Part shown: positions 1 to 64,000 of the stretch, one piece after another | Position numbering within the stretch: the stretch's first letter is position 1 | Layout of the letters: each line of letters begins with the position of its first letter | Assembly (NCBI GenBank): GCA_013334865.1 | Contig: JAAXWS010000013.1 | Span: forward strand, 1-64,000 | Origin: Chlorobiaceae bacterium | Lineage (GTDB): Bacteria; Bacteroidota; Chlorobiia; Chlorobiales; Chlorobiaceae | Direction of reading: 5' to 3' | Length of the DNA stretch: 64,000 bases | Made by a program: the position numbers and the translations under genes | The notes under the pieces: model-generated | The model's database searches: none | Told to the model about the DNA's origin: nothing | What the model saw: the letters and a program-made list of their open reading frames with translations, nothing else

Positions 1-104
1 GCGGGGCGGCTTCACGGCCGTTCAAGATCGTCAGCAGCAGGAAACTGATCGAATCTCTCGGCTACCGCTTCCAGCACCCCGATCCACTCGCTTTCGCCAG
101 ATAG
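1..104 (+). CDS. 3' end of a gene, probably SDR/NAD-dependent epimerase family (partial)
   Basis: The third frame is open from the window edge to a TAG at 102-104 and encodes about 33 residues ending SLGYRFQHPDPLAFAR. The pattern 'kLieSLGYrFqhPdp' resembles the extreme C-terminus of extended SDR epimerases, where a 'leLGw..ryp' stretch closes the domain. Only the tail is visible, so the family is a guess and the substrate cannot be inferred. Its stop codon touches the left arm of the hairpin at 104-165, which may act as a 3' processing or termination structure for this transcript. Confidence 0.45.
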   Translation, partial: GAASRPFKIVSSRKLIESLGYRFQHPDPLAFAR

Positions 105-165
105 GGGTCAGGTCTTGCATTTTAGCGTTTGCGGAACAGAATGCTAAAATGCAAGACCTGACCCC
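104..165. repeat. Perfect 23-bp inverted repeat (REP-like hairpin)
   Basis: Bases 104-126 and 143-165 are exact reverse complements, separated by a 16-nt loop (127-142). The arm begins GGGGTCAGGTCTTGCAT. There is no T-tract beyond the right arm, only a G-run at 167-173, so it is not a classical intrinsic terminator. From memory, GGGGTCAGGTCTTGCATT arms recur in many unrelated bacterial genomes near REP-associated tyrosine transposases. That link is background knowledge; no transposase gene is present here. Confidence 0.85.
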
Positions 166-242
166 AGGGGGGGACGTCGTGACTCAGTCAATTAAAGAAG
201 AAACGCCATCCTCATTTTGTCCCTTGACTCACGTGCCACGTT

Positions 243-746
243 TTACAGAATGAACTCGAGGTCGTAGCCGTCCCTGGCGGCTTCTTCCGCGAACTCCCTG
301 AGCCTGACGAGGAATTCGACGCTTTTTGCCGGGTCGATCTCCCGCCAGTAGGCGATCCCGAGCGGAGCGCCGTCCGGCGAGATTCCGGCCTCTTCGGGAA
401 CGTCGTGCCAGCCGAGCAGAATCCGTTCCGGCTCATTTCGTGAAAGGGTTTCGATGAAATCCCCGATAATCCTGAGCATCGCCGGAATCTGGCCGGATGG
501 CAGGAACGCTTCGTCCCAGCTGTCCAGCCCTTTGCCGGATTCGGAAATGAACCTGAGGGCGTTGAACGCCTCGATCACGCCGTAATGGAAAAGGGCCGCC
601 AGGTCGTGGGCGGAGAGCTCCAGCGCTGCGTACGCCCGGTAGCTGCTGTCCGACAGCCTGACGGAGCTTACCTGGCCGGACCGGTAGATCGGCAGCTCCC
701 GATGGAGCGGGTTCGAGTCGTCGATCAGGATGTGCGTGACGTTCAT
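243..746 (-). CDS. Hypothetical protein, 167 aa
   Basis: An acidic, soluble-looking protein starting MNVTHILIDDSNPLHREL, with no signal peptide or membrane segment. It contains two probable amphipathic helical stretches (YAALELSAHDLAALFHYG near residues 39-56 and VEFLVRLREFAEEAARDG near 143-160). I do not recognise a family. Codon use matches the neighbouring housekeeping genes. It is divergent from clpC, with about 190 bases between the two start codons, and runs toward the hairpin at 104-165. A real gene is likely because the frame is long and the composition is protein-like; the function is unknown. Confidence 0.7.
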   Translation of the reverse strand: MNVTHILIDDSNPLHRELPIYRSGQVSSVRLSDSSYRAYAALELSAHDLAALFHYGVIEAFNALRFISESGKGLDSWDEAFLPSGQIPAMLRIIGDFIETLSRNEPERILLGWHDVPEEAGISPDGAPLGIAYWREIDPAKSVEFLVRLREFAEEAARDGYDLEFIL

Positions 747-806
747 GGGCGATGGCCTTGCGGCCTGAAACGATTAATTACGGGAGGCTGTTGTAAATCG
801 ACGGAA

Positions 807-835
807 TTGGTTTGAGATGGCGTCTTTATTATAAT
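807..835 (+). promoter_or_regulatory. Candidate sigma-70-type promoter of clpC
   Basis: A TTGGTT at 807-812 is followed by exactly 17 bases and a perfect TATAAT at 830-835, in an AT-rich patch (825-850) of an otherwise GC-rich region. It would give a 5' leader of roughly 95 bases before the clpC start at 938. No CIRCE-type inverted repeat or CtsR-like heptad repeat was seen nearby. This is a sequence match only. Confidence 0.5.
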
Positions 836-937
836 TATTTTCAGTGAAGGACATAAAGGCCCTTTTCGCCTGTTAGCTGTTGCGGCTTAAGGGGTTGACG
901 GAGCTTAACGGAAATATTACCCATACACAGGAACATA

Positions 938-3496
<2,559 letters not shown>

Positions 3497-3534
3497 CCTC
3501 CCCTGACCAACCTCCCATGATTGCTTCGCTACGG

Positions 3535-3568
3535 CCCCCCCTTCCCGGCACCATCCGGGAGGGGGGGG
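3535..3568 (+). terminator. GC-rich hairpin downstream of clpC
   Basis: A run of C at 3535-3541 plus CCCGG (3544-3548) pairs with CCGGG (3555-3559) plus a G-run to 3568, giving a stem of about 14 pairs including one G-T. There is no T-tract, so it may act as a transcript-stabilising or pausing structure in tandem with the next hairpin. Confidence 0.5.
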
Positions 3569-3571
3569 CGT

Positions 3572-3613
3572 AAGCCGGAACCGCTGAACGGGTTGCGGCA
3601 GCTCCGGCTTTTT
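3572..3613 (+). terminator. Intrinsic terminator of clpC
   Basis: AAGCCGGA (3572-3579) pairs with TCCGGCTT (3603-3610). An inner CCGC/GCGG stem (3581-3584 with 3595-3598) sits inside, and five T residues follow at 3609-3613. It lies between the clpC stop and the start of the proline-rich protein, so the two are probably separate transcripts. Confidence 0.7.
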
Positions 3614-3645
3614 CCTGCAACAACCCGAATCCAATGGGGGAACAA

Positions 3646-4122
3646 ATGAAAACGAAGAATATTCTTGCAGTACCCCTGCTTGCCGGGGCCGTGACGCTTC
3701 AGGCCGCGATGAGCGTCTCACCGGTGCTCCGGGCAGAGGAGCCGTCCCGGTCACAGAACCCTCCGCCATCCGCCCGTCAGCGCGAGACCCCTCCACCCGA
3801 ACCGAAGACTCCCGGACCGCCGCCTCCTCCGGCACAGGCTCCGCCCCAACCGCCTCCGCCTGAATATCCCGGATGGATGCCGATGCACTACCAGATGCCG
3901 ATGCATTACCGCATGCTCGAGCCGGAGATGATCTACGGCTACCAGCTCATGACCCAAAAAGAGCGGGTCGATTACATGCGGCGCATCCACTCGGCCAGGA
4001 GCTTGGAGGAGCGTGACCGCCTGCGCCTCGAGCACCACCGGATCATGCAGGATCGGGCCCGAAGGCGTGGATTCGTCCTGCCCGACATGCCAGGTCCCGG
4101 TCCTCGCGGCCGCTGGCGCTGA
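3646..4122 (+). CDS. Secreted proline-rich protein with C-terminal charged helical domain
   Basis: About 158 aa. I chose the ATG at 3646 over the one at 3634 because a GGGGGA lies just before it and it begins a clean signal peptide (MKTKNILAVPLLAGAVTLQA, likely cleaved near VLRA-EEP). The mature part has a proline-rich linker (roughly residues 36-75) and a near-duplicate PMHYQM-PMHYRM. The C-terminal domain (YQLMTQKERVDYMRRIHSA, then LEEHxR-like EERDRLRLEHHRIMQDRAR) matches a pattern known from small periplasmic proteins of proteobacteria with 'LMTEEER...EREHHERM'. I infer a periplasmic, Spy/CpxP-like helical protein; this is not established. Confidence 0.75.
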   Translation: MKTKNILAVPLLAGAVTLQAAMSVSPVLRAEEPSRSQNPPPSARQRETPPPEPKTPGPPPPPAQAPPQPPPPEYPGWMPMHYQMPMHYRMLEPEMIYGYQLMTQKERVDYMRRIHSARSLEERDRLRLEHHRIMQDRARRRGFVLPDMPGPGPRGRWR

Positions 4123-4146
4123 GCGGATACGGGTTTGCCACCATTA

Positions 4147-4182
4147 AACACAAAGAGGCCGTGGAAACGGCCTCTTTGTGTT
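4147..4182. terminator. Bidirectional terminator between converging genes
   Basis: A perfect 16-bp stem (4147-4162 with 4167-4182) encloses a 4-base GGAA loop. The core is AAAGAGGCCGT paired with ACGGCCTCTTT, giving T-rich 3' ends on both strands. It sits between the proline-rich protein (+) and trpB2 (-), and could terminate both. Confidence 0.85.
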
Positions 4183-4207
4183 GGGCACGGCACGCCGTGC
4201 CCCTACA
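4183..4207. repeat. Dispersed palindromic repeat, copy 1
   Basis: GGGCACGG (4183-4190) and CCGTGCCC (4195-4202) form a hairpin with loop CACG, followed by CTACA. The same 25-base unit recurs at 15237-15261. Both copies are followed within about 30 bases by repeated TCACGCG-like heptads. The element is a non-coding dispersed repeat of unknown function. Confidence 0.8.
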
Positions 4208-4238
4208 TTTCATCTGTCACGCGTCACGCGTCACTGTC

Positions 4239-5603
4239 TCACCCCACCGGCGGGTGGCCTTCGAGTGAGGCCAGCGAGCGCTGGAGCATCTCTTCGGGAA
4301 GGGCGTAGTCGCTGATCCTGCCGTCGAGGAAGGCCTCGTAACCCTGCAGGTCCATGAGGCCGTGGCCGGACCAGTTCATGAGGATCACCTTCTCCTTGCC
4401 CTCCTCCTTTGCCTTTCTGGCTTCGCGGATGGTCTGGGCGATGGCGTGCGAGGTTTCGGGCGCCGGGATGAACCCTTCGGTGTGGGCGAACATCAGGGCC
4501 GCTTCGTAGCACTCGGTCTGACCGACAGCGGTGGCGTCGATGAGCCCGAGCTGCTTGGTGTGGCTGACCAGGGGAGCCATGCCGTGGTAGCGCAGGCCGC
4601 CGGCATGGATCGCCGACGGGATGAACTGGTGGCCGAGGCTGTGCATCGGCAGCAGCGGGGTCATCTTGGCGACGTCGCCCGAGTCGTAGACGTACGGCGC
4701 ACGGGTCAGGGTCGGGCATGCCTCCGGTTCGGTCGCGATGACCTGGACATCCCTGCCGTTGATCTTGTCGTACAGGAACGGGAAGCTGATGCCCGCGAAG
4801 TTAGAGCCTCCTCCGGCGCACCCGATGACGACGTCGGGGTAGAGTCCGACCTTTTCCAGCTGCTTTTTCGCCTCGAGGCCGATGATGGTCTGGTGCAGCA
4901 TCACGTGGTTCAGCACGCTGCCGAGGGCGTAGCGGGTGTCATCACGCTCGACCGCCTGCTCGATGGCCTCGCTGATGGCGATGCCGAGGCTGCCGGGGGT
5001 GTCCGGTGTCTCTTCGAGGATCTTGCGCCCGATCCTGGTCTCCATGCTCGGGCTGGCGATGCACTCGCCGCCCCAGGTCCGCATCATGGCTTTCCGGAAG
5101 GGTTTCTGGTCGAAGCTGATGCGCACCATGAAGACCTTGCACTGGATGCCGATCAGCTTGCAGCTCATGGAGAGGGCGCTGCCCCACTGGCCGGCGCCGG
5201 TTTCGGTGGTCAGGTACTTGATGCCGAACTGCTTGTTGTACCACGCCTGCGGCACGGCGGTGTTCGGCTTGTGGCTGCCTGCCGGCGAGACGCCCTCGTT
5301 CTTGTAGTAGATCTTCGCCGGGGTGCCGAGCGCCGCTTCGAGCCTGCGGGCACGGTACAGCGGGGACGGGCGCCAGAGCTTGAGGATGCCGAGCACCTCT
5401 TCAGGTATGTCGATCCAGCGCTGGGTGCTGACCTCCTGCTCGATGAGGTTCATCGGGAAGACCCGTGCGAGGTCGTCGGGGCCGATCGGCTTTCCGTCCG
5501 GCCCGAGCGGCGGGGGCATCATGGGGAGGTCTGCCTGGATGTTGTACCACTGGCGGGGCATCTCGTCCTCGGTGAGGAGGATTTTCGTGGGCTCTGTACT
5601 CAT
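4239..5603 (-). CDS. trpB2: Tryptophan synthase beta chain 2 (TrpB2 type)
   Basis: A PLP enzyme of 454 aa joining indole and serine to make tryptophan. The PLP lysine is K112 in [10 protein letters not shown]; the catalytic glutamate is E134 in [10 protein letters not shown]; the glycine-rich phosphate loop is [10 protein letters not shown]. The longer N-terminus and the HKPN form fit TrpB2 rather than TrpB1, which usually pairs with TrpA. No trpA is adjacent. The frame stays open upstream through the tRNA gene, so I set the start at the ATG at 5603, where homology begins (MSTEPTK). It ends near a bidirectional terminator at 4147-4182. Confidence 0.95.
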
Positions 5604-5714
5604 GCTCGATAGGTGTTTGACATGGAGGTTGCTGCACGCTCCGGCCATACAGGCCCAAAACGCTCGGGGTTGGATAGGGTGCCTGATACCCGATTCGTGG
5701 TGATGAGAAGCGTG

Positions 5715-5800
5715 TGCCGAAGGCGGGGATCGAACCCGCACGTCCATTGCTGAACACGGGATTTTAAGTCCCGGGCGTCTACCAGTTCCGCCACTTCGGC
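5715..5800 (-). tRNA. tRNA-Leu (anticodon UAA)
   Basis: On the minus strand GCCGAAG pairs with CTTCGGC, followed by discriminator A (5715). The anticodon loop CTTAAAA sits between CGGGA and TCCCG, with anticodon UAA at 5764-5766. The T-arm GCGGGTTCGATCCCCGC and a long variable arm (about 86 nt in all) fit a class II leucine tRNA. The 3' CCA is not encoded; the following bases are CAC. It is immediately upstream of trpB2 on the same strand. Confidence 0.95.
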
Positions 5801-5869
5801 AAGTGTCGTTACGACAGGAGGCTCAATTTAGCATCTTGCGAGCGAAGAGACAAACGGCATCCGTCCTGT

Positions 5870-5945
5870 ATTCATCGAAATCGGATTCGAAATCGAATCA
5901 GGGAAATCGATAGCGATCACGATAGCGGTACCGATTTCGATTCCG
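5870..5945. repeat. Degenerate CGAT-rich short repeat
   Basis: The gap between tRNA-Leu and thiL contains repeated CGAAATCG, GAAATCGA, GATAGCGATCACGATAGCG and CGATTTCGATT units that are partly self-complementary. It looks like a simple degenerate hexamer-type repeat. No protein or RNA family is recognised. Confidence 0.5.
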
Positions 5946-5962
5946 GGTTGTCCGTCCTACAA

Positions 5963-7036
5963 TTACTGCTCTCCGAAATGGTCGAACCCTCCGGCACTCT
6001 CCTCCAGGTCGATCGTCATGCCGAAGATGTCCGTGAGCAACATGCCCTCCTCTTCGGGCAGGATCTCGCCGATGACCGAGATCTCGCGGTTGCCCGCGAT
6101 GTCGTCGTAACGCTCCTTCGGCAGGGTGAAGAGCAGCTGGTAATCCTCCCCGCCGCCAAGCGCCCAGGCAACCGCGTCGTCCTGGAACTCGTCGGCGATC
6201 GTCCTGGCCTGGGCAAGGATGGGGATCCGCCCCTCGTCGATGTGCGCTCCGACGCCCGAGCGCCGGCAGATGTGGCGGAGGTCGGCCGTCAGGCCGTCCG
6301 AAACGTCGATCATGGCTGTCGGCACGATACCCGCTTCCTGGAAGAACCGGACCATGTCGATGCGTGCTTCCGGGAGGAGGTGGCAGCGGATCGCTTCCGA
6401 ATATTCCTGCAGTTCGGCCATCACGTCCTTGTCATAGGTCTCGTTGTTGCGGAGCAGGTCGATCATGATCGACCGCTCACGCATGAGCAGCTTCAACCCC
6501 GCCGCCGAGCCGCCGAGCGTGCCCGACACGCAGACCATCTCTCCGGGACGCGCCCCTTTCCTGTATGCGAGCCGCTCTTCCGGGGCCTGCCCGGTCATGG
6601 TCACCGATATGACGAGGCCGGAGGGGGAGGATGAGGTGTCGCCGCCGGCGATGGCAAGTCCGTAACGCGAGGCGGCGTGGGCCATGCCCGCGTAGAGCTG
6701 CTCCACCATCTCGACCGGGAGGTTCTTCGGGACGGCGATCGAAATCAGGGCGTACTCGGGGAGGGCGTTCATGGCGCAGACGTCAGAGACGTTCACGCTG
6801 ATCGCCTTGCTGCCGAGATGGTGCATCGGCGTGGTCAGCAGGTCGAAATGCACCTGTTCCACCAAGAGGTCGGTCGTCGAGACCTGTACCGACGTGCCCC
6901 CGGTCCGATAGACGGCGCAGTCGTCTCCGATGCCTTCGACGAGCGCCGGCTTGTTTTTCAGGGTGGGCGCGGCGATCCTGGACAGCCGTTCGATCAACCC
7001 GAATTCCCCGATCTCCGAAATGGGTTTGAAAGACAT
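5963..7036 (-). CDS. thiL: Thiamine-monophosphate kinase
   Basis: A 357-aa ThiL that phosphorylates thiamine monophosphate to the diphosphate cofactor. The N-terminal Mg-ATP site VEGIGDDCAVY is at about 33-43, with further signature stretches MIDVSDGLTADL and ALGGGEDYQLLF. I prefer the ATG at 7036 (MSFKPISEIGEFGLIERL); twelve more codons are open upstream but do not resemble the family. It is divergent from ftsY, with 140 bases between. The TPP made here could serve the TPP enzyme at 31189, among others. Confidence 0.95.
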   Translation of the reverse strand: MSFKPISEIGEFGLIERLSRIAAPTLKNKPALVEGIGDDCAVYRTGGTSVQVSTTDLLVEQVHFDLLTTPMHHLGSKAISVNVSDVCAMNALPEYALISIAVPKNLPVEMVEQLYAGMAHAASRYGLAIAGGDTSSSPSGLVISVTMTGQAPEERLAYRKGARPGEMVCVSGTLGGSAAGLKLLMRERSIMIDLLRNNETYDKDVMAELQEYSEAIRCHLLPEARIDMVRFFQEAGIVPTAMIDVSDGLTADLRHICRRSGVGAHIDEGRIPILAQARTIADEFQDDAVAWALGGGEDYQLLFTLPKERYDDIAGNREISVIGEILPEEEGMLLTDIFGMTIDLEESAGGFDHFGEQ

Positions 7037-7176
7037 AGAATTGCGTACATTGATTTTTCCGCACCTCACCAAACCTGCTGCTCGTCACGGTCTTGTGAGG
7101 TTCTTTCAAGATATTTGACAAGCCGGATTCGACGCCGGCCATCCGTAGCACTCAACATAGAAAATTTTTCAATCCC

Positions 7177-8127
7177 ATGGGTTTTTTTAACAAGCTTGGC
7201 CTGACACGCCTCAAAGATGGCCTCAGCAAGACCCGCGATACGCTGCGGGATAAGCTCAGCTTTGTCTCCAGAGGCAAGACGGAGGTGGACGACGAGTTCC
7301 TCGAGGAGCTCGAGAACGTGCTGGTCGCAGCGGATGTGGGCGTAGAGACCACGCTCGACATCGTCGAGGCGGTGACGGAGCGCTCGAAGTCCGAGACCTA
7401 CCGTTCCGAAGAGGAGCTGAACGGGATGGTCATGGAGGAGATCCGCAAGCTACTCACCGAATCGGGCCACGAGCACCCGGTCGATTTCGACGCACCCCTC
7501 CCGGCGAAGCCCTGGGTCATCATGATCGTCGGCGTCAACGGCGCCGGCAAGACCACCAGCGTTGCCAAGCTCGCCAGCAACTACCAGAAGGCCGGCAAGT
7601 CGGTGGTGATCGCGGCCGCCGACACCTTCAGGGCCGCGGCTTTCGAGCAGCTCAGCATCTGGGCCGACCGTGCCGGGGTGCCCATCATCGGGCAGGGCCA
7701 GGGCGCCGACCCGGCGTCGGTGGTGTTCGACTCCGTCAGCTCAGCGGTGTCGAAGGGATACGACGTGGTGCTGGTCGATACGGCAGGCCGGCTGCACAAC
7801 AAGAGCCACCTGATGGAGGAACTCGCCAAGATCATGCGCGTCGCCAAGAAGAAGGTTCCCGAGGCTCCGCACGAAGTGCTCCTGGTGCTTGACGGCACCA
7901 CCGGGCAGAACGCCGTGCTGCAGGCGCGCGAGTTCACGAAGTTCGTCAACGTCACCGGACTGGTGATGACCAAGCTTGACGGCACCTCGAAGGGAGGGAT
8001 CGTCCTGTCGATATCGCGGGAGCTGAACGTTCCGGTCAAGTATATCGGCGTCGGTGAGAAGATCGACGACCTCCAGCTTTTCGACCGCAGCCGCTTCGTT
8101 GAGGCGCTGCTTGAAAAAGAGGCTTAA
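7177..8127 (+). CDS. ftsY: Signal recognition particle receptor FtsY
   Basis: A 316-aa SRP-type GTPase that docks ribosome-nascent chains at the inner membrane with Ffh. The NG domain is complete: P-loop GVNGAGKT at 119-126, DTFRAAA at 149-155, DTAGR at 201-205 and TKLDGT at 265-270. It lacks the long acidic A domain of enterobacterial FtsY; only a short N-terminal basic/amphipathic helix (MGFFNKLGLTRLKDGL) precedes the N domain, as in many short FtsY proteins. It appears to be a single-gene unit. Confidence 0.97.
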   Translation: MGFFNKLGLTRLKDGLSKTRDTLRDKLSFVSRGKTEVDDEFLEELENVLVAADVGVETTLDIVEAVTERSKSETYRSEEELNGMVMEEIRKLLTESGHEHPVDFDAPLPAKPWVIMIVGVNGAGKTTSVAKLASNYQKAGKSVVIAAADTFRAAAFEQLSIWADRAGVPIIGQGQGADPASVVFDSVSSAVSKGYDVVLVDTAGRLHNKSHLMEELAKIMRVAKKKVPEAPHEVLLVLDGTTGQNAVLQAREFTKFVNVTGLVMTKLDGTSKGGIVLSISRELNVPVKYIGVGEKIDDLQLFDRSRFVEALLEKEA

Positions 8128-8189
8128 ATCACCGGATTGCTTTCGGGACGGCAATCGAGCCCAATGGCTCCATCCGTCACTAAGCTACC

Positions 8190-8261
8190 TGAAGTGTAAT
8201 AAATGAATGTCGTCCCCTTTTTTCATGAAGTGTAATAAATGAATGTCGTCCCCTTTTTTCA
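8190..8261. repeat. Two tandem copies of a 36-bp unit
   Basis: Bases 8190-8225 and 8226-8261 are identical (unit begins TGAAGTGTAATAAATGAATG and includes GTCGTCCCCTTTTTTCA). The T-run could serve as a termination signal after ftsY. From memory, GGGGACGACATT...TTACACTT elements recur in many bacterial genomes beside REP-type transposases; no such gene is visible here. Confidence 0.9.
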
Positions 8262-8272
8262 TTTTTTCAGGA

Positions 8273-8842
8273 TTACAACAGGGGTGGAATGCTGTGCTTC
8301 AGCTGATTCAGCAGCCCTGTCGGATTTTCGACCTTGAACAGGTGGGTGCCGGAGGCAGCGTCCTGAGCGCCGAGTCGGTCAGCAATGGGGGCAACGTCCT
8401 GCATCGAGGAGACCAGTTTCGCCAGATGGTGTTCGAGTCGTTCCGGGCTCTTCACCATGACGACGTGGTAAAGTTCGGCTGCCGCCAGGTCCAGCAGGTA
8501 GTCGATGTGCCAGTGCAGATTCTTGCCATGGGATTTCCTGGTCGGTTCGTACCCCGATTCCGTGAATAATCCGATGAGGCAGCCCCGGATTTCGTGCGGC
8601 GGCAACTCTCCGCTCCTGGACGCGTGCCGGAGCAGGCGGCTGGCGAGCGGGAACGCCCTCTGGTTCGAGCCGAGCGCCGATCCGACGTAGAGATAGTTGC
8701 CGTGGTCGAGCGTTATCTCCTTTCCGCCCATGAACTTCCCGAACGACAACCGGGCCGGGGCGTGGAGCCTGATGAACAGCAGGTAGCTGCCCTGTCGGGA
8801 ATTCTTTCCGAAAGTGGTAAACTGCATACGGCGGAATTGCAT
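8273..8842 (-). CDS. DUF123 (GIY-YIG-like) domain protein
   Basis: 189 aa from the first ATG (184 from an in-frame ATG at 8827). The motifs GNYLYVGSALGS (48-59), RLLRHASR (69-76) and HWHIDYLL (110-117) match DUF123, a domain distantly related to the GIY-YIG nucleases and sometimes fused to endonuclease III. Whether it cuts DNA is unknown. The N-terminal stretch RQGSYLLFIRL fits the first strand of the fold. The C-terminal half (KLVSSMQDVAPIADRLGAQD) also fits the family. It converges on ftsY, separated by the tandem repeat. Confidence 0.8.
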   Translation of the reverse strand: MQFRRMQFTTFGKNSRQGSYLLFIRLHAPARLSFGKFMGGKEITLDHGNYLYVGSALGSNQRAFPLASRLLRHASRSGELPPHEIRGCLIGLFTESGYEPTRKSHGKNLHWHIDYLLDLAAAELYHVVMVKSPERLEHHLAKLVSSMQDVAPIADRLGAQDAASGTHLFKVENPTGLLNQLKHSIPPLL

Positions 8843-8950
8843 TATTTCATGGAAGATGCAATATTAGCGTGGCTGTACAAAGATCCGGCCCTTTGCCGTT
8901 TCATGGCGAAGGTGTACGGCCCGTGATGAAGATGAAGAAGGATGGGGGGG

Positions 8951-9622
8951 ATGTCGGTTCTTGCGGGAGATGATGGCGACATGGCGCGGCAGCGCCGGGA
9001 GATGGTCGAGCAGCTGAAGTCTTACGGCATCTCGAACCCACGGGTTCTCGATGCGTTCGTGAATGTCAGGCGTCACCAGTTCGTCGAACAGCGTATGCGT
9101 GCTTACGCCTATGACGACTGTGCCTGGCCCATCGGCTACGGACAGACCATTTCACAGCCGTACACGGTGGCCTACATGACCTCGCTGCTCGTTGAGCGAT
9201 GCCCTTCAGGCAAGGTGCTCGAGATCGGTACGGGTTCGGGATACCAGGCGGCGATCCTCGATGCGCTCGGATACCGGGTCTTCACGATCGAGCGGATCGC
9301 AGGGCTTTACGAGATGGCCGGCAGGTCGCTGGACAGTCTCGGAATTCCAGTTGCCCGACGGCTTGGAGACGGCACCCTGGGATGGCCGGAGGAGGCTCCG
9401 TTCGACGGCATCGTCATCACGGCGGCCGCCCCGCATGCGCCGGCACCGCTGCTGGACCAGCTTGCCGACGGCGGAGTGATGGTCGTGCCGATCGGCGACC
9501 TCGGATTCCAGCAGATGACCGTGGTCAGGAGAAGCGGCTCGAAGTTCGAGCATGAGGTGTTCCATGGTTTCGCTTTCGTGCCGTTGTATGGCAGGGAAGG
9601 ATGGCCGGATACCCCGGAATAA
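8951..9622 (+). CDS. pcm: Protein-L-isoaspartate O-methyltransferase
   Basis: A 223-aa SAM-dependent enzyme that methylates isoaspartyl residues so damaged proteins can be repaired. It has GYGQTISQP at 63-70 (isoaspartate binding), SAM motif EIGTGSGYQAAIL at 91-103, and PFDGIVITAAAP further on. I chose the ATG at 8951 because AAGAAGG (8935-8941) is suitably spaced; an ATG at 8942 would add three residues. It lies just ahead of the foldase gene on the same strand (about 36 bases), so the two may be co-transcribed as protein quality-control genes. Confidence 0.93.
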   Translation: MSVLAGDDGDMARQRREMVEQLKSYGISNPRVLDAFVNVRRHQFVEQRMRAYAYDDCAWPIGYGQTISQPYTVAYMTSLLVERCPSGKVLEIGTGSGYQAAILDALGYRVFTIERIAGLYEMAGRSLDSLGIPVARRLGDGTLGWPEEAPFDGIVITAAAPHAPAPLLDQLADGGVMVVPIGDLGFQQMTVVRRSGSKFEHEVFHGFAFVPLYGREGWPDTPE

Positions 9623-9658
9623 TTTTACTTACTGTTACTGAACAAGAGAGAGGACATT

Positions 9659-11764
9659 ATGGCTGTCATGAGCAAATTGAGGGACAAGACGCATATCATC
9701 CTGTTCGTCCTTGTCGGAGCGTTTCTGGCATTGATCGTCTTCGAATGGGGAATGAACTTCACTGGCCCTGCCCGCAAGGGTGGACAGGTGGGCAAGGTGG
9801 ACGGCCAGCCGATCACCTCCGCGCAGTACGAAGAGGTCTACAACGGCCTGAGGCAGAATTTCATGAGGAGCAACCCCGGAGCGGAGGTCACCCCCCAGGC
9901 CGAGATGAGCTTCCGCGAGCAGGCATGGAACGTCGTGGTCGACCAGGCGCTGGTCGAAGAGCTGTTCCGGAAATACGGCATCGCCGTGCAGGACCGCGAA
10001 GTGATCGACGCCGTGAACAGCGAGGTCAACCCGCCAATGATCATCCGCCAGAACTTCACCGATCCGCGTACCGGCCTGATCGACCGCGCCCTGCTTGACA
10101 AGGCGCGCCGCGATCCTCAGGCAAAGGCCTTCTGGGTCAAGGCCGAGGAGGTCGTCAAGCGCGAGCTGATGGTCGACAAGCTGCTCACGGCGCTCAAGAC
10201 CATGGGGCTGGTTACCGACCCTGAAGTCGAAGAGCTCGTGCAGCGCCAGTTCACCAGGTTCTCGGGAACCTTCATTCCGTTTCCGCTCAGCTATGCTGGC
10301 ACCGACGCCCAGTTCCCGGTCAAGCAGGATGAGGTCAAGAAGTGGTACGAAGCCCACAAGCAGCAGCTCAAGCAGGAGCCGAGCCGCAATGCTGAATTCG
10401 TGATCTATCCGCTCGTTCCCTCTGCGCAGGACAGCGTGCAGGTGAAGAAGGAGATCGACGCCCTTGTGCCCCAGTTCGCTTCCGCACCCAGCGACAGCGA
10501 GTTCGTGAAGGTTCAGAGCGACCGCCCCAACGCGGTGAACGAGGTGCTTTCCCGCGCCGACTTCTCGCCGTCGGCGGCCAACGCCGTCTTCGGCGCGCAG
10601 CTCGCACCGGGCAGGATCGTCGGCCCGGTGGCCGACCGGGGTCTCTACCGTGTCCTCAAGATCAAGTCCGTCTCGGCGGGCGAGCCGGTGGCAAGCGCAT
10701 CGCACATCCTGATCCGCTGCAACCCGGCCGACCAGGCGGACCTCCAGCGTGCGCTCGTCCGTGCGGCATCCATTTACGACCAGCTCAAGAAAGGAACCTC
10801 CTTCTCTGCCCTTGCTGCCCAGTACTCCGAAGATCCCGGCAGCGCCAGGAACGGCGGCAGCGTCGGCTGGTTCACCAAAGCGCGCATGGTCCCCGAGTTC
10901 GCCGCGGCGGTCTTCTCGGGCAAACCCGGCCAGGTCATCGGCCCGGTCAGGACGCAGTTCGGACTGCACATCATCAGGGTAGACGGACTCGACAACAAGC
11001 GCATCGTCTGCTCCGAGGTGGCCCGCCAGATCAAGCCTTCGTCCGTGACGAGCGAGTCCATCAAGAGGAAGGCCATGCTGTTCCAGAGCGAGGCCAAGTC
11101 CAAGGGGTTTGCCCAGGCCGCCAGTCTCGAGCGCCTGGAGGTCGGCAAGACCGGCGAGTTCCCCAAAGGCGGCATGATCCCGATGATCGGGTTCAGCGAC
11201 CAGGCTGCGCGTTTCGCATTCAAGGCCAAAGAGGGTGACGTCTCCGATATTATCGAAACCGAGGCCGGATTCGTCGTGATGAAACTGACCTCGAAGAACG
11301 ATACCGGCTACCGCCAGCTCGACGCCGATCTGCAGAAGCGGATCACGGCTGAACTGGTTGCGGAAAAGAAAGGTGCAGCCCTGAAAGCCAAGCTCGCCGC
11401 GATGATAAAAACGCCGGGCGCGAGCCTCGACGCCATCGCCGCCAACGACCCCTCGCTGAGGAAGGTAACCTCCGAAGAGATCCGCTGGAGGGATGGTTTC
11501 ATTGCAGGATACGGTCAGGATCGCCAGCTGGTCGAGGCCATCGCCGGCATGGCGCCGAACCGGCTCTCCCCGCCCGTCCAGTGTGCTGGAGGCTACGCCC
11601 TGGTGCAGGTCACCGGCAGGAAGCTCGAGGAGGGTGTCGACCCGACGGCCGAAAAGTCCAAGATCATGCCCCAGTTGATGAAGGTCAAGCAGGAGCAGCT
11701 CTTCTCGGAATACTTCAATGCAGTCAGGAAGAACGCCAGGATCGAGGATTTCCGCCAGCAGTGA
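9659..11764 (+). CDS. Membrane-anchored peptidyl-prolyl isomerase, PpiD/SurA type
   Basis: 701 aa. One N-terminal membrane anchor (about 12-30, HIILFVLVGAFLALIVF) is followed by a SurA-N-like chaperone region (GKVDGQPITSAQYEEVYN) and one parvulin (PpiC) domain at about 345-440 with ASHILIR and FGLHIIRVDG. The long C-terminal part (about 450-700) resembles PpiD and has a second degenerate module. It should act on the periplasmic face, assisting envelope protein folding. Start ATG at 9659 follows GAGAGGA. A strong terminator follows the stop. Confidence 0.9.
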   Translation: MAVMSKLRDKTHIILFVLVGAFLALIVFEWGMNFTGPARKGGQVGKVDGQPITSAQYEEVYNGLRQNFMRSNPGAEVTPQAEMSFREQAWNVVVDQALVEELFRKYGIAVQDREVIDAVNSEVNPPMIIRQNFTDPRTGLIDRALLDKARRDPQAKAFWVKAEEVVKRELMVDKLLTALKTMGLVTDPEVEELVQRQFTRFSGTFIPFPLSYAGTDAQFPVKQDEVKKWYEAHKQQLKQEPSRNAEFVIYPLVPSAQDSVQVKKEIDALVPQFASAPSDSEFVKVQSDRPNAVNEVLSRADFSPSAANAVFGAQLAPGRIVGPVADRGLYRVLKIKSVSAGEPVASASHILIRCNPADQADLQRALVRAASIYDQLKKGTSFSALAAQYSEDPGSARNGGSVGWFTKARMVPEFAAAVFSGKPGQVIGPVRTQFGLHIIRVDGLDNKRIVCSEVARQIKPSSVTSESIKRKAMLFQSEAKSKGFAQAASLERLEVGKTGEFPKGGMIPMIGFSDQAARFAFKAKEGDVSDIIETEAGFVVMKLTSKNDTGYRQLDADLQKRITAELVAEKKGAALKAKLAAMIKTPGASLDAIAANDPSLRKVTSEEIRWRDGFIAGYGQDRQLVEAIAGMAPNRLSPPVQCAGGYALVQVTGRKLEEGVDPTAEKSKIMPQLMKVKQEQLFSEYFNAVRKNARIEDFRQQ

Positions 11765-11792
11765 TGCCGGCAAAGCAGGAGTCTGTAATAAG

Positions 11793-11824
11793 GAAGGGCG
11801 CCCGAGGGCGCCCTTCTTCGTTTA
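11793..11824. terminator. Intrinsic terminator after the foldase gene
   Basis: A perfect 10-bp stem (GAAGGGCGCC at 11793-11802 with GGCGCCCTTC at 11807-11816), loop CGAG, followed by TTCGTTT. It lies between converging genes (foldase + and ptsI -). The minus-strand side has only a short T-rich flank (TTATTAC), so it serves mainly the plus strand. Confidence 0.8.
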
Positions 11825-11839
11825 ACATATGGTTACCTC

Positions 11840-13642
11840 TCAGTGCCGGTTGCGGAACTCCTCCAGCGCGGCTTTGATCTTGGTGGCGCTGTCGAGCTTC
11901 AGGCAGTGTGCGGCGAGCTCTTCACTCTCCGCGATGGTGTAGTGGGAGATGAGCGCCTTCATGGTGGGGATGTCGGAGCTGACCATGCTGAAGTTCCTCA
12001 GCCCGCAGCCCAGGAGGAAGGGCAGGGCGAGGGGGTCGGATCCCATGTCTCCGCAGATGGAGACCCGGCAGTGGTTCTTCTGGGCCGTCGTGATGATCCG
12101 GTGGAGCTGGCGGATGATCGACGGGTGGAACTTCTCGAAGAGGTCCTGCACGATAAGGTTGTTGCGGTCGACCGCAAGCGTGTACTGGGTGAGATCGTTG
12201 GTGCCGATGCTGACGAAGTCGACGATTCTGGTGATCTCGTCGATCAGCTCCACGGCGGCCGGCAGCTCGATCATCGCGCCGAGTCCCGGCTTGTCGATCG
12301 GTTCGTCGCTTTCAAAGCTTATCTGCGAATAGTGCTTCTCGAGCTCCACCTTGATGAATTCGATCTCCTCGATCGACGAGATCATGGGAAGGAGGATGTC
12401 GATGTTTCCGTGCGTGTTCGCCTTGACGACGGCCTGGAGCTGCGAGTGCAGGATCTCCGGTACGTCAATCAGGATCCTGATGCCCCTCCATCCGAGGTTC
12501 GGGTTCGGCTCCCTGACGGGCGAGTAGATCAGCTTGTCGCCCCCGATGTCGAACAGCCGGATGACCAGCGGCTTCGGTGTGAGGATTTCGGCCATCTCGG
12601 TATAGTAGGCGGACTGGAAGGCTTCGGTCGGCGTCTTGACGCTGTCGAGGAAAAGGTTTTCTGTCCTGAAGAGGCCGACCCCCTCCGAACCGGTCGCGTC
12701 GAAATGGTCCAGCTCCTCCTTGAAATCGATGTTCGAATAGACCGAAATCTTCACGCCGCAGCGGGTGGAAGAGTGCATCTGTGCCAGCATGCTGTCGTCG
12801 GCTTCGCGGCGCAGCTCCGCCTCGCGCTTTTTCTGGTACTCCTCGACGGTCTTATCCGTCGGGTCGGTGATGACCATGCCTTCGGTGCTGTCGAGCACGA
12901 TGTTGCTGCCCGTGACGACCTTCTTGGCGAAGGTGCCCAAGCCGACCACGATCGGGATGTTCATCGATTTGCAGATCAGGGAGATGTGCGAGGTCTTGCC
13001 TCCGGTATCGGTGGCGAAGCCCTTGATGTTGCTCCTGCTCAAGAGGATGATGTCGGCCGGGGAGAGGTGGTGGGAAACCACGATCACCCCTTCGGGCACC
13101 CACGAGTGGAGCTTGCGCACATGCAGGTTCCTGATGATCCTGTCCTTGATGTCGTGAAGGTCGGCAGCCCGTTCGCGGAAGACGATGTCATCGGAATTGA
13201 TGAAAAGCTCGAGGTATTTTTCGAACTCCTGTTCGATGACCAGGTGCGCGGGCTTCAGCTCCTTGCGGATCCTGCCTGAAATGGCGTCGATCAGCTGGGG
13301 GTCGTTGAGCAGCATGATCTGCGCCTGGAACAGGTCGGAATAGACCTTGCCGATCTTCCTGGTGGTGACGCGCTCGATCTTCTTCAGCTCTTTTTCGGAA
13401 CGCTGCAGCGCGGTGCGGAAGCGATCGACCTCATCCTCGACGTTCTTCTTGCTCATCTCGACGGAGTCGTGCTCGATGGACTCCGTGACGAATTCGAAGG
13501 CCTCCCCGATGGCGAAACCCTTCGCTATCCCGATTCCGAGATAGCGCTGCTCAATGCCGGTCGCCGGGCCTTCGTCGGTGGCTTTGGCACTCTCCTGGGA
13601 GACACGGTCCGCGCTCTGCTTTGATGGTTTCCTGTACGGCAT
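11840..13642 (-). CDS. ptsI: Phosphoenolpyruvate-protein phosphotransferase (PTS enzyme I)
   Basis: 600 aa. The phospho-histidine is H219 in TDTGGKTSHISL. The C-terminal TIM barrel shows GVGLFRTENLFLD, GWRGIRI and ICGDMGSDPLALPFLLG. It passes phosphate from PEP to HPr. No HPr gene and no sugar-specific IIB/IIC gene is in the window, but a PtsN-like IIA gene is at 53436. That suggests a regulatory (PTS-Ntr-like) chain rather than sugar uptake; this is inference. I set the start at the ATG at 13642; the same frame is open far upstream, antisense to nothing and overlapping dnaB, so those codons are a shadow. It follows dnaB by 11 bases. Confidence 0.93.
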   Translation of the reverse strand: MPYRKPSKQSADRVSQESAKATDEGPATGIEQRYLGIGIAKGFAIGEAFEFVTESIEHDSVEMSKKNVEDEVDRFRTALQRSEKELKKIERVTTRKIGKVYSDLFQAQIMLLNDPQLIDAISGRIRKELKPAHLVIEQEFEKYLELFINSDDIVFRERAADLHDIKDRIIRNLHVRKLHSWVPEGVIVVSHHLSPADIILLSRSNIKGFATDTGGKTSHISLICKSMNIPIVVGLGTFAKKVVTGSNIVLDSTEGMVITDPTDKTVEEYQKKREAELRREADDSMLAQMHSSTRCGVKISVYSNIDFKEELDHFDATGSEGVGLFRTENLFLDSVKTPTEAFQSAYYTEMAEILTPKPLVIRLFDIGGDKLIYSPVREPNPNLGWRGIRILIDVPEILHSQLQAVVKANTHGNIDILLPMISSIEEIEFIKVELEKHYSQISFESDEPIDKPGLGAMIELPAAVELIDEITRIVDFVSIGTNDLTQYTLAVDRNNLIVQDLFEKFHPSIIRQLHRIITTAQKNHCRVSICGDMGSDPLALPFLLGCGLRNFSMVSSDIPTMKALISHYTIAESEELAAHCLKLDSATKIKAALEEFRNRH

Positions 13643-13653
13643 GGTGGCAGGGG

Positions 13654-15183
13654 CTAAAAGGGTGCTGCGTCCGAACTGTTGATATAGCTGTCCATATCGA
13701 TAGGCGGCGGTTCCGGAAGGAACGCCTCCTGGTAGCCTCCGCCTGGCGAGGAGTGCTGGTTCTGCTCCGACCCTGCGGTCAGGTAGCTGTTGGCCGTAGA
13801 CTGGAACCGGCCGTAGTTCTTCAGGAAGAGCAGCCTGACGGTGCCGATCGGGCCGTTTCGCTGCTTGCCGATGACCACTTCGGCGATGTCCTTGGTCGAG
13901 GAGCCGTCCTCGAAATTCTTGGTACCGTACATCTCGGGCCTCGACAGGAACATGACCATGTCGGCGTCCTGCTCGATGGAGCCAGACTCCCTGAGGTCGC
14001 TCAGCTGCGGCCTGCGGTCGCCGGAGCGCTGCTCGACCGACCGGTTGAGCTGTGCCAGCGCGATGATCGGGATGTTGAGCTCCTTGGCCAGCGCCTTGAG
14101 GGAGCGCGAGATCTGCGCGATCTCCTGTTCGCGGTTGGACTTGCCGTCCCTGACCGGGGTGACCAGCTGGAGGTAGTCCACCACCACCATGCCGATGTTG
14201 TGCTCCTGCTTCATGCGCCGCGTCTTGGCGGTCAGTTCCATGATCGAGATGCCGGGAGTGTCGTCGATGAAGAGCTTCGCCTCGGCCAGCGCATCCATGC
14301 TGTTGATGATCTTGCCCATCATCTCGGGCGTGATCTGGCCCCTCCTGACCAGCTGCGACTCGACGTAGGCCTCGGCGCACATGAGACGCATGGCGAGCTG
14401 GATCTCGGCCATTTCAAGGCTGAAGAAGAGCACCGGCGTCTTGAAATCCACGGCCGCGTTGCGGGCCAGCGACAGCGAAAAGGCCGTCTTGCCGGCAGAG
14501 GGCCGCGCCGCGATGATGATCATGTCGGAGGGCTGGAACCCGGCCGTGTAGGCGTCCAGGTCGGAAAATCCCGAGCCGATGCCTGTGACCGACGACTGCG
14601 ACGCGCTCAGGTTCTCGATCATGCGGGTGGCCGTCTTGAGCAGGTCCTTGATGCTCGAGGCCTTTTTCTTGACGCCGGCCTGCGAGATGTTGAAAAACTG
14701 CTGCGAGGCGTTCTCGACCAGGTCGAAGATGTCCATCGAGGTGCCGTAGGCTGCCCCGGAGATGTGCGACGAGATCGAGATCAGGCGACGGTAGAGGTAT
14801 TTCTCCTTGACCAGCCGGGCGTAGTACTCGATGTTGGCCGCGCTGATCACCTTGGCGGAGATCTCGCCGAGGTAGGACCGGCCGCCGATGTTGTCGAGCT
14901 CGCCCACCCGCGAGAGCTCCTCGCTCACCGTGATGAGGTCGATGGCCTGCCGCTTCTGGTAAAGTTGCAGCATGGCACGGTAGATGAGCTGGTGGCGCTT
15001 CTCGTAGAAGACCGACTCGCCGTTGTCGCCGAAGATCTGGATGACCTGCTCGATCGGATCCTCTTCCAGCAGCACGCACGCGAGTACCTCCTGCTCGACC
15101 TCGAGCGAGTAGGGAGGGATGCGGCTCTCCTTGCTGAAATCGATGTCCTTGCTGAGGTCTATCTGTGCTTCACGCGGTTTCAT
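13654..15183 (-). CDS. dnaB: Replicative DNA helicase
   Basis: A 509-aa hexameric helicase of the replication fork. The N-terminal domain (IPPYSLEVEQEVLACVLLEE, in part) is followed by the RecA-like domain with Walker A ARPSAGKT at 226-233, ALFFSLEM-type motif VLFFSLEMAE, and Walker B VVVDYLQL. The C-terminus (about 455-509) is a proline- and serine-rich tail. No intein was seen. It sits in the same minus-strand run as ptsI, which begins 11 bases after its stop. Confidence 0.96.
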   Translation of the reverse strand: MKPREAQIDLSKDIDFSKESRIPPYSLEVEQEVLACVLLEEDPIEQVIQIFGDNGESVFYEKRHQLIYRAMLQLYQKRQAIDLITVSEELSRVGELDNIGGRSYLGEISAKVISAANIEYYARLVKEKYLYRRLISISSHISGAAYGTSMDIFDLVENASQQFFNISQAGVKKKASSIKDLLKTATRMIENLSASQSSVTGIGSGFSDLDAYTAGFQPSDMIIIAARPSAGKTAFSLSLARNAAVDFKTPVLFFSLEMAEIQLAMRLMCAEAYVESQLVRRGQITPEMMGKIINSMDALAEAKLFIDDTPGISIMELTAKTRRMKQEHNIGMVVVDYLQLVTPVRDGKSNREQEIAQISRSLKALAKELNIPIIALAQLNRSVEQRSGDRRPQLSDLRESGSIEQDADMVMFLSRPEMYGTKNFEDGSSTKDIAEVVIGKQRNGPIGTVRLLFLKNYGRFQSTANSYLTAGSEQNQHSSPGGGYQEAFLPEPPPIDMDSYINSSDAAPF

Positions 15184-15236
15184 GCTTCGATGGAATAACG
15201 CTCTGAATTAACGGTTCACTCTTGCTTGCCGATATC

Positions 15237-15261
15237 GGGCACGGCACGCCGTGCCCCTACA
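15237..15261. repeat. Dispersed palindromic repeat, copy 2
   Basis: The same 25-base unit as at 4183-4207: GGGCACGG (15237-15244), loop CACG, CCGTGCCC (15249-15256), then CTACA. It lies in the 94-base gap between dnaB and the uracil-DNA glycosylase, and is followed by TTACGCGTCACGTGTTACG heptad-like repeats. Confidence 0.8.
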
Positions 15262-15277
15262 AATTTATGGTGACATG

Positions 15278-15919
15278 TTACGCGTCACGTGTTACGCTTC
15301 CCTGACACACCCTCTCGTAATGGGCCCGCAGCATCTGCACGTCCTCCCAGCAGGGGCGTTTCCAGTTCGGGTTCCTCAGGAGCGCCGCCGGGTGGTAGGT
15401 GACCACGCAGTCGAAGTCGTTCCATCTGATGATCCTGCCCCGCATCGCCGCCATCGACAGGTTGTTGCCGAGTATCGTATTGGCTGCGACCCTGCCCAGG
15501 AGCAGGAGTATTTTCGGCGCGACGATGTCGAGCTGTTCGCTCAGCCATGGCATGCAGCACTCGATCTCGTCCGTGAGCGGGTTCCTGTTCTCCGGGGGCC
15601 GGCACTTGATGATGTTGCCGATGTAGACATCCTTGCGCTCGAAGCCGACGGCGAGGAGGATCTTGTCGAGCAGCTGGCCGGAACGTCCGACGAACGGGCG
15701 GGCCTGGGCGTCCTCTTCGGCTCCGGGAGCCTCTCCGATGACGAACAGGCCAGCCCTCGGGTTCCCTTCGCCGAACACAACGTTCCTGCGCGTTTCCGAA
15801 AGGCGGCACTTCCTGCATTCGATGGCGGCGTTCCGGACCGAGTCAAGGTCGCGGGCAGGAGGCTCCTGACAGCTTCCGGATGGCGTGCCGGGCAGGTCGA
15901 ACAGGGATTCCTGGCTCAT
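15278..15919 (-). CDS. Family 4 uracil-DNA glycosylase (iron-sulfur)
   Basis: 213 aa. It removes uracil from DNA. Four cysteines placed as in family 4 (C35, C38, C106, C122) should bind a 4Fe-4S cluster. Active-site motif A is GEAPGAEED at 62-70 and the second motif is HPAALL at 176-181. PFVGRSGQLLD is also typical. The gene overlaps the coaBC stop by four bases (ATGA), so the two are translationally coupled. The N-terminal 25 residues are variable and uncharged, as is common. Confidence 0.93.
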   Translation of the reverse strand: MSQESLFDLPGTPSGSCQEPPARDLDSVRNAAIECRKCRLSETRRNVVFGEGNPRAGLFVIGEAPGAEEDAQARPFVGRSGQLLDKILLAVGFERKDVYIGNIIKCRPPENRNPLTDEIECCMPWLSEQLDIVAPKILLLLGRVAANTILGNNLSMAAMRGRIIRWNDFDCVVTYHPAALLRNPNWKRPCWEDVQMLRAHYERVCQGSVTRDA

Positions 15920-17139
15920 CGGCGCGGCAACAGCGGTTCAATTTCGTCGAGCAGGCGTCCGGCAAGGGCATCCTTCGGCATCACCGGAAGCTCCGTGACG
16001 TTGCCGGCGCGGTCGATCAGGGTCAGGGCGTTGGTGTCGACCTCGAAGCCTGTCGTGGCCCCGTCGTAGACGTTGAAGGCCACCAGGTCGAGATTCTTGC
16101 GTTCAAGCTTCTCCCTGGCGTAGCCGATGCCTCCGCCGGTTTCGAGGGCGAAGCCCACGGAGAGCTGGCCCGGTTTCCTTCCGGCGGAGAACTCGCCAAG
16201 GATGTCCGGGTTGCGCACAAGCCTGAGCGCCATCGCCTCGTCGTTTTTCTTGATCTTCCCCGTAACCGGGGCTTCAGGGCGGTAGTCCGCAACGGCGGCA
16301 GCGCCGATGAAGAGGTCGCAATCGCCAAAGAAGCGGCTTGCCGCCTCCATCATGTCGGCGGCGCTCTCCACGTCGATCCGTTCGACGCCGGGAGGCGTGC
16401 CGAGGCTCACCGGACCGGCTACCAGCCTGACGTCCGCGCCGCGCCGGGCGGCTTCGCGCGCGACGGCGAACCCCATCTTGCCCGAAGAGTAGTTCGACAG
16501 GAAGCGCACATCGTCTAGCTTTTCACGGGTCGGACCGGCGGTCACCACCACCTTGCGCCCTTGCAAGGGTGAAACGGGGGCCGGGCGGAGCATCGCCTCC
16601 ATGGCGGTGACGATGGCTTCGGGTTCCGGCATCCTGCCGAGGCCGCACTGCCCTGAGGCGAGGTCGCCGCTTTCGGGATCGAGGATGCTGCATCCCTGTG
16701 CAGCAAGTGCCGACAGGTTCCGCTGGACCGTAGGCGAGCCGTACATGTGCCCGTCCATGGCGGGCGCGATGAGCACCGGCTTGTCCGGGCGGAGGGTGAT
16801 GAAGCAGACCGAAAGCATGTCGTCGCAAAGTCCCGCGTTCAGCCTCGCGATCGTGTTGGCCGTTGCCGGGGCGATCACGAATGCGTCGGCCCACTCGCCA
16901 AGCGTGATGTGCACCGTCTTGTCATCATCGCCGGGCCCTTCGAGATCGAACAGGTCGCGGAGCACCGGCCGGCGCGACACTGTGGCGAGGGAGAGCTCGC
17001 TGACGAACTGCAGCGCAGACGCTGTCGCGAGTACCTGGACGTTCGCGCCCGCCTTCTTGAAGAGGCGCACGAGGTGTGGTGTCTTGTAGGCGGCAATGCC
17101 TCCGCAGATGCCAAGGATGATGTTCTTGCCGGTCAGCAC
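15916..17139 (-). CDS. coaBC: Bifunctional phosphopantothenoylcysteine decarboxylase/synthetase
   Basis: 407 aa, two steps of coenzyme A synthesis. The N-terminal CoaC flavoprotein has GICGGIAAYKTPHLVR, active-site H77 (TVHITLGEWAD), and the substrate clamp cysteine C165 (GQCGLGRM). The usual PAMN signature reads PAMD here (residue 129 is Asp); I recall PAMD in other non-proteobacterial CoaBC proteins. The C-terminal CoaB has VVVTAGPTREKLDDVRFLSN and AAVADYRP. The start is a GTG at 17139. It overlaps the downstream glycosylase gene by 4 bases. Confidence 0.94.
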   Translation of the reverse strand: MLTGKNIILGICGGIAAYKTPHLVRLFKKAGANVQVLATASALQFVSELSLATVSRRPVLRDLFDLEGPGDDDKTVHITLGEWADAFVIAPATANTIARLNAGLCDDMLSVCFITLRPDKPVLIAPAMDGHMYGSPTVQRNLSALAAQGCSILDPESGDLASGQCGLGRMPEPEAIVTAMEAMLRPAPVSPLQGRKVVVTAGPTREKLDDVRFLSNYSSGKMGFAVAREAARRGADVRLVAGPVSLGTPPGVERIDVESAADMMEAASRFFGDCDLFIGAAAVADYRPEAPVTGKIKKNDEAMALRLVRNPDILGEFSAGRKPGQLSVGFALETGGGIGYAREKLERKNLDLVAFNVYDGATTGFEVDTNALTLIDRAGNVTELPVMPKDALAGRLLDEIEPLLPRR

Positions 17140-17259
17140 GATCGAAGCCCCGATGGTTGAAGGTAATTAACTTTAAATGTATGAAAATAATGGTCAGTAA
17201 GGGCTACAGTTTTTTCTGCATCCCGCGCTGGAGCCCGGGGAAGAGGGCGCCATCCTGGT

Positions 17260-20200
17260 TTAATTCCCCTTGCGTGGCACCATCTGGATGAGGGGGTCGG
17301 GGGCCTGCGCCGGGGGCGTGGCGGGCTCGGCTTTCTTCTCCTTGCCTTTGCCCCCTCCGAACAGCCGGTGCAAGAACTGGCCCCAGGTGTGGAAACGTTC
17401 CCGGTATGCCACGCTGGCTCCCCAGTTCTCGGTCGGCGTCTGGAGGTTGGTCGTGGCGCCTTCACTGCCGCTCTGGCCGTATGAGCGGTAGGCCTGGACG
17501 TACACTTTCGGGCTGACCCGGTACTCGATCTTCTGGGACGAGCCGTAGGTGTTGCTGGCCGCGGTGGTTCCGTTTCCGGTGCCGCCGGTCGGGGTGCTGC
17601 CGGTACCGATGAAGCGCACCTTGCCGCCGGTACCCGGAACCTGGAGGGCAAAGTAGAGCTCTACGCCTCTCAGCGTACCGTCACTGCCCGTTCCCATATT
17701 CACGTTGAAGCTTTCGAGCCCGGCAAGGCCCTGCACGAGCCCGGAGATCTGCGACGAGAGCATGCCGGTCCCGGCCGATACGCCCACGCTTGAGGCAGCG
17801 AAGTTCCCTCCGCGGCCCTGGCGTTCCGGGTGCAGGTACCACTGGCGGGAGAGGAGCATGGAGATGACGTTCAGGTCGGCGTTCGGGTCAATGTGGCTCG
17901 ACTGGCGGCCGATCGAGTTGGTGGATGCATAGGGCTGGATGTCGTCGTTCAGGTAGTAGCCCATCCGGACGTTCGGCTCGTTGATCGTTCCTCCGATGGC
18001 CAGCAGCAGCTTGACGTTGTCCCGTTCGCCGGTCTGGGAGTCGCTAGCCGAGACGAGCTTCACGCCATAGAGGTTCTCGAGTGCCCCGTTTCGGATCTCC
18101 TGGTTGTTCCAGATGACCTGGCCGCCGTTCTCAAGATCGAAGTATGCGTTCGAGAAGGTGTATTTGCCACCGACGATGTCCACTGATCCGAAGAGGTTGA
18201 AGCGCTGCCTCACCTTGCTGATGTTCAGCGACATGCTGTTGACCGAGGTTTCCAGACGCTCGCCCCTGATGCGGTCGAAGATCACCTTGAAGCGGATCGG
18301 GACGTTGCAGGTCAGCCGGAGCTGGCTGATCTGCAGGATATCGAGCAAGGCCTGACGGAACTCGGGCGATGTTTCCTGCACAGCCGTCACCATAGCCGCC
18401 GGTTTCGCGGAGGGGTGGCGAGGCACGAACTTGATGAACTTCTCCACGCCGATGTACTTGGCGCTTTCGTTCGACCCCGTCCTGTAGATGCTGAAATCGG
18501 CAGCAGTCACGTTGAACGCGCCTTCAGCCGTCGGCGCCGACAGGTCGCCGTAGAACCGGAAGCTGTCGGTGGATCCCTGGATCGTGCCGAACGAAGTGTC
18601 GTCCTTCCGGTCCTTCTTGCTGTAGACCAGCAGGTTTCTGCAGGTTCCGGAGAGGTCGACCGATTTCGGTGCTAGGCCTTCGAGCCTGATAAACCCGCTG
18701 ATGGTGCCGCTGCCCTGCAGGGTGTCCCTGATCCTGAGGCTGCCGAGGTCGATTCCCGAGGGGGTGCCGTTCACCTGGCCGGTGACGAAGTAGGGTACCT
18801 GGGTGGGCTCGACCCTGATCCTGGTCTCGTTCAGGCGCGAGGTCAGGAATACGTCCGGTCGGGGGAGGGAACCCGAAATGCGCAGGTCGGTGGGGATGAT
18901 GCCCTCTGCGTCGTCGAAGAACGGGACGGTGAAGACGAGGAACTTCGCAGAGAGGTCGTCCGAGTGGAACGTGACGTCCATCGGACGCCGCTCGGGAATC
19001 TCCAGCCTGAACGGCGAGTAGCCCAGGATGAGCGGCACCGTGCCCGTGCCTTTGATGGTGTTGACGCTCTGCTGCCCGGCGGCGCCCTGCGGGTTGCGGG
19101 TGTCGAGGTCGAAGCGGACCCTGTCGCCCGAATGGGCGGCCGTCAGATGGACGCTTCCGAGCCGGAGTTCGTTGTAAGCGACACCGCTGGCCCGGAGCTC
19201 GAGCGAACTCGTCTTCGCGCCGGGGCTGCCGCTGACGGTGAGCCTGGCGTTGGCGCGCCCGGAGAGCAGCTCGAGCCTCTGGTCGAGCATGAACTGCTTC
19301 AGTTCGGCAAGCTCGATGTTCGTGAGGTTGCACACGAAGGTTCCCGGCTGGGAGCTGCTGAGCAGGCCGTCGAACTCGACCGACTCGCCTCCTTTCGAGA
19401 TGCCGATCCTGTTGAATCGCATGTATGCCGATGTCACGTCGATGGTCGCGTCTGGCGAGGCCTGCCAGACGCCGTTCGGCGTCGACAGGGCGAGCTTCCG
19501 GAAGGTCAGGGTCGAGAGCCGCCCGCTGCGCCTGACCAGGAACGATGTTGAGAGCTTCTCCTGGTACTGCGGCACCGCAAGGTCGAGTGTGGCGGTCAAC
19601 AGGCTGTTGATGTAGGTGGCGCCGACCTGTAGCGACTTCAGCTCTTTTCCCGCCACTGTCGCGGTCTCCGCCGTGCCGGAGAGGGAGGCTGAGGAGATCC
19701 CGGCCTTGTCGCATCTGAGGGTGCCTTTGAATGCCGCACCGGCAAGTCCCAGGGATTTGCCCGAATCGATGCGCCCGATTCCGATGTCCGAATCGATGGA
19801 GAGCACACCGCCCGTCCATGAGGCTTTACCCGAAGAGGTGCCCTGGAATCGGAACGCCCTCGTTCCAAGCAGCGGGGCCAGCGGAGCGACGTTCCGAACC
19901 GTCATGCGGTAATCGAAAGCGAACGGGGCGGCAGGAAGTGTCGCTGGCACGGGCCCGGGGCTTCCGGTCTCACGAGAAATGCACGACGACGCAAGCCTGA
20001 CGGTGCCGAGCACCTGGCTCAGGGAGGCGTTGCCCTGCAGGGAGAGGTCCATGAAGCTGCTTGACAGGCTGAGCGAAGAAGACGCCGGCGACTGGACGAT
20101 CCCCAGTGAGACGATCGAACGGTCGCTGATCTCGAAATCGTTGATCGACGACGGCGAGAAGATGAGGTCGGCATGGAGGTTCATCGAGGCCGGGTCGAAG

Positions 20201-21837
20201 CCCTGGCCCCGTATGTCGAAGGTGCCGTTCAGGTTGGTCGTGAACTCCCCGGACCCTGATGCCCTCGACAGGTCGAGTTTCCGCATGGTGCCGCTGGCGC
20301 GGTAGGACGGGTTCGGCGTGGCGAGGTCGATCGATCCCGTCATGTTGAGGGCACTGCCATCGGTGTTCTGCAGGTCGGCCGTTGTGCTCAGCGAACTGCC
20401 GGTGAAATCCAGGACGATCGAGCCGGAGGAGACCTTCTGCTGCTGCCAGAATGCGCTGGTGACCGCGGCCTCCAGGTGCCCCGACTCAACGGCCCCTGCT
20501 GTCGTGAAGGCGGTGCGGAAAGATCCGGATCCCGAAAATCCGCTGCTCGCCCGATCGATGCCGAACAGCCGGTTCGGCACCGTCTTCTCCAGCGCGAAGG
20601 TGCCGTTCGCCTGGTACCGGCCATCAGCGGCCCGATTCGTTTCGACCGCCACGGAGCCTCTGCCTACCTTCGTCTCGAAAGCCATGTCGGTGAGCCAACG
20701 GTCAGGTTTGCCGTGCACGAGGCCGCTGAACGCGATGCCGCCGCTCTCCCTGGCGAGCCTTCTCAGGTTCTCCGTCCCGGCGATCTTCTCGAGCATTCCG
20801 GAGGAGAGTTTCGATTTGTCGAACTGCAGCTTGAGCGAAAGGTTCTGCGGGTCGGGGAGGTTCAGGAGTTCTCCCTTGAAGGCGAGCCTGCTTCCGTCAT
20901 GCTCGGCCACCACCGGCAGGATGTGCAGCTCCTCCAGCGTTCCGCGTGCGTCGCCCCTGATCGTGTAGAGGCCGGCCGGGAGCGCTGGCATGGGCTTGAT
21001 GCGGTTGATGTCGTCCGAATGCAGCTGGATCGATTCCACGTGCAGGAATGCCGGGCTTTTCGAGAACTTCCGCAACGTGATTCCCGAGAAGAGGTCGAGC
21101 CCGTCGAAGGAGAGCGAAAGGCGCGCTCGGCTCCTGTCGGTCTCGATGTCGAGGCCGATCACTTCGCTTCTGGCCTCCGAGAAGGAGAGCATGCCGGAAC
21201 CTTTCCTGATCCTGAACCCTCGGTCCGGCATCGAGAACTGCAGGCGAGACACCGACCCCATCAGCTCCTTGTCCCCGATCAGAATCCGGGAAGCCTCGAG
21301 GTAGAGCGAGCGGATGTCGTAATGTTCCCCGCTTTTCGGGGCGTAGAAGATCGATGCGTTCCGGATCGATGTGTGGCGGCACCTGACATGCTGGATGTCC
21401 AGCGTCTTGGGTTTGTTCGGGTCCCGTTCCGTGAAGATCCGTTCGAGGTTCAGCCTGCCGTCGGGTTCGGCGACGATGCGGCCCCTGAATCCGTCAGCAT
21501 CAAGTTCGTTGAACGAAAGGGTGGTGAGCTTCGGCTTGATCAGCGAAAGGAAGTTGAAGCGCCCGCTGATAAGGCTTGCCGACAGGGCCGGTTCCGCGGC
21601 ATGTTCTGCGTAGATGGCCGGCTCGATGAGGGTGACCCTGTCCGGGAAGTTCAGCCGGACCTCCCGGAGCTGCAGGCGGCCACGGTACGTCTCGTTGAAC
21701 AGGGCCTCGATCCTTTGCCTTACGACCATGTTGAATGCTCCGCTGTTGATCACGACCGCCGCGACGACGACGAGTGCGAGCAGGCCGGCCGAAAAGGCGG
21801 CCATCATGCGGATGGCGTATGTCCTAACCCTTTCCAC
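17260..21837 (-). CDS. tamB: TamB-like (AsmA/DUF490 superfamily) inner-membrane-anchored envelope protein
   Basis: 1525 aa, rich in beta-strand-forming serine/threonine/glycine repeats. One N-terminal membrane helix ([19 protein letters not shown], about 11-30) is followed by an AsmA-like beginning. The C-terminal DUF490 domain includes [20 protein letters not shown] and repeated [11 protein letters not shown]-like strands. Known members bridge the inner and outer membranes and help move lipids or insert outer-membrane proteins. No TamA/BamA gene is beside it. The first start is a GTG at 21837, overlapping the rfaE2 stop by 14 bases; an ATG at 21807 is an alternative. It uses about 58-62% GC codons like its neighbours. 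Confidence 0.85.
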
Positions 21838-22327
21838 CGGTGGAGGCCGAGCAGTAGAGTTTCACGATCGTTTCGATGACGCCGGTCGTTGACCTGCCCT
21901 CCAGCAGCGGTACGGTCTGCACCGAGCCTCCATGCGCGATCACGGCCCCCGATCCGGCGATGCTTTCGACAGCCCAGTCGGCGCCCTTGACCAGCACATC
22001 CGGCAGCAGCGTGCCGATCAGCTGTTCCGGGGTGTCCTCGTCGAACAGCACCACGGCGTCCACCACACCCAGCGCGGCGAGCACCTCGGCCCGGTCCTCC
22101 TGGCAGCAGACCGGACGGTTCGGACCCTTCAGCCGCCTGACCGACGCGTCGCTGTTCAGACCGAGCACCAGTGCGTCCCCAAGCCCGCGCGCGGCCGCAA
22201 GGTAGCGGACATGCCCTGCGTGAAGGATATCGAAGCAGCCGTTCGTGAAGACGACCCGTTTTCCTTCATCCTGCCATTTCAGCACTTGCCGATGGGCTTC
22301 TTCCCGGGTGAGCAGCTTGGAATTCAT
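21824..22327 (-). CDS. rfaE2: D-glycero-beta-D-manno-heptose 1-phosphate adenylyltransferase
   Basis: A 167-aa cytidylyltransferase-like enzyme that makes ADP-heptose for the LPS inner core. Nucleotide-binding HAGH is at 36-39 in [24 protein letters not shown] follows, and GRSTTG is near 145-150. It is the stand-alone adenylyltransferase (HldE C-terminal half); the kinase half is not in the window. The product would feed the GT9 heptosyltransferases at 43.8, 47.4 and 49.3 kb. The gene overlaps tamB and is divergent from the acyltransferase at 22569. Confidence 0.93.
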
Positions 22328-22364
22328 CAGACGATGTCAAAAGTTCGTGGGGATAACTTCTGTT

Positions 22365-22393
22365 AGATAACAAAAAGCCGGTTATTTTTGTAA
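22365..22393 (-). promoter_or_regulatory. Candidate promoter of rfaE2-tamB
   Basis: On the minus strand TTACAA (22388-22393) precedes TTATCT (22365-22370) with a 17-base spacer, in the AT-richer 241-base gap between rfaE2 and the divergent acyltransferase gene. The match is moderate. Nothing else is recognised in that gap. Confidence 0.3.
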
Positions 22394-22568
22394 TTCGCAG
22401 CGGTCTCGTGCAGGTCGTCATACCGCTTCTTGTCTCCATGGCAGTTTCGTACCTTATGGGTTGCATCCGGAGCCGGTAATGACAATATGCACCGAACGGA
22501 ATTGATGCGTTCAAACAGTGTTCCAAAAGTTGTATGCCAGTTGTAAACACCTTTAGCAGTCGTGCATC

Positions 22569-23495
22569 ATGAGTTCAGTTCGGGAATGGTTGCGGGATAA
22601 CGACCGGGAGTGGGTCAAGTCCGCATCTTCGTGGCTGACCTACCAGATGGTGCAGTTCATCGGTGTCATTGTGCGGAGGCTCACCCGACGCCAGACGCGT
22701 CGCCTTGCCTCACTGCTCGGCGACTTCCTGCACGATATCGTCAAGCTCCGGCGCGAGCTCGTCTACACCAATCTTGGCCTCTCCTTTCCCGAGAAATCCC
22801 CACAGGAGATCCGCGACATCGCAATAAAGGTCTACAGGAACGTCGCCGTTGCCCTGCTGGATGTACTGAGACTCCCGCTTATCCGTGATAAGGAAGATGC
22901 AGCCGCGCTCGTCGATATCGAGAACCCCGAGGTGTTCTGGCAAGGCACCGACAACGGCCGCAAAGGAGCGGTGCTCGTCTCCGCACACTATGGCAACTGG
23001 GAGCTCCTGGCTTTCGCCTCCGGCCTGCTGGTGAAGCCCATGACCATCATCGTCAAGGAGCTCAGCAACATCCTTGTCGATCGGGCCATCAACCGACTGC
23101 GCACCATGAGGGGCAACAGTATCGTCTACGACGACCAGGCCGTCAGGGAGGGGCTGCGGTTGCTCGGCGAAGGCGGCGTCCTGGCAATACTCGCTGACCA
23201 GTCGGACCCGAGCGCGACCAATTTCGGGGAGTTCCTCGGCCGCAGGGCGACCGTGTTCCACGGCGCGGCCTTCTTCGCCCTCAGGGCCAAGGTGCCCCTT
23301 TTCGTGGGAATGTGCCGTCACGGCAACGACGGCAAGTACAAGGTTGAGGTGACAGAGGTCGATACCTCCGACCTTAAGTTCTGCAAGGAGGACATCGCAA
23401 CCCTCGCCTTGCGTTACACGCGGGTCCTCGAAGAGTACATCCGCCGCTGGCCCGAAGAGTGGTTCTGGCTCCATAATCGCTGGAAGAACGGGTAA
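22569..23495 (+). CDS. Lipid A biosynthesis acyltransferase (LpxL/HtrB family)
   Basis: 308 aa. It transfers a secondary acyl chain to lipid A precursors at the inner membrane. The family catalytic pair is H140 and E145 in SAHYGNWELLAF, followed by KELSNILVDRAINRLR and ILADQSDPSATNFGEFLG. A hydrophobic N-terminal segment near 24-38 could anchor it. The gene starts with ATG at 22569 and ends before a 432-base gap. It fits with the LPS genes downstream. Confidence 0.92.
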   Translation: MSSVREWLRDNDREWVKSASSWLTYQMVQFIGVIVRRLTRRQTRRLASLLGDFLHDIVKLRRELVYTNLGLSFPEKSPQEIRDIAIKVYRNVAVALLDVLRLPLIRDKEDAAALVDIENPEVFWQGTDNGRKGAVLVSAHYGNWELLAFASGLLVKPMTIIVKELSNILVDRAINRLRTMRGNSIVYDDQAVREGLRLLGEGGVLAILADQSDPSATNFGEFLGRRATVFHGAAFFALRAKVPLFVGMCRHGNDGKYKVEVTEVDTSDLKFCKEDIATLALRYTRVLEEYIRRWPEEWFWLHNRWKNG

Positions 23496-23927
23496 AATAT
23501 ACGTATGGATATGAGGGATGGGAGAACGTAACTGTCAATATGATAATTGTTCCCACCTGTAATCACCGGATCAGCATTGTTTTTACTTTCCAAAATAATT
23601 TGGAGTCCATCGAAGACGGTTGCTCTTAACAAGACTGGTACCACTCGCTTCACTTTGTTCAGAATGACAGCTCGGGAGCCATAATACTCTTACTATCAGG
23701 CTCCATAACTCTGACAGGGGATCAGTTCATTATTCATTATATTTAAAGGCAGAAAGCTTCTATGAATAAGGTTGAGACTGACTTGACGTAGTTCTAGAAT
23801 TTTGCGATCAAAGGGAGTAACTCCAAGTGCAATGTAGACGACTTAGCGTTTTTCGACATCTTTTCTGCTTGTCAGCCCTGCATGCCTCAGTTGCAACAGA
23901 AAAGACAATTTGTAAACCCTTTTATAG
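23496..23927. other. AT-rich intergenic region before the nonulosonic-acid-like locus (no gene seen)
   Basis: 432 bases with clearly lower GC than either side. All frames are broken by stops; no tRNA, no strong terminator hairpin and no riboswitch is recognised. A TTGACG at about 23782 and a few TATA-like stretches could be promoter parts but no convincing pair with 16-18 spacing was found. It is likely to hold the promoter of the 14-gene operon that follows and may be the left edge of a variable or transferred segment. Confidence 0.6.
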
Positions 23928-24926
23928 ATGCTGACCTCATCATCGATTCTCGTTACCGGTGGAACCGGTTCCTTTGCTCACACGTTCGTGCCGATGACCT
24001 TGGCCAAATACAATCCAAAACGCCTTGTCATATACTCTCGTGACGAGATGAAGCAATGGGAAATGGCTAAGCTTTACGGTCAGGATGAACGGGTCCGTTT
24101 CTTTATTGGCGATGTTAGGGACAAGGACCGGATTGCCAGGGCGTTGAACGGCATCGATTATGTCGTTCATGCTGCAGCCACCAAGATCGTTCCCACGGCG
24201 GAGTACAATCCGTTCGAATGTGTCAAGACCAACGTGCTTGGGGCCATGAACCTGATCGATGCGGCTATTGATGCAAAGGTCAAAAGGGTTGTGGCTCTTT
24301 CGACTGACAAGGCGAGCAGTCCGGTCAATCTCTACGGAGCCACCAAACTGACCTCCGACAAACTCTTTATAGCAGGCAATTCGTATGCTGGCGGTCACGA
24401 TGTCAGATTTGCCGTGGTTCGTTACGGAAATGTCATGGGGTCGCGAGGCTCGGTAATTCCTTATTTCCTTTCACTTGCCGGAAAAGGGTCATTACCCTTG
24501 ACAGACGAGCGGATGACTCGTTTCATGATTACCCTTGAACAAGGTGTTGAGCTGGTCTGGCACGCTTTCGAGGATATGGTCGGCGGTGAAATCTACGTCA
24601 AGAAGATTCCGTCCATGAAGCTCCCCGACATAGCCCGTGCAGCTGACCCTGAAGCGTCGCATGAGATCGTAGGTATCAGGCCGGGAGAGAAGCTTCACGA
24701 GCAGATGATCGGAATCGAGGATGCTGCGTACACCTATGAATACCCAGGGCATTACAAGATACTGCCAGCCATTTACAATTGGAGCTCTGATCCGTTCCGG
24801 ATTAATGGTGGACAAAAAGTGCTTCCCGATTTCACCTACTCTTCAGACAACAACAGGGAGTGGATGTGTATCGAGACCTTGCGGTCATGGATTGAGACGA
24901 ATCGGGAGAAAATAGGAAAACTTTGA
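23928..24926 (+). CDS. pseB: UDP-GlcNAc 4,6-dehydratase (inverting), PseB type
   Basis: 332 aa. It makes the 4-keto-6-deoxy-L-arabino sugar that starts pseudaminic acid synthesis. The Rossmann loop is TGGTGSFAHTF (10-20), and the catalytic set D127, K128, Y136 and K140 in STDKASSPVNLYGATK matches the inverting dehydratases. The later RPGEKLHEQMI motif is also typical. The usual TGxxGxxG reads TGGTGSF. First gene of the operon; no clear ribosome site precedes the ATG. It overlaps pseC by four bases. Confidence 0.9.
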   Translation: MLTSSSILVTGGTGSFAHTFVPMTLAKYNPKRLVIYSRDEMKQWEMAKLYGQDERVRFFIGDVRDKDRIARALNGIDYVVHAAATKIVPTAEYNPFECVKTNVLGAMNLIDAAIDAKVKRVVALSTDKASSPVNLYGATKLTSDKLFIAGNSYAGGHDVRFAVVRYGNVMGSRGSVIPYFLSLAGKGSLPLTDERMTRFMITLEQGVELVWHAFEDMVGGEIYVKKIPSMKLPDIARAADPEASHEIVGIRPGEKLHEQMIGIEDAAYTYEYPGHYKILPAIYNWSSDPFRINGGQKVLPDFTYSSDNNREWMCIETLRSWIETNREKIGKL

Positions 24927-26092
24927 AACACGTGATTCCTTACGGAAAGCAGGATGTCGATCAGTCTGATATCCATGCGGTCGTCTCGGTCCTTAAATCG
25001 GATTTCATCACTCAGGGGCCGGTGGTGCCGGCTTTCGAGAGGGCGTTAGCAGATTTTTGCGGTACTGCCCATGCTGTGGCGGTGAACAGTGCGACCAGTG
25101 CTCTTCATATTGCCTGCAAGGCGCTGGATGTAGGTATCGGTGATATGGTTTGGACCTCTCCGGTTACCTTCGTTGCTAGTGCAAATTGCGCGCTTTATTG
25201 CGGCGCGAGCGTCGATTTTGTGGATATCGATCCCGGGACCCTCAACTTGAGTGTCGAATGTCTCACAGCAAAGCTAGAACTTGCCGAGCGGTCGGGGCAG
25301 TTGCCGAAGGTAGTCATTCCGGTTCATTTCGCAGGACAGTCTTGTGAAATGGAGGCGATAAGTAAGCTTGCTCGCAGGTACGGGTTCCGTATCATCGAAG
25401 ATGCATCCCACGCCATTGGCGGGCGTTATCAGGAGGGCCTCATAGGAAATGGCAGGTTCAGCGACATCACGGTGTTCAGTTTCCATCCCGTAAAAATCAT
25501 CACTACCGGAGAGGGTGGGATGGCGCTGACCAACGATCCAGCGCTTGCAAACCGGATGCAGCGCTTGCGAAGCCATGGCATCACCCGCGATGAGTGTGAA
25601 ATGACGGCCGCTTCCGATGGGCCATGGTATTATCAGCAGATAGAGCTTGGTTACAATTACCGGATGACCGATATCCAGGCGGCGCTGGGGTTGAGCCAGT
25701 CAAAAAGGCTCAAGCAGTTCGTCGAGCGGCGAAACGAACTTGCTTTGCGCTACGACAGATTGCTGGCAGGACTGCCGGTCACACTCCAAACGCTTTCTTC
25801 CGGGTGTTACTCAGCCAGACATCTGTACGTCGTCCGTCTTCAGCTGGAAAGAATCGGAAGGTCTCGGCGTGACGCCTTCGAGGCCATGCGTCAACGGAAC
25901 ATCGGGGTGAACCTTCATTACCTGCCGGTGTATCTCCAGCCATTCTATTCGGCCATGGGTTTCCGGCAGGGTTATTGTGTGGAGGCGGAGCGGTATTATG
26001 CCGAAGCGATTAGCTTACCCCTCTATCCCGGTTTGACGGAGGAGGAGCAGGACTATGTGATTGAAAACCTACGGGAGGTCTTGACGGCATGA
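24923..26092 (+). CDS. pseC: UDP-4-amino-4,6-dideoxy-N-acetyl-altrosamine transaminase, PseC type
   Basis: 389 aa, DegT/DnrJ/EryC1-type aminotransferase acting on the PseB product. The PLP lysine is K191 in FSFHPVKIITTGEGG, with IEDASHAIGG (158-167) and GYNYRMTDIQAALG as further landmarks. The start is a TTG at 24923 whose last bases overlap the pseB TGA; AGGAAAA precedes it. It is followed directly by the aldo/keto reductase with an ATGA overlap. Confidence 0.9.
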   Translation: MKHVIPYGKQDVDQSDIHAVVSVLKSDFITQGPVVPAFERALADFCGTAHAVAVNSATSALHIACKALDVGIGDMVWTSPVTFVASANCALYCGASVDFVDIDPGTLNLSVECLTAKLELAERSGQLPKVVIPVHFAGQSCEMEAISKLARRYGFRIIEDASHAIGGRYQEGLIGNGRFSDITVFSFHPVKIITTGEGGMALTNDPALANRMQRLRSHGITRDECEMTAASDGPWYYQQIELGYNYRMTDIQAALGLSQSKRLKQFVERRNELALRYDRLLAGLPVTLQTLSSGCYSARHLYVVRLQLERIGRSRRDAFEAMRQRNIGVNLHYLPVYLQPFYSAMGFRQGYCVEAERYYAEAISLPLYPGLTEEEQDYVIENLREVLTA

Positions 26093-26955
26093 GGCTCGCC
26101 CTTGGTACAGTGCAGTTCGGTTTGTCCTACGGGATTGCGAACAAAACCGGCCAGGTCACCCGTGAAGAGGCTGGGGCGATGCTCGATCTGGCTGCCAATA
26201 GTGGTATCGATACGCTCGATACGGCGATCGCCTATGGCGAAAGCGAAGTGTGCCTCGGTCAGGCTGGCGTTGAGCGGTTCAGGATCGTCACGAAACTGCC
26301 GGCTGTTCCCAAGGATTGCACCGATGTATGTTCATGGGTGTCCCGTCAACTTAATGGATCGCTGATGAGGCTCGGTGTATCCGAAGTGTATGGCCTCATG
26401 CTGCACCGGCCGGAACAGTTGCTCTCCAGTTACGGTAAGGCGTTGTATTCGGGGCTCACCGAATTGAAGGATCGGGGGCTGGTTCAAAAGATCGGTATAT
26501 CGGTGTACTCTCCTGACGAGTTGGAACATTTTGTTGACGGTTTCGCATTCGATCTCGTTCAGGCGCCGTTCAACCTTGTCGACCGCCGCCTGTTCAGTTC
26601 GGGATGGATGCGCCTCCTCAAGGATGCAGGGTTTGAAATACATGTCAGATCGGCGTTTCTACAGGGCCTTCTGCTGATGAGCCGGACGGATCGGCCGTCA
26701 AAATTCGCTCCATGGAGTTCCCTGTGGGATCGATGGGATGAGTGGATTGCCGGTTCGGCAGTGACTCCTTTGCAGGCATGCCTTGCCTTCGTTCTCGGCT
26801 TTGAGGAGGTTGACCGGGTTGTCGTGGGGACGGATGGGTTCCGGCAACTTCTTGAAATCATCGATGCGTCCCGGACAGGGGGGCTCATAGATCGTCCCGA
26901 TATCGGCTGCGATGATGAACGGCTTGTCAATCCTTCAAAATGGGCGGAGTTATGA
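26089..26955 (+). CDS. Aldo/keto reductase family protein
   Basis: 288 aa. The catalytic set D44, Y49, K69 and H106 (DTAIAYGES, VTKLP, LMLHRPE) is complete, so it should be an NAD(P)H-dependent carbonyl reductase or dehydrogenase. Members of this family are often found in surface-glycan loci with SpsF-like cytidylyltransferases, where the substrate is usually unproven. It overlaps pseC and the next gene by ATGA junctions. The substrate is unknown; a keto-sugar intermediate is likely from context. Confidence 0.85.
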   Translation: MRLALGTVQFGLSYGIANKTGQVTREEAGAMLDLAANSGIDTLDTAIAYGESEVCLGQAGVERFRIVTKLPAVPKDCTDVCSWVSRQLNGSLMRLGVSEVYGLMLHRPEQLLSSYGKALYSGLTELKDRGLVQKIGISVYSPDELEHFVDGFAFDLVQAPFNLVDRRLFSSGWMRLLKDAGFEIHVRSAFLQGLLLMSRTDRPSKFAPWSSLWDRWDEWIAGSAVTPLQACLAFVLGFEEVDRVVVGTDGFRQLLEIIDASRTGGLIDRPDIGCDDERLVNPSKWAEL

Positions 26956-27716
26956 ATATCGTTGCCATAATCCAGGCGAGGATGAGTTCATCCCGTCTCC
27001 CGGGGAAAGTACTGATGCCGCTTGCCGGCAAGCCGGTGCTGTGGCATGTGGTCAACCGTATACGGGCCTGTAAATCGATTGGAAAGATCGTTCTGGCAAC
27101 TTCGACAGACTCCTCCGATGATGCGATCGAAGCTTGGTGCGACATGAATGACGTTTTCTGTTATCGGGGGAGCCTTCAGGATGTTCTCGACCGTTATTAC
27201 CAGGCGGCAACATTTTATGGTGCGGATGCCGTTGTGCGCATAACGGCAGATTGTCCCGCGATCGATCCGGGGATAGTCGACGAAGTCGTCACAGGATTCA
27301 TCGAAGGGCATTACGACTATTATGGGCTTGGCGGAGAGTTCCCCGACGGGCTCGATTGCACCATTTTTGCCTTCAATGCTCTTGAGAAGGCTTGGACCGA
27401 GGCGAAGCTCGATTCCGAGCGGGAACACGTCGGACCGTATATCGAGAATCACCCTGAACTGTTCAGGAACGGGGCGTTCTACAAGTTCATGGGGCTTGGG
27501 CATCACCGATGGACTCTCGATGAACCTAGTGATTACGCATTTCTTCAGGAGATATTCAGCAGGCTTTTTCAGGAAGGGAGGCAATTTTCATCAGGGGATG
27601 TGCTCGAATTGCTTGAAAAAGTGCCCGAGTTGCTGAAGATCAACGACAGCATAACCAGAAACGAAGGGTATCTGAAATCTTTAATGGCAGAACGGAACGG
27701 CAATGTACAGCATTGA
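26952..27716 (+). CDS. SpsF-like cytidylyltransferase (nonulosonic acid activation candidate)
   Basis: 254 aa. It opens with MNIVAIIQARMSSSRLPGKV, the sugar-nucleotide signature of the SpsF/KdsB fold (QARMSSSRLPGK), and has VVRITADCPAIDP and HHRWTLDEPSDY as in COG1861. It most likely joins CMP to an eight- or nine-carbon acid. The ATG at 26952 overlaps the preceding stop and follows GGAG. A second, degenerate copy of this domain is fused to a methyltransferase at 29986. Confidence 0.85.
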   Translation: MNIVAIIQARMSSSRLPGKVLMPLAGKPVLWHVVNRIRACKSIGKIVLATSTDSSDDAIEAWCDMNDVFCYRGSLQDVLDRYYQAATFYGADAVVRITADCPAIDPGIVDEVVTGFIEGHYDYYGLGGEFPDGLDCTIFAFNALEKAWTEAKLDSEREHVGPYIENHPELFRNGAFYKFMGLGHHRWTLDEPSDYAFLQEIFSRLFQEGRQFSSGDVLELLEKVPELLKINDSITRNEGYLKSLMAERNGNVQH

Positions 27717-29031
27717 ATCTTTAATGCAATCGACGGGTGTATCCCTTTACGGGAAAGCCAAATCCCTTATTCCCGGCGGCACGCAGCTGCTGTCAAAAAG
27801 GCCGGAGATGTTTGCCCCGGATGTATGGCCTTCCTATTATTCCAAAGCCAAGGGGTGCCGCGTATGGGACCTCGATGGGCGAGAGTTCATCGATATGTCC
27901 ATCATGGCGGTGGGCGCCTGTATTCTGGGCTATGCCGACGATGAGGTTGATGATGCCGTTGTCGGGGCATTGCGGGCAGGGGTCAGCAGCTCCCTTAACT
28001 GCCCGGAAGAAGTCAAGTTGGCCGAGGCCCTGATCGAGCTTCATCCATGGTTCGGCATGATGCGTTACGCCCGAAGCGGCGGAGAGGCCATGGGCATGGC
28101 TGTCCGTATTGCTCGCGCCTACTCGAAGCGCGATACGGTGCTGTTCAGCGGCTATCACGGCTGGAACGACTGGTATCTGGCCGCAAACCTTGCCGATGAG
28201 AACGGTCTTGACGGGCAGCTCATGCCCGGGTTGGAGCCGAACGGTGTGCCTCGAGGGCTTGCCGGTACGGCCATACCGTTCGATGCGAACAACATCGAGT
28301 CGCTCCGTGAAAAAGTTCGGGGTCAGGAAAACAGGATAGCGGCAATCGTTATCGAACCGGCAAGAGGCGAGGATGCCCCGGCAGGGTATCTCAAGGCGTT
28401 GCGCGAGCTGGCCAGCGAGATCGGGGCCGTACTGGTTTTTGACGAGATCACCAGCGGGTTCCGTATGTGTGCCGGCGGCATCCATCGCAGTTATGGGGTT
28501 TCCCCGGATATTGCTGTCATGGCCAAATCCATGGCAAACGGCTATGCGATGGCGGTGGTCATGGGGATCGAAAAGGTCATGCAGGCATCCCAGACGACCT
28601 TTATCTCGAGTACGAACTGGACGGACCGGATCGGGCCTGTCGCGGCACTTGCGACATTGAGGAAATATCAGCGAGAGGATGCTGCCGCCCGGTTGATCGC
28701 AACGGGCAACAGGGTCAAGGAGATCTGGCGCAACTGCGCAGATGCCCATGGGCTCGGAATTTCCGTGAGCGGCCTTCCGACTCTGGCGGCGTTTGCCTTC
28801 CAGAGTCCCGAACCGGCAAAGCTCAATACCCTCTTTACGATCGAGATGCTCAAACGGGGCATTCTCGGGTTCCGGCAGTGCAAGGCCTCCCTGGCACATG
28901 GGACCGCCGAACTGGATCAGTACCGGCAAGCGGTTGATGAGGTGTTCGGCATCATCGCACATGATCGGGAAGCTGCCGGGCTTGCAACGCCGGTGCACCA
29001 TTCGGGATTTCAACGACTGACCAGGGAGTGA
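27703..29031 (+). CDS. Class III aminotransferase, glutamate-1-semialdehyde aminomutase-like
   Basis: 442 aa, PLP-dependent. Internal aldimine lysine K275 in VMAKSMANGYA, acidic pair D247-E248 in VLVFDEITSGF, and YHGWNDW near 151-157, as in HemL. Being inside a glycan locus, it is unlikely to be the tetrapyrrole enzyme; it may move an amino group onto a sugar or sugar-acid. It overlaps the upstream gene by 14 bases. In other bacteria relatives also sit beside SpsF and NeuB genes, which I recall only as general background. Confidence 0.83.
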   Translation: MYSIESLMQSTGVSLYGKAKSLIPGGTQLLSKRPEMFAPDVWPSYYSKAKGCRVWDLDGREFIDMSIMAVGACILGYADDEVDDAVVGALRAGVSSSLNCPEEVKLAEALIELHPWFGMMRYARSGGEAMGMAVRIARAYSKRDTVLFSGYHGWNDWYLAANLADENGLDGQLMPGLEPNGVPRGLAGTAIPFDANNIESLREKVRGQENRIAAIVIEPARGEDAPAGYLKALRELASEIGAVLVFDEITSGFRMCAGGIHRSYGVSPDIAVMAKSMANGYAMAVVMGIEKVMQASQTTFISSTNWTDRIGPVAALATLRKYQREDAAARLIATGNRVKEIWRNCADAHGLGISVSGLPTLAAFAFQSPEPAKLNTLFTIEMLKRGILGFRQCKASLAHGTAELDQYRQAVDEVFGIIAHDREAAGLATPVHHSGFQRLTRE

Positions 29032-29034
29032 GCC

Positions 29035-29976
29035 ATGAGCAGGGCTGTGACTGAAAAAGAGTGGGCCGGGCATCAGGGGCCGATCGTTGAGGAATCGAAC
29101 GGTTTTGAGGTGATAGATTGCCGGCTTTGCGGTTTCAAACATATCATCCCATTGCCGACGGTCGACGAATTGCAGGCGGTCTACCGGCATGAGTACTATA
29201 CTGAGGAAAAGCCTCTGTATATCGAACGGCATACTGAAGATCTCGAATGGTGGGATCTGGTGTATGGAGAGCGTTACGGGTTCCTTGAGGGGCATCTGCC
29301 TTCAAATCGTCGTCGACTGCTCGATATCGGTTCCGGTCCGGGCTCTTTTCTGCTGACCGGACAGGCCAGGGGGTGGAAGGTCAAGGGAGTAGAACCATCG
29401 GCACAGGCAAGCAGATACAGTGTAGAGGTTCTTGGGCTGGATGTGGTCAATGATTTCTTCTCGGAAAAAAATGCGCCGCAGCTTGGGACGTTCGATGCGG
29501 TCAACATGAGCGAGGTTCTCGAACATATCCCCGATCCCCACTCCCTGTTATGCCTCGCTTACGATCGTCTCGACGACGAGGGTATGCTTTGCATCAATGT
29601 GCCCAACGACTTCAATCCATTCCAGCGTGTACTCCGGGACCATCTCGGTTTCAGCCCCTGGTGGGTCGCGCCTCCTCATCATGTCAACTATTTCGATTTC
29701 GATTCCCTTGCGAGCCTGGTGGTTCGAAGCGGGTTCGAGGTTGTTCACCGGGAGGCGACCTTTCCGATCGACCTTTTCCTGCTTATGGGTGACAATTATG
29801 TCGGCAATGACAAGATCGGCCGAGAATGCCACTTGAGGCGGATGAATTTTGAGAAGGCGCTTCATTGCGCCGGGAACGACGGGTTGAAACGCGATTTGTA
29901 TGCAGCGCTTGGTTCCCTCGGTATCGGAAGGGAAATCACATTGTATGCCCGCAAGCGCGACAACCGTAAACTCTGA
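29035..29976 (+). CDS. SAM-dependent methyltransferase with N-terminal CxxC
   Basis: 313 aa. A short N-terminal C29-x-x-C32 (IDCRLCGF) precedes the Rossmann methyltransferase with motif I LLDIGSGPGSFL at 95-106 and motif MSEVLEHIPDPHSLL. The CxxC has no second pair nearby, so metal binding is doubtful. It may O- or N-methylate the sugar made by the locus. Start ATG at 29035 follows CAGGGAG. The gap to the next gene is 9 bases. Confidence 0.82.
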   Translation: MSRAVTEKEWAGHQGPIVEESNGFEVIDCRLCGFKHIIPLPTVDELQAVYRHEYYTEEKPLYIERHTEDLEWWDLVYGERYGFLEGHLPSNRRRLLDIGSGPGSFLLTGQARGWKVKGVEPSAQASRYSVEVLGLDVVNDFFSEKNAPQLGTFDAVNMSEVLEHIPDPHSLLCLAYDRLDDEGMLCINVPNDFNPFQRVLRDHLGFSPWWVAPPHHVNYFDFDSLASLVVRSGFEVVHREATFPIDLFLLMGDNYVGNDKIGRECHLRRMNFEKALHCAGNDGLKRDLYAALGSLGIGREITLYARKRDNRKL

Positions 29977-29985
29977 GTTACCGGA

Positions 29986-31167
29986 ATGAATCGTTTGAAC
30001 GTTACGATCGTACAAGCAAGTTCGAGGTCATGGTCCGGCGGGACCGACCTGTGCATGAACATGATGGGAGACTCTCCCGTCATCGCCAAAACCATCGAGA
30101 GATTGAACGGCTATGGTGATCGCATCATCATAGCGGCACCGGAGTTCGACAGGGGTGGACTCGATTTTCTGGACACCGGTGATGCCAAGTTGAGTATCCA
30201 TTACGGCCAGGACGAGAGCCCCCTGCTCAGGATTGTAAAGGCAACAAGCGACCTTGCCGACGACACCTGCATCCTGAGGGTCAACGCGTTGAATTTCTGC
30301 GTCGATATGGAGGCTGCGGTCGAGATGCAACGGCTTGCTTTAACGGTGGGTTTTGATGTGGTAAGGTTCCCTGAAAATTTCCCCGCATTGTTTTCAAGTG
30401 ATGTCTACAGGCTCTCGGCATTGCGGCGGCTTGCCGATATTAATCCCGATCTAAAATATCATGTCCATCCGAAATATGTTATGACGGAGTCCAATGGCTT
30501 CATGCCGCTGGTATTCACTCCCTCTCTTGACAGGTATACGGATGATCTGCTCCGTACGGTGCGTGAGGCCTGTGCGTCGTCGATTTATGGGAACAGAATC
30601 GAGGTGGATTTGTCAAAGACCATCAAGGCGGGAGACTCCATTTGCCACCATTACGAAATGGTTTTGCCATATCTCGAATCCGGATATCAAGTATTGGATA
30701 TGGCCTGTGGAAGCGGTTTCGGCACGGCGATAATGTCCGGAAGCGTCGGGAAGGTCACCGGCATCGATATTGACGGAAGTCAGTTGGGGGCTTTCGAATG
30801 GCCTGGCCAAAGGGACAATATCGAGCTTGTTACAGCCGATTGCCTTGACACGGGGTTGCCGTCAGGACAATATGATTGTATTACGGCGTTTGAAATAATT
30901 GAACATGTCGAACCTCACGCAATGCTCGGGGAGATATCCAGATTACTCAAGCCGGGAGCTCACTGTTTTATCAGTACCCCCCAGAATGTCCTTGGCCATA
31001 TACCCACGACTCCCGACCACGTGATGGAGTATTCGCTTTCCGGCCTGCTTGAAATCGTTTCTCGATATTTCGATGTGGAGCGGGTGATTGGAATAAAACA
31101 GGGGACAATCTATTTTGAGGGTGACCCGGTGGGAAGCAACTCCTTCCTTGTGTGCAGAAAGTCCTAA
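29986..31167 (+). CDS. Fusion: degenerate SpsF-like nucleotidyltransferase domain + methyltransferase
   Basis: 393 aa in two parts. Residues 1-180 follow the SpsF fold order but the core signature has decayed: VTIVQASSRSWSGGTDLCMN in place of QARMSSSRLPGK, then PVIAKTIERL. Residues about 210-390 are a class I methyltransferase with VLDMACGSGFGTAI at 236-249 and TAFEIIEHVEPHAML. Loss of the lysine/arginine-rich loop suggests the N-terminal part may no longer transfer nucleotides and may bind substrate. Function not assigned. Confidence 0.8.
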   Translation: MNRLNVTIVQASSRSWSGGTDLCMNMMGDSPVIAKTIERLNGYGDRIIIAAPEFDRGGLDFLDTGDAKLSIHYGQDESPLLRIVKATSDLADDTCILRVNALNFCVDMEAAVEMQRLALTVGFDVVRFPENFPALFSSDVYRLSALRRLADINPDLKYHVHPKYVMTESNGFMPLVFTPSLDRYTDDLLRTVREACASSIYGNRIEVDLSKTIKAGDSICHHYEMVLPYLESGYQVLDMACGSGFGTAIMSGSVGKVTGIDIDGSQLGAFEWPGQRDNIELVTADCLDTGLPSGQYDCITAFEIIEHVEPHAMLGEISRLLKPGAHCFISTPQNVLGHIPTTPDHVMEYSLSGLLEIVSRYFDVERVIGIKQGTIYFEGDPVGSNSFLVCRKS

Positions 31168-31172
31168 TATAA

Positions 31173-31188
31173 AATGAGTTAACTCATT
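31173..31188. promoter_or_regulatory. 16-bp perfect palindrome abutting a start codon
   Basis: AATGAGTT at 31173-31180 is followed at once by its reverse complement AACTCATT (31181-31188), and the ATG of the TPP enzyme starts at 31189. It occupies the place where a ribosome site should be. It could be an operator, a small hairpin controlling translation, or chance. Confidence 0.5.
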
Positions 31189-32901
31189 ATGTCCCAGTTG
31201 TCAGTGGCCGATGTCCTCGCAGGGTATCTTGCGGATAACGGTATCGAATTGGTCTATGTCTATCCGGGGGGCACCATCGCCCCGTTGATTCACAGCATGG
31301 TCTCGAGAGGCATGCGGATCGAGGTTTTCAAGCATGAACAGGGGGCGCTTTATGCCGCGCTTGCCGCAGCCCGCCTCAGCGGCCGGTTCCAGGTCGCCAT
31401 GGTGACCTCTGGACCCGGCGTGACCAATGCGCTGACCCCCCTTGCCGACGCATTCTACGATTCGACTCCGTTGCTGCTAATTACCGGTCAGGTCGGCACA
31501 GCCGATCTGTTTTCCGGCAGAAAGGTGCGTCAAAGGGGATTCCAGGAGGTGCCTACCTCTTCGCTAGTATCGGAGATCTGTAAGCAGGCCGCTTGCCCGG
31601 CCTCTGCCGAAGAGGCGCTCAAGGTTCTGCCTGAACTGCTTGCAGTTGCCGTTGAAGGACGGCCCGGCCCTGTCGTCCTCGATATGCCGATGGATGTGCA
31701 GCGTTCTGAAGCCGGAGTGGCCCGTATATCCGATATCGCCTCAGGACCGCCGACTTACGCTTCGGCACATGATTCGATCGACCAGATTGCGTCGGCCTTG
31801 AATCAGGCCCTGCGTCCGGCGGTGCTGCTGGGAAAAGGGGCTCTCGAATCGGGCGCATTTGAGCTGTACCGGAGCCTTGTCGACAGGAGCGGTGCCCTTG
31901 TCGTCAGCTCGCTGCCGGGGCTGGGCTCTTTTTCAGGGGAAGACGAGCGGTTCATAGGGTATATCGGCCATACCGGCCACGAGGCGGCGAACCGCGCCGT
32001 ACATGAAGCGGATTTCCTGCTGGTCCTCGGCTCAAGGCTCGATGTCCGCCAGACCGGAACCATGGTGAACGATTTCGTGCCTGTCGGGAGGATCGCCTGG
32101 GTGAATAATGATCCGGATGAGCTCGCCTATGCAAGGGTGAGGGTTGACTGGCAGGTTCAGGATGATACTGGACGGTTCGTTGCTGCACTGCTTGAGCATA
32201 TTCCCGAGAGTGCCGGCCCGAAGGACCTGCAATGGTGCACCTCATTGATCGAGCAGCGTCGTGCCGACCTTGAGGATTCTTTTTCTTCACCGGAAGCAGG
32301 GAGGGGGATTTTCCCAAAAGAGGCTCTCCGTGCGGTTGCCCGGCATATGAAGGATTCGAAAGGGGTCGTCACTACCGGCGTGGGCTCTCACCAGCAGTGG
32401 GCTGCACGCCATCTTACATACAGCCCCGAAGGATGGCGGCTGCTGACCTCTGGGGGTCATGGCACCATGGGGTATGATCTACCGTCTGCGATCGGTGCCG
32501 CAATGGTCAGTTCCGGTAATCCTGTGCTCTGCGTCGCCGGAGACGGCTCTTTCCTGATGAATATCCAGGAACTGGCATCACTTGCCGAACGGCAACTACC
32601 GGTCAGGATATTGGTGCTGAATAACAACCGGCTGGGGATCGTCTCTCAGTTTCAGCGCATTACCTGGGGAGCGGATCCTGCGTCAGGCATCTTCGCCACT
32701 CCGGACTTCGTTGCCATTGCCAATGGCTTCGGAGTGCCTGCTGAACGGGTTTCAGCTCACGGGGAGCTCGAAAAAGCTGTTGACCGTTTCTGGTCCTCCT
32801 CAGGTCCGGTGCTGCTCGAAGTCATGATCGAACATGATGCGGATGTGGTGCCGATGCTTCTGGCCGGACAAACCATGGACAGGATGTGGAAGGGCTATTG
32901 A
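31189..32901 (+). CDS. Thiamine-diphosphate-dependent enzyme, acetolactate-synthase-like
   Basis: 570 aa. Cofactor-activating glutamate E50 (FKHEQGALYAAL), central domain, and the TPP/Mg site beginning GDGSFLMN near 450 and LNNNRLGI near 475. It resembles the large subunit of acetolactate synthase, but no small subunit or ilvC is near and it sits in a glycan operon. A known precedent is YerE of Yersinia, an acetolactate-synthase-like enzyme that adds a two-carbon unit to a keto sugar (yersiniose). That role here is inference. Confidence 0.85.
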   Translation: MSQLSVADVLAGYLADNGIELVYVYPGGTIAPLIHSMVSRGMRIEVFKHEQGALYAALAAARLSGRFQVAMVTSGPGVTNALTPLADAFYDSTPLLLITGQVGTADLFSGRKVRQRGFQEVPTSSLVSEICKQAACPASAEEALKVLPELLAVAVEGRPGPVVLDMPMDVQRSEAGVARISDIASGPPTYASAHDSIDQIASALNQALRPAVLLGKGALESGAFELYRSLVDRSGALVVSSLPGLGSFSGEDERFIGYIGHTGHEAANRAVHEADFLLVLGSRLDVRQTGTMVNDFVPVGRIAWVNNDPDELAYARVRVDWQVQDDTGRFVAALLEHIPESAGPKDLQWCTSLIEQRRADLEDSFSSPEAGRGIFPKEALRAVARHMKDSKGVVTTGVGSHQQWAARHLTYSPEGWRLLTSGGHGTMGYDLPSAIGAAMVSSGNPVLCVAGDGSFLMNIQELASLAERQLPVRILVLNNNRLGIVSQFQRITWGADPASGIFATPDFVAIANGFGVPAERVSAHGELEKAVDRFWSSSGPVLLEVMIEHDADVVPMLLAGQTMDRMWKGY

Positions 32902-32903
32902 AC

Positions 32904-33635
32904 ATGAAAGGCAGAACGGCTTTCGTCACCGGGGCGTCGAGGGGGATCGGCTCCTCCATCGCGAGGACTCTGGCCGATCATGGAGTGAACGTGGTCATCG
33001 GTTATCTGAACAGCCGGGATGCGGCCGAAACGCTCGTGGAGAAAATCCTTTCGGATGGAGGTTCTGCGGTTGCCCGCAGGATCGACGTGTCCGAAAGGTC
33101 AAGCATCCGTAAGGCGTTTGGTTCGACAGGGGTGATCGACATCCTGGTGAACAACGCTGCCCTAGCCCAGGAAAAGCCCTTCCTGGACATTTCAGACGAG
33201 GATTGGGACCGGATGCTTGCGGCAAATCTCCGCGGCCCGTTTGCGTGTATACAGGAGGTGTTGCCGGGCATGATGGATCGCAGGTGGGGCCGCGTGGTGA
33301 ATATCGTTTCCATAGGTGGCCAGTGGGGGGGCGTCAACCAGATCCATTATGCAAGCGCCAAAGCCGGACTCATAGGCTTGACCAGATCGGTGTCAAAAAC
33401 CTTCAGCGGCTTTGGCATCACCTGTAATGCGGTATCGCCGGGTCTGGTGGAAACTGATATGACCAAAAACGAGCTCTCTTCCCCTCAGGGCCAGGAGAAG
33501 ATTCGAACGATACCGGCCGGCCGGATCGGTTTTGCCGCAGAGGTTGCCGCTGCGGTAGTTTTTCTGGTCATGCCGGGCAGTGACTACATTACCGGCCAGA
33601 CCATCAATGTCAACGGGGGGATGTATTTTGGCTAA
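32904..33635 (+). CDS. Short-chain dehydrogenase/reductase (FabG-like)
   Basis: 243 aa classical SDR. Cofactor loop TGASRGIGSS at 9-18, NNAA at 83-86, catalytic S136, Y149 and K153 (YASAK), and a C-terminal ITGQTINVNGG. I chose the ATG at 32904 (after GGAAGGG) over an upstream GTG at 32886. In context with the TPP enzyme it could reduce a ketone on a branched or modified sugar. It overlaps the next gene by 8 bases. Confidence 0.85.
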   Translation: MKGRTAFVTGASRGIGSSIARTLADHGVNVVIGYLNSRDAAETLVEKILSDGGSAVARRIDVSERSSIRKAFGSTGVIDILVNNAALAQEKPFLDISDEDWDRMLAANLRGPFACIQEVLPGMMDRRWGRVVNIVSIGGQWGGVNQIHYASAKAGLIGLTRSVSKTFSGFGITCNAVSPGLVETDMTKNELSSPQGQEKIRTIPAGRIGFAAEVAAAVVFLVMPGSDYITGQTINVNGGMYFG

Positions 33636-34851
33636 GACCTTGATGATCATCGGCGGTGGTGCAGAGCAGGTTCCTGCATACAAACTGGCAAAACAACGGG
33701 GACTTTTTGTCGTCGGTACGGACCTGAATCCGGATGCGCCCGCTCTCAGGTTTGCCGATCACGCCATTCTGGCATCCACACGTGATGCGGAGCAGACCGC
33801 TCGTTGTGCTGTCGAGTTCCATTCGTCCCACACGATCGCCGGCGTGATGACCATCGCCAACGATGTCCCCTATACCGTCGCCAGGGTTGCCGATGCTCTG
33901 GGGCTTCCGGGTATCGGTCTTGAAGCAGCCCGTAATGTGGTCGACAAGTTGCTGATGAAGCAGTGTTTCGGCAGGCATGGCGTGTCCTGTCCCTGGTTCA
34001 CCGGTATTGGTACGGCCGATGAATTGCGCACCCTGCTCCGCGCAGAGTCAGGGACGCGCTTCGTCCTGAAGCCGGTCGATGGACGGGGTGCCCGAGGGGT
34101 GCTGCTTATCGACAGCTCCATCGACGTGGATTGGGCTTTTGAGGAGTCAAAACGTTGGGGTGATTCCGGGCGACTGATCCTTGAAAAGTTTGTGCCGGGC
34201 ATGCAGCTCTCAACCGAGTCGTTCATCCTGGACGGCAAGTGCTATACTCCGGCTATCGCCGAACGGAACTACGATCGGCTCGAACAGTTTGCGCCGAACA
34301 TCATCGAGGATGGAGGGACTATTCCCGCGCCGCTTGACGAGGCCCTGCGTTCGTCGATCGATGATACGATACTCCGGGGTGCTGCTGCCCTGGGGATTCA
34401 TGAAGGTATCGTCAAAGGCGACCTGGTCATAGCGGAGGACGGCCAGCCGATGATCATCGAACTAGCGGCCAGGCTTTCGGGCGGCTGGTTCGCTACTCAT
34501 CAGATTCCCTTCGCATCGGGCGTGGATCTGGTTTCGGCGGTCATGTCCCATGCGCTCGGCGAGCCTCTAGATGAATGCGCCCTGCAGCCTTCCTGGTCCG
34601 CCGCGACGGCTATTCGTTACTGGTATCCTCCTGAAGGCCGGATTGTCTCAATCCGGGGCGAGGAGGAGCTGAAGAAGGTCCCGGGTCTCATTTCCTACGG
34701 ATTTTTCAGGAAAACCGGTGATATGCAGCCAAAGGTGCTGATGCATCCCGACCGGTTCGGATTTGCAATCGTCGGTGCGGATACACGTCAGGAAGCGCTG
34801 TTCCGGATGGAGATGGCGCTGAATTCAGTACAGGTCGAGGTGGCGCCATGA
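33628..34851 (+). CDS. ATP-grasp domain protein
   Basis: 407 aa. It begins MIIGGGAEQVPAYKLAKQRG (PreATP-grasp Rossmann part), then the ATP-grasp fold: FVLKPVDGRGARGVLLI, GRLILEKFVPG and MIIELAARLSGGWFA. Such enzymes join an acid to an amine or thiol using ATP. The likely start is a TTG at 33628, after a G-run at 33615-33620; an ATG at 33643 is an alternative. It may acylate the amino sugar, in place of the missing PseH acetyltransferase; the substrate cannot be seen. Confidence 0.8.
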   Translation: MAKTLMIIGGGAEQVPAYKLAKQRGLFVVGTDLNPDAPALRFADHAILASTRDAEQTARCAVEFHSSHTIAGVMTIANDVPYTVARVADALGLPGIGLEAARNVVDKLLMKQCFGRHGVSCPWFTGIGTADELRTLLRAESGTRFVLKPVDGRGARGVLLIDSSIDVDWAFEESKRWGDSGRLILEKFVPGMQLSTESFILDGKCYTPAIAERNYDRLEQFAPNIIEDGGTIPAPLDEALRSSIDDTILRGAAALGIHEGIVKGDLVIAEDGQPMIIELAARLSGGWFATHQIPFASGVDLVSAVMSHALGEPLDECALQPSWSAATAIRYWYPPEGRIVSIRGEEELKKVPGLISYGFFRKTGDMQPKVLMHPDRFGFAIVGADTRQEALFRMEMALNSVQVEVAP

Positions 34852-35699
34852 TCAAATTCATCGCAGAGGTTTCCAGCAACCATCATCGGGATCTCGATAG
34901 GTCCTTCGAGTTCATCAGGGCTACCGCTTCAGCCGGATGCCAGGCCGTCAAGTTTCAGCTGTTCAAAATCGACAGGTTGTTTGCCCCGGAGATCCTTGAA
35001 CGGTCAGAGAAACATCGCCGCAGAAAGGAGTGGGAACTTCCGCTTGAGTTTCTTCCAGAGCTTGCGGCATGTGCGAAAACCTCCGGGATCGAATTTTCTT
35101 GTACCCCATTCTATCTCGAAGCTGTACAGGAGCTCGAGCCGTATGTTGATTTCTATAAGGTCGCTTCCTACGAGCTGCTTTGGGAAGACCTGCTCGCCTC
35201 CTGTGCTGCAACAGGTAAACCTGTTATTCTTTCGACCGGGATGGCGACCATGGAAGAGATCAACCGGGCGGTCGATGTGCTCAGGCGGAACGGATGCCCT
35301 GAGCCGGTGCTTCTGCATTGTACTTCGGCTTATCCCACGCCCTATGGGGATGCGAACCTTTCTGCCATAGAGACGCTCAGGAGAGAGACAGGTTGTGCAG
35401 TCGGCTGGTCGGACCATACCGTCGAACCAGCAGTCATTCAAAGGGCGGTGCATCGCTGGGGGGCTCAAGTCGTTGAGTTCCATCTCGATCTCGATGGCCA
35501 GGGTGAGGAGTATGGCGCCGGGCATTGCTGGCTGCCAGGCCAGATCGCGGAGGTGATAGGGGATGTCAGGAAAGGGCTCGATGCTGATGGTAGTGGCGTA
35601 AAGGAGCCGGTTGCATCCGAACTTCCCGACAGGCTGTGGCGTGCCGATCCTTTGGATGGGCTTCGCCCCATGAAGCAGATCCGCGGGCAATGGCGGTAA
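34848..35699 (+). CDS. NeuB/PseI-like sialic acid synthase, without the SAF domain
   Basis: 283 aa. It shows the NeuB TIM barrel with IAEVSSNHHRDLDRSFEFI, AVKFQLFK, CTPFYLEAV, KVASYELLW, ILSTGMATMEEI and LHCTSAYPTPY, then VGWSDHT. Family members usually have about 340-350 aa, with a C-terminal SAF (antifreeze) domain that covers the partner active site. Here the protein stops about 60 residues early at the barrel end, with no downstream in-frame remnant. It overlaps its neighbours (ATGA upstream, 10 bases downstream). Confidence 0.85.
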   Translation: MIKFIAEVSSNHHRDLDRSFEFIRATASAGCQAVKFQLFKIDRLFAPEILERSEKHRRRKEWELPLEFLPELAACAKTSGIEFSCTPFYLEAVQELEPYVDFYKVASYELLWEDLLASCAATGKPVILSTGMATMEEINRAVDVLRRNGCPEPVLLHCTSAYPTPYGDANLSAIETLRRETGCAVGWSDHTVEPAVIQRAVHRWGAQVVEFHLDLDGQGEEYGAGHCWLPGQIAEVIGDVRKGLDADGSGVKEPVASELPDRLWRADPLDGLRPMKQIRGQWR

Positions 35700-36700
35700 C
35701 GGTGCTCATGGTGTGCCATTCAGGGGCAGGCACGGGGCTGGGACACCTGACAAGGTCGCTTGTCGCGGCTCGTGGCTTGGCTGAGGCTCATGGTTTTGAT
35801 ATCCGCTTCCTTATCCAGGGGGATGCCATCGATCGCGAAGACCTTCGGCGTTTTCCGCACCGTTTCGTGCCATTCGAATACAGGCTCGATACTGCTATCC
35901 GCGAGACGCTTGATGATCGGGTCGCCGGAATCGTCGTGTTCGATCTCGATCCCAGGCTGATCCCTGATGATTTTGGCGCAGTGCTTTCAGGACTCCACCA
36001 GTCGGGTTGGCGGCTGGTCAGCATCGATCCTCTTAAATCGTTACACGGACTTCTCGACCTGATCTACGTCCCGTCATTCTCGTTCAAGCCTCCGGAAGGC
36101 GCCGATCCCGGAAAGTTCCTGTATGGATGGGAGCGTTACCTGCTGAATGTGTCCGCATCCCCTCGCCACTGGCATCGGGGTACTTCAGTGCTTGTCCTGA
36201 CCGGGGGCAGTGATGCTACTGGATTGGGCCGGACGTTGCCTGCGATCCTGGACATGCATCTGCCTGCGGGCTCCGACCTTCACTGGGTTGTCGGCCCCTA
36301 TGCTGCTCCTCCTGTTTTCCCGAAGTCTCCGCGACTGAGCTTCTTGCCTCATACAGGCCTTTCGGGGTTAGACAGTTTGACCGGCTGGACAGAGTACGCC
36401 CTGACCGTCTACGGCGTGAGTTTTTTTGAACTCCTCTACTTCGGAATCCCCACCGTTGTTTTTTCACCATACGGGACGAAAGATGACGACGAACTGTCGG
36501 CCATAGCCGCAGCCGGAGTGGCGCTGGTGGCCAGAGACGAAGAGGAGGCCGTCGTGCAACTTAGCCGCTTGATGCAGGACGATGCCCTTGCGGCAAGCAT
36601 TTCCGAGCGTTCGCGCCGGCATCTTTCTGCTGGTGGGCCGGAGCGGTTCGCCCATGCATTACAAGCATTGACCTCACAGCCATGCCACAAGGATATTTGA
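35690..36700 (+). CDS. PseG-like UDP-sugar hydrolase / GT-B fold protein
   Basis: 336 aa. N-terminal GAGTGLGHLTRSLVAARGL matches the GxGHxxR signature of PseG and related GT-B proteins; the second half has VLVLTGGSDATGLG and VSFFELLYFGIPTVVFSP. PseG removes UDP from the 2,4-diamino sugar before condensation. The start at 35690 (MAVTVLMVCHSG) is chosen over a frame open to 35636. Sequence identity to true PseG may be low, so the exact substrate is uncertain. Confidence 0.75.
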   Translation: MAVTVLMVCHSGAGTGLGHLTRSLVAARGLAEAHGFDIRFLIQGDAIDREDLRRFPHRFVPFEYRLDTAIRETLDDRVAGIVVFDLDPRLIPDDFGAVLSGLHQSGWRLVSIDPLKSLHGLLDLIYVPSFSFKPPEGADPGKFLYGWERYLLNVSASPRHWHRGTSVLVLTGGSDATGLGRTLPAILDMHLPAGSDLHWVVGPYAAPPVFPKSPRLSFLPHTGLSGLDSLTGWTEYALTVYGVSFFELLYFGIPTVVFSPYGTKDDDELSAIAAAGVALVARDEEEAVVQLSRLMQDDALAASISERSRRHLSAGGPERFAHALQALTSQPCHKDI

Positions 36701-38646
36701 TTTTCCACCTCAATCTTGCGTTCTCGTCGATCGCGGAGGATGCGCGTCCTGGGGTTATCAGGAAGTGTTACTGGCCGTTACTCGACATGGTGGGACGGAC
36801 CGGTATCCCTGTCGGTATAGAACTGACTGGCTGGACCCTCAAACAGATTTCCCTTCTAGATCCTTCATGGATAGACCGTTTCAAGACGATGCTTGCTGAT
36901 AGTCGATGTGAGCTTATTGGCAGCGGATGGAGCCAGATTATCGGGCCGCTGGTCCCGTACGAAGTGAACCGTTACAATCAGCGGATTGGTCTGGATGCCT
37001 ACAGGGAACTGCTCGATATCGTGCCGGCAATCGTCTTGGTCAATGAAATGGCTTTTTCAACGGGAATGGTCGATATATATGCCGATGCCGGCTATGTCGG
37101 TATCGTTATGGACCGGGACAATGTCCGGTTTGCGCTCGGCCTAGAGCATGCGCCGGTTGTCGACATGCCATACCGGGCCAAGGGCTCCGGGCAGACCTCC
37201 TTACCGGTGCTTTGGTCCGATTCCATCCTGTTCCAGCGCCTTCAACGGGTCATTCATGGCGACATACCTGTTGCCGAATACGTAGGTTATGTCGCAAGAA
37301 GGGCGCAAGATGACAATGCCTGCCTACCCATCTATTGCAACGATGCCGAGATATTCGATTATCGCCCTGGACGATTTTCCACTGAAGCCTCGCTTCACCC
37401 CGAGGGTGAATGGAACCGGATGTCACGAGTGCTTCAGCGTCTTGAAACCGAACTCGATATGAATTGGCTGAGCCCTTCGGCAGCCCTGACGTATCGAGTT
37501 CCGGGAGAAAAAATCGAACCAGCGCTGTTGTCGTCGACCTCGCAGCCGATACCGGTCAAGAAACAGGCCAAATACAATGTCAATCGTTGGGCGGTGACCG
37601 GGCGGGACGATCTTTGGCTGAACACCATGTGCCACAGGATCCACCGGGGGCTGCTCGAATGCCAAGAGAATTCCGTGGATGCATGGCGGGAGCTCTGCGA
37701 GCTCTGGGCCAGCGACCTTCGCACCCATATCACCCAAGATCGCTGGCAGGAAGCCCTTGATCGTGTCGATGCCATGCTCGAACGTTTCCGGCGCGAACAG
37801 TCGCTTCAGCCTCAAGGAGCAACCCAGTCCTCTTGGGTTGGGGAGTGTCAGGACGTTGTGATCGAAAAGGATGAGGAGGACATCTATTGGACCATAAAGA
37901 GTAATCTGGTTCAGATGACGCTCAATGTCAGGCGGGGCTTGGCCATCAGCGCCCTGGCATTCAGGGAACACGGTTTCGAGCCGGTACTGGGGACCTTGCC
38001 TCAGGGATATTTCAGCTCTATCCTCCTTGGTGCCGATTTTTATTCGGGTGGGATTCTGATCGAACTTCCGGGGGAGCGCAACAGGATGACTGACCTCGAA
38101 CGGGTCGTGCCGCAGCTTGTTCGCGAAGACACCTCGCTCAGCATCAGGGTCTACCTTCCGATTGCTGGTGGGGAATTAACCAAAATCCTGAAGATGGATT
38201 TGCTGAATGGTACGGTAACCCTTCACTACGATTTTACCGGATTCAGTCGGCCAATGGGCATCATTCGGGCAGGCATACTGACGCTTCTTCCGGAAGCGTG
38301 GAATCTTCCTATCGGTGTTTCCTGTATTAATGGGGGACAGGTGCCAGAAGAGTTCGTCTTTGACGGCAATGTCGATCATGGAAAGGCGGCGACGACTTTT
38401 GTCTCAAGTTCGGCTTCGTTAGGAGCTACTGACGGTCGGGTGTTGGTGAAGGACTCTTCCGGCAGGGCATTGCAACTGAAGTGGGACCCGTCGTCTTGTG
38501 CGGCTGCCCCGATGTTGCAAAACCGTATAGTCAATGCAAGCTGTCTGACAAGGATTTACTTTTCCCTATGCGAACTGGACGATACCTTCAGACCCGATGG
38601 GCGCCTCTTGCCGTTTTCCCTTGAAATCTCGGCATCGAAACCTTGA
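36682..38646 (+). CDS. GH57-like protein
   Basis: 654 aa. It follows the family 57 layout: early HLNLAFSSI (His motif), nucleophile-like E122 in VNEMAFSTGMVDIYADAGY and acid-like D221/E223 in YCNDAEIFDYRPG. The C-terminal 250 residues are a beta-rich region, like the alpha-mannan/amylase C-domain. Family members act on alpha-glucans, but some sit in surface-glycan loci with no known substrate. It has no signal peptide and so should be cytoplasmic. It overlaps the upstream gene by 19 bases. Confidence 0.65.
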   Translation: MPQGYLIFHLNLAFSSIAEDARPGVIRKCYWPLLDMVGRTGIPVGIELTGWTLKQISLLDPSWIDRFKTMLADSRCELIGSGWSQIIGPLVPYEVNRYNQRIGLDAYRELLDIVPAIVLVNEMAFSTGMVDIYADAGYVGIVMDRDNVRFALGLEHAPVVDMPYRAKGSGQTSLPVLWSDSILFQRLQRVIHGDIPVAEYVGYVARRAQDDNACLPIYCNDAEIFDYRPGRFSTEASLHPEGEWNRMSRVLQRLETELDMNWLSPSAALTYRVPGEKIEPALLSSTSQPIPVKKQAKYNVNRWAVTGRDDLWLNTMCHRIHRGLLECQENSVDAWRELCELWASDLRTHITQDRWQEALDRVDAMLERFRREQSLQPQGATQSSWVGECQDVVIEKDEEDIYWTIKSNLVQMTLNVRRGLAISALAFREHGFEPVLGTLPQGYFSSILLGADFYSGGILIELPGERNRMTDLERVVPQLVREDTSLSIRVYLPIAGGELTKILKMDLLNGTVTLHYDFTGFSRPMGIIRAGILTLLPEAWNLPIGVSCINGGQVPEEFVFDGNVDHGKAATTFVSSSASLGATDGRVLVKDSSGRALQLKWDPSSCAAAPMLQNRIVNASCLTRIYFSLCELDDTFRPDGRLLPFSLEISASKP

Positions 38647-38723
38647 TCCCCTGGACTCCGGATGCCTCATGGGATTCCATATCCCGAAAACGGCATCGGT
38701 CGTCCCAAAGCATTGAAATACCT

Positions 38724-39848
38724 ATGGAAAGAGTTTACTACCCCATTACCCAGTACCATGTCATTCTTGCCATACTGCTGCAGAAGAAGGGTGATTCCAT
38801 CGTCCTCGATGAGAGGCTTTTTACCCGGGCACTCATCGATAATGCCTGTGCTTCGGGTGTCTGGGACAAGGTGTATGTCATCAAAAGGCAGAAGGGCATC
38901 GCGGACTTTGTCGGCCGTTTTCTGTTGACGCAGAAAACGGTCAGGCAACTTCTTGCGCTTCGCGGGCGGCAGATTGTGTTCTTTTCCTACGGGTTTCGCC
39001 TTTGCGTCTATCTGGTCAATCTTCTTGCACGTCACAACGAAGTGGTGATGATGGAAGATGGTATGGCGCCTTACTACATGTCGGACCTTGCCGAAGGGTG
39101 GCTGAAAGTTTGCGAGAATCTGGAAATGCCGGCGGCATATGTTTTATTGTGGCGCATCATCCGCATCAAGACAGACTCTTCTTTTGTCTCTTCAATCCAT
39201 GTTCTCAATGAGATGCTTTTGTCGGATGAGATGCGGAAGCGCTGGAAGATCAACCAGATAGGTTATTCGGCGGAAAATCTCGACTCCCACATTCCGACGA
39301 TCAACAGGATTTTCGGATTCCTCGAAGATCATGGCAAGTTGCAGTATGATGTCGTGTATTTTGACAACGATATCGAACATGCGGTGTATCGTAGGGATGA
39401 GTTTCAAATCCTGCATGGACTTTTTTCCGCCTTTGTCGGGAAGAAGGTACTAGTGAAGCTCAGGATATGTGGTTCGGGTGCAGTGAGCAGGGACCGCTTC
39501 CAGCTCATGGAACGCATTCGCTCCGCCTATGCCGGCCGAATTTCGATGGATATTGTTACATACGATATCCCGTGGGAGGTGGTTCACATGAACAACAGGG
39601 AGGCGCTCGCCAACGCCATTTTCGTAAGTATGGGACTTACGACCGTCATGCTGACACCCGCCCTGTTGCTTGGTCAAGGCCAAGCCTCGATCATCTGCCA
39701 GCGATTGTTTCTCGCCGATTTCTACAAGAAAAGCGACCTGGACGTGTGGGGCGGATTCGTGGACAGGATCAACAGGTTCAACGGTACCAAAAGGATACGT
39801 ATGCCTGAGACCTTCTCGGAACTCCGTGAAATTGTCCAGGGGCGTTGA
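38724..39848 (+). CDS. GT52-like glycosyltransferase (candidate nonulosonyl transferase)
   Basis: 374 aa from the ATG at 38724 (MERVYYPITQYHVILAILLQ). The frame is open to a TTG at 38643, but those 27 residues look unlike the family. The 'TQYHVILAILL' start, FFSYGF and VVMMEDGMAPYY fit glycosyltransferase family 52, which includes lipooligosaccharide sialyltransferases. No signal peptide is seen; it likely works at the inner-membrane cytoplasmic face. Being last in the nonulosonic-acid-like operon, it is the best candidate for transferring the sugar. Confidence 0.6.
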   Translation: MERVYYPITQYHVILAILLQKKGDSIVLDERLFTRALIDNACASGVWDKVYVIKRQKGIADFVGRFLLTQKTVRQLLALRGRQIVFFSYGFRLCVYLVNLLARHNEVVMMEDGMAPYYMSDLAEGWLKVCENLEMPAAYVLLWRIIRIKTDSSFVSSIHVLNEMLLSDEMRKRWKINQIGYSAENLDSHIPTINRIFGFLEDHGKLQYDVVYFDNDIEHAVYRRDEFQILHGLFSAFVGKKVLVKLRICGSGAVSRDRFQLMERIRSAYAGRISMDIVTYDIPWEVVHMNNREALANAIFVSMGLTTVMLTPALLLGQGQASIICQRLFLADFYKKSDLDVWGGFVDRINRFNGTKRIRMPETFSELREIVQGR

Positions 39849-39886
39849 TGGGGCCGTTGCTTGATTTTCAGTAAACTGCTCTGACC

Positions 39887-41830
<1,944 letters not shown>

Positions 41831-42214
41831 GGACGCTCATCAATAATTCATGATTACACAGATCTTGAATATAACGGAATAATCTGAAAACCAGCCGTGG
41901 AGGGAGCTCCTGGGACTGGGCTATTGCTTTCTGGGAAGAAATTGGTGCACGATCGTCAGCAGAACGGCGGCGAACTGCAAAAAGGGAGAGAAACCTTATA
42001 TTATGTATCGGCTAACGAATGATCGCAAAGTTGTAAGGGCTCTGATGCCTTTATGTTGCGCGAAGTGCCCGATACTTTAAGCGTGGGCAAAGTTGACTGG
42101 TTTTATCGAGATTGCGCTTATGTTGTTCTAAGATTAAGAGTTAACAGAATTAGACCTTTTTCTGCATCGGGCATTTGCCGCTTCCGGCTCCGATCAATAG
42201 TCTACCATGACACC
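41831..42214. other. Intergenic region between msbA and the glycosyltransferase string
   Basis: 384 bases. The frame of the next gene is open through 42053-42214 but its translation (CRFRLRSIVYH) is not family-like, so I count it as leader. A TTGACT at 42093-42098 with GCTTAT about 17 bases on is a weak promoter candidate for the glycosyltransferase genes. GC is lower than average at 41840-41880 and 42105-42180. No RNA gene or strong hairpin is seen. Confidence 0.5.
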
Positions 42215-43042
42215 ATGCTAAATACCCGTCATCGTTTCTCCATTGTCATTCCGGTGTTTAACCAGCTTCAGTATACATCACAGTGCGTAGCGAGTCTGCA
42301 GGCACAGCAGATCAGTGCGGAGCAGATCCTGGTCATCGACAATGCAAGTAGCGACGGCACGCCGGAGTGGTTGGCTTTGCATCCAAGGTTGAGGCAATTG
42401 CGCAACGCAACGAACTTGGGATGCGGCTGCGCTTGGGCGCAGGGGGTGGTGTTGAGCCCGGATGCAGAGTGGGTTGTGCTGCTGAACAACGATGTGCTGG
42501 CCGGACCTGACGCGATCGGTGCGCTGCTGGATGCCGCAGACCGCGAGAAGTTCGGCGTTGTGAGCCCGGCGCTGCTCGAGGGACCCAACGATTACGATTT
42601 CGATACCTTCTCGATAGGGTACCAAAAGAAGATGTCCGGCATGGTCCGTCGTGGCAAGTTCCACGGGGTATGCTTCGCTGTGCACCGCAACGTACTCGAA
42701 AAAGTTGGATTTCCAGACACCGATCGCCGGCTTGGCGGCTACGAGGACGCGGAGTACCTGTTTCGGTGCCGGCGTGCGGGCATTCCGGTAGGCATCGTCG
42801 GCGATTCGGTTTTCCACCACTTTGGCTCGATCACCCAGAAAGCCATCAAGCAGAAGACGGGGCAGAAGTCCCTCGGTGACCTCAGATATTTTCGCACCCG
42901 GGTCGGTTCCGGATGGCTGTCGAGGAAGCGCGACAAGTTTCTCGAGAAGTTAGAGTGCCGTAATTGGATAGAAGCCGAACGCGGTAAGACGGGCTTCACG
43001 CTGCACATGCAGCGCGGCATCGGTGAATGGGAATGCTATTGA
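42215..43042 (+). CDS. Family 2 glycosyltransferase
   Basis: 275 aa from the ATG at 42215. GT-A fold: FSIVIPVFNQLQYTSQCV at the N-terminus, ILVIDNASSDGTPEWL, and the metal-binding stretch VVLLNNDVL (NND replacing DxD). GGYEDAEYLFRC is the acceptor-side acidic motif. It probably adds a core or rhamnose-like sugar. A 29-base gap separates it from the next gene. Confidence 0.85.
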   Translation: MLNTRHRFSIVIPVFNQLQYTSQCVASLQAQQISAEQILVIDNASSDGTPEWLALHPRLRQLRNATNLGCGCAWAQGVVLSPDAEWVVLLNNDVLAGPDAIGALLDAADREKFGVVSPALLEGPNDYDFDTFSIGYQKKMSGMVRRGKFHGVCFAVHRNVLEKVGFPDTDRRLGGYEDAEYLFRCRRAGIPVGIVGDSVFHHFGSITQKAIKQKTGQKSLGDLRYFRTRVGSGWLSRKRDKFLEKLECRNWIEAERGKTGFTLHMQRGIGEWECY

Positions 43043-43071
43043 TTTTTTAAAGATCGAGATACTTTGAAGGG

Positions 43072-43866
43072 ATGAGGAAAAAAGCGGCGGTAGTCAACAG
43101 GGGGTGGATGGGAGATGCGATTGCCTGTTCTGCGGCGGCTGCGTCCCTCGCCGAGGCGGGCTATGAAACCACGCTGTTCATTCGCTGGCCTCAATTGAAG
43201 CCCATTCTCGATAACGACAAGCGGTTTGTCACAAAACTCTATGGACGATTCCTGAGCTACAAGATCAGGCGTCCGTTATTTCCTGCGTTTTATGATGTGA
43301 TTGCCGTCGAACCGCCCGGTTGGGCATACGAGGAGCCGCATTCAGCAGAGATGAGGCGGATCGCCGGCTGTGAACCGTTGCCGCAATATCGGCTGCTTCT
43401 CACTGAAGCGCAGATCGGGATGACACGGGAAGCGCTTCCGAAAGATCGACCGGTTATTGCTGTCGCGAGGGATTCCTACAAAAGAGCATACGGACGTGAT
43501 GTGGATCGTCTTGTTGCCGCTCTTTCTGCTTTTGCTGAAGTCAGATGGGTGGGGCTGAGCCCCGACAAGGACAGCAAGCAGGGTAAACATGCTTCGTTGA
43601 TTCGAGATGCCTCCATCATCAGCAATTCGGACCTGTTTTTAGGCCCCGAAGGCGGGTTGCTCTGGGTCGCTGCAGGGGTGGGTACGCGATGCGTCTATTT
43701 CACAGAGCATATCATGGAGATCGACAGGAACATCAAGCGTGGCCATCCAAGCCGGGTCATCGGGAGCAAGCATCATTTTCCCGGTGGCTCCCATATCGAT
43801 CTGCCGCCTTACTGCTCTAACGACCAGGTGGTCAAAACCATTGCGGAAATCCTTGAGCAGCGGTAA
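43072..43866 (+). CDS. GT9-related glycosyltransferase-like protein (short)
   Basis: 264 aa. The pattern 'VNRGWMGDAIACSAAAASLAE' is like the N-terminus of heptosyltransferases (GT9), and the C-terminal DLFLGPEGGLLWVAAGVGT matches their 'D(S/T)G..HlAaa.g' element. It is about 80 residues shorter than usual GT9 proteins, so either a compact member or a reduced one. ATG at 43072 is preceded by GAAGGG. It overlaps the next gene by 14 bases. Confidence 0.7.
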   Translation: MRKKAAVVNRGWMGDAIACSAAAASLAEAGYETTLFIRWPQLKPILDNDKRFVTKLYGRFLSYKIRRPLFPAFYDVIAVEPPGWAYEEPHSAEMRRIAGCEPLPQYRLLLTEAQIGMTREALPKDRPVIAVARDSYKRAYGRDVDRLVAALSAFAEVRWVGLSPDKDSKQGKHASLIRDASIISNSDLFLGPEGGLLWVAAGVGTRCVYFTEHIMEIDRNIKRGHPSRVIGSKHHFPGGSHIDLPPYCSNDQVVKTIAEILEQR

Positions 43867-44965
43867 CAGGCATAAAAACCCAGGTACCCCGCCTCGACGG
43901 ATCCTTATCATCGTCCAACGCTCGAACGGCGATGTGTTTCTAGCTTCACCGCTCATCGAGGGGCTCTTCAGCGCTTATGGCGGACCGGAGATCGACCTGC
44001 TGGTCAACAGCGATACCCTGGCGATTGCCAGGACCCTGCCGCAGATCAGGGAGTTCCTCACCTTTACGTATGGGGATGGAGGAATGTCAAAAGCCACTAT
44101 TGCCGTCGGCCTGTTCCGGAAGATCTTCCGTCGGTACGACCTTTGCGTCAACCTCACGGCAAGCGACCGGTCTGTGCTGTTCGCTCTTGCCGCCGCCCCG
44201 GTTGCGATCAGCGCGGTTGAACCGAACCGGAAAAAGTCGTGGTGGAAGCGACTGCTCCTGTCGGGTCATTACGAGTTTGATTCGACCCGGCATATCATTG
44301 AAAACAACACCATGGCGCTCGGCCTGCTGGGAATCGGCGCTGGCAAGCTTCGGGTAACCGCTCGCCATGCAGCTGAGGCTGACGCCAAGGTGGAACGGTT
44401 GCTTGCGGATTGGGGCATCCGGGAGTTCCTGGTCTTCCATCCCGGCGCGCAGTACGACTACAAGGTCTACCCTGAAAAGCTTCGGAACGAACTGCTCGGA
44501 AAGCTAGACCAGCTCGGAGTGCCACTGGTCGTGACCGGCTCGAAAAGTCCGGTCGACCTCGCTATCCAGAAGTCGCTGCCGAAGCTTGCGAATATCCACG
44601 ATTTCATCGGGTTAACCAGCATGGACGAACTGATCGCGCTGAGTGAGCGTTCGCTTGGTTATATTGGAGCGGACACGCTGAACATGCATATCGCCGCGTC
44701 GCAGGACAAGCGCATCTTCGCCATATACGGCCCGACTATCCTCAGCATGTGGTCCCCGTGGTGCAATGCGCTTCGTACCGGCACCAGAACAAACCGGCCG
44801 GTACAGACCTACGGTAACGTCACGATCTTTCAGGCCGACATGCCCTGCGTGGCTTGCGGCAAGTCCGGTTGTGATGACCATCACGGCGTGAGCGAGTGCC
44901 TTTACCGCATTGAACCGGAAACCATCTTCAAGGAAGTCGAGCAGTGGCTGACAAAATCTCGGTGA
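43853..44965 (+). CDS. Heptosyltransferase-family (GT9) glycosyltransferase
   Basis: 370 aa from a TTG at 43853, which follows GGAAA and overlaps the previous stop; upstream codons back to 43739 are an open shadow. It begins RRILIIVQRSNGDVFLASPLIEGL, with LVFHPGAQYDYKVYP and GYIGADTLNMHIAAS as GT9 landmarks. It should add heptose (from ADP-heptose) to the core. The C-terminal MPCVACGKSGCDDHHGVSEC contains four cysteines and is like the C-rich end of several GT9 proteins. Confidence 0.85.
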   Translation: MSSGNRHKNPGTPPRRILIIVQRSNGDVFLASPLIEGLFSAYGGPEIDLLVNSDTLAIARTLPQIREFLTFTYGDGGMSKATIAVGLFRKIFRRYDLCVNLTASDRSVLFALAAAPVAISAVEPNRKKSWWKRLLLSGHYEFDSTRHIIENNTMALGLLGIGAGKLRVTARHAAEADAKVERLLADWGIREFLVFHPGAQYDYKVYPEKLRNELLGKLDQLGVPLVVTGSKSPVDLAIQKSLPKLANIHDFIGLTSMDELIALSERSLGYIGADTLNMHIAASQDKRIFAIYGPTILSMWSPWCNALRTGTRTNRPVQTYGNVTIFQADMPCVACGKSGCDDHHGVSECLYRIEPETIFKEVEQWLTKSR

Positions 44966-45702
44966 CCATTCTGACCCGGAATTCGGCGAAGTACCTCGCC
45001 GAGTGCCTGTCTGCTTTGAACGACTTCGATGAGGTGCTGATCCTCGACAACGGATCGACCGATGAAACCATGGCGATCGCCCGACAGTTCTGCAATGTTT
45101 TGGTGCATGAGCATCCCTTTATCGGTTTCGGACCGATGAAGAACCTGGCGCTGGATCTGGCGAAGAACGACTGGATCCTCTCGGTGGACAGCGACGAGAT
45201 CGTCACCCCTGAGTTGGCTCGGGAAATTCTCAGCCTCAAGCTCAAGCCCTCCTGTCTTTATGCGGTCGAACGCGAGAACCACTATCATGGGAAGCTGATC
45301 CGGGGTTGCGGCTGGGACAACGACAGGGTCCATCGGCTCTTTAACCGCAGGCGTACCCGGTTCGACGAACGGCTGATCCATGAAGGTCTAGCCGGGTCCG
45401 GGTCCATGCCTGTGGAGCTCCTTCGGGGCAGGCTGAAGCACTATCCGTACGATGAAGCATCGCAACTGGTCGCCAAGATGCAGCAATATTCGACGCTCTG
45501 GGCAGAGGATAACCTCGGGAAGAAACGGTCGACACCATTCGGGGCGTTCCTCAACGGCGCACTCACCTTCTTCAAGTCATACGTGATGCAGAAAGGATGG
45601 TGCTACGGCTACGAAGGCCTCCTGATCTCTGTTTCGAACGCCAACGGTGCTTTCTACAAATATATCAAGCTCTATGAAGCCGGTAGGACAGATGAAGTGT
45701 AG
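44944..45702 (+). CDS. Family 2 glycosyltransferase, WaaE/KdtX-like
   Basis: 252 aa from a GTG at 44944 preceded by AAGGAAG. It has ISVTILTRNSAKYLAECLSAL, VLILDNGSTDET and WILSVDSDEIVTPELA, plus RLFNRRRTRFDERLIHEGL, which fits the WaaE/KdtX core glucosyltransferases. The metal site is DSDE. It overlaps the upstream gene by 22 bases and the next by 11, pointing to tight co-translation. Confidence 0.85.
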   Translation: MADKISVTILTRNSAKYLAECLSALNDFDEVLILDNGSTDETMAIARQFCNVLVHEHPFIGFGPMKNLALDLAKNDWILSVDSDEIVTPELAREILSLKLKPSCLYAVERENHYHGKLIRGCGWDNDRVHRLFNRRRTRFDERLIHEGLAGSGSMPVELLRGRLKHYPYDEASQLVAKMQQYSTLWAEDNLGKKRSTPFGAFLNGALTFFKSYVMQKGWCYGYEGLLISVSNANGAFYKYIKLYEAGRTDEV

Positions 45703-46492
45703 CCTGGTCATCACGACCTACAACCGTCCCGAGGCGCTTGACCTTGTCCTCAGGAGTGCGTTCGTCCAGGCGGAACCTCCCTGCGAGATCATCGTGGCTG
45801 ACGATGGAAGCACTGCAGAGACAGCAATGCTTGTCGACCGATGCAGGGATGCGTCGTCTGTTCCTGTGCTGCATGTCTGGCAGGAGGATCTCGGGTTCCG
45901 AGCCTCTGCGTCGAGGAATATGGCCATTGCCGCCGCGACAGGCGATTATGTCGTGATCGTCGATGGCGACATGCTCCTGCATCGGGATTTCATGACGGAT
46001 CATCGCCTGCTGGCGCAAGAAGGGAGTTTCATCCAGGGCTCGAGGGTACTGCTGTCGCCAGAGATCACCAGGCAAATGCTCTTGGCTAAAAACCTGCAGG
46101 TGCCGTTTTGCGAACACGGGCTCGGGAACCGCAAGAACGCGTTGCGCTTGCCGTTACTGTCGAGACTACTGGCCAGGAAGTGCTCCTCCCTGCGCGGTAT
46201 AAGGAGCTGCAACATGTCGTTTTTCAGGAATGATTGCATCAGGGTCAACGGATTCAACGAGGATTTCGTCGGGTGGGGTCGTGAGGACAGCGAATTCGCG
46301 GTCCGGATGATCAACAGCGGGGTGCTTCGGAGAAACGTCCGCTTCAGCGCGATCGCCTTCCACCTCTGGCACGAAGAAAACCCGAGGAGCTCGCTACCGG
46401 AGAATGACCGTCGGCTTTTCGAGGCCATGTCAGGCAGGGTTACCTTCTGCCGGAACGGCATCGGTCAACATCTATCAATTAGCGCGTCATGA
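45692..46492 (+). CDS. Family 2 glycosyltransferase with C-terminal galactosyltransferase-like domain
   Basis: 266 aa from the ATG at 45692 (MKCSLVITTYNRPEAL). IIVADDGSTAET and VVIVDGDMLLHRDF give the GT-A nucleotide and metal motifs. The C-terminal NGFNEDFVGWGREDSEFAVRM is the acceptor-binding motif of the chondroitin-polymerase/beta-4-GalT type. It overlaps the previous gene by 11 bases and the next by 4 (ATGA). Confidence 0.87.
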   Translation: MKCSLVITTYNRPEALDLVLRSAFVQAEPPCEIIVADDGSTAETAMLVDRCRDASSVPVLHVWQEDLGFRASASRNMAIAAATGDYVVIVDGDMLLHRDFMTDHRLLAQEGSFIQGSRVLLSPEITRQMLLAKNLQVPFCEHGLGNRKNALRLPLLSRLLARKCSSLRGIRSCNMSFFRNDCIRVNGFNEDFVGWGREDSEFAVRMINSGVLRRNVRFSAIAFHLWHEENPRSSLPENDRRLFEAMSGRVTFCRNGIGQHLSISAS

Positions 46493-47355
46493 ATATCAGC
46501 GCTTTCACCTTCATCAGGAATGGATCGATCTTCGGGTTTCCTTTCGTGGAGTCGATCCTCTCTGTACTGCCGATCGTCGACGAGTTCGTGGTCAACGTAG
46601 GGGATGGGGAGGACGACTCGCTCGACCGTATCAGGGCGATCGGCGACCCGAAGATCCGCATCGTCGAGTCCCGCTGGAACGACCGGATGAAGGCCGGCGG
46701 GTATGTCTACGGTCAGCAGAAGATGATTGCCCAGTTCAACTGCAGCGGCGACTGGGCGTTCTACCTCGAAGGGGACGAAGTGGTGCATGAAGACGATCTT
46801 CAGAGGATTGTCGACTCTTGCCAGACCCATCTGGAGGATGAACGGGTCGAAGCGCTGACGTTCGATTATCTTCACTTCTACGGCAACGCGAACAGCTACC
46901 TCGATTCTCCCGGCTGGTACCGCCGCGAGGCCCGCATCATCAGGAACTCGATCAGGAGCTACGCGCCAGACGGCCTTTTCTGGCATGTGCCGGCCGACCG
47001 GGGCAAGGTCAGTCGTTACCCGAGGGCCGCACATACCGATGCGAAGATCTACCATTACGGGTGGGTGCGGAGCGAGGAGCATATGAACCGCAAATCGGAG
47101 AATGTACAGAAGTACTGGAACAAGGACCACCGGAAGATCGATTACCGCGAGATCGACCAGCGGATCATCCGAGAATTCACCGGATCGCATCCGGCGGTTA
47201 TCCGCGACTGGCTTCCGAAGGAGCTGGGGGTCTACCTCGCGAATCCTGGTCATGTGCTGACCGGCCGTGAAAAGAAGCACTGGTTCATGCTCGGCCTTGA
47301 GCGCCTGTTCGGGGTTGAGCTGAGCAAGAAGCATTTCATCCCGTTCAAGCTATGA
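46489..47355 (+). CDS. Glycosyltransferase family 2-like protein
   Basis: 288 aa. It begins MNISAFTFIRNGSIFGFPFV and has FVVNVGDGEDDSLDRI and WAFYLEGDEVVHEDD, where GDE replaces the usual DxD. The C-terminal part (NRKSENVQKYWNKDHRKIDYRE) fits the family of 'glycosyltransferase' proteins often found in outer-core loci. It overlaps both neighbours by 4 bases. Confidence 0.78.
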   Translation: MNISAFTFIRNGSIFGFPFVESILSVLPIVDEFVVNVGDGEDDSLDRIRAIGDPKIRIVESRWNDRMKAGGYVYGQQKMIAQFNCSGDWAFYLEGDEVVHEDDLQRIVDSCQTHLEDERVEALTFDYLHFYGNANSYLDSPGWYRREARIIRNSIRSYAPDGLFWHVPADRGKVSRYPRAAHTDAKIYHYGWVRSEEHMNRKSENVQKYWNKDHRKIDYREIDQRIIREFTGSHPAVIRDWLPKELGVYLANPGHVLTGREKKHWFMLGLERLFGVELSKKHFIPFKL

Positions 47356-48299
47356 ATCCTTCTGTTGTCCTTCTGCCGAACTGGATCGGCGACCTGCTTC
47401 TGGCCCTGTCGATTGTGATGAGGCTGCCTGAAGAGCGTCGAGCTGCCACCACACTCCTTGTGCCGAAACAGATGAGCGGATTGGTACGGTTGCTGTGCGA
47501 CCTGCCGCAGATCCCGTTTGACCGTAACGACAGGGAAACGCGGATGCGTACCATCGCCTCCGTTCGGGCCGGCAGGTTTGAAACCATCTACCTGTTGCCA
47601 TATTCTTTTTCTTCGGCCCTGTTCTCTTTCAGGACCGCAATACCGATTCGGCGCGGACTCGACCGGGAGCTGCGCGGCTTCCTCCTGACCGAACCATTGC
47701 CGGGGAGCCTCAGGGACAAATCCTGCCACATTACGGTCGAATATGCCCGAATTCTCGACACTCCGGTTGCCTCTCCTGAGTCATGGGATGGCGTCAGGAT
47801 CGAATCCGACCAGAACCATGCCGGCAGTATTGTTTACTGTCCAGGTGCGGCATACGGCCCGGCCAAGAAGTGGCGCCATTTCCCGGAGCTTGCCCGTTTG
47901 CAGGCACACGAGCGGATCATCGTGCTGGGGACGGCTGCCGACGGCGATGCAGCGCGGGAGATCGAAAAGGTTGCGCCAGGTCTCGTGCTTGATCTGACCG
48001 GCAGGACCAGCTTGCCGGAAGCGGCATCCATCATGGCGGGTGCCCGTGCGGTGGTGTCGAACGACTCGGGGCTGATGCATCTTGCCGGATTCATCGGTGC
48101 TCCTGTTGTCGGTATCTTTGGCTCAACCAGCAGCGTATGGACAAGCCCACTCGGTTGGCGGAGCGTGGTGTTGAATGCCGCAGAGCCTTGCTCGCCCTGT
48201 TTTGAACGAACCTGCAGGTACGGCCATTACCTCTGTCTTGAAACGATTACCGCTTCAGCGGTCCTGGATGATCTCCAGCGGCTGGTAGCCGACGCCTGA
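47352..48299 (+). CDS. waaF: ADP-heptose:LPS heptosyltransferase II
   Basis: 315 aa GT9 enzyme. SVVLLPNWIGDLLLALSIVMRL is the acceptor-binding N-terminus with the general-base aspartate, YCPGAAYGPAKKWRHFPELA is the heptosyltransferase signature, and VVSNDSGLMHLAGFIGAPVVGIFGSTSS is the ADP-heptose site. Last of the plus-strand set. A short inverted repeat, CCTGAC/GTCAGG (48295-48312), spans both this stop and the stop of the converging gene. Confidence 0.92.
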   Translation: MNPSVVLLPNWIGDLLLALSIVMRLPEERRAATTLLVPKQMSGLVRLLCDLPQIPFDRNDRETRMRTIASVRAGRFETIYLLPYSFSSALFSFRTAIPIRRGLDRELRGFLLTEPLPGSLRDKSCHITVEYARILDTPVASPESWDGVRIESDQNHAGSIVYCPGAAYGPAKKWRHFPELARLQAHERIIVLGTAADGDAAREIEKVAPGLVLDLTGRTSLPEAASIMAGARAVVSNDSGLMHLAGFIGAPVVGIFGSTSSVWTSPLGWRSVVLNAAEPCSPCFERTCRYGHYLCLETITASAVLDDLQRLVADA

Positions 48300-48307
48300 C
48301 CGGTGCG

Positions 48308-49264
48308 TCAGGATTTACGGTTTCTGCCGAAATACCTTCGTGCGATGATTTTCAGGTACGTGAGGTTCCATGCGGCACCGTATCTCCTGTCCGAGAGGAT
48401 GCTGAACGCCTGGCGGTAGAGTCCCAGGCACACCAGCGATTCCACGAGAAACGAAAACTGTTTTTTCGGGTAGGTGCTGCTGTCGATAAGTTCGAGATGA
48501 GCGACGATTTTTTCCGACAATCGTGCAAGGAGGTCGCGGTCACCCATTTCGAACAGCTTTTTGGAGAACCCGATAAAATACTCATTCACGAAGAGGGTTT
48601 CTGGCATGTTGTCGACAAACCTGGCGAGTTCCTCACGCCGGAGAACATCAGGGAAGTTGGAGAGGCCGTGGAAACCGAACTGGCGTTCATGACGCGTAAA
48701 CTCGAACGAAAATTGCCCGGCGATGTCAGCCGGAGCGAATGATATTCCCCATTCGTTTTCCAGCTGTTTACGGTTCGTGATGCAGATACAGTCGTCTTCA
48801 GGGTGGTGGGGGACGATCCTGTCGGATGCCAGCGCATCAAGCAGCTTCGATGATCTGAACGAAAATCCGCCGTTGCCGACCACTAGTCCCTCTCGAGTCT
48901 GCCATGGAGCCCCAATGTAATCATATGCAAGGAACCTGTCGTTCCAGCTTTCGGCATGGATGACGAACCCGTCCCACTGGACGATAAGACAATATTGCGT
49001 GGTGATGAGGTCGCGTAGCTTCTTGATCATGAAGGTCGAGTACTCCGCAATGCTCGGGATGTTGCCCCTGACGACCCGCAGGTTTCGAAGTCGGTGTTCA
49101 GGTATAACATATTCGTCGGAAGTGATAAAGAGGATCTCTCCGAAATCGATCTCGTTTGCCGACCGGAGAAGCGCTGCAAATCCCAGCCCGGGCGTCTTAG
49201 TGTCGACACAGCAAAGCGTTACGTCGGGCAGGCTCCTCATATGGAAGGCCGAGGGGTTATGCAT
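48308..49264 (-). CDS. DUF5672 family protein
   Basis: 318 aa. VTLCCVDTKTPGLGFAALLRS, then CLIVQWDGFVIHAESWNDRF, YDYIGAPW and VVGNGGFSFRS match DUF5672, a family of putative glycosyltransferases from surface-glycan loci. The C-terminal 80 residues are helical. It overlaps the upstream GT9 gene by 8 bases (minus strand) and converges on waaF with 8 bases between stops. The DxD-like site is unclear. Confidence 0.8.
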   Translation of the reverse strand: MHNPSAFHMRSLPDVTLCCVDTKTPGLGFAALLRSANEIDFGEILFITSDEYVIPEHRLRNLRVVRGNIPSIAEYSTFMIKKLRDLITTQYCLIVQWDGFVIHAESWNDRFLAYDYIGAPWQTREGLVVGNGGFSFRSSKLLDALASDRIVPHHPEDDCICITNRKQLENEWGISFAPADIAGQFSFEFTRHERQFGFHGLSNFPDVLRREELARFVDNMPETLFVNEYFIGFSKKLFEMGDRDLLARLSEKIVAHLELIDSSTYPKKQFSFLVESLVCLGLYRQAFSILSDRRYGAAWNLTYLKIIARRYFGRNRKS

Positions 49265-50261
49265 GGTTCTGCAGGGAATGCCTTTCGAGCATGCTTCTTA
49301 CAGCATAAGCCGCGACGGCATTGTCGATATCCACGACGTCTTCGGTCGGTGAGACGAGGACCTCCTGGAGCGTGCTCAGTGGGGCGAAGAGTCTGCTGTC
49401 CGACGGGTTGAAGCGGTAGAGCGCGACCAGAGGCTTGTCGGAGCAGGCGGCGACGTGGACGAGCGAGGTGTCGGGCGTGACGAGCAGCTTGAGGCGGTCG
49501 ACGATTTTCCATACTTCGTAGAGGTTCCTGGTCGAGGGCGTCGCGAGGACGTTCGGGTGCGGGGCCTCCAGTTTCCGCTTGGCTTCGATGTCTCCGGGGG
49601 AGGAGAAGATGACGAACCGCTCGCCGGGAAAGTTCCGGATGAGGTCCGACCACTGTTCGAAGGTGCGGTGGCCGCCGGGGGTGCCGACGCTGATGTTGAT
49701 GCCGACGTACGAATCCCGAGGCATTTTTCCGAGCAGGTCGCCGACCGCCTGCGAAACCGGCATCTCCGGGATGTAGGGACGCGGAGTCTCGGGCATCCGG
49801 CCGTCGATCTCCTGCAGGAGGGCAAGGTTCCGTTGCGATTCGTGCGTTCCGGCGGGCATGTCGAGCAGGTGGTCGAAGAGCTGTTCGTTGCCGTTGTTGC
49901 GGTAGCCCACCCTGTATCGGGCCCTGACGAGGCGGGACTGCATGAGGAACGAGGTGGACTTGTGGTCTTTCGAGTTGAACAGCACGTCGTGCCGTTTCGG
50001 CCAGAATTCCAGGAAGTAGCGCTTCAGGTCGCGTTTGGCGTGATAGACGGCAGTGACGTTCCGGTCGGAGCTGAAGAAGTCGAAGATGATCTGCCTGAAG
50101 GCGACGACGTAGATCGATGTTTCCGGATGGCGCTTTTTCAGGGCCGCGATCAGGGGGGTCAGCATGATGGCGTCGCCGAAACACTCCCGGGCGAGGATCA
50201 CTACGCTGCGGAGCGGCCCATTGAAGGTCCGGTTCGGACGGTCATTGCGGTTACAGCTCAT
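49257..50261 (-). CDS. Heptosyltransferase-family (GT9) glycosyltransferase
   Basis: 334 aa. The N-terminus VVILARECFGDAIMLTPLIAAL and the C-terminal LVTPDTSLVHVAACSDKPLVALY fit GT9. GINISVGTPGGHRTFEQWSDL is the central heptosyltransferase-type element. It is the third GT9-like gene here and follows the epimerase with 9 bases between them. The acceptor cannot be inferred. Confidence 0.85.
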   Translation of the reverse strand: MSCNRNDRPNRTFNGPLRSVVILARECFGDAIMLTPLIAALKKRHPETSIYVVAFRQIIFDFFSSDRNVTAVYHAKRDLKRYFLEFWPKRHDVLFNSKDHKSTSFLMQSRLVRARYRVGYRNNGNEQLFDHLLDMPAGTHESQRNLALLQEIDGRMPETPRPYIPEMPVSQAVGDLLGKMPRDSYVGINISVGTPGGHRTFEQWSDLIRNFPGERFVIFSSPGDIEAKRKLEAPHPNVLATPSTRNLYEVWKIVDRLKLLVTPDTSLVHVAACSDKPLVALYRFNPSDSRLFAPLSTLQEVLVSPTEDVVDIDNAVAAYAVRSMLERHSLQNHA

Positions 50262-50270
50262 GGACGGGGG

Positions 50271-51323
50271 TCAGGCTTTGAAGAATTCCCGGTACCAGGC
50301 GATGAAGCGGTCGACGCCCTGCTGGACGGTCGTTTCCGGCCTGTAGCCGAAGTCGCGCACGAGGTCGTCGACATCGGCGTAGGTCGAGGGCACGTCGCCC
50401 GGCTGGATGGGCAGCATGTTCTTTTCGATGGTCGTGCCGAGGGCCTTCTCGATGGCCGAGATGAAGTCCATCAGCCTGACCGGCTGGTTGTTGCCGATGT
50501 TGTAGACACGGTAGGGCGCCGACGAGGTTCCGGGGTCGGGTGAGGAGCCCGTCCAGTCTGGATTCGGCTTCGCGGGGTTGTCGATGACCCTGACGACCCC
50601 TTCGACGATATCGTCGATATACGTGAAGTCGCGCTGCATTTCGCCGTAGTTGAAGACGTCGATCGGACGCCCTTCGAGGGCGGCCTTGGTGAAGAGGAAC
50701 AGCGCCATGTCGGGGCGTCCCCAGGGGCCGTAGACGGTGAAGAACCTGAGCCCGGTGGTCGGGATGCCGTAGAGGTGGCTGTAGGTGTGCGCCATGAGCT
50801 CGTTCGACTTTTTGCTGGCCGCGTAGAGGCTGACCGGATGGTCGACGTTGTGGTGCACGGAGAAGGGCTGGCGCTCGTTCAGGCCGTAGACCGAGGAGCT
50901 CGATGCGTAGCTGAGGTTCCGGACGCCGTGGTGCCTGCAGGCTTCGAGGATATTGAGGAATCCGACGATGTTCGCGCTGATGTATGCTCCGGGGTTGGAG
51001 AGGGAGTACCTCACACCGGCCTGGGCTGCCAGGTTGCAGACCGCGTCGAACTTTTCGGCGCGGAACAGCTCTTCGATCGCGCCGTAGTCTTCGAGGTCGA
51101 GCTTGACGAAGCGGTAGTTCCCGAATTTCGAGGACTGGACAATCTTTTTGTCGTCGATGCCTTTCCGGTCGATGCCCGAAAAGGCAAGCCGGCCGTACTT
51201 GACCCGCTGGTCGTAATAGTCGTTGATGTTGTCAATCCCGACCACGTCGTCGCCCCTCGAGGCGAGCCGTTCGGCCAGGTGGAACCCGATGAATCCGGCC
51301 GTGCCGGTGACGAGAATTTTCAC
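50271..51323 (-). CDS. UDP-glucuronate 4-epimerase (extended SDR)
   Basis: 350 aa from a GTG at 51323 (VKILVTGTAGFIGFHLAERL); the upstream open frame back to 51506 is not homologous. Rossmann loop GTAGFIG, AAQAGVRYSLSNPGAYISANI, catalytic SSSSVYG and YAASKKSNE, and RFFTVYGPWGRPDMA are characteristic. It converts UDP-GlcA to UDP-GalA, an LPS core sugar. It starts the minus-strand set and is divergent from the CPBP gene. Confidence 0.93.
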   Translation of the reverse strand: MKILVTGTAGFIGFHLAERLASRGDDVVGIDNINDYYDQRVKYGRLAFSGIDRKGIDDKKIVQSSKFGNYRFVKLDLEDYGAIEELFRAEKFDAVCNLAAQAGVRYSLSNPGAYISANIVGFLNILEACRHHGVRNLSYASSSSVYGLNERQPFSVHHNVDHPVSLYAASKKSNELMAHTYSHLYGIPTTGLRFFTVYGPWGRPDMALFLFTKAALEGRPIDVFNYGEMQRDFTYIDDIVEGVVRVIDNPAKPNPDWTGSSPDPGTSSAPYRVYNIGNNQPVRLMDFISAIEKALGTTIEKNMLPIQPGDVPSTYADVDDLVRDFGYRPETTVQQGVDRFIAWYREFFKA

Positions 51324-51504
51324 GCGTGTCGCAGTTGTGCCCTTCACGGGGCGGTTCAGCCGGCAGCAAGGTGCGCCGGGTTGTACAGCAAGATAATATT
51401 TCTGCGAAAAATGGGTGGTGTGATCCGGGGATGCGCGATGTTTCCTATCTTTACATGCTATCGACCGATACCGGCAAAAACCTGCAACCGAATTTCCGAG
51501 CCCC

Positions 51505-52452
51505 ATGAATCCACTTGCCGAGCATCAGACCGCTAAACGACCCGGCATACTCTCGACCAGCCTTGCGCTGCTTGGCGTGCTGGTGCTGTACCCCCTTGCA
51601 GGAGCGCTCCTGACGCTGCTGGCGACAGGATGGCGCGGGATCGACCCTGATTTCAGTCTGCTCGATCCGGCCGTGATGCCCCGCATCAGGATAGCGCAGG
51701 CCGTCGGACAGCTGCTGGCTCTCGGGATTCCTGCGCTCCTGCTGGCCTGGCGTCACTCGGGAAGCCGGACCCCGTTCGATTCGCTGAATCTTGCATGGCT
51801 GGGTATCGGGCCCCGGCCCGGCCTCCGTGCCCTCGCGACGGCTTCGGCGGGTATGCTGCTCCTCCAGCCGCTGATGTACTCGATTACCGAGGTGCAGAAC
51901 CTTGGTCTGCCATACCTCGGGGAGGCTGGGCGCGCAATGCTGCGGGACCAGGCGCGTCTCGAGATGTTCATCAGGAAGATCGCGGCGAGCGACTCTTTCG
52001 TCGGGTTCCTCGGCGTGGCCGCCGTGCTGGTTGCCACCCCGGCGTTCTGCGAGGAACTCTTTTTCCGCGGCTACGTCCAGAAAAGCTTTTCGTCCCGACT
52101 TTCGCCGGCGAAAGGGGTCGTACTGACAGGGTTCGTTTTCGCCCTGTTCCATCTGGAACCGTCGAATATCGTCCCGCTCACTTTGCTTGGCTGGTATATT
52201 GGGTATATTTACCAGAAATCGGGCAGTCTTGCTGTTCCTGCAATCGCCCACGGGACCAACAATCTCTTGGCCCTGCTTTTTCTCGAGGCGGAGCCCAGGC
52301 TTTCGGGACTTTCCATGACGGGTGAGGGTCAGGGACTCGTTTCGATGTGGCGGTGGTGGGCATTCGTGCTGGCTTCCCTGGCACTCTTTTTCGTGCTGAT
52401 CCGCCGTTTTCCTGAACCGGCGGCAGCCCTCCAATCCGATATCAACATCTGA
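51505..52452 (+). CDS. CPBP-family (CAAX-like) intramembrane protease
   Basis: 315 aa, about seven hydrophobic segments. The catalytic pattern is complete: EE at 183-184 with R188 (FCEELFFRGY), H216 (FALFHLEPS) and H249 (IAHGTNN). Members are membrane metalloproteases often tied to bacteriocin self-protection, but here the neighbours are housekeeping. ATG at 51505. It precedes cdsA by 13 bases, so probably in one transcript. Confidence 0.87.
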   Translation: MNPLAEHQTAKRPGILSTSLALLGVLVLYPLAGALLTLLATGWRGIDPDFSLLDPAVMPRIRIAQAVGQLLALGIPALLLAWRHSGSRTPFDSLNLAWLGIGPRPGLRALATASAGMLLLQPLMYSITEVQNLGLPYLGEAGRAMLRDQARLEMFIRKIAASDSFVGFLGVAAVLVATPAFCEELFFRGYVQKSFSSRLSPAKGVVLTGFVFALFHLEPSNIVPLTLLGWYIGYIYQKSGSLAVPAIAHGTNNLLALLFLEAEPRLSGLSMTGEGQGLVSMWRWWAFVLASLALFFVLIRRFPEPAAALQSDINI

Positions 52453-52465
52453 CCGGCACCTGTCC

Positions 52466-53299
52466 ATGCCATCATTACTGCACAACAACCTGTTCCAGCG
52501 GGTGGCCGTTGGCCTTGTGGGAATTCCCCTGCTGCTCTGGATCAACATGAAGGGGGGGATATTCTTCCTCGGTTTCGTCCTCGTGCTCAGCCTCATGGCG
52601 ACCTACGAGTTCCGGAGCCTGGCAACCCACCGCGCCCATCCTCCGACGCTGCTCCTCCTGCTCCCGATGACCGCGTTCCTCCAGGCCAATTTCTATTTCC
52701 GCTTCCTCGATTACTGGGAGGCCATGCTTGCCGTGGTGATGCTCCTCTATGTGGCCGAACTCTGGCGGCAGCAGGGGTCCCAGTTCCTGAACATCGGTTC
52801 GACGCTTGTCGGCCTGGTCTACGTCAACCTCACCTTCGGCGCCCTGCTCAGGCTCAGGCTGACCGGGGCCGCTCCCGGGGCTCCCGGCTTCGCTGCCGGC
52901 GCTTCGCTGGTGCTGCTGCTTTTCGTCTGTGTCTGGGGGGCGGACATCTTGGCCTATTTCGGCGGCAGCCGGTTCGGCGGGAAATTCATCGGCAGGAAGC
53001 TCTTTCCGAGGCTGAGCCCCAAGAAGACCTGGGAGGGCTATTTCTGCGGCATCCTCGGCAGTTTCGCTGTCGCCTGGATCTGTTCACGATATGTTCCGGG
53101 CTTTCCGGACGGCAGGGCGCCACTGATCGGCCTGCTCGTTGGCGTGGTCAGCCCGGCCGGAGACCTGATGGAGTCGATGTTCAAGCGGGACGCCGGCGTG
53201 AAGGACTCGTCGGGAGTGATTCCAGGACATGGCGGCGTGCTCGACCGGTTCGACACGGTCATGTTCATCGCCCCGTTGCTCTATTTCCTGTATAAGTGA
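52466..53299 (+). CDS. cdsA: Phosphatidate cytidylyltransferase
   Basis: 277 aa, seven or eight membrane segments. The family signature is near 225-262: SPAGDLMESMFKRDAGVKDS followed by GVIPGHGGVLDRFDTVMF. It makes CDP-diacylglycerol for phospholipids. ATG at 52466. It follows the CPBP protease gene. Confidence 0.95.
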   Translation: MPSLLHNNLFQRVAVGLVGIPLLLWINMKGGIFFLGFVLVLSLMATYEFRSLATHRAHPPTLLLLLPMTAFLQANFYFRFLDYWEAMLAVVMLLYVAELWRQQGSQFLNIGSTLVGLVYVNLTFGALLRLRLTGAAPGAPGFAAGASLVLLLFVCVWGADILAYFGGSRFGGKFIGRKLFPRLSPKKTWEGYFCGILGSFAVAWICSRYVPGFPDGRAPLIGLLVGVVSPAGDLMESMFKRDAGVKDSSGVIPGHGGVLDRFDTVMFIAPLLYFLYK

Positions 53300-53435
53300 C
53301 GTGACGGGTTGAGTGGCGCAGCAGTCGTTCTGCCCTTGTCACTCGTCACTGATTCCTTGTCACTGTTTTTTTTATATTACTCCACGTTTTTTCGAAGTTC
53401 CTCAACACGCGGCCTCGCGGCAAGATTTCTCCTCC

Positions 53436-53906
53436 ATGAAAATCGAAGCCCTTCTTTCGGAAAAGTATATCGCCCTGGACCTCGAGGCGGAGAACAAGAA
53501 CCAGGTGATCGAGCGGATGCTTTCGCTCGTTGCCGGCCATGAGCTGGTGATCGATCAGGAGAAGCTTGGTGAAGATGTCTGGAAGCGGGAGCGGGAGATG
53601 TCGACCGGCATCGGCAAGAACATCGGCCTTCCGCACGCCAAGACCGCGGCGGTCACCAGCCCTGTGCTGGCGATGGCCACCTTCCGGCAGGAGATCGATT
53701 TCGATGCGATCGACGGCCAGCCGGTGCGGCTCGTCTTCCTGCTGGCAACGCCCGAGACGATGCTGGCCGAGCACTTGAAGCTCCTCGGGCGCATCACGCG
53801 GATCGCCGGAAAGGACGAGGTCCGGCAACGGATCGTGCAGGCCTCGACGCCGCACGAGGTGCTCGAGCTGTTGCGTGAAGAGGAGAGGGATTTGCCGCAA
53901 ATTTAA
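53436..53906 (+). CDS. PTS IIA component, PtsN-like
   Basis: 156 aa from the ATG at 53436. Phosphoacceptor H67 in NIGLPHAKT, with [11 protein letters not shown] upstream, matches EIIA-Ntr. The frame is open to 53313 but those codons are not family-like. It pairs functionally with enzyme I at 11840 rather than with a sugar permease, none of which is visible. It overlaps nothing; hisS begins 25 bases later. Confidence 0.88.
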
Positions 53907-53931
53907 CTTCCAGCAAGGTCAGGACAGGACT

Positions 53932-55209
53932 ATGGCGCAGTTTCAGGCAGTCAAGGGCGCAAAGGATATTTTTCCCGAAGAGATCGTCAGGTGGCACTAT
54001 ATCGAGGAGGTGATCCGCTCGGTGACGGCCCTGTACGGGTTCAGTGAGGTCCGCACCCCCGTGTTCGAGTACACCGAACTCTTCCAGAGGGGCATCGGTT
54101 CGACGACCGATATCGTGGGGAAGGAGATGTTCACCTTCCTTCCTGATCCCAACGGCCGCTCGATCACCCTCAGGCCCGAGATGACGGCCGGCGTGATGCG
54201 TGCGTTCCTGCAGAAGAACCCCGGCGGCGGGGTGCCGGTGCACAAGCTGTACTACATCTCCGATCTTTTCAGGAAAGAGCGCCCGCAGGCAGGCCGGCAG
54301 CGCCAGTTCACGCAGTTCGGCGCCGAGCTGCTCGGGGTCTCCTCGCCGGCAGCGGTCGTGGAGGCGATTTCGCTCATGATGCAGGTGTTCGGCACCCTCG
54401 GCCTGCATGGCCTGAAGCTGCGCATCAATTCGCTCGGCGACCTCGAGGACAGGTCCAGGTACCGTGAAGAGCTGCGGCGCTACCTCGAGCCCTATCGCGA
54501 CGAACTCGACGAAGCCTCGCGGGAAAGGTTCGAGAAGAACCCCCTGCGCATCCTCGACTCGAAGAACCCCGCGGTGCAGGGGATCGTGGCCGGCGCTCCG
54601 AAGCTGCTCGACTGCATCAAGCCCGAGGGGCGCGCGGAGTTCGACCGGGTGCTCGGCTACCTGGCCGACCGCGACATCGCCTATGAGGTCGACCACCTGC
54701 TCGTCAGGGGGCTCGACTATTACGGCCACACGGCTTTCGAGGTGGTCAGTTCCGAGCTCGGCGCGCAGGACGCCCTCGGCGGCGGCGGCCGTTACGACGC
54801 CCTCTCGAAGGAGCTCGGCGGCAGCGCGGAGATCCCTGCGGTCGGCTTTGCGGTCGGGATGGAGCGTCTCATCATCGCCATGGAGAAGCAGGGGCTGTTT
54901 GCGGCCCTGTCGCCACGCGGCCCGCAGGTGTTCGTCGTATTGCAGGACGCCGGCCTCGAAGAGCATGCCATGCGCATCGCCGACCGCCTGCGCCGTGCAG
55001 GCGTCACGACCGAGACCGATCTGGCCGGGCGGAGCATGAAAGCCCAGATGCGCGAGGCCAACCGGCTGCTTGCCGGGTTCGCCCTGTTCGTCGGGCAGGA
55101 CGAGGTCGCCTCGGGGAACTTCACGCTCAAGAACCTCCGGACCTCCGAACAGGTCACGCTGGCGCTCGACGCGATCCCGGGGGTGCTGCTCGAATCATCG
55201 AAACTCTAA
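53932..55209 (+). CDS. hisS: Histidyl-tRNA synthetase
   Basis: 425 aa class II synthetase. Motif 2 region [17 protein letters not shown], the histidine-binding [16 protein letters not shown] and [15 protein letters not shown] are all present. The start is the ATG at 53932 ([15 protein letters not shown]) preceded by AGGACAGG. It follows the PtsN-like gene by 25 bases. Confidence 0.97.
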
Positions 55210-55221
55210 AGGTGCAGGCAG

Positions 55222-55458
55222 ATGCATAAGCTGACGCTTTACGGTGCTCCCCAGTGCTGCCTGTGCGGCGAGGCCAAGGAGGTGCTCGACAGGGTCCGGA
55301 ACTCCGTCGATTTCGAACTCGACCTGGTCGATATTTCGGGTGACCCGGAACTGCTCGAACGCTACGGTACCGAGATTCCTGTGCTCTGCATCGACGGGGT
55401 CAAGGCCTTCAGGTACAGGATCCATGAAAAGAAGCTCCTGCAGCTGCTCTCGAAATGA
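55222..55458 (+). CDS. Glutaredoxin-like (DUF836) small protein
   Basis: 78 aa thioredoxin-fold protein. Active site C12-C13-L14-C15 (YGAPQCCLCGEAKE), a cis-proline loop GTEIPVLCIDG near 48-58. It would be a thiol oxidoreductase. ATG at 55222 comes 12 bases after hisS, preceded by AAAGG, so co-transcribed. Confidence 0.88.
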   Translation: MHKLTLYGAPQCCLCGEAKEVLDRVRNSVDFELDLVDISGDPELLERYGTEIPVLCIDGVKAFRYRIHEKKLLQLLSK

Positions 55459-55600
55459 TGAGCGTTCCCCCCGGCTTCAGCCAGGGGATTCAAGGGGCAA
55501 TCGAAGCGAATGCAAGAGTTGAATGCCCCGACATGTCGGACTCCCCTGGATGCGGAAGCTCGGGAACGAATGGCCTGCCGGTTCGGTTGTTTCATGCATT

Positions 55601-55620
55601 CAGGCCGACCGACCGGCCTG
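55601..55620 (+). terminator. Possible weak hairpin before the DUF4834-like gene
   Basis: CAGGCCG (55601-55607) pairs with CGGCCTG (55614-55620), loop ACCGAC, then TTTCCACTTTT. Only a 7-bp stem; it may be a terminator of the hisS transcript, or incidental, since the next ATG follows within 16 bases. Confidence 0.35.
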
Positions 55621-55636
55621 GTTTCCACTTTTGACC

Positions 55637-55843
55637 ATGATCTTCATACGTTTTCTCCTGCTCCTGCTGTTCGTGTACCTCGTCGTGAGGACGACAGCGA
55701 AGCTGCTCTTCAGGGTGCTGGGCATCAGGTGGCTCATCTCCCCGGGCGGATCGCGTCAGGCCCCGCCTGCCCGGACTCAGAACCCGGGAGCCGTGGATGC
55801 CGAATATGAGGTGATCGAAAGCCATATACGGGACGACGCCTGA
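55637..55843 (+). CDS. Small DUF4834-like membrane protein
   Basis: 68 aa. One N-terminal membrane helix (FIRFLLLLLFVYLVVRTTAKLL in part), a basic patch and a C-terminal DAEYEVIESH tail. It resembles DUF4834 proteins of Bacteroidetes/Chlorobi that precede rimP. ATG at 55637; the longer open frame back to 55523 is not family-like. Function unknown. Confidence 0.7.
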   Translation: MIFIRFLLLLLFVYLVVRTTAKLLFRVLGIRWLISPGGSRQAPPARTQNPGAVDAEYEVIESHIRDDA

Positions 55844-55927
55844 GGCGTATGAATCCTTTTTGGCTTATGTGCAGTTTTTTGTACATTACCGCAGACCGGA
55901 GCTCTGGACTTGTCTGACGGTTTTCTG

Positions 55928-55955
55928 AAAGTGGGGACTCCCCACTTTTTTGTTT
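55928..55955 (+). terminator. Intrinsic terminator upstream of rimP
   Basis: AAAGTGGGG (55928-55936) pairs with CCCCACTTT (55940-55948), loop ACT, followed by TTTGTTTT. It precedes the rimP start (55983) by only 27 bases, so it ends the hisS-DUF4834 transcript or attenuates the nusA operon. Confidence 0.85.
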
Positions 55956-55982
55956 TCGGCAACTTGATAGTGATGTGCAGGA

Positions 55983-56495
55983 ATGGACGAGAAGATACGA
56001 CGGGTTATCGATGAGATGATTGCCGAGGTTTCGGCCTTGAAGGGCCAGGATATCTACCTGGTGGAGGCCGCGATCCGTGGTGGAGGCAGGAAGATCGAAC
56101 TGACGGTCGATACCGACAAGGGGATCAGCATCGACATCTGCGCGAAACTGAGCCGGAAGATCCGCGAGCGTCTCGAGAGCGACGAGGAGTTCGAGCCGCT
56201 GGCAGGCGGTGATTTCGACCTGATGGTCTCTTCGCCGGGACTCGGCGAGCCGATCAGGGTCGGCAGGCAGTACCTGCGGCATGTCGGCAGGCTGCTCAAG
56301 GTCGTTTACCTCGATGCAGAGGAGGAGAAGCGGGAGCTGACCGGACGGCTGGTCGGTACCGCATTGGACGCCGAAGTGCCGACTATCGTGCTCGAACCGC
56401 TGGTTTCGGCAAAAAAGAAGAAGTCGGCGGAGGTCCTGCCGGTCACCCTGTGCCTGGCGGATATCGTCAGGGCTACGGTGGAAATAGAATTTTAA
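55983..56495 (+). CDS. rimP: Ribosome maturation factor RimP
   Basis: 170 aa, 30S assembly factor. IYLVEAAIRGGGRKIELTV then GISIDICAKLSRKIRERLE and LMVSSPGLGEPI fit RimP. ATG at 55983 sits right after the attenuator-like hairpin. First gene of the conserved operon with nusA and infB. Confidence 0.93.
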   Translation: MDEKIRRVIDEMIAEVSALKGQDIYLVEAAIRGGGRKIELTVDTDKGISIDICAKLSRKIRERLESDEEFEPLAGGDFDLMVSSPGLGEPIRVGRQYLRHVGRLLKVVYLDAEEEKRELTGRLVGTALDAEVPTIVLEPLVSAKKKKSAEVLPVTLCLADIVRATVEIEF

Positions 56496-56587
56496 GGATC
56501 CTTGCATTCAAGGTTCCGGATAGAGCGGGTTTAGGATTCAGCCATACCGGTCTCAGCATTTACTTATAAAACCAGGATCACACAGCG

Positions 56588-58129
56588 ATGCCAAGAAAGC
56601 AAGTGAAAGGCGAAACTCATGATCAGAAAGCCGCGATTGCCAGCGCTTTCGGAGAGATCGAGCAGTCGAAGATTTTTCTGGACAAGCGTTCCGAGAGCGC
56701 GGCGGTGAAGATGGATATCGCCGACCTGCTCAAGGATATCATCCAGAAGCAGCTCCGGAAGGATTACGATCCCGAGGTGGAGGCGAACATCTTCATCAAC
56801 CCCGAGCGCGGGGATTTCGAGGTCTACATCCTGAAGAAGATCGTTGATGAGGTCGACCTTCCGACGATCGAGATCGGCCTCGACGAGATCCGCAAGATCG
56901 ACGACTCACTTGAAATTGGCGATTACTACGAAGAGGGGCCGATCAAGCTTGACGACTTCCTGACCAGGAAATCGATCCAGATCATCAAGCAGTCGGTGCA
57001 GAAGAAGGTGCGTGACCTCGAGCGCCTTGTGGTCTACGAAGACTGCCTGGAGAAGGTCGGCGAAGTTGTCGCCGGCGAGGTCTACCAGGTCCGACCGAAC
57101 GAGGTGATCTTCACCTACAACACCTCGAAGGATCACCGCGTCGAGCTGGTGCTGCCGAAGGCCGAGATGATGAAGAAGGACAATCCGCGACGCACGCCGA
57201 GGATGAAGCTCTACGTCAAGCGCATCGAGCGCGAGAAGGTGAAGGTCCGCAACGACGACGGCTCGGTGGTCGAGCGCGAAAAGCCGGACGGCGGCATGAA
57301 GGTCATCGTCTCCCGCGTGGACGACCGCTTCCTCTACAAGCTGTTCGAAAGCGAGGTTCCCGAGATCCTGGACGGCCTGATCGTGATAAAGGGCATCGCC
57401 CGCGTTCCCGGTGAGCGTGCCAAGGTGGCCGTGGAGTCGACCAGCTCGAGGATCGACCCTGTCGGAGCGACCGTCGGTTACCGCGGCAAGCGCATCCAGA
57501 GCATCGTCAAGGAGCTGAACAACGAGAACATCGACGTCATCTATTATACCGACGAGCCGCAGATCTTCATCGCCCGTGCGCTCCAGCCGGCCAAGATCGA
57601 CCCGCTGACGGTCCATGCGGACATGAAGACCCGCAAGGCCAGGGTGATGCTGAAGCCTGACCAGATCAAGTACGCCATCGGCAAGAACGGCAACAACATC
57701 CACCTTGCCGAGAAGCTGACCGGCTACGAGATCGACGTCTACCGCGACGTGATCGACAAGTCGCTGGAGGACCCGAACGACATCGACATCATCGAGTTCC
57801 GCGAGGAGTTCGGCGACGACATGATCTACCAGCTGCTCGACGGCGGACTCGACACGGCCAAGAAGATCCTGACTGCGGGCATCGAAGAGATCGAGGAGGC
57901 GCTGGTCGGGACGCAGAAGACCGAGGAGCTCTTCGTGTTCAACAAGGGCCGCAAGCCTGCCAAGCCGAAAGAGCGCAGGGTCTCCGACGAGGAGAAGCGC
58001 TACTGGAAGAAGATCGCCGAGACGATCTACAGGACCGTCCGCGAGCAGTTCAACGACGAGGACCTCGAGGCCCTGCTTTCGGGCGAGGGGTTGTTCTCGG
58101 ATGACCGCAGGGACGAAGAATCAAACTGA
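56588..58129 (+). CDS. nusA: Transcription termination/antitermination factor NusA
   Basis: 513 aa. N-terminal RNA-polymerase-binding region, S1 domain (about 140-200), and KH1 and KH2 with RIDPVGATVGYRGKRIQ and YAIGKNGNNIHLAEKL. The C-terminus ends early after a KERRVSDEEK region, without the long AR repeats of proteobacterial NusA. ATG at 56588. Confidence 0.96.
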   Translation: MPRKQVKGETHDQKAAIASAFGEIEQSKIFLDKRSESAAVKMDIADLLKDIIQKQLRKDYDPEVEANIFINPERGDFEVYILKKIVDEVDLPTIEIGLDEIRKIDDSLEIGDYYEEGPIKLDDFLTRKSIQIIKQSVQKKVRDLERLVVYEDCLEKVGEVVAGEVYQVRPNEVIFTYNTSKDHRVELVLPKAEMMKKDNPRRTPRMKLYVKRIEREKVKVRNDDGSVVEREKPDGGMKVIVSRVDDRFLYKLFESEVPEILDGLIVIKGIARVPGERAKVAVESTSSRIDPVGATVGYRGKRIQSIVKELNNENIDVIYYTDEPQIFIARALQPAKIDPLTVHADMKTRKARVMLKPDQIKYAIGKNGNNIHLAEKLTGYEIDVYRDVIDKSLEDPNDIDIIEFREEFGDDMIYQLLDGGLDTAKKILTAGIEEIEEALVGTQKTEELFVFNKGRKPAKPKERRVSDEEKRYWKKIAETIYRTVREQFNDEDLEALLSGEGLFSDDRRDEESN

Positions 58130-58161
58130 ATTACAGGATATAACCATCCAGGGAGAAGGTA

Positions 58162-60924
58162 ATGGCCATAGAGGAAAAGCAGATAAGGTACCGGATCAGT
58201 GATATAGCCAGGGAGCTGCAGGTCAGCCCTCAGGAAGTCCTGCATTTCGTCAAGCAGGAAGGGGGTAAGGTAGCTTCCACCTCCTCCATGGTGGAAGAAG
58301 ATATGCGCGGCCAGATTTACGGTCATTTCAGCCAGGAGAAGAAGCAGGTTGACGAGACCCGGAAGATCAGGGCGGAAAAACAGAAGCGCCTGACAAGGCT
58401 CGAAGAGCAGTCAAGGAAGGCCTACGAGAAGGAGCAGCAGCTCCAGGAGACCCTGAGCAGCGGCGTCGTGGTTCCCCATGCCGCCGAAACGAAGCGTGAG
58501 GCTCACGTCGAGGTGTTCAGGCCGGTTGTCCCGGAACCTGCCATCGTCGAGGCGGCCCCAGCTCCGGCTCCGGTTGAGCTCGAGGCGGTCCCTGTCGTGG
58601 TTGCCCCGGTTCCGGAACAGCCGGAGCTGGTCACCACCGAACCCGAGTCTGTCGCTGCCGAGGTCGAGGCCAAAGCCGGGATAGAGCAGGAGGCCGGCGG
58701 CCCTCTTGTCCAGACCCTTCCCGAATCCATGAACACCTACGAGGCTCCGCAGAAGATCGGCGGCCTGACGGTGCTCGGCACCATCGAGGTGCTCAGCGAG
58801 GCCGAACGCAAGAAGAAGGCCCGCAAGAAGAACTTCAGGGAGAAGGCCGACGAACTCAAGGACGAGTTCGAGGGCGCCGGAAGCGCAGCAAAGACCGAAG
58901 ATGGAGAAGAGGTCCAGAAGCGCGCCCCCAAGGCCGCCGGTACCGGCGAGGCAGGGGGTTCCGTGGAAGACCTTTCCAAGAAGAAGAAGGGCAAGAAAAA
59001 GAAGAAGCCCGAGGTCGACGACAAGGTCATTTCGCAGAACATCAAGAACACGATCAGCGGCATGGACGACAGCGGCAGTTCCGCTTCGCGCCAGAAGTTC
59101 CGCAAGATCCGCCGGATGGAACGCGAGCGGGAGTACGAGGAGGCGGAGGCGATCCGCGAGGCCGAACGTTCGATCATCCGCGTGACCGAATACGCTTCGC
59201 CGCACGAACTGGCCGAGCTTATGGGCGTCACGGCCAAGGAGATCATCCAGAAGTGCTTCTCCCTTGGCAAGTTCGTCACGATCAACCAGCGCCTTGACAA
59301 GGAGTCCATCGAGCTGATCATGCTCGAGTTCGGTTTCGATGCCGAGTTCATCTCCGAGATCGAGGCCACCTCGGTCGAGGAGCTGGTGGACAACCCCGAG
59401 GACCTGCAGACCCGACCGCCGGTGGTGACCATCATGGGCCACGTCGACCACGGCAAGACCTCGCTGCTCGACTATATCAGGCGAAGCAACGTGGTCGCCG
59501 GCGAGTCCGGCGGCATCACGCAGCATATCGGCGCATACGAGGTTAACGTCGATGGCGACCGCCACATCACCTTCCTCGACACGCCGGGCCATGAAGCCTT
59601 CACGGCCATGCGTGCCCGCGGCGCCCAGGTGACCGACATCGTCATCCTCGTGGTGGCGGCCGACGACAGCGTCATGCCCCAGACCATCGAGGCGATCAAC
59701 CACGCCAAGGCGGCCGGCGTGCCGATCGTCGTGGCGCTGAACAAGATCGACAAGCCGGAAGCCAACCCCGAGAAGATCAAGACGCAGCTTTCCGAAGCCG
59801 GCGTGCTGGTCGAGGACTGGGGCGGCGAGTACCAGTGCCAGGAGATCTCCGCCAAGAAGGGCCTCAACATCAAGGAGCTCATGGACAAGGTGCTGACCGA
59901 GGCCGAAATCCGCGAACTCAAGGGCAACTTCTCCAGGGAGGTCCCTGCGAGCGGCATCATTGTGGAGTCCGAGCTCGACAAGGGCAAGGGCGTCGTCTCG
60001 ACCGTCCTGGTGCAGCGCGGCTTCCTGAAGGTCGGCGACCCGTTTGTCGCCGGAAACACGATGGGCAAGGTCCGGGCGCTCATGGACGAGCGTGGCAAGA
60101 GGATACCCGAAGCCGGTCCGTCCCGCCCGGTACGCGTGCTCGGCTTCGAAGACCTGCCGCAGTCCGGTGACGCATTGACGGTCATGGTCTCGGACCGCGA
60201 GGCCCGCGACGTCGCGCAGAAGCGCCAGGTGATCCGCCGCGAGCACGAGTTCCGCCGCAGCACCCGCGTCAAGCTCGACAGCATCGCCCGCCAGATCAAG
60301 GAGGGGCTCAAGAAGGAGCTCAGCGTCATCATCAAGGCCGATACCGACGGCTCGATCCAGGCGCTTGCCGACGGCCTCATGAAGATCCACAACGAAGAGG
60401 TGAAGGTGCAGATCATCCACCAGGGTGTGGGCCAGATCACCGAGACCGACGTGCTGCTTGCCGCGGCTTCGGACGCCATCATCATCGGCTTCAGGGTCAG
60501 GCCGAACGTCAACGCCAAGAAGCTGGCCGAGAAGGAGGACCTCGATGTCCGCTTCTACAGCGTCATCTACCACGTGCTTGAGGATGTCGAGAAGGCCCTC
60601 GAGGGCATGCTCTCACCCGAGCTGCACGAGGAGAGCCTCGGATCGATCGAGATCCGCCAGGTCTTCAGGGTGCCCAAGGTCGGCAACGTCGGCGGCTGCT
60701 ACGTGCTCGATGGCAAGGTCTTCCGCGACTCCAAGATCCGCCTGCTGCGCGACGGCGTGCAGATCTTCGACGGCCAGCTCGATTCGCTCAAGCGCTTCAG
60801 GGACGACGTCAAGGAGGTCGATGCCGGTTACGAGTGCGGCCTCAGCATCAAGGGGTACGACGACATCAAGGTGGGCGACATCGTCGAGGCCTACAAGATC
60901 GTCGAGAAGAAACGCAAACTCTGA
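58162..60924 (+). CDS. infB: Translation initiation factor IF-2
   Basis: 920 aa. N-terminal IF2-N helix (RYRISDIARELQVSPQEVL), a long acidic/alanine- and proline-rich linker (about 100-220), and a second IF2-N region near 330-395. The GTPase starts near 425 with GHVDHGKTSLLD, then FLDTPGHEAF and ALNKIDKPEANPE. It places initiator tRNA on the 30S subunit. ATG at 58162 follows GGGAGAAGG. Confidence 0.97.
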   Translation: MAIEEKQIRYRISDIARELQVSPQEVLHFVKQEGGKVASTSSMVEEDMRGQIYGHFSQEKKQVDETRKIRAEKQKRLTRLEEQSRKAYEKEQQLQETLSSGVVVPHAAETKREAHVEVFRPVVPEPAIVEAAPAPAPVELEAVPVVVAPVPEQPELVTTEPESVAAEVEAKAGIEQEAGGPLVQTLPESMNTYEAPQKIGGLTVLGTIEVLSEAERKKKARKKNFREKADELKDEFEGAGSAAKTEDGEEVQKRAPKAAGTGEAGGSVEDLSKKKKGKKKKKPEVDDKVISQNIKNTISGMDDSGSSASRQKFRKIRRMEREREYEEAEAIREAERSIIRVTEYASPHELAELMGVTAKEIIQKCFSLGKFVTINQRLDKESIELIMLEFGFDAEFISEIEATSVEELVDNPEDLQTRPPVVTIMGHVDHGKTSLLDYIRRSNVVAGESGGITQHIGAYEVNVDGDRHITFLDTPGHEAFTAMRARGAQVTDIVILVVAADDSVMPQTIEAINHAKAAGVPIVVALNKIDKPEANPEKIKTQLSEAGVLVEDWGGEYQCQEISAKKGLNIKELMDKVLTEAEIRELKGNFSREVPASGIIVESELDKGKGVVSTVLVQRGFLKVGDPFVAGNTMGKVRALMDERGKRIPEAGPSRPVRVLGFEDLPQSGDALTVMVSDREARDVAQKRQVIRREHEFRRSTRVKLDSIARQIKEGLKKELSVIIKADTDGSIQALADGLMKIHNEEVKVQIIHQGVGQITETDVLLAAASDAIIIGFRVRPNVNAKKLAEKEDLDVRFYSVIYHVLEDVEKALEGMLSPELHEESLGSIEIRQVFRVPKVGNVGGCYVLDGKVFRDSKIRLLRDGVQIFDGQLDSLKRFRDDVKEVDAGYECGLSIKGYDDIKVGDIVEAYKIVEKKRKL

Positions 60925-60942
60925 GCCGGGGAGGCGCCGACC

Positions 60943-61314
60943 ATGTCGATCAGGACCGATAAAGTCTCGTCGCTCCTCCAGCGGGAGCTGAGCGACATCC
61001 TGCAGAAGGAGCTCCCGCGGAGCGGCCCGCTGGCCACGGTGGTCGAGGTGAAGATTACGCCCGACCTCGGCATCGCCCGGGCCTACATCTCGGTCATCGG
61101 CCCCGACAAGGAGCGGGAAGCCCTCATGGCGCATCTCAAGGATGAGACGAAGAACATCCGCAAGATCCTCTCCTCGAGGATCCGTCACCAGTTCCGTCGT
61201 ATCCCGGAGCTCGAGTTCTACGAGGACCGGCTCTTCGAACAGGCCAGCAGGATCGAGGAGCTGCTCCGTTCGGTGAGGCCCTCTTCGACCGGGGGGACGC
61301 CCGAAGGGGAGTAA
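60943..61314 (+). CDS. rbfA: Ribosome-binding factor A
   Basis: 123 aa. TDKVSSLLQRELSDILQKEL, VVEVKITPDLGIARAYISVI and SSRIRHQFRRIPELEFYED are typical of RbfA, which finishes 16S rRNA 5' end maturation in the cold. ATG at 60943 after GGGGAGG. In the operon between infB and truB. Confidence 0.95.
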   Translation: MSIRTDKVSSLLQRELSDILQKELPRSGPLATVVEVKITPDLGIARAYISVIGPDKEREALMAHLKDETKNIRKILSSRIRHQFRRIPELEFYEDRLFEQASRIEELLRSVRPSSTGGTPEGE

Positions 61315-61341
61315 CCGGCGTCAGTTTCCGGAGCAAGCACC

Positions 61342-62061
61342 ATGACAGCAGCAGCCAACATGCACGTGCTCAGCGACGAGGGCGATTTCCTCCTCGTCGA
61401 CAAGCCGCTCGACTGGACCTCGTTCGACGTGGTCGCCAGGGTACGCGGCGCGTACAAGCGGAACGGCGCGCCGAGGAAAGTCGGCCATTGCGGCACGCTC
61501 GATCCGAAGGCCACCGGCCTGCTGATCCTCGCCACCGGCCGCAAGACCAAGTCCATCGCCTCGCTCGAGGTGCTCGACAAGGAGTACGACGGCGTGATCC
61601 GCCTCGGCGCCCGCACGGCAAGCCACGACACCGAATCACCCGAATACGGCCACTGCGACGCTTCCCGCCTTACGGAAGGGGAGATCAGGGAGGCGGCTGC
61701 CTCCTTTATAGGCCAGCGGCTGCAGCAGCCCCCCATGCATTCCGCCGTCTGGCACAACGGCAAACGCCTCTACGAGCTTGCCCGCCAGGGTCATGAGGTC
61801 AAGGAGCGGAAGTCCCGTCAGATCGAGGTCTACGGCTTCGAGATCACGGCCGTGTCGCTTCCGGAGGTGCACTTCACCCTGCGGGTCTCGAAAGGGGCTT
61901 ACGTCCGGGTGATCGCGCACGAGTTCGGCGAGCTGCTCGGCGTTGGCGGATACCTGGCGGCGCTCCGCAGGACCGCCATCGGCCAGTACCGGCTCGAGAG
62001 TGCGACGAGCGTCGAGGGAATCGTCGGCCAGATAGGGCTGGCGGCCGCTACAGAAGGGTAA
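61342..62061 (+). CDS. truB: tRNA pseudouridine(55) synthase
   Basis: 239 aa. Catalytic D54 in GHCGTLDPKATGLL; LLVDKPLDWTSFDVV is the substrate loop. The C-terminus ends at about residue 239 without the PUA domain of E. coli TruB (about 310 aa), a known short form. ATG at 61342. Confidence 0.94.
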   Translation: MTAAANMHVLSDEGDFLLVDKPLDWTSFDVVARVRGAYKRNGAPRKVGHCGTLDPKATGLLILATGRKTKSIASLEVLDKEYDGVIRLGARTASHDTESPEYGHCDASRLTEGEIREAAASFIGQRLQQPPMHSAVWHNGKRLYELARQGHEVKERKSRQIEVYGFEITAVSLPEVHFTLRVSKGAYVRVIAHEFGELLGVGGYLAALRRTAIGQYRLESATSVEGIVGQIGLAAATEG

Positions 62062-62073
62062 AACTACAGAGGT

Positions 62074-63036
62074 ATGCGTATTCTTGCATTGCACGGCTCG
62101 ACGGTCAGCGACTACCGCTCCGGCAGGGAGGAGGTGTTGCCTGCCCTTCCTTCGGCGGTCACGGTAGGGTCGTACGACGGCCTCCACGTCGGCCACCGGA
62201 AGATCATCTCCGCCGTGGTCGACCAGGCCCGTGAACGGCACCTGAGGAGCGTCGTGGTCACCTTCAAGCCGCATCCGAGGCTGGTGCTCGACAAAAGTTC
62301 TTCCTGCCCTGTCAGGCTGTTGACCACCCTGGAGGAGAAGATCCGCCACCTCGACTCCATGGGCGTCGACCTGCTGCTGGTCGTCCGCTTCGACCATGAG
62401 TTCGCAAGCCGCAGTTCCGGATCATTCATCCGCGAGGTTCTGGTGGGGATGCTCGGCGCACGTCAGGTCGTCGTCGGTTACGACCACGGTTTCGGCCACG
62501 ACCGCAGCGGCAGCGGGGCCACGCTGCAGACGCTGGGCGCCGAGTGCGGCTTCGGGGTCGACGTTGTCGGGGAGGTGCTGGTCGGCGGCGAGCCGGTTTC
62601 GAGCACCCGCATCAGGAAACTGCTCCTCGAGGCGAAGCTCGAGGAGGCCAACGCCTGCCTCGGCGCGCCGTACCCGGTCAGCGGCACGGTCGTGGAGGGG
62701 CGGAAGCTCGGCCGGCAGATCGGTTTCCCGACGGTCAACCTGCATCCCTCCCATCCGTGCAAGCTCCTGCCGGCAAGGGGGGTGTACATCGCGAAGACCT
62801 CGATCGAGGGCAGAGAGTGGCGGGCCATGATGAACATCGGCATCCGTCCTACCGTTTCGAGTGGAGAGGATGTTACGGTCGAAGCGCATATCCTCGGCTG
62901 GACGGGCGACCTTTACGGAAAGGAGCTCAGCTTCACCCTTCTCGAGTACGTCAGGGATGAGCGGCGGTTCGCATCCATCGGGGAGCTGCAGTCGCAGCTC
63001 GAGGAGGATAAAAAAAGGGTGGAGTTATATCCGTAA
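62074..63036 (+). CDS. ribF: Bifunctional riboflavin kinase/FAD synthetase
   Basis: 320 aa. The N-terminal FAD synthetase has VGSYDGLHVGHRKII and VVGYDHGFGHDRSG; the C-terminal kinase has GRKLGRQIGFPTVNL and LLPARGVYIAKT. It turns riboflavin into FMN and FAD. ATG at 62074. Operon position after truB is conserved in many bacteria. Confidence 0.94.
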   Translation: MRILALHGSTVSDYRSGREEVLPALPSAVTVGSYDGLHVGHRKIISAVVDQARERHLRSVVVTFKPHPRLVLDKSSSCPVRLLTTLEEKIRHLDSMGVDLLLVVRFDHEFASRSSGSFIREVLVGMLGARQVVVGYDHGFGHDRSGSGATLQTLGAECGFGVDVVGEVLVGGEPVSSTRIRKLLLEAKLEEANACLGAPYPVSGTVVEGRKLGRQIGFPTVNLHPSHPCKLLPARGVYIAKTSIEGREWRAMMNIGIRPTVSSGEDVTVEAHILGWTGDLYGKELSFTLLEYVRDERRFASIGELQSQLEEDKKRVELYP

Positions 63037-63097
63037 TAATATTATATTGCGGGTCATTTTGTTTCTCGCGTATTTTTAACGTTTTCCATTTACAACC

Positions 63098-63367
63098 ATG
63101 GGTCTGACAAAAGAACACAAAACCGAAATCATCACGAAGTTCGGTGCTTCTGCGACGGATACCGGAAAAGCGGAAGTGCAGGTTGCCCTGTTCAGCCGCA
63201 GGATCGCAGATCTTACCGGTCATCTCCAGCAGCATCCGAAGGACAAGCACTCGCGCCGCGGCCTGCTGATGCTGGTCGGCAAGCGCAAGCGTGTCCTCAA
63301 CTACCTCAAGAACGTCGATATCGAGCGCTACCGCAAGGTGCTGGCCGACCTCGACCTTCGCAAGTAA
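63098..63367 (+). CDS. rpsO: 30S ribosomal protein S15
   Basis: 89 aa, standard length. MGLTKEHKTEIITKFG, DTGKAEVQVALFSRRIADLTGHL and KDKHSRRGLLMLVGKRKRVLNYL are characteristic of the 16S rRNA-binding protein. ATG at 63098, 61 bases after ribF. Confidence 0.98.
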   Translation: MGLTKEHKTEIITKFGASATDTGKAEVQVALFSRRIADLTGHLQQHPKDKHSRRGLLMLVGKRKRVLNYLKNVDIERYRKVLADLDLRK

Positions 63368-63400
63368 TCTTTACAGACGGCTGCATTGCCGCCTGCGCTG

Positions 63401-63420
63401 TGCGGGGTTCATGCCCCGCA
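63401..63420 (+). other. GC-rich hairpin after rpsO
   Basis: TGCGGGG (63401-63407) pairs with CCCCGCA (63414-63420), loop TTCATG. No T-tract follows, so it is more likely a transcript-stabilising or processing hairpin than a terminator. Confidence 0.4.
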
Positions 63421-63455
63421 GGCGAATTTAGCATGAATGTAACAGGGGTGAGAGT

Positions 63456-64000
63456 ATGTTGGAAAGCATGACCGGCTACGGCAGCGCGGAACGAATCGAA
63501 AGTGGCATCAGGGTGCTGGTCGAACTCCGGTCGGTCAACAACCGGTTCGCCGAGATCAGCGTCAAGCTGCCCAGGCAGCTGCTCTCCTTCGAACTGGAGG
63601 TGCGCGAGCTGATCCGCACCAGTTTCCAGAGGGGAAAGATCTCCGCATTCGTCCAGCTTCAGCTCGAAGAGGCCGAACAGCTTCCGCTGACGGTCAACAC
63701 CTCGAAGGTCGGCGGTTACAAGGAGCTGCTCGAGGCGGTCCGCAACGCGGCCGGCATCGAGGCTCCCGTGACGCTCGACCACCTGCTCCGCTTCTCGGAG
63801 ATTTTTGAAACCGACCACTCCATCCTCGAACGGCCCGACGAGATCTGGCCCATTGCGCGACAGACCATGCTCGAGGCGATCGAGAGCCTCAAGGAGATGC
63901 GCCGCAAGGAGGGCGAGGAGCTGGCCGGGGACTTCACGTCGAGGATCGCCGAAATCGAGCAGACCCTCAAAGTCATCAGGGAGATCGCTTCGGACAACCT
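63456..64000 (+). CDS. YicC-family endoribonuclease-like protein (5' part)
   Basis: 181 codons to the window edge. It begins MLESMTGYGSAERIES and has VLVELRSVNNRFAEISVKLP and SFQRGKISAFVQLQ, the N-terminal hallmarks of YicC/YloC proteins, a family with reported RNase activity. The DUF1732 C-terminus lies beyond the window. ATG at 63456 follows a GGGGTGAGAG stretch. Confidence 0.93.
   Translation, partial: MLESMTGYGSAERIESGIRVLVELRSVNNRFAEISVKLPRQLLSFELEVRELIRTSFQRGKISAFVQLQLEEAEQLPLTVNTSKVGGYKELLEAVRNAAGIEAPVTLDHLLRFSEIFETDHSILERPDEIWPIARQTMLEAIESLKEMRRKEGEELAGDFTSRIAEIEQTLKVIREIASDN

Follow-up and report, generated by a model that had tools for sequence, protein, structure and literature searches.

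The fusion protein and its relatives

The window analysed here, a 64,000-nucleotide stretch of Chlorobiaceae DNA, encodes a protein in which a complete methyltransferase is preceded by a second domain without any recognized family. This raises the question of what the N-terminal half is derived from, whether it is still an enzyme and what it could contribute to methylation. The original prediction, made from the sequence letters, described it as a decayed SpsF-like domain fused to a methyltransferase. The ORF has an ATG start and no internal stops, and is separated by about 10 bp from the preceding ORF on the same strand and by about 20 bp from the next. Its features, and the intact SpsF of the same window, are listed below.

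29986..31167, + strand: fusion protein (pseudo-SpsF domain plus SAM methyltransferase), 393 aa
29986..30525, + strand: N-terminal SpsF-like (cytidylyltransferase-fold) domain, residues 1–180, catalytic residues lost (hhalign, Foldseek, residue table)
30598..31164, + strand: C-terminal SAM-dependent methyltransferase domain, residues 205–393 (Methyltransf_11)
26940..27716, + strand: intact SpsF cytidylyltransferase (CTP_transf_3, E 4.7e-31; R10, R15, K19, D100, D190 and D194 present)

The C-terminal half had been described as a full methyltransferase, and the Pfam search agreed. Methyltransf_11 matched residues 237–329 (E 5.5e-16) with profile positions 1–95 of 95 covered, and the score of 59.4 bits against a cut-off of 21.2 indicates a complete SAM-binding core. 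The motifs VLDMACGSGFG, GIDID, AFEIIEHV and ISTPQN were identified as SAM motifs. This core and its motifs are shared with the class I SAM methyltransferases of the Methyltransf_11 family, to which the fusion adds its N-terminal domain. The closest solved sequences, UbiG and phosphoethanolamine methyltransferase, were similar over the core only (E about 1e-7).

Two full-length relatives of the fusion were found, as the original prediction had proposed looking for in other genomes. The first, at L005:7773-8975 in an uncultured Chlorobiaceae genome (locus L003 is the same as L005), has 66% identity; the second, at L004:14989-16236 on plasmid pDCAR1 of Solidesulfovibrio carbinolicus, has 39% identity. 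The family is known here from these three members. Within the phylum the fusion was present in two of 395 genomes, namely the window's genome and that of the 66% relative. The phage and viral collections searched contained no relative of the N-domain, and no SpsF–methyltransferase fusion was found in the literature searched. This domain fusion is apparently undescribed.

Ancestry of the N-terminal domain

Residues 1–200 of the fusion had no match in Pfam (at E up to 10), NCBIfam or PHROGs. Searches of the N-domain against PDB sequences with phmmer and hmmsearch returned chance matches only, such as haemoglobin, and pairwise BLASTP against the cytidylyltransferase at 26952 was not significant (E 0.64). 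Profile comparison of the three N-domains with 13 SpsF proteins using hhalign gave a probability of 96%, an E-value of 3e-9 and a score of 64 over 170 columns, collinear between residues 3 and 176. Control scores were at most 22 in 100 column shuffles and 14 for the reversed profile. The Solidesulfovibrio N-domain sequence on its own aligned with SpsF at E 1.1e-5. When the three-domain profile was searched against whole genomes, the best match after the fusions themselves was an SpsF enzyme (E 9.6e-6), and further matches included an SpsF–NeuB fusion, another SpsF and a locus with an SpsF–aminotransferase ORF. Kinship with KdsB or PseF was considered and rejected; these profiles scored only 19 and 18 respectively, without signal, which confines the link to the SpsF branch.

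Predicted structures were compared in two steps. A first AlphaFold model, built from the two Chlorobiaceae sequences without SpsF rows and therefore independent of the SpsF hypothesis, had a low overall pLDDT of 45, with about 60–80 over much of residues 31–130; IspD, TarI and KdsB structures ranked highest in Foldseek. A second model, which included SpsF rows and is therefore not independent of that hypothesis, reached a pLDDT of 79.6 and a pTM of 0.80. It returned the same Foldseek matches, with IspD at E 3.5e-10, and a TM-score of 0.77 to a Leptospira cytidylyltransferase. The best Foldseek matches were IspD, TarI and the Leptospira cytidylyltransferase, with KdsB lower down; a different fold for residues 1–180 would have contradicted the original prediction, and cytidylyltransferases matched best. 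Among the BFVD viral models, the best match of the N-domain model was a 401-aa protein annotated as ‘glycosyl transferase’ from an uncultured marine virus (A0A0F7L2F7), covered over roughly half of its length; a 439-aa phage protein ranked third. Both may be two-domain proteins of a similar kind.

Residues ~1–180 are remotely homologous to the SpsF branch of CMP-sugar synthetases. Compared with the SpsF family (Pfam PF02348, CTP_transf_3), the fusion keeps the strand–helix order over residues 6–180, the predicted fold and the scaffold residues A11, P31, A50, G74, R82, P133, H159 and V160, but differs in its missing Pfam match and in being joined to a methyltransferase. The claim that residues 1–180 keep the fold order of the cytidylyltransferase at 26952 is supported by both the hhalign comparison and the AlphaFold/Foldseek results.

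Loss of catalytic residues

Residues were compared at SpsF positions that do not vary among the 13 enzymes, numbered on the window SpsF from the ATG at 26952. In the three fusions, R10 is replaced by Ser, Ser and Ala, R15 by Gly, and K19 by Leu, Leu and Trp. All three have Leu at the position of the first metal Asp, D100 in TxDCP, and nothing corresponds to the segment containing D190 and D194 (LTLDxxxD). The CTP-binding loop QARxxSxRLPGK corresponds to QASSRSWSGGTDL in the fusion, with Arg replaced by Ser or Ala and the loop Lys present in none of the three; the loop may be misplaced in this alignment by one or two residues. Since the first 34 residues of the window copy include no lysine, its loop Lys is missing under any alignment. 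The SpsF Arg, Lys and Asp residues named here are presumably CTP and metal ligands, following the known chemistry of the KdsB and NeuA families.

The loss of the signature loop noted in the original prediction is therefore confirmed for both Arg and Lys, and it extends to the metal Asp in every fusion. Evidence of a nucleotide-transfer active site, which would have spoken against that prediction, was also sought, and the conserved catalytic residues were replaced or absent in all three proteins. Judged by these replacements, the N-domain is a predicted pseudoenzyme that has lost nucleotidyl transfer.

Conservation and selection

The motifs QAxSRxWSG, APxFDxGG, YGxDxSPLxR and YHVHPK are invariant in all three fusions and missing from SpsF. 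Invariant N-domain positions cluster at residues 10–25, 73–82, 98–104 and 158–163, aligning with the ancestral CTP and sugar pocket, and include polar residues that are new to the SpsF family. Comparison of the two Chlorobiaceae copies gave a pN of 0.27 and a pS of 0.77 in the N-domain, against 0.18 and 0.81 in the C-terminal half; these values were used in place of a dN/dS ratio as synonymous sites were saturated. The N-domain values indicate purifying selection, looser than on the C-terminal half. All three copies lack stops and frameshifts in the N-domain, which retains 36–37% identity across phyla.

These sequence patterns indicate that the N-domain is a maintained and repurposed pseudoenzyme that is not decaying, although it is somewhat less constrained than the methyltransferase. 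The earlier word ‘decayed’, in the sense of a relic, does not fit a domain that carries its own invariant motifs across the distance between Chlorobiaceae and Desulfovibrionaceae and is under purifying selection. A non-functional relic of gene fusion in the course of being lost would account for the missing catalysis and for the faster evolution of the N-domain relative to the C-terminal half (dN 0.34 vs 0.20), but it is very improbable given the uninterrupted copies, their identity across phyla and the strong suppression of amino-acid change relative to synonymous change.

A purely structural N-domain that binds no ligand, serving as the dimer interface of the SpsF ancestor or as a stabilizer of the methyltransferase, is unlikely, since a scaffold would not need invariant, newly polar positions concentrated at the ancestral pocket. 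In its favour, the domain has lost the C-terminal segment of SpsF along with the catalytic residues, and KdsB-type enzymes are dimers.

The invariant polar motifs newly acquired at the former active site, together with Foldseek matches to viral proteins annotated as GT-A, could also indicate that the N-domain retains enzymatic activity, as a rebuilt nucleotidyltransferase or a GT-A-like glycosyltransferase, and that the protein is bifunctional. We consider this quite improbable. The window copy has no Lys among residues 1–34, and neither relative has one in the loop. Leu stands in place of the first metal Asp throughout, the segment with the last two Asp residues is missing, there is no conserved DXD motif, and every cluster already has an intact CMP-sugar synthetase (see below).

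Gene cluster of the fusion

The fusion and its two relatives all belong to gene clusters of the pseudaminic-acid type. In the window, the gene order is PseB, PseC, aldo/keto reductase, SpsF, class III aminotransferase, MT-A, fusion, TPP enzyme, SDR, ATP-grasp, NeuB, PseG-like and GH57-like.

23928..24926, + strand: PseB, UDP-GlcNAc 4,6-dehydratase (inverting); TIGR03589, 505 bits, cut-off 408
24923..26092, + strand: PseC aminotransferase; TIGR03588, 548 bits, cut-off 424
29035..29976, + strand: second methyltransferase, MT-A, with an N-terminal Cys pair; Methyltransf_23, E 7e-22
31189..32901, + strand: TPP-dependent, acetolactate-synthase-like enzyme; three TPP_enzyme domains, below acetolactate synthase equivalog cut-offs
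32886..33635, + strand: SDR reductase, FabG-like; adh_short_C2, E 2e-58
33580..34851, + strand: ATP-grasp ligase with L-amino-acid-ligase C-terminal domain; LAL_C2, E 1.5e-12; ATP-grasp_3, E 9.9e-9
34848..35699, + strand: NeuB/PseI-type nonulosonate synthase; NeuB, E 9.9e-61; PseI and NnaB models below cut-off
35636..36700, + strand: PseG-like protein; no family match; the name reflects its position and sequence and a weak resemblance (E 1.4e-6) to its PseG-like counterpart in L004
36682..38646, + strand: GH57-related protein, 654 aa; Glyco_hydro_57, E 4.8e-8

No PseH above cut-off was found in the five genomes checked, the best score being 18.1 bits against 93.1, from a gene elsewhere in the genome. 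Likewise, no PseF above cut-off was found in the window's genome, though it encodes PseB, PseC and a NeuB/PseI-type synthase; SpsF is therefore its probable CMP-sugar synthetase. In this genome, SpsF and the ATP-grasp enzyme may replace the absent PseF and PseH.

The relative at L005 shares the order PseC, PseF, MT-A, fusion, TPP, SDR, ATP-grasp, NeuB, PseG-like and GH57-like, with one extra methyltransferase ahead of the fusion. The plasmid locus L004 has the same gene set, with a split transketolase replacing the TPP enzyme. Relatives of MT-A occur in L005 (59%) and L004 (44%), and MT-A adjoins or lies near the fusion in all three loci. An intact CMP-sugar synthetase is present in each cluster, namely SpsF in the window and PseF in both relatives, so the fusion is unneeded as a synthetase and, as the synthetase varies, the pseudo-SpsF domain is tied to none of them. 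Fusion and cluster are conserved together in two phyla. Two related Chlorobiaceae clusters, L066 and L067, lack the fusion and have other methyltransferases instead. The close cluster L066 (genome G177) includes a transketolase, SDR, ATP-grasp, NeuB and GH57 protein alongside these other methyltransferases, and the fusion is therefore not obligatory for this pathway type.

Several further observations were made on the genes of these clusters. The GH57-related protein is kept in every fusion-bearing cluster and, among plasmids, was found only in the Solidesulfovibrio cluster. Directly downstream of the window's GH57-like gene is a 401-aa ORF (38643-39848) with no Pfam or NCBIfam match, whose position suggests a glycosyltransferase. 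The second methyltransferase gene before the fusion, at L005:6538-7741, appears to be divided between two overlapping frames of 158 and 267 aa and resembles an intact 415-aa protein at L066:8466-9710; the split is probably a frameshift or an assembly error. SpsF, aminotransferase and reductase are separate genes with overlapping ends in the window. In G177, a single 703-aa ORF (L066:10013-12121) encodes SpsF together with the class III aminotransferase, and a single 531-aa ORF (L066:12088-13680) encodes PseF together with the aldo/keto reductase.

Comparison with known pathways

The Shewanella oneidensis operon sfmABCDE encodes a NeuB, a TPP enzyme, an SDR, a 395-aa SAM methyltransferase (SfmD, SO_3264) and an ATP-grasp enzyme (PMC3765264). 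Deletion of sfmA to sfmD abolishes flagellin modification, with a milder effect for sfmE (PMC3765264). The flagellin glycan contains mono-acetyl pseudaminic acid and a nitrogen-free group of 236, 250 or 264 Da, in which the mass steps are methyl groups, at least one O-methyl being supported by mass spectrometry and NMR (PMC3765264).

The same five-gene set is clustered at 29986-35699 of the window and in L005, and the methyltransferases are of similar length (395 aa for SfmD, 393 aa for the fusion). L004 has a split transketolase where sfm has the TPP enzyme. The window cluster differs in being larger, adding PseB, PseC, SpsF, MT-A and the GH57-like protein; fusion clusters have at least two methyltransferases where the sfm operon has one, and sfmABCDE modifies flagellin, whereas no flagellin gene was seen in the window cluster. 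Judged by synteny, gene set and length, the fusion would be the counterpart of SfmD. A plasmid search with the TPP enzyme returned, among the matches listed, acetolactate synthases or unannotated proteins and no sfm-like cluster.

Campylobacter jejuni 11168 produces di-O-methylglyceric pseudaminic acid, in which pseudaminic acid carries a di-O-methyl acyl group (reviewed in PMC3958885). The proposed product described below would likewise have an O-methylated acyl group on pseudaminic acid. The Campylobacter-type Pse pathway has PseH, unlike the window's genome, where none scored above cut-off.

Proposed function of the fusion

We favour, by a modest margin of belief, an assignment of the fusion as an O-methyltransferase of an acyl-modified pseudaminic-acid-type pathway, in which the transfer-dead, SpsF-derived N-terminal half would act as a clamp for the sugar-linked substrate. 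PseB and PseC would generate a UDP-4-amino sugar, and a small polyhydroxy acid would be assembled and reduced by the SDR together with the TPP enzyme or, in its place, the transketolase pair. The ATP-grasp enzyme would couple this acid to an amino group of the sugar in place of the missing acetyltransferase PseH, and NeuB/PseI with SpsF (PseF in the relatives) would yield the CMP-sugar. MT-A and the fusion would place O-methyl groups on the acyl part, with the pseudo-SpsF half holding the nonulosonate or CMP-nonulosonate, as bound by the ancestral SpsF. We infer which substrate is used and how the steps are ordered, and likewise infer the clamp role from ancestry, conservation and gene context. 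A more specific and tentative version, which we regard as possible though below an even chance, is that the pseudo-SpsF domain binds CMP-nonulosonate or an acyl sugar precursor, passes it to the joined methyltransferase and is present also in Shewanella SfmD.

The pathway type is partly known; the domain fusion, with a selected pseudoenzyme as its N-terminal half, is apparently the new element. Pseudoenzyme kinases are well studied, and if the assignment is true, a pseudoenzyme of nucleotidyltransferase fold that provides recognition during glycan methylation would be a clear new example. The link to the Shewanella sfm operon, the one experimental precedent, places this undescribed domain in a concrete pathway and offers a tractable laboratory host for it. 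The shared genes also suggest that the TPP enzyme, SDR, methyltransferase and ATP-grasp enzyme form a portable cassette that attaches O-methylated acids to pseudaminic acid, replacing PseH.
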